DNA from: Microcaldota archaeon
GTDB lineage: Archaea; Micrarchaeota; Micrarchaeia; Micrarchaeales; Micrarchaeaceae
Length of the DNA: 13,681 bases
Direction of reading: 5' to 3'
NCBI GenBank assembly: GCA_013330215.1
Contig: DUIS01000062.1
Span: 1-13,681, forward strand
Part shown: piece after piece, positions 1-13,681 of the stretch
Numbering within the stretch: position 1 is the stretch's first letter
How the letters are laid out: the number at the start of each line of letters is the position of its first letter
Notes under the pieces: generated by a model
The model's input: only the letters and a program-made list of their open reading frames with translations
Databases searched by the model: none
Told to the model about the DNA's origin: nothing
Program-made: the position numbers and the translations under genes

Positions 1-601
1 TGCTGACATGGGTCCTGAAAGGCTCTGCATCCGCGCCCCCGTAGAGCGGCTGGATCGTTGGCGTTTCGAATTCGATAAAGCCCTTCTCGTCAAGGAACCT
101 CCTTATCAGAGAGATCGTCCTGCTCCTTTTTATGAACACCTCCCTCACGCCCTCGTTCATTATGAGGTCGAGGTGCCTCTTCCTGTACCTCGTCTCAACG
201 TCCTGGATGCCGTGCCACTTGTCGGGCAATGTCCTTATCGCCTTTGCAAGAAGCGTGTACTTGCCGGCCTTCACGCTTATCTCGCCGGGCTTTGTCTTGA
301 ATACAACGCCCTCCACGCCTATCATGTCCCCGGCATTGAGCTTTTTCGCGGCCTCGAATTCGTTTTCACCTATTTCCGCGTAGTCGAAGTAGATCTGTAT
401 CTTGCCCTTGCTGTCGAGTATGTCTATGAATACCAGCTTTCCGGATTTCCTTATCGCTGTTACGCGCCCCGCTACCGAGACCTTCTTGCCTTCATAGGAG
501 CCGTATCCCTCCTTTATCTCCTTTGAGAAGCCCGTAACCTTGTACGAGTACGGGAGCGATGATATTATGCTGCTAAGCTCCTTCTGCTCTTTGGCATCCA
601 T
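1..601 (-). CDS. lysS: Lysyl-tRNA synthetase, class II (N-terminal part, runs off left edge)
   Basis: Attaches lysine to tRNA-Lys in the cytoplasm. The frame is open from ATG at 601 to the window edge, giving 200 residues of a protein usually near 500. Residues about 41-125 form the N-terminal OB-fold that binds the anticodon. The class II LysRS signature RYRKRHLDL lies at 138-146. The motif 1 region FLDEKGFIEFETP follows at 169-181, and GGADAEPF (188-195) matches the family's GGAxAxPF. Catalytic motifs 2 and 3 lie outside the window. Many archaea use the unrelated class I enzyme, so the class II form is informative about lineage or transfer history. The ATG is the first codon after a TATA-like box centred about 30 nt upstream, so the mRNA is probably almost leaderless. 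The upstream regulator gene on the same strand is separated from it by a hairpin terminator. Confidence 0.95.
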   Translation of the reverse strand, partial: MDAKEQKELSSIISSLPYSYKVTGFSKEIKEGYGSYEGKKVSVAGRVTAIRKSGKLVFIDILDSKGKIQIYFDYAEIGENEFEAAKKLNAGDMIGVEGVVFKTKPGEISVKAGKYTLLAKAIRTLPDKWHGIQDVETRYRKRHLDLIMNEGVREVFIKRSRTISLIRRFLDEKGFIEFETPTIQPLYGGADAEPFRTHVS

Positions 602-627
602 TCAATCAGCTAGACTTCGGTGGCAAA

Positions 628-637
628 GTATAAAAAA
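628..637 (-). promoter_or_regulatory. TATA-like box of lysS
   Basis: On the minus strand an AT-rich TTTTTTATACT element is centred near 632. An archaeal start site about 26 nt downstream would fall near 606, only about 5 nt before the lysS ATG at 601. A second AT stretch, TTTTTATA, at 653-660 more likely serves as the U-run of the preceding terminator. Confidence 0.6.
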
Positions 638-652
638 CAGAATAGTCTGCAC

Positions 653-691
653 TATAAAAAGCCGGCGCCTGCGCACAAGGCGCAGGCCCGG
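653..691 (-). terminator. Hairpin plus T-run downstream of the coiled-coil/winged-helix gene
   Basis: GCCTGCGC (667-674) and GCGCAGGC (680-687) form a perfect 8-bp stem with a 5-nt loop. CCGG at 662-665 pairs with CCGG at 688-691 and extends it to about 12 bp with one bulged base (666). On the minus strand the hairpin is followed at once by TTTTTATA. It begins 4 nt after the stop codon of the upstream gene (695), so it fits an intrinsic-type terminator that insulates that gene from lysS. Confidence 0.65.
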
Positions 692-694
692 ACT

Positions 695-1264
695 TTACTG
701 TGGGGGTGAAACAATTAGTGTGTCGGCCGTCTTGCCAGCATCGTACTTATAGTAAACCTTGTGCCCGAGCTGGTATCTCTCCAGCAATCCGAGCTTGTAA
801 AGCCTGTTCAGCCTTGCAGATGCGGCATTCCTGCCCCTGTAGCTCATCTGCTTCTTTATGTCGTCTGCGCAGGACATACCGCTTATCTGAATTATCTGCA
901 TTATCTTTGCGTCCAATCCAGATACCGGCTGTTCCTTTGCAAACCTTTTGTTCTCTTTTAGGTCTCTCTGGTCCTCTTGCCCAGAATCGGCGTGAAGTTC
1001 CGATTCCATCCTATCGAGCTTGTCGTGCATGCCCTTTAGTACCATATTTGTCTTCCTGTTCTCATCCATCATGTATTTGAAAAGTGAAAGCAGGTTTGAT
1101 CCTATCTCGTCGGATTTCGCCTTCTCGCTGAGAAGCGCCTCCATGCTTTCGTTTTTGGATGCTGGACCGGCCAATCTGGCTATCTGTGCCTTCATGCCCT
1201 GGATCTCAGTTTCCATTTGTTTTTTTGAACGCATACAACCCAATCCCTTAATTCCCAAAATCAT
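695..1264 (-). CDS. Coiled-coil protein with C-terminal winged-helix domain, probable transcription regulator
   Basis: This is a 189-residue protein of unrecognised family. Residues about 12-105 are charged and heptad-like (coiled-coil). A linker leads into a C-terminal winged helix-turn-helix at about 118-175. That domain holds two short helices, a serine/arginine-rich recognition-helix candidate (YRGRNAASARLNRLYKLGLL) and a wing ending KVYYKYD. No membrane segment is visible, so it should act in the cytoplasm, probably as a dimer through the coiled coil. ATG 1264 is chosen, but ATG 1234 (MRSKKQM) is a reasonable alternative, and neither has a convincing Shine-Dalgarno. The gene is divergent from the KH-top6B operon across a gap of about 200 bp. 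Its own promoter region holds repeated TGAATGAAT words that could be an operator. The regulatory role is inferred from the fold only. Confidence 0.75.
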   Translation of the reverse strand: MILGIKGLGCMRSKKQMETEIQGMKAQIARLAGPASKNESMEALLSEKAKSDEIGSNLLSLFKYMMDENRKTNMVLKGMHDKLDRMESELHADSGQEDQRDLKENKRFAKEQPVSGLDAKIMQIIQISGMSCADDIKKQMSYRGRNAASARLNRLYKLGLLERYQLGHKVYYKYDAGKTADTLIVSPPQ

Positions 1265-1289
1265 TCACGAGCCTTGCATACAAGAGTCA

Positions 1290-1320
1290 TGAATGAATCA
1301 CGATTTTATTGTGAATGAAT
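1290..1320. promoter_or_regulatory. Candidate operator: paired TGAATGAAT repeats at the regulator gene's promoter
   Basis: TGAATGAAT occurs at 1290-1298 and again at 1312-1320, with starts 22 bp apart, about two helical turns. A related inverted copy (TCATTCAC, complement GTGAATGA) lies at 1261-1268 over the start codon. The repeats sit between the minus-strand TATA-like box (1324-1331) and the ATG. The inner copy covers the expected transcription start near 1301. This placement suits autorepression by the encoded winged-helix protein, which is inference. Confidence 0.4.
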
Positions 1321-1323
1321 AAG

Positions 1324-1331
1324 TATTTAAA
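1324..1331 (-). promoter_or_regulatory. TATA-like box of the coiled-coil/winged-helix gene
   Basis: TTTAAATA is read on the minus strand. The predicted start site about 26 nt downstream is near 1301, which gives a leader of about 36 nt to ATG 1264. Confidence 0.5.
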
Positions 1332-1432
1332 CCTATGTTATTTACGGAAGTTTGCAGAACAAGAACTCATGCATCTCTTTATGCAGTTTGACGAGATGGA
1401 TGCGAGAGCGCGTGCAATATATACGTAAGGGA

Positions 1433-1441
1433 TTATAAATA
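1433..1441 (+). promoter_or_regulatory. TATA-like box of the KH protein-top6B operon
   Basis: TTATAAATA is centred near 1437. The predicted start is near 1463, about 9 nt before the ATG at 1472. A second AT word, AATATATA at 1416-1423, could be an alternative box. The 1332-1432 stretch between the divergent promoters shows nothing else I can support. Confidence 0.6.
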
Positions 1442-1471
1442 ACCATTGCCAATATTAAGAGTTGTGTATGC

Positions 1472-1999
1472 ATGCAAACAGTGTATATCCCTAAGGAGAG
1501 GCTGAGGAGGCTGAAGCAGGACAGGGGGCAGGTGTCGAGAGTAGAGAAGCTCTGCAACTGCAAGATAAGCATAGACACAGACAATGAGTTTGTCGAGGTA
1601 AGTGGGGAGGCGTATGGAGAGTACACGGCGAAGAACATAGTATACGCCTTCGGCCGCGGGTTCGAGATGGATCTCGCGTGCAAGCTCTCGGAGATGGATT
1701 ACTATTTCAGCTCCATAAACCTGGACGAGGCTTTGTCGAGCGAGAAGAGGATAAAGCAGGTGAAGGCTAGGATAATAGGCGAGTCAGGGCGCACGAAAAC
1801 CTACATAGAACAGGTGAGCGGCGCGAAGATCAGCATCTACGGAAACACAGTAAGCTTTATAGGAAGGATAGAAGAAATAAATGAGGCAGAGACTGCAGTA
1901 AACACATTGATAGATGGAGGAACCCACAGGCTTGCATATATAAAGATGGAGGCTGCACACAGGAAGAACAAGGCGGATGCAAAGAAGGCTGCATTCTAG
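1472..1999 (+). CDS. KH-domain RNA-binding protein, archaeal Dim2/Pno1 family
   Basis: This 175-residue cytoplasmic protein is of the KRR1/Pno1 (Dim2) type, thought to bind rRNA during small-subunit maturation. It has two KH repeats. The first (about 1-65) is degenerate. The second carries the GxxG loop as GESG at 103-106, inside KARIIGESGRTKTYIEQVSG, followed by the expected strand KISIYGNTVSFIG. The C-terminus is lysine-rich. ATG 1472 directly opens the conserved N-terminus and an out-of-frame ATG at 1468 stops quickly. The gene ends 12 nt before top6B and is likely cotranscribed with it. In many archaea this KH gene sits in the same neighbourhood as top6B. Identification rests on length, GxxG position and context. 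Confidence 0.88.
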   Translation: MQTVYIPKERLRRLKQDRGQVSRVEKLCNCKISIDTDNEFVEVSGEAYGEYTAKNIVYAFGRGFEMDLACKLSEMDYYFSSINLDEALSSEKRIKQVKARIIGESGRTKTYIEQVSGAKISIYGNTVSFIGRIEEINEAETAVNTLIDGGTHRLAYIKMEAAHRKNKADAKKAAF

Positions 2000-2011
2000 A
2001 ACGGTTGTTTA

Positions 2012-3634
2012 ATGGCTGAGACCAGAAAAGCTGAGGAGATATTCAAGGAGTTCAAGGAGCACTCGATAGCGGAGTTCTTCAAGAAGAACAGGCAGATGCT
2101 CGGCTATTCCGGAAAGATCCGCTCGCTTGTCACGGTCGTCCATGAGCTGGTCACGAACTCGCTTGACGCCTGCGAGGAGGCCGGGATGCTTCCGAACATA
2201 GAGGTAAAGATAAAACAGATCGGGGAGGAGAAGTACAGCATCGCGGTCCTGGACAACGGCCCAGGAATACCGAAGAACTATGTTGGGAAGGCACTTGCTG
2301 TGATACTTGCCGGCACAAAATTCCACAGGTACGTGCAGCAGCGCGGACAGCAGGGGATAGGTGCGGCTGGATGCACGCTCTTCTCGCAGATAACTACCGG
2401 CAAGCAGATGTTCGTCAAGTCTTCCACAGGCGCTGGCAAGGCATACTCATGCAACGTCTCGATAGACACCGTGCACAACAAGCCCATCGTGAGTAATCTC
2501 CAGGATATAAGCGAGAACTTCAGGGGGCTTGATGTGGAGGGCGAATTCGCTGATGTCAAGTACGAGAACAGCGACCACGGCGTTTACGAGTACCTGAGGA
2601 GGACTGCGCTCTCCAATCCGCATGCCGAGATAAGGTTCACTGACCCCGAAGGCAAGGAGAGCACGTTCGTAAGGGCCGCTCAGACCATGCCGGAGCGCCC
2701 CAAGCCAACGAAGCCGCACCCGCTCGGCCTCGCCGTCAACGACATACTCGAATACGCACACAGGACGGAAAGCAGGAAGCTCGGCGCATTCCTTGTCGAG
2801 AACTTTTCAAGGGTCACGCCGAACAAGGTGGCCGAGCTCAAGGAGTTCGCGAAGAACGTAGACTTCGAGAAGGACCCGCATACACTTACATGGTCTGACG
2901 CTGAGGAGCTCATCAAGGCCTTCAACAGCGTGAAGTGGATATCCCCTGACGGAACGCAGATAAAGCCGATAGGGGAGGAGCAGATAAAGGTTGCGCTCAA
3001 GAACATACTCGATCCTGAATTCATGAGCGTTGTGGAGAGGAAGCCAGCAGTCTTCAAGGGTGGCATACCATTCATAGTCGAGGCTGCGGTAGCATTCGGC
3101 GGCACAGCTGGCAAGAAGACGGATGAGGGCTATTCCGGCACGATACTCAGGTTCGCTAACAGGGTGCCGCTTCTTTTCGACAGCGGCTCATGCGCAATAA
3201 CGGTTGGTGCGCGCGACATACAGTGGAAAAGGTACAGCATGGACCTGGAGACGCAGCCCATAAGCGTGCTTGTGAATGTCTCGTCCGTGCACATACCATA
3301 CTCTGGCGTGGGCAAGGAATCGATAGCGCAGGAGGAGGAGATAGTCGACGAGATAAAGCTTGCGGTGATGGAGGCGGCGAGGGGCGTGCAGCGCTATGTG
3401 AGCGGCAAGCTGCGGCTGCACAACGAGGAGAACAGGTACAAGACGATAATGAGGTACACTAAGCAGCTTGCGCAGGACCTTAGCGAGATAACGGGCAAGG
3501 ACAGGAAGGTGCTTGAGAAGGAGATCGAGAAGCTTGTCGCAAAGCACTATCCGAAGGTCATGGAGCATGAGAACGGGCCCGATGAGGGAAAGAGGGGGAA
3601 GGAAGAGAGCGATGCAGAAGATCCTGACGAGTAA
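2012..3634 (+). CDS. top6B: DNA topoisomerase VI subunit B
   Basis: This is the ATPase subunit of the type IIB topoisomerase, which with Top6A passes one DNA duplex through another. At 540 residues it has the usual family length. The GHKL nucleotide site is complete: N-box ELVTNSLDAC (E45, N49, D52), DNGPGI at 81-86, and the glycine-rich lid QRGQQGIGAAG at 110-120. Residues about 220-300 fit the helix-two-turn-helix region. The transducer domain follows and contains QWKRY (404-408), whose Lys406 corresponds to the ATP-contacting lysine of the WKxY motif. The last 25 residues form a charged, probably disordered tail. No Shine-Dalgarno is obvious before ATG 2012, and translation probably follows from the KH gene 12 nt upstream. 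The usual partner top6A does not follow; the next gene is convergent and unrelated. Confidence 0.97.
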   Translation: MAETRKAEEIFKEFKEHSIAEFFKKNRQMLGYSGKIRSLVTVVHELVTNSLDACEEAGMLPNIEVKIKQIGEEKYSIAVLDNGPGIPKNYVGKALAVILAGTKFHRYVQQRGQQGIGAAGCTLFSQITTGKQMFVKSSTGAGKAYSCNVSIDTVHNKPIVSNLQDISENFRGLDVEGEFADVKYENSDHGVYEYLRRTALSNPHAEIRFTDPEGKESTFVRAAQTMPERPKPTKPHPLGLAVNDILEYAHRTESRKLGAFLVENFSRVTPNKVAELKEFAKNVDFEKDPHTLTWSDAEELIKAFNSVKWISPDGTQIKPIGEEQIKVALKNILDPEFMSVVERKPAVFKGGIPFIVEAAVAFGGTAGKKTDEGYSGTILRFANRVPLLFDSGSCAITVGARDIQWKRYSMDLETQPISVLVNVSSVHIPYSGVGKESIAQEEEIVDEIKLAVMEAARGVQRYVSGKLRLHNEENRYKTIMRYTKQLAQDLSEITGKDRKVLEKEIEKLVAKHYPKVMEHENGPDEGKRGKEESDAEDPDE

Positions 3635-3660
3635 ATAGGGGATTTTGCAGCCAGGATCTT

Positions 3661-3675
3661 ATATATTTATTTGAC
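3661..3675 (+). terminator. Possible T-rich terminator of the KH-top6B operon
   Basis: The 54-bp gap between two convergent stop codons contains the T-rich run ATATATTTATTTG on the plus strand, 26 nt or more after the top6B stop. Archaeal termination often needs only such T-rich tracts. I see no convincing stem. Confidence 0.3.
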
Positions 3676-3688
3676 AGCCGGGGCTTCG

Positions 3689-6103
3689 TCAGTTCAACGT
3701 TTCCTCCGGGTCGTCCGCGTCCACCAGCTTCAGGTAGCCCGCACCCACATACATCTTGAGCTCCTCGGCCTCCATAGTAGTCGAGTTGTAGATCTTGTCC
3801 TTGAATTCCTCTAACCTATACGAATTCAGGAAGACAAGATAGGTCCTTGAGCCCGTGTAGATCGGCACCTTCTGGAAATTGCTGGTCTTCGAGTATATCA
3901 CAAGGTATTTCTTCTCGCTTCTCAGCGTAGCGACTACGTCCGCGCTCTGGCTTACGTCAAGGTCAGTGAATGTATAGGCGTGCGTCACAAGGTATATCCT
4001 CAGCTTCTTGAACACAGCAAGGTATTCGATGTCGTGCTTGCTCTGGTCCACCCATTGCGGAGGCGCGAAGAGCTCGTCGGCCGCAGTCAGGTACTTGTTC
4101 ACCGCAAGCATGTCCACCATCCTGTCGACATTGTCGTAGGTGAGCGCGACTGATATGTTGTTGACCTTTATGTAGGTGGATATCGCAGACCTTATCTCCG
4201 CCTTAGTGAGCGGCATGTACTTCCAGTGGTACTGCATGTTGAGCTTGTCGAACACGCCCACGACATCGGCCGGCTTGAGAGTCAGCGGTATCTTTGTGGC
4301 TTCGGGCAGGTTCGGCACGTCTATGTAGAACTCGTCCCTGTTCGGCGCCTTTACCAGCACTATCATGAGCAGCATCACCGCCGCCACTACCGATATCTCT
4401 ATGTACTGCTGGTTTATCCCGAAGGGTGCCGGGTAGTACTGCTCCTCGAAGTATGATTTGCTGCCCATAACGTTCAGCGTGAAGTTGAGGACGCCGTGGA
4501 CAGCTGGCGTGCCCTTCGGAAGGTAGTAGAAGATCAGCCCGTTCCTTATTGTGCCGTTCGCCGGATACAGGTTGTTGAGCGATATCGAGTAGTTCAGGCC
4601 TGTTATCGGAATCTTCTGCGACAGCGCCGAGAACATGAAGCTGTCGTTAGTGAGGTTCTCGCTGGTGACGTTTATCGTGATCGGCGATACGTTGAAGAGC
4701 GCTGCCGCGTATTCCACGCCCACGAAGTTGCGCAGCTCCATTATGTACTGCCGCCCAGGCGGCAGTGGGAGGCGCTCGCTCCTTATGAACGTGAAGTTGT
4801 CTGGCACGTTGTGTATGAAGGGAAGCGGCAGCGCCTGCACCACGCTCATGTTCGTGGTGTATATTGTCAGCGAGGGCGTTATGTTTATCGGCGTGCTCGA
4901 CTTGGTGTACACGGTGAAGTTCACCGGTATGCTCTGGTTCGCTATTGTGATGCCCTGCACGGTTATGGTGCCGTTCTGGTATAGCACCGGCTTTGCGAAC
5001 ACATATTTGTAGGTGCTGTTCGATGTTCCGGCTGGGTATGTCGCGTTTGCCGTTATTGAGACCCTTATGGAGCCGCTGAGCGAGGCTGCCGCTACGAATG
5101 TGTTGCCGGGCTGGGCCTGCGCGGAATCTAGCACGACGCCCAGCTGTGACTGGGAATTGGCCGCTGTTGGAAGCGTTATCGTGCTTGTGCCGTAGGCGTA
5201 TTTCGGCAGCCAGAATAGGCCGCGCACAGCCTTGGCTATGTCAGCTCCGCTCTGGTTAGCAGGCCATGAGTTGGGGGTGTTTGGGAACATGAAGATGCTG
5301 CCGTTGTACACGTTTATGTATGAGGCTGTGCTGTAGTTCGTGCCTCCCGCGAACAGGAATGCGCCGCTGTCGAAATAGAAGCCGCCGGACGGTGAGGCTG
5401 GCGATGCGTGCGGGATTGTGTCAAGGTAGTACGGGCGCAGCGATGCCGGGGTCGGCGTGACTATCGAATCTGGGAGCAGCATGCGCGAGAAATCCTGCCC
5501 CACGTAGATTATGCTGGTGTGCTCGTTGAGGAGGTAGGTGAGCCCGCTTATGCTGCTGCCGTTCGCCTGTAGAAGGCTTGAGGGGAGCAGCCCGTTGAGT
5601 ATTATGAGTATGGAGTTGGGCGGCAGTGCGGCCACGTCGCTCGGCGATATGGATGAGAGGTTGCCCGGTCCGAGTATCAGCCCGTACCTCTCAAGGCCGA
5701 ACGATATCGCAGATTCTATCGCGGCTGTGTCGCCGCAGTCGTAGCACTCGTTGCTTATGTTGAGCACGAAGGCGCGCCTGGGCGGCGGGTACTTGAAGAG
5801 CGTTGCGTTGGCGGATATCCTGGTCACGTTCGACGACGCATAGTCAAGGAGCACGTATGGCACAATCTCCCTTAGGCTGTTGTGGCTTAGCACGTCCTGC
5901 GAGGCTATGGATGCGCCTATGGATGGCACCGGAAGCTTCACGCTCACATGGCTGTTGCCGTGCAGGATGCTAGCAAAGCTGAGGTAGAAGTAGAGGATCA
6001 GAACGCTTATCCCGACGGCAACCACTATCGCGGTCGCTATGAGCATCTTCCTTCCCATAATACCGCTGCGCACAGGCGCGCCGCCAGCTATGTATGCCAT
6101 CAT
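3689..6103 (-). CDS. Large two-pass membrane protein with glycosylated outer domain and cytoplasmic C-terminal domain
   Basis: The 804-residue protein has no family I recognise. A signal-anchor helix lies at about 20-44 and a second helix at about 566-586 (YIEISVVAAVMLLMIVLV). The first helix follows a short basic stretch, so the N-terminus should be inside. About 520 residues would then be outside and about 215 inside. I count about 23 N-x-S/T sequons in the outer part and only two after the second helix, which supports that topology. A CYDCG pair at about 118-122 could form a disulfide. The outer part is rich in Ser, Thr, Asn, Pro and Ile, like S-layer or adhesin-type surface proteins. The inner domain is mixed helix/strand and charged. 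ATG 6103 overlaps the stop of the 54-residue gene; ATG 6058 (MGRKM) is an alternative start. Function unknown, possibly a surface sensor or anchor. Confidence 0.8.
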   Translation of the reverse strand: MMAYIAGGAPVRSGIMGRKMLIATAIVVAVGISVLILYFYLSFASILHGNSHVSVKLPVPSIGASIASQDVLSHNSLREIVPYVLLDYASSNVTRISANATLFKYPPPRRAFVLNISNECYDCGDTAAIESAISFGLERYGLILGPGNLSSISPSDVAALPPNSILIILNGLLPSSLLQANGSSISGLTYLLNEHTSIIYVGQDFSRMLLPDSIVTPTPASLRPYYLDTIPHASPASPSGGFYFDSGAFLFAGGTNYSTASYINVYNGSIFMFPNTPNSWPANQSGADIAKAVRGLFWLPKYAYGTSTITLPTAANSQSQLGVVLDSAQAQPGNTFVAAASLSGSIRVSITANATYPAGTSNSTYKYVFAKPVLYQNGTITVQGITIANQSIPVNFTVYTKSSTPINITPSLTIYTTNMSVVQALPLPFIHNVPDNFTFIRSERLPLPPGRQYIMELRNFVGVEYAAALFNVSPITINVTSENLTNDSFMFSALSQKIPITGLNYSISLNNLYPANGTIRNGLIFYYLPKGTPAVHGVLNFTLNVMGSKSYFEEQYYPAPFGINQQYIEISVVAAVMLLMIVLVKAPNRDEFYIDVPNLPEATKIPLTLKPADVVGVFDKLNMQYHWKYMPLTKAEIRSAISTYIKVNNISVALTYDNVDRMVDMLAVNKYLTAADELFAPPQWVDQSKHDIEYLAVFKKLRIYLVTHAYTFTDLDVSQSADVVATLRSEKKYLVIYSKTSNFQKVPIYTGSRTYLVFLNSYRLEEFKDKIYNSTTMEAEELKMYVGAGYLKLVDADDPEETLN

Positions 6104-6264
6104 CTCAGCCTTTCCGCTGCGGGACCCCCTTCGCTCTTCTTACCCTGGTTGAACAGCCTTATGAACAGCTTTGTCATGAAGCCCTCGCTCTTGCCCACCC
6201 GCTTCTTTATCGAGTACACCTTTATGTTGCTGATCCTCCTGTTTATCCTTATCTGGTACATCAT
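6100..6264 (-). CDS. Small basic protein (54 residues) between the coiled-coil and membrane-protein genes
   Basis: The ORF starts 3 nt after the stop of the coiled-coil gene. Its TGA overlaps the ATG of the 804-residue membrane protein, the ATGA arrangement of translationally coupled genes. It begins MMYQIRINRRISNIKVYSIKK and ends GGPAAERLR. It is strongly basic near the N-terminus, has no membrane helix and no Cys, and includes an amphipathic stretch FMTKLFIRLFNQ. Codons match the neighbours: ATA for most Ile, AGG for Arg, AAG for all Lys. The spacing and codon use are the main arguments that it is real. It has no recognisable domain. A cytoplasmic adaptor that binds the membrane, the inner domain of the membrane protein, or nucleic acid would fit its charge, but this is guesswork. 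Confidence 0.65.
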   Translation of the reverse strand: MMYQIRINRRISNIKVYSIKKRVGKSEGFMTKLFIRLFNQGKKSEGGPAAERLR

Positions 6265-6267
6265 GGG

Positions 6268-6996
6268 CTAGCCTTTTAGTTCTATATAGCCGAGGGTCAC
6301 CATCTTGTTCAGTATCTGCTCCACCCTCGTAGGGTTCATCTTGTAGCTCTTGGCGAACTCGTTCACGTCTATCGCGTCATCGTGCGAGTCCAGCCATTCC
6401 TGTATCATCACCATGAGCGAGCTGTCCGAGTATGTCTCAAGCACCTTGAGGCGCTCTGCCATGCTCTTGTTCTGGTCGCTCAGCTGCAGCGCCTCGACCG
6501 CGAGGCTCTTGTTCGATGCTGCGAGCTCTATGTTGAGACGCTTAAGCTCCCTGTACTCGTTTGAGAGCGAGTCGTAGTTGTTGAATAGCGTGCTGTATCC
6601 TTGCGTTATGGAGTTGAGCACGTCGTCTATGGCTGAATCTAGCGACTGGAAGAGCGCGGTGTTGTCTACAGTGTAGACATCAGCCACGAGCGAGAGTACG
6701 CTGGTGAGCGTCTTCAGCACGAAGAGCCTCCTTAGCTTGGGGCTCGAGTCCGGGGCTATTGTGTAGTTCACGGTCGCCCTCTCCTGCTCGAGCTCTATTA
6801 TGAAGAAGAGGAAGGGTCTTTTCTGCATGTCCCTGCTCTCTATCTCGAGTATCTTGAGGCTGTTCTGCGGCTTCTCAACTATGAATAGCTGCAGGCCGTA
6901 GAGCCGCTTGTACATCTCCTCGAAGCTGCCTGTGAGCTTTGCCTTTATCTCAAGGCTGTCCGTCTTCGGCTCTATGGCTATGGCTTCTTCAGGCAT
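6268..6996 (-). CDS. Cytoplasmic protein with central coiled coil and C-terminal winged-helix domain
   Basis: This is a 242-residue protein of unknown family. Residues about 10-110 form a mixed strand/helix domain (strands such as RPFLFFIIELEQERATVNYTI). Residues about 115-190 are predicted coiled coil, rich in Leu, Ser, Asn and Lys at heptad spacing. Residues about 195-242 form a compact winged-helix-like end (IDVNEFAKSYKMNPTRVEQILNKMVTLGYIELKG). No signal peptide or membrane helix is visible. ATG 6996 is chosen; an upstream TTG at 7029 keeps the frame but would add an unlikely Cys-rich leader. It is the first gene of an operon with the 54-residue protein and the large membrane protein. This suggests a cytoplasmic partner or transcription factor that responds to the membrane protein, which is inferred from linkage only. 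Confidence 0.75.
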   Translation of the reverse strand: MPEEAIAIEPKTDSLEIKAKLTGSFEEMYKRLYGLQLFIVEKPQNSLKILEIESRDMQKRPFLFFIIELEQERATVNYTIAPDSSPKLRRLFVLKTLTSVLSLVADVYTVDNTALFQSLDSAIDDVLNSITQGYSTLFNNYDSLSNEYRELKRLNIELAASNKSLAVEALQLSDQNKSMAERLKVLETYSDSSLMVMIQEWLDSHDDAIDVNEFAKSYKMNPTRVEQILNKMVTLGYIELKG

Positions 6997-7081
6997 GCAT
7001 ACACACACTTGTGCAGTGGTCTTTCTCAAAATCTGCTAAAAATCCCGCTGACTCCCCTAGCTGAATAATAAGAAAGACATC

Positions 7082-7089
7082 TTTATAAA
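7082..7089 (-). promoter_or_regulatory. Candidate TATA box for the coiled-coil/membrane-protein operon
   Basis: TTTATAAA is centred near 7085. It predicts transcription from about 7059 and a leader of about 63 nt to ATG 6996. The weaker TTTTTAGC nearer the gene (about 7036-7044) would give a leader under 20 nt. The sequence does not settle which is used. Confidence 0.4.
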
Positions 7090-7105
7090 GCTTGTCGTGA
7101 GGGAG

Positions 7106-7516
7106 CTATCGGGGCTTTGAGAGGAGGTTGAGCCCGCGGCCCTTTTCCTGCACTGCCGGCATCTCTACGGCTGGGATGTAGCTAAGGAGGGAGAGCAGAT
7201 ACATGAACGCTATGACCCCGACGCCGTAGACTATTGCGCCCAGGAAGCGCCCGCTTGCGAACGAGAGCAGGAGCGCCATGAATATTATGCCTATTATCAC
7301 ATAGGCTATGCGCTTGCGCTCATAGCTGTCACGCTTCTTCTTGTAGGCGAGGAAGTCCTCCTTGCATACAACCATGCGGTAGTTCTTTGGGTTCTTGGTT
7401 ATGTTGCGCTTCACCCAGCGCATCGCGCCTATCACATGGTCCTCCTTTACCTGCAGGCCTACCTTCTCGTTGCCGCACATTATGCAGACTTTTTTGCCTT
7501 TGCTTTCCGTTGGCAT
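7106..7516 (-). CDS. Small membrane protein with N-terminal CxxC motif and two transmembrane helices
   Basis: This 136-residue protein has no family I recognise. CIMC near residue 12 and a later VVCKED suggest a small metal-binding (zinc-ribbon-like) or redox head of about 50 residues, although a fourth Cys is missing. A very basic stretch (KKKRDSYERKRK-like) precedes two hydrophobic helices, about 70-92 and 94-118, with a short loop between. By the positive-inside rule the CxxC head is cytoplasmic. ATG 7516 is chosen because a TATA-like box at 7549-7556 predicts a start near 7527, which excludes the in-frame ATG 7540. GAGG just before 7516 could act as a short-spaced ribosome site. It is divergent from hypC and shares its 90-bp regulatory region. 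Confidence 0.65.
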   Translation of the reverse strand: MPTESKGKKVCIMCGNEKVGLQVKEDHVIGAMRWVKRNITKNPKNYRMVVCKEDFLAYKKKRDSYERKRIAYVIIGIIFMALLLSFASGRFLGAIVYGVGVIAFMYLLSLLSYIPAVEMPAVQEKGRGLNLLSKPR

Positions 7517-7548
7517 TGTCCTCTTTTTGTTTTCGGGCATCAAAACCA

Positions 7549-7556
7549 TATATAAA
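7549..7556 (-). promoter_or_regulatory. TATA-like box of the CxxC membrane protein gene
   Basis: TTTATATA on the minus strand predicts a start near 7527, about 11 nt before ATG 7516. It lies only about 10 bp from the plus-strand box of hypC, so the two divergent promoters nearly touch. Confidence 0.5.
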
Positions 7557-7565
7557 GGTGTGCGA

Positions 7566-7576
7566 ATTAATAAATA
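7566..7576 (+). promoter_or_regulatory. TATA-like box of the hydrogenase maturation operon
   Basis: ATTAATAAATA is centred near 7571 and predicts a start near 7597, about 8 nt before the hypC ATG at 7605. Confidence 0.5.
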
Positions 7577-7604
7577 GTCTGCGCCGTAAGTAATACCGAT
7601 TGAT

Positions 7605-7802
7605 ATGTGCCAGGCTCCGGTCGGTAGGGTAATAGGCATAGGAGATAGGAAGATAACCGTAAAGTACAAAGGGAAGACCCGGGAACTGAATTCGAGGCTT
7701 GGGGATGTGAAGGTAGGGGATTATGTGCTTTTCTCCCTTGACATTGCGATTGACAAAGTCGACGAGGAGGAGGCAAAAACCATAACAAGCATGATGAAAT
7801 GA
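7605..7802 (+). CDS. hypC: Hydrogenase maturation chaperone HypC
   Basis: This 65-residue cytoplasmic chaperone works with HypD to build the Fe(CN)2CO group and deliver it to the immature large subunit. The N-terminus MCQAPVGRV keeps the essential Cys2, which is exposed after Met removal. Pro is at position 5 instead of the usual 6 (family MCxxxPGKV). The rest follows the HypC beta-barrel pattern, with DVKVGDYVLFSLDIAIDKV near 34-53 matching the family's VKVGDYVLVHxGxAIxK. At 65 residues it is slightly short for the family. Its TGA overlaps the ATG of the next gene (ATGA at 7799-7802), so the two are translationally coupled. HypA, B, D, E and F are not in the window. Confidence 0.85.
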   Translation: MCQAPVGRVIGIGDRKITVKYKGKTRELNSRLGDVKVGDYVLFSLDIAIDKVDEEEAKTITSMMK

Positions 7803-8353
7803 GAATGGACGAGGATGCCAGGAGGCTTTTCCTGAAATATGCAGTACCAAGCTGCGAAACCCATGTGAGAAGGCGCGAGATGCAGCAGAGTCGCGCGGAC
7901 GAGCTCATGGCAATCGTATCCGAGAACGGAAAGCTGCCGGATGACGCAGAGCAGACATTCAAGGTCGCACTTCAGGTATGCGGGGCATTGGCAGGGATAA
8001 TGCACAAGGATTCAATTGATGCGGATGTGGTAAGGGAATACTTCCTGGTGTTGCACAACAGGGTTGTGGATGAGCAGAAGGAGATGTTGAGGAATGTCGA
8101 CAGCCATTTTGACCCGGCAAGATGCAAGACATATTCTGGAAAGGTCATAAACATAGAGGGTGAAAATGCGGTTGTGGCGACTGAGCTGGGCAGACGCAAT
8201 TATAAGATGGCATTTGCAAGGGATGTCAAAAATGGGGATACCGTAGCAGTGCATTACGACTTCATAATAGAAAAGATACCGAAGTCTTGGAAGCCGTCGC
8301 AGCTGGTAGCTGCCACCCTAAACAAAAAGGAGAGGAGCAAAAGCACCTCGTGA
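7799..8353 (+). CDS. Hydrogenase-linked protein with helical N-terminal region and C-terminal HypC-like domain
   Basis: This is a 184-residue protein. Residues about 1-100 are mostly helical and I do not recognise them. Residues about 107-160 read like a second HypC fold: CKTYSGKVINIEGENAVVA, then DVKNGDTVAVHYDFIIEKI, which follows HypC's CxxxPGKV...VKxGDxVxVHxxFxIEK. Cys109 falls exactly where HypC has its catalytic Cys2 (four residues before GKV), but here it is internal, and Pro is replaced by Ser. The start ATG overlaps the hypC stop; ATG 7805 would drop two residues. The gene lies between hypC and the maturation endopeptidase, so a role in cofactor insertion or large-subunit handling is likely. 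The split role of two HypC-like barrels is inference. Confidence 0.75.
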   Translation: MRMDEDARRLFLKYAVPSCETHVRRREMQQSRADELMAIVSENGKLPDDAEQTFKVALQVCGALAGIMHKDSIDADVVREYFLVLHNRVVDEQKEMLRNVDSHFDPARCKTYSGKVINIEGENAVVATELGRRNYKMAFARDVKNGDTVAVHYDFIIEKIPKSWKPSQLVAATLNKKERSKSTS

Positions 8354-8376
8354 CTCTTTGGCAAAATAGGGATTTG

Positions 8377-8766
8377 ATGTATAAGTACAAGATCCTTGTT
8401 TTCGGGAATCCGATAGTAAAGGTAGACAGCGTGCCCCTAAAACTGATAGGTAAATTAAGAGAAAAGTTTCCGGAGATCGAGTTCAGGGAATTCGACCCGA
8501 ACGAGAATCTTGAGAACGAGGGTAGAAAGCTCAACATCATAGACACCGTTGAAGGCATAGAGAGGGTCACGCTCATAACCGACATAGACGCGATACGGAC
8601 TCAGCACGTATACACGATGCATGATTTCGATCTGGGGCATGCGCTCAAGATCCTGAAGAAGCTGGACTATATCGATAGCGTAAGGATATTCGGGGTCCCC
8701 ATGAAAATAAGCGAAAGCGATGCGATTGAGCAGCTTACTTCATTGATCCGTTCCAGTTTATCTTGA
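8377..8766 (+). CDS. [NiFe] hydrogenase maturation endopeptidase (HybD/HycI-like)
   Basis: This 129-residue protease would remove the C-terminal tail of the hydrogenase large subunit after nickel insertion, so that the active site can close. ILVFGNPIVKVDS at 6-18 matches the family's GNPLxxDD start; the first Asp is replaced by Val but Asp17 remains at the metal-ligand position. LNIIDTVEG gives Asp56, and YTMHDFDLGHAL gives His82 in the conserved MHDxxL context. The three expected metal ligands are therefore present. The frame is open further upstream to 8287, but that overlaps the previous gene; ATG 8377 begins at the conserved strand and leaves a 23-nt gap. The last 9 nt overlap the convergent methyltransferase gene. 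The 3' end also contains a fossil of the hydrogenase tail on the other strand. Confidence 0.82.
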   Translation: MYKYKILVFGNPIVKVDSVPLKLIGKLREKFPEIEFREFDPNENLENEGRKLNIIDTVEGIERVTLITDIDAIRTQHVYTMHDFDLGHALKILKKLDYIDSVRIFGVPMKISESDAIEQLTSLIRSSLS

Positions 8767-8772
8767 GGAAGT
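8735..8772 (-). pseudogene. Fossil of the original hydrogenase large-subunit C-terminal tail
   Basis: Read on the minus strand in the hydrogenase frame, the repeat copy at 8751-8772 continues as FLKINWNGSMK followed by TAA at 8737-8735. The functional gene now ends FLRINWKSLEQDRR. The first six residues differ only by Lys/Arg, then the sequences diverge at the repeat boundary. I interpret this as the old 3' end of the large-subunit gene, displaced when the methyltransferase segment entered. It lies wholly within the endopeptidase coding region on the opposite strand and in the methyltransferase 3' end. Confidence 0.6.
8751..8772 (+). repeat. 22-bp direct repeat, outer copy
   Basis: Identical at 21 of 22 positions to 9434-9455, with the single difference at 8763 (t) against 9446 (c). 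It begins TTCCAGTTTATC and ends GAGGAAGT. Identity stops abruptly on both sides. The copies bound a segment of about 660 bp containing the methyltransferase gene. Confidence 0.9.
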
Positions 8773-9384
8773 TAATGTCTTTTCGGCTAAGAGTAGCCAA
8801 TGCCTTTCTTTTGCGGTAGGTTTGGTCAATTTAATAACTCTAAAATCACAAAAGGATTTCTTTATTTCGTGTTCTGTAAAGAGATGATGCACCATTCCTT
8901 TTTCTGGACCGCTTAATGTTACATACGTCCCGCGTTCTATACGTTTTCCCTTTTTAATCTCTTCTCTAGAAGTAAGACTTACAAAAAACAGTCCTTTGTT
9001 TTTAAGGACTCGGTGAACCTCATTTATAGCTCTGTTTATATCACTCAATTTATTATGATGTAGTGCGCTTGTGCTTATTACTGCGTCAAAGCTGTTATTC
9101 TGGAATGGCAATCTCGTAACATCATGATTTATCAGTATATAATTTTCCAGTCCGGCACTATTTAGGTTTTTTTGTGCTGCGTCCAATCCTAGCGAGGTAA
9201 TATCCTGTCCTACAACAAAAAAGCCCTTCTTTGTCAGATATACCATATGTCTGCCTGCGCCGCACCCAAAGTCTAAAATTTTTCTGACTTTCCTCTTTTT
9301 AAAAACAGGCACCAGCTCAACCATATACTTGCCAGGCTCTTTAGTAAATTTATGGTCTTTCCAAAACCTGTCCCATGTTTGCAT
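8758..9384 (-). CDS. Class I SAM-dependent methyltransferase, probable insert of foreign origin
   Basis: This is a 208-residue cytoplasmic methyltransferase of the UbiE/type-11 kind, substrate unknown. Motif I ILDFGCGAGRHMVYL spans 36-50. An acidic residue at the end of strand 2 (GQD, D61) should bind the SAM ribose, NHDVTRLPF (86-94) fits the adenine-contact loop, and SFDAVISTSALHH (98-110) is motif II/post-II. The gene is much richer in A+T than its neighbours: 8821-8880 has 15 G/C in 60 bases, against 34 in 60 at 10201-10260. It also prefers AAA, TTA and ATT-type codons. It is flanked by 22-bp direct repeats, and its own last codons and stop (SSR-TAA) lie in the outer copy. It starts 24 nt after the hydrogenase stop and may be read from that operon. 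I see no integrase or transposase. Confidence 0.88.
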   Translation of the reverse strand: MQTWDRFWKDHKFTKEPGKYMVELVPVFKKRKVRKILDFGCGAGRHMVYLTKKGFFVVGQDITSLGLDAAQKNLNSAGLENYILINHDVTRLPFQNNSFDAVISTSALHHNKLSDINRAINEVHRVLKNKGLFFVSLTSREEIKKGKRIERGTYVTLSGPEKGMVHHLFTEHEIKKSFCDFRVIKLTKPTAKERHWLLLAEKTLTSSR

Positions 9385-9408
9385 AAATCCACACTAAACA
9401 ATTTAGAT

Positions 9409-10755
9409 TCATCGTCTGTCTTGTTCTAGACTTTTCCAGTTTATCCTGAGGAAGTGGCTTGCGCAGCTCATGCATGGGTCGTACGCCCTTATCAGCTTCT
9501 CTATCTCGTACTCTATGTACTTCCTGTCCCGTTCCATGTTCTCGTTGACAAGCTGCACTACGCTCTTCTCCATCCCTATCGCGTTCTGCTGTGTAGGGAC
9601 TATTATGTTGCCGTACTTGACCTTCCCGGTCTTGTCGACCGATATCATGTAATAGAGTGTTCCCCTTGGCGCCTCTATCAACCCTATACCCTCACCCTCC
9701 CTCACTATGACTGGGTCGTTGTGCTCTTCGGTGAACTCGTTCGCCTCGAGCAGTTCTATTGAATGGTCTACACAGTGGAGCAGCTCTATCGCCTGCGCGA
9801 GGTTGTTGTGGTATATGTTCTTCGATGGAAATACACCTAGGTACTTCGAGAGGTCAGCCTTTGTCGCACTGTGAAGGCTGTCCTTGTTGAGGTTCATCCT
9901 CGCGATCGCGCCTACCATGTAGTCCTTGCCCTTGAAGCTGTATCCTGTCGCCTGCGAGTATGGTATCACCACCCTGTTCAGGTAGTCCCAATACCTGTCC
10001 TCCTTTATCGATTCGCCTTTTGAATCTGATATCATCCCGTTCGAGAACGAGAAGTCCTTTGTGACAAGCGACACGAAATCTATGTCGCGCTCGAGCTTGA
10101 ACTGGCAGTTGTAGAATATCTCTACGAACTCTATGACGTACTCCCTCACCGATTTGAGCTCGTCAACGATTTTCTTTACTGCATCCTTGTCAGGTATATG
10201 AGAGAACTTGCCCACCTCTGCGAATGTTGCGTGCACAGCCCTTCCCGCTATCACCTTCGATAGGTTGTTGCCCGCGCCCTTTATCGCGAAGGCCTTCCTT
10301 ATCATCTCGTCCTGCGATTTGTCGAAGTCAAGAACAGAATCCTTGCCGAAGAGGTCCGGCAGGCAGAACATGAATAGGTGAAGCGCATGGTCCCTTATCA
10401 TCATGCCGTAGAGCGAGAGCTTCCTGAGCAGAAGCGTTTGGTCAGTTGGCGTGTAGCCAAATGCACGCTCAACCGCCTCGGAACAGCAGGTAAGATGCGC
10501 TATGCTGCAAGTGCCGCAGATGCGCGATGTCATGAGCGGCAGCGATATCGCGAACTTGTTCCTTATTGCCTGCGTGTAGAACCTCTTGCTCTCTGTTATC
10601 TTCAGCTTTGCGTATTTCACTTTCTTGTCCTTTATCAGTATGTCCATGGTGCCGTGCCCCTCCATCTTTGTGAGGTTCTCGAGCACTATGTGCTCTCCTC
10701 CCTTCTCTTCGTGGGAATGCTCGCCTATGAAATCGAAATCCTCCCCCTTATGCAT
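9409..10755 (-). CDS. [NiFe] hydrogenase large (catalytic) subunit
   Basis: This 448-residue protein carries the Ni-Fe site that splits or makes H2. The N-terminal Cys pair is in RICGTCSIAH (C80, C83, H87) and the C-terminal pair in DPCMSCASH (426-434; C428, C431). All four nickel ligands are therefore present, and an active enzyme is expected, unlike the related NuoD of complex I. KMEGHG at 30-35 is the usual N-terminal signature. Endopeptidase cleavage is expected after His434, removing FLRINWKSLEQDRR. That tail is where the methyltransferase segment appears to have inserted. ATG 10755 overlaps the small-subunit gene by 8 nt. The protein resembles soluble group 3-type enzymes more than membrane group 1, but I cannot assign a subgroup. 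No diaphorase, F420 or ferredoxin-type subunit is in the window. Confidence 0.93.
   Translation of the reverse strand: MHKGEDFDFIGEHSHEEKGGEHIVLENLTKMEGHGTMDILIKDKKVKYAKLKITESKRFYTQAIRNKFAISLPLMTSRICGTCSIAHLTCCSEAVERAFGYTPTDQTLLLRKLSLYGMMIRDHALHLFMFCLPDLFGKDSVLDFDKSQDEMIRKAFAIKGAGNNLSKVIAGRAVHATFAEVGKFSHIPDKDAVKKIVDELKSVREYVIEFVEIFYNCQFKLERDIDFVSLVTKDFSFSNGMISDSKGESIKEDRYWDYLNRVVIPYSQATGYSFKGKDYMVGAIARMNLNKDSLHSATKADLSKYLGVFPSKNIYHNNLAQAIELLHCVDHSIELLEANEFTEEHNDPVIVREGEGIGLIEAPRGTLYYMISVDKTGKVKYGNIIVPTQQNAIGMEKSVVQLVNENMERDRKYIEYEIEKLIRAYDPCMSCASHFLRINWKSLEQDRR
9434..9455 (+). repeat. 22-bp direct repeat, inner copy (in the hydrogenase large-subunit gene)
   Basis: This copy encodes, on the minus strand, the last two bases of the His434 codon and then FLRINW plus two bases, the start of the tail removed during maturation. 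It matches 8751-8772 at 21 of 22 positions. Confidence 0.9.
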
Positions 10756-11233
10756 TTATCACACCAAACTCCTTGAGATACTTGTCCATGATGCCCAGGA
10801 ATGCCTCCTCCTGCATAGGGCACCCCGCGACCTCGTCGTCTATAGGCACTACGTCTTTCACCATGCGCACCTTGTCAGCCTGCTTGAACCTTACCAGAAG
10901 GAACTCTATCTCCTTCTTGAGCTCATCGTCGAACATGTTCCTCTGCCCTGCAGGCATGCCGTTGACAGCACACGATCCTATCGCCACGATCTTCTTCGAA
11001 TGCTTCCTTATTGAGCGCAGCTTCTTCGCGTCCTCGTCGTTAGTTATCGCGCCCTCGACGAAGGCGACGTCTATGTTGTCAAGCTTGTTGTTCTTCTTGA
11101 GGACCCTCGCATAGCGTATGTCAAGGAGATCCTTCCACTTGAAGAAATTCTCGTTCATAAGCTCTATCCATACCATTGTGCTATCCTCACAACAAGTAAA
11201 AGAGAACCACCCTATCCTAAGCTTCTTCTCCAT
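10748..11233 (-). CDS. [NiFe] hydrogenase small subunit (20-kDa / NuoB-like family)
   Basis: This 161-residue electron-transfer partner of the large subunit should hold one proximal [4Fe-4S] cluster. Candidate ligands are C14 and C15 (SFTCCEDST), C88 (GSCAVNGMPAGQRN) and C138 (AGCPM). The adjacent Cys pair resembles complex I NuoB rather than the CxxC spacing usual in hydrogenase small subunits. It has no Tat signal and no extra C-terminal cluster domain, so the dimer should be cytoplasmic. It overlaps the large-subunit gene by 8 nt. A TATA-like box about 26 nt upstream puts the predicted transcription start at or next to ATG 11233, so the mRNA is probably leaderless and independent of pyrD 40 nt upstream. 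The electron acceptor or donor is not evident. Confidence 0.88.
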   Translation of the reverse strand: MEKKLRIGWFSFTCCEDSTMVWIELMNENFFKWKDLLDIRYARVLKKNNKLDNIDVAFVEGAITNDEDAKKLRSIRKHSKKIVAIGSCAVNGMPAGQRNMFDDELKKEIEFLLVRFKQADKVRMVKDVVPIDDEVAGCPMQEEAFLGIMDKYLKEFGVINA

Positions 11234-11254
11234 CGCTTATGCTTGTCGCTAAAG

Positions 11255-11263
11255 TAATAAATA
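11255..11263 (-). promoter_or_regulatory. TATA-like box of the hydrogenase operon
   Basis: TATTTATTA on the minus strand is centred near 11259, in the 40-bp gap after pyrD. The usual spacing places transcription start at about 11233, the A of the start codon. Confidence 0.55.
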
Positions 11264-11273
11264 GATTCTGAAT

Positions 11274-12398
11274 TCATTTGGCGTGGCGGTGTAGATGCCT
11301 CTTGTTTATCCCGCTTCCAACAGCCTCCTCTATGCTCTTGAAGCCGTCCATCCTGAGAAGCTCTGCAATACCGATGTTTATCTCCGAAATAAGGTTCGGC
11401 CCCTGGTATATCATCCCGGTGATCAGCTCGACCAGGTTTGCACCATACTGTATCTTGCGGTAAGCGTCCTCCGCCGAGAATATCCCGCCTACGCCGATCA
11501 GTATGAATCTCCCTTTTGTTTTCCTGTACACATATTTCAGCATGTCGTTCGCGTGCTTCTCCACCGCCTTGCCGGAAAGCCCACCCTCGCCGAAGTTGTG
11601 GCGCTTTGTGAGGTTGGAGATGACGAACCCGTCAACCTTGTGCCGCTTCGAAATCTCTATTATCGCGTTGACATTCTTCTTTGTGAGATCTGGGGAGAGC
11701 TTGACGAAGATCGGCTTCTTGATATGCAACGCGTCACATCCTTTTAGCAGCGCCTCGTACGCAGCCGGCCTTGAGAATGGCTGTCCGCCATATGCGTTGG
11801 GGCAGCTTATGTTAAGTGTGTAGTATGCGCCGACGTTGCGGCTATTGAACTTTTTCAGCGAGTATAGGTAATCTTCCTTTCCTATCCTGTCGTTTACGGT
11901 TTCCCTGCAGTTAGTCTTTGCGATGCTTACACCGAACGGTATCTCGTAACTCTCATTTCTCAACCCGGACGAAATCGAGTCCGCGCCCTTGTTGTTAAGC
12001 CCGAGGTTCACCCAGAGGCTTTTTCTCTCTGGCAGCCTTCCCAGCCTTTTTCCCGGGTTCCCTGATGATGCGAGCTTCGTCACGCTTCCAACTTCGGTGA
12101 AGCCGAAGCCAAGGTCCTCGCATATGCTTATTATCTCGGCGTCCTTGTCGAATCCCGCTGATAGCCCAACAGGGCTTTCGAACCTTATTCCGAGAATATT
12201 CTGTGTCAGCGCGGGATTCCTGTAGTAGTAGACCCATCTTGTTATGCCTTTTGTTACCGCGTTCCCGCCCAGGAACTTTCCGATGTTTATGAAGGATTTG
12301 TGCACCGATTCCGGATCAAACAGGAAGAGTATGGGCTTCGCTATGTTTTGGTATAGAACCCCTGCAAACCTGGTTTTCGACCCTGTCAATCCCTGCAC
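11274..12398 (-). CDS. pyrD: Dihydroorotate dehydrogenase, class 2-like
   Basis: Oxidises dihydroorotate to orotate in pyrimidine synthesis, using FMN. The 374-residue protein has the class 2 architecture: an N-terminal helical extension (AKPILFLFDPESVHKSF, about 20-36) for quinone/membrane contact, SPVGLSAGFDKDAE at 75-88, GNPGKRLGRLPERKSLWVNLGLNNKG at 113-138, and the FMN phosphate site GVGGIFS...VELITGMIYQGP near the C-terminus. The catalytic-base position in LNISCPNAYGG is Cys199. Class 2 enzymes normally have Ser there, and Cys is typical of class 1. The start is GTG 12398, 7 nt after the nrdG stop, as no earlier ATG precedes the conserved region. It is cotranscribed with nrdD-nrdG. The last residues are basic (NKRHLHRHAK). 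Confidence 0.92.
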   Translation of the reverse strand: MQGLTGSKTRFAGVLYQNIAKPILFLFDPESVHKSFINIGKFLGGNAVTKGITRWVYYYRNPALTQNILGIRFESPVGLSAGFDKDAEIISICEDLGFGFTEVGSVTKLASSGNPGKRLGRLPERKSLWVNLGLNNKGADSISSGLRNESYEIPFGVSIAKTNCRETVNDRIGKEDYLYSLKKFNSRNVGAYYTLNISCPNAYGGQPFSRPAAYEALLKGCDALHIKKPIFVKLSPDLTKKNVNAIIEISKRHKVDGFVISNLTKRHNFGEGGLSGKAVEKHANDMLKYVYRKTKGRFILIGVGGIFSAEDAYRKIQYGANLVELITGMIYQGPNLISEINIGIAELLRMDGFKSIEEAVGSGINKRHLHRHAK

Positions 12399-12405
12399 CT
12401 GCTGC

Positions 12406-13095
12406 CTATCTTATCGTGCACGAGTCCACGTACATCCTTGCGGACCTCATCATGCCTTCGAATTCCTCGTCGCTGTAGGCATCGCCTGCCGCAAATGTGG
12501 GGTCAAGCGTCTCTGATTTGACAAAGCGCTGCAGTATGTATCTCTTTGCGCCAGAGAGCGATTTCGCCATGCTCGCTATGTCATCTGCGGATGTGAGCGA
12601 GCTCGCCACTGTTGTGCGGAACTCGTAGTCTATCCCGCCCCCTTTTATCAGGGAGATGCTGCGCCTGAGCTTTTCCATGTCCACGTTTGTGGCTGTGACT
12701 GTGCTGTACTTTTCAAGCGGTGCCTTGATGTCCATAGCTATATAATCAACAAGTCCCTTTTTAATTATAGGCTCCAGTACATCCGGGGAGACCCCTGATG
12801 TGTCGAGCTTTACGAGGTAGCCCATCCCCTTTACGGTGCGCATGAATTCTGGAAGGCCTGCCTGTATGGTCGGCTCTCCCCCAGTTATGACAACGCCGTC
12901 AAGCAGCTTCCTTCTCGATTCGAGGAAGCTCATCACATGCCCTTCTGGTATGGGCGTGCAGTACCTCTCCGGGAGCACAAGCGCCGGGTTGTGGCAGTAG
13001 CGGCACCTGAAGTTGCATCCCCTTGTGAACACAACCGCTGACACCCTGCCGGGATAGTCTATCAGCGATACCTTCTGCAGCCCGCCTATGATCAC
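12406..13095 (-). CDS. nrdG: Anaerobic ribonucleoside-triphosphate reductase activating protein (radical SAM)
   Basis: This radical SAM enzyme uses its [4Fe-4S] cluster and SAM to form the glycyl radical on NrdD. The 229-residue protein has GGLQKVSLIDYPGRVSAVVFTRGC followed by the cluster motif CNFRCRYC (C27, C31, C34), then ITGGEPT at 70-76 for SAM binding. The opening GLxKxSxIDYPG is typical of this activase family. The frame is open upstream to 13311, but that region is the 3' end of nrdD. The likely start is GTG 13095, which overlaps the nrdD stop (GTGA), giving a normal-length protein and coupled translation. It is followed 7 nt later by pyrD. Confidence 0.92.
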   Translation of the reverse strand: MIIGGLQKVSLIDYPGRVSAVVFTRGCNFRCRYCHNPALVLPERYCTPIPEGHVMSFLESRRKLLDGVVITGGEPTIQAGLPEFMRTVKGMGYLVKLDTSGVSPDVLEPIIKKGLVDYIAMDIKAPLEKYSTVTATNVDMEKLRRSISLIKGGGIDYEFRTTVASSLTSADDIASMAKSLSGAKRYILQRFVKSETLDPTFAAGDAYSDEEFEGMMRSARMYVDSCTIR

Positions 13096-13681
13096 AGGCC
13101 CACCGCATAGGTTTTCCTCTCCTTGAACTCGGACTTCTTGCCCTTGTTCCACTGCCTTATAGGCCTCAGGTAGCCCACTATCCTTGAGTAGACCTCGCAT
13201 TCCGCATCGCACTTCTCGCACCTGATGTGCTCGCCCGCATTGTAGCCGTGGTTCGGGCAGACGCTGAATGTCGGTGTTATGGTGAAGTAAGGCAGCTTGT
13301 AGTTGTTGCATATCTTCTTCACGAGCGCCTTCAGCCCCTTCGTGTCCGTTATCCGCTCGCCGACGAATATGTGCACTACCGTGCCCCCGGTGTATTTAGC
13401 CTGGAATTCGTCCTGCAGGTCAAGCGCCTCGAAGACGTCGTCCGTATGGTTCACCGGAAGCTGAGTGGAGTTGGTGTAGAATGGGTCTGCGCCCTCGCAG
13501 TATGCACTCTCGTTGCCGCACATTATGTGCTTGTAGAGCTCCTTGTCCTTCTTTGCGAGCCTGTAGGATGTGCCCTCTGCGGGGGTGGCCTCGAGGTTGT
13601 AGTTGTTGCCCGTCTGCTTCTGGAACTCGGTCATCCTGTCCCTCATGTGGTCCATCACCCGCAGCGCGAACTTCTTGCCGT
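13092..13681 (-). CDS. nrdD: Anaerobic (class III) ribonucleoside-triphosphate reductase, C-terminal part, runs off right edge
   Basis: Reduces ribonucleoside triphosphates to deoxynucleotides under anoxic conditions. Only the last 195 residues are in the window; the reading frame continues past the right edge without a start. Visible family marks are DPFYTNSTQLPVN, the segment TPTFSVCPNHGYNAGEH, and the zinc-binding cysteines in RCEKCDAECEVYSR. The glycyl-radical segment RIVGYLRPIRQWNKGKKSEF follows, where the Gly of VGY is the radical site. The stop overlaps the nrdG start. The enzyme's radical is destroyed by oxygen, which supports an anaerobic lifestyle. N-terminal ATP-cone and barrel regions cannot be judged here. 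Confidence 0.95.
   Translation of the reverse strand, partial: GKKFALRVMDHMRDRMTEFQKQTGNNYNLEATPAEGTSYRLAKKDKELYKHIMCGNESAYCEGADPFYTNSTQLPVNHTDDVFEALDLQDEFQAKYTGGTVVHIFVGERITDTKGLKALVKKICNNYKLPYFTITPTFSVCPNHGYNAGEHIRCEKCDAECEVYSRIVGYLRPIRQWNKGKKSEFKERKTYAVGL

Follow-up and report, generated by a model that had tools for sequence, protein, structure and literature searches.

At the junction between the genes for a NiFe-hydrogenase large subunit and its maturation protease, a micrarchaeal contig (DUIS01000062.1 of assembly GCA_013330215.1) carries a single methyltransferase gene between two copies of a 22-bp sequence. This arrangement probably results from a gene capture that duplicated a short stretch of its target, at a place where insertion is tolerated by both neighboring genes. 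The window considered here is the whole analysed stretch of 13,681 nucleotides from this contig.

The large subunit (448 aa; 9409..10755, minus strand) combines a PF00374 domain with the DPCxxCxxH motif of NiFe hydrogenase large subunits, and a small-subunit-like protein (PF01058; 10748..11233, minus strand) is encoded next to it. We describe the large subunit as group 3-like, its best NCBIfam matches, ShyA and HydA, both lying under their curated cut-offs and leaving the exact subgroup unsettled. It ends in DPCMSCASH followed by the tail FLRINWKSLEQDRR; in 118 hydrogenase relatives with the motif such tails are mostly of 7-9 residues. One repeat copy (9434-9455, minus strand; TTCCAGTTTATCCTGAGGAAGT) is retained by this gene and, in agreement with the original prediction, starts within the His434 codon; it runs to the Trp codon plus two nucleotides, encoding (H)FLRINW. 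The rest of the tail past the first two bases of the post-Trp Lys codon, stop included, comes from the insert; thus, the predicted replacement tail KSLEQDRR with its stop is indeed supplied by the insert, save for those two bases, which belong to the repeat copy.

The far copy (8751-8772, minus strand; TTCCAGTTTATCTTGAGGAAGT) is identical to the retained one at 21/22 positions, with no exact word common to both exceeding 12 bp. It plays a triple role, providing the stop of the methyltransferase, the C-terminus of the protease on the other strand (SSLS and stop) and the fossil of a hydrogenase tail. No other pair of 22-mers with at most one mismatch exists in the whole window, and any such pair arose in just 1/200 Markov-resampled windows. 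Even with three mismatches allowed, the sequence is found only at these two places in the genome assembly (752 kb in 101 contigs, 75% complete). The insert between the copies (8773..9433, minus strand) measures 661 bp and contains, by the ORF list, the methyltransferase gene alone. As predicted, it is AT-rich: its GC content is 0.374 versus 0.514 for the window, and 661-bp windows taken every 20 bp, the insert included, have a minimum of 0.375 and a first percentile of 0.384. It lacks terminal inverted repeats, the score of its ends being reached by 844/1000 shuffles.

The captured gene codes for a class I SAM methyltransferase (208 aa; 8758-9384, minus strand; PF08241/PF13649), as indicated by the Methyltransf_11 and Methyltransf_25 domains (E 4.2e-22 and 5.3e-22) and a GCGxGR motif conserved in an alignment with its relatives. 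The far repeat copy encodes its last residues, SSR, and its stop: eight relatives with an AEK motif stop 1-4 residues past the motif, and the window protein 6 residues past it (TLT + SSR). The gene lies on the hydrogenase strand, its start 24 nt past the hydrogenase stop, and the two are probably co-transcribed; we saw no sign that the methyltransferase belongs to the hydrogenase enzyme. The assembly has four methyltransferase-like matches, of which the three besides this gene are weak (E no better than 5.3e-7). The 3.6-kb loci of relatives at 56-61% identity (G113, G131, G118) contain no ORF recognised by eye as a hydrogenase. A viral origin was likewise considered: there were matches to 75 viral loci, of which the top one by E-value covered part of the protein at 33% identity, with no close match among them.

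The HycI-like maturation protease (8380..8766, plus strand) is recognized through the annotation of its relatives, many of those listed carrying the source name 'Ni,Fe-hydrogenase maturation factor'; the window protein itself has no Pfam match, and PF01750 is found in 6/120 relatives among the matches listed. Reading from the far copy in the hydrogenase frame gives FLKINWNGSMK and a stop (8735-8770, minus strand), and this frame overlaps the protease gene by 32 bp (8735-8766). Fitting the fossil tail to the C-terminus of the window's protease likewise permits a 32-nt overlap as the sole solution. The original prediction took this sequence for an old tail left behind by insertion and proposed a former tail-to-tail overlap of about 32 bp, and both proposals agree with the relatives, in tail length and geometry as well as in the overlap, for which the nearest relative allows 32 nt only.

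In 69 of 71 hydrogenase loci analysed (L128 and L100, lacking the motif, were dropped), DNA comparison shows convergent overlap of the two genes at 28 junctions, by 4-113 bp and commonly by 20-32 bp; the overlap is exactly 20 bp in 11 of the 28, 10 of these in one register. Of the remaining junctions, 10 have the genes 0-88 bp apart and 22 have them separated by 249-3428 bp, while eight are without a convergent partner and one (G207) is misassigned. Overlapping junctions occur in Micrarchaeota, in a woesearchaeal MAG and in MAGs that bear the label Nitrososphaera or Nitrososphaeraceae. The same pattern emerges from protein C-termini alone: an overlap fits 37 of 54 hydrogenase-protease pairs (20 nt in 21, 23 nt in 11, 32 nt in four and 59 nt in one), against 6/400 shuffled and 21/400 mispaired controls. 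The pairs unite a hydrogenase and a protease on equally long contigs; of the 120 entries listed for each protein, 84 hydrogenases and 93 proteases entered the matching. The count uses all 54 pairs, an earlier version of the test having had 30. As the genes converge and overlap in relatives, the tail-coding sequence there also encodes the protease C-terminus, and this overlap explains the 22-bp repeat: a target shared in this way is one whose duplication matters. Thus, the predicted target, the hydrogenase's disposable tail, holds in part, the segment being not that alone but also the end of the protease.

An uninserted relative with a similar tail and an overlapping protease, as the original prediction anticipated, is probably represented by the nearest one among the matches listed (hydrogenase P0022, 88% identity; protease P0142, 78%; longest contig 1,048,676 bp in both). 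P0022 is the sister of the window hydrogenase (support 100/99) and ends in FLKINWSELVK and stop, the same 11-residue length as the fossil; the ends of P0022 and P0142 fit a 32-nt overlap only, the empty site being deduced from these protein ends and not from DNA. A longest contig of 1,048,676 bp was found for none of the 20 methyltransferase relatives among the matches listed.

The original prediction also suggested looking for other genes inserted at the same hydrogenase site with the same repeat; similar duplications do occur in two further genomes, with different cargo. In a second micrarchaeon (G022) a deoxyribosyltransferase gene accompanies an in-register tail copy (18/20), whose fossil reads LLKIN-stop-R-stop. 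P0036, in the same group of four as G022, ends in FLKINWR and fits a 20-nt overlap; P0052, nearer to G022, ends in FLRINWK, with no protease known for it. In a nanoarchaeal MAG (L103) a 21/22 repeat has its copies 511 bp apart, and the far copy reads HFLKVNWT and stop, the tail of its sister L101. The latter in turn has a copy resembling L103's version of the tail downstream of its own, which leaves the polarity of the L103 duplication unsure. In this lineage overlap occurs in only one (G320) of four relatives with a convergent protease near by, and there is a probable third copy at the protease end of L103, so that saving an overlap cannot explain this duplication. In the three cargo cases, spread over two phyla, the duplications start within a few bases of the His codon and reach at least about the Trp codon; similar limits would also be expected from a sequence-specific enzyme.

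A convincing far-side fossil is present in only three of the 22 separated junctions (the window, G022 and L103), and most separated junctions may have arisen in other ways. The shuffle test used in searching for fossils is not specific by itself: among ten adjacent junctions serving as controls, five matched the same DNA against itself (L096, L097, L099, G265, G259), and the other two that scored were an in-register duplication (G252) and an out-of-register match (G180; 11/12, 0.005). Separated junctions that scored out of register (G227, 0.0025; G182, 0.01; G175, 0.03) were not accepted, and the score of L103 (0.005) reflects its probable third copy in another register. A protein-level scan of the gaps gave nine sense matches and one antisense match, of which those in L103 (two), the window and L101 were used; G022 escaped it owing to altered Phe and Trp codons. 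G027, suggestive by eye, failed the fossil test, and a 21/22 repeat in G178 was set aside as lying inside the hydrogenase gene by coordinates. The longest cargo ORF is on the hydrogenase strand in 12/22 gaps, indicating no orientation preference.

The duplication, the overlap in relatives and an old tail that matches in length and geometry uphold the predicted insertion with a fossil tail, and similar duplications are seen around other cargo. From these we infer a one-step insertion with target duplication, followed by selection on readable gene ends. In the ancestor the large-subunit and protease genes would have been convergent, with a 32-bp overlap encoding the cleaved tail on one strand and the protease C-terminus on the other. 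Foreign DNA bearing a single methyltransferase gene would have inserted into this overlap, duplicating 22 bp of target from the His codon to the Trp codon, either by fill-in of a staggered break or by a transposition-like step catalyzed by an enzyme not carried here. One copy would have gone to each old gene. The insert would have given the hydrogenase the part of its tail behind Trp, together with a stop; the former tail would have been left next to the protease gene as a fossil, and the methyltransferase would have come to end in the repeat. Selection would keep such insertions as leave both gene ends readable.

A somewhat unlikely alternative is stepwise: the overlap would first have undergone a short tandem duplication that separated the genes, and foreign DNA would have arrived later. 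It draws on G252, where two in-register tail copies 43 bp apart enclose no cargo, and on L101, where the second tail-like copy lies about 72 nt downstream with no room for a gene between. The G252 match is, however, short (12/13 in the fossil test, 24/31 counted by eye), and by eye nothing adjoining the window's copies looks like the leftover of a longer tandem duplication.

Integrases use tRNA genes or gene 3' ends as attachment sites, and a trans-acting recombinase might use the conserved tail-coding sequence in this way, the 22-bp copies being attL and attR. The His-to-Trp limits shared by the three cargo-bearing cases in two phyla fit this reading, as does the replacement of the last codons and stop, which resembles thaumarchaeal integration into protein genes as far as PMC6563490 describes it. 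Direct repeats are present together with an empty site, the latter seen as overlap in 28/69 junctions and, for the nearest relative, from protein ends only. Against it, no match to the tyrosine-recombinase family PF00589 (control genomes 14/14 positive) and no Cas1 match (control genomes 9/14 positive) was found in the 75% complete assembly, no recombinase was found in the methyltransferase or the longest ORFs of 10/22 gaps, and the 22-mer is confined to this locus in the assembly. Moreover, allowing one gap lengthens the L103 repeat to 34 bp (88%), so that the duplication limits are not identical between cases. The tail 22-mer looks palindromic, but its dyad symmetry is on a par with what synonymous codons yield (means 5.41 vs 5.27; 4.93 vs 4.76). 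We hold this recombinase unlikely; of the predicted site-specific target, the His-to-Trp recurrence in two phyla stands, and specificity is unproven in view of the missing integrase, Cas1 and inverted repeats, the varying cargo and fossils in 3/22 junctions. A bolder version, which we consider decidedly improbable, makes the tail-coding sequence a recurrent archaeal docking site, chosen because it encodes the enzyme's one discarded part, where a trans-acting enzyme would insert single-gene cassettes at a His-to-Trp core of about 22 bp and build integron-like arrays of tails, at which the swapped tail copies of L101 and L103 might hint.

An assembly chimera is very improbable: the genome is a draft of 101 contigs and the repeat has about the length of a small assembly k-mer, but the copies have no common exact word above 12 bp, making a k-mer join unlikely, and similar structures exist in two other MAGs. 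Further, 14 contigs of up to 48,475 bp carry the methyltransferase cluster, and the longest contig of both the hydrogenase and the protease cluster, at 47,190 bp, exceeds the window in length; these contigs may carry the junction. Barely credible is the idea that the genes were always apart and that chance or codon constraint on unrelated C-termini produced the likeness, for which 16/22 far-copy bases code for protease and some conservation is thus expected, but the six bases outside that gene match too, identity is 21/22, overlap is common in relatives and the sole fit for the nearest one, and the fossil has the same length and geometry.

The capture-with-duplication reading gives this junction a wider meaning. 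Genes with common last bases should be locked together, since insertion there breaks one; the junction shows a way out, in which the common bases are duplicated and then diverge. In many genomes (28/69 junctions) the removed hydrogenase tail and the C-terminus of its protease are encoded on opposite strands by one and the same stretch of a few dozen bases. The junction is thus a natural experiment in how gene overlaps are maintained or lost, and it also bears on the uptake of single genes by compact archaeal genomes. We found no published account of this junction in the open-licence literature on overlap and hydrogenase.

Insertion into gene 3' ends is already known as a kind of event. Casposons, in the portion of PMC6563490 that treats them, also make target duplications at 3' parts of archaeal protein genes; unlike them, the window's insert lacks terminal inverted repeats, and Cas1 (PF01867) was not found in the assembly. 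The absence of inverted repeats and the restriction of the repeat sequence to one locus likewise set it apart from insertion sequences and MITEs. The hupL elements of heterocyst-forming cyanobacteria, to the extent covered in PMC4874684, also place DNA between direct repeats in a hydrogenase large-subunit gene, but they interrupt it, encode xis recombinases and are excised in heterocyst differentiation, whereas the window's gene is still readable and nothing suggests excision. Closest are thaumarchaeal integrated elements such as NitEve-E2, which lie in 3'-distal regions of protein genes and, as partly set out in PMC6563490, offer the same short direct repeats at a gene 3' end, the same replacement of last codons with a new stop and the same comparison with an empty site in a relative. 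Those are mobile elements, whereas the 661-bp fragment in the window carries a lone methyltransferase gene and lacks a recombinase, and unlike in the elements described there, its target is the common end of two convergent genes, both of which are preserved.

The methyltransferase gene is bounded by two copies of a 22-bp direct repeat (8751-8772 and 9434-9455), identical at 21 of 22 positions, and is the sole gene, a class I SAM methyltransferase, in the 661 bp between them. As originally noted, this DNA is AT-rich (GC 0.374 vs 0.514 for the window), and the initial observation of the repeat is confirmed. No other pair of 22-mers with one mismatch or fewer occurs in the window, such a pair arose in 1 of 200 Markov controls, and a third copy was not found in the draft genome with up to three mismatches allowed. 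The hydrogenase copy, read on the minus strand, begins in the His434 codon of the DPCMSCASH motif and continues through FLRINW; beyond it, the insert completes KSLEQDRR and adds a stop. Cleavage in this hydrogenase group falls after the motif's His. The other copy reads, in the same frame of the minus strand, FLKINWNGSMK and a stop, and on the plus strand supplies the protease gene's final codons (SSLS, stop); thus, with coding on both strands, the 22 bp are used by two genes. Where the large subunit of a [NiFe]-hydrogenase carries a C-terminal extension, a specific protease is required, reportedly encoded near the large subunit (PMC7654741). At the methyltransferase end, an AEK motif is present in 5 of 10 aligned methyltransferase relatives, and these, like 3 further relatives, end 1-4 residues past it. 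The window protein continues as TLTSSR, with SSR and the stop supplied by the repeat; the gene has therefore probably lost its original stop at the junction.

The evolutionary history proposed for the junction is testable. The closest hydrogenase in the protein database, P0022 (88% identity, tail FLKINWSELVK), is sister to that of the window in a tree of 53 hydrogenases (support 100/99). Its longest contig has the same length, 1,048,676 bp, as that of the protease P0142 (78%), a size seen in 0 of the 20 methyltransferase relatives listed. Placing the C-termini of P0022 and P0142 on opposite strands of one DNA leaves a 32-nt overlap as the sole fit, so that, at the level of protein ends, their genes would overlap by this length; 32 nt is again the only fit for the window's fossil tail (the old hydrogenase tail beside the protease gene) and the window protease. 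The anticipated relative with a tail resembling the fossil is thus matched in length and overlap, but not in the residues following the Trp (SELVK vs NGSMK). Among 54 hydrogenase-protease pairs matched via identical size of the longest contig, an overlap fits 37 (20 nt in 21, 23 nt in 11, 32 nt in 4 and 59 nt in 1), as against 6/400 shuffled protease ends and 21/400 mispaired real ends.

The genomic junctions, sampled from Micrarchaeota genomes and named records of other phyla (71 loci, 69 with the motif), show convergent overlap of the two genes by 4-113 bp in 28 of the 69. Eleven overlap by exactly 20 bp, with the protease stop 7 nt past the start of the His codon in ten of these. The remaining junctions comprise 10 with the genes 0-88 bp apart, 22 separated by 249-3428 bp, 8 without a convergent partner and one misassigned (G207). 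Together with the P0022/P0142 fit, these overlaps give good support to the proposed insertion with duplication, fossil tail and former 32-bp overlap. Overlaps outside Micrarchaeota come from a woesearchaeal MAG (L105), a Nitrososphaeraceae MAG (L098) and two Nitrososphaera-labelled MAGs (L094 and L095), the last two with a 32-bp overlap and the 11-residue tail FLRIKWNRSFV. The hydrogenase-protease pair of L094 and L095 (contigs of 299 kb and 8.8 kb) stands at 60% identity, and transfer or mis-binning are both possible. Reported medians for the share of overlapping genes in Micrarchaeota differ between lineages, at 39% for one and 4.5% for another (PMC12892359).

The hydrogenase is patchily distributed: at E 1e-60 it occurs in 12 of the order's 164 genomes (7 with an overlap and 5, among them the window, with separated genes) and, within the class, in 59 of 301 (class and phylum searches cover the same 301 genomes). 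The seven named records nearest to the window hydrogenase all come from MAGs labelled Candidatus Micrarchaeota or Micrarchaeaceae, and the one other genome of the window's genus has neither the hydrogenase nor a close methyltransferase. The window corresponds to an entire contig, C40, in a draft genome that totals 752 kb over 101 contigs and has an estimated completeness of 75%. The methyltransferase cluster lies on 14 contigs vs 3 for the hydrogenase cluster. Elsewhere in the window (7605-8353), two genes overlap, one of them HypC-like and the other encoding a protein that likewise ends in a HypC-like domain (PF01455, residues 109-162). Within 12406-13658, a radical SAM gene adjoins an ORF, close to the contig end, that by eye looks similar to the C-terminus of an anaerobic ribonucleotide reductase.

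Other inserts at this hydrogenase site, with a similar duplication, are seen in G022 and L103, but 18 of the 22 separated junctions have no accepted fossil, the exceptions being the window, these two and an extra copy in L101. G022, a genome of the window's family, has a deoxyribosyltransferase gene (PF05014) at the junction and an in-register copy (18/20) at the protease end reading LLKIN-stop-R-stop. In its tree group of four, P0036 has the tail FLKINWR and a protease that fits a 20-nt overlap, and P0052, nearer to G022, has FLRINWK. When 143 loci (940 kb, 29 pairs listed) were scanned for separated direct repeats, the nanoarchaeal MAG L103 yielded two copies matching at 21/22 positions, one at the end of the hydrogenase gene and the other 511 bp further downstream; the match extends to 34 bp at 88% with one gap. 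Its far copy encodes HFLKVNWT and a stop, the tail of the sister locus L101; the site occurs as two copies only in the L103 genome (3 mismatches allowed), and the protease end probably carries a third copy. As L101 in turn has, ~72 nt downstream, a sequence resembling L103's version of the tail, the older tail of the two is uncertain. In these two nanoarchaeal MAGs the tail versions W-T-stop and W-D-E-x-stop stand in swapped order (L101:7315-7470, L103:7387-7980): each hydrogenase uses one version, and the other follows after ~72 nt in L101 or ~511 nt in L103, as though recombination had shuffled the tails.

The structure fits insertion with target duplication of ~22 bp. Tyrosine recombinase (PF00589) and Cas1 are without a match in the window's draft genome (14/14 and 9/14 control genomes positive, respectively), and no terminal inverted repeats of the insert were found. 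Both cargo orientations occur. In 10 of the 22 gaps the longest ORFs were scanned, with matches to HD, GNAT, deoxyribosyltransferase, DegT and TauE, to a Zot-like domain (close to the cut-off) and, scoring under the cut-off, to a methyltransferase domain; three gaps had no match. We therefore favour the capture of a fragment, whether through repair or through a transposition-like step in trans, with the insertion being retained since the duplication would keep both genes readable. Such selection explains duplications in survivors of insertion into an overlap, but not L103, because just one of its four relatives with a nearby convergent protease (G320) overlaps. A two-step route, with a short duplication preceding the foreign DNA, may also apply: at the hydrogenase end of L113 (genome G252) the tail-coding sequence has a short in-register duplication whose copies are separated by 43 bp that contain no gene, possibly a cargo-free intermediate. 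The similar His-to-Trp limits of the cases leave room for a sequence-specific enzyme acting at the site, but a site-specific dyad is unsupported, and the suggested site-specific integration target is not established.

Our searches of the open-licence literature found no published account of this hydrogenase-protease junction. Heterocyst-forming cyanobacteria are described as carrying, in hydrogenase genes, hupL elements that encode a recombinase and can be excised (PMC4874684). Of 68 elements mapped in Thaumarchaeota, 14 are reported in 3'-distal parts of protein genes, one of which, with a predicted 13-bp att site, replaces eight nucleotides including the stop codon and supplies a new stop (PMC6563490).
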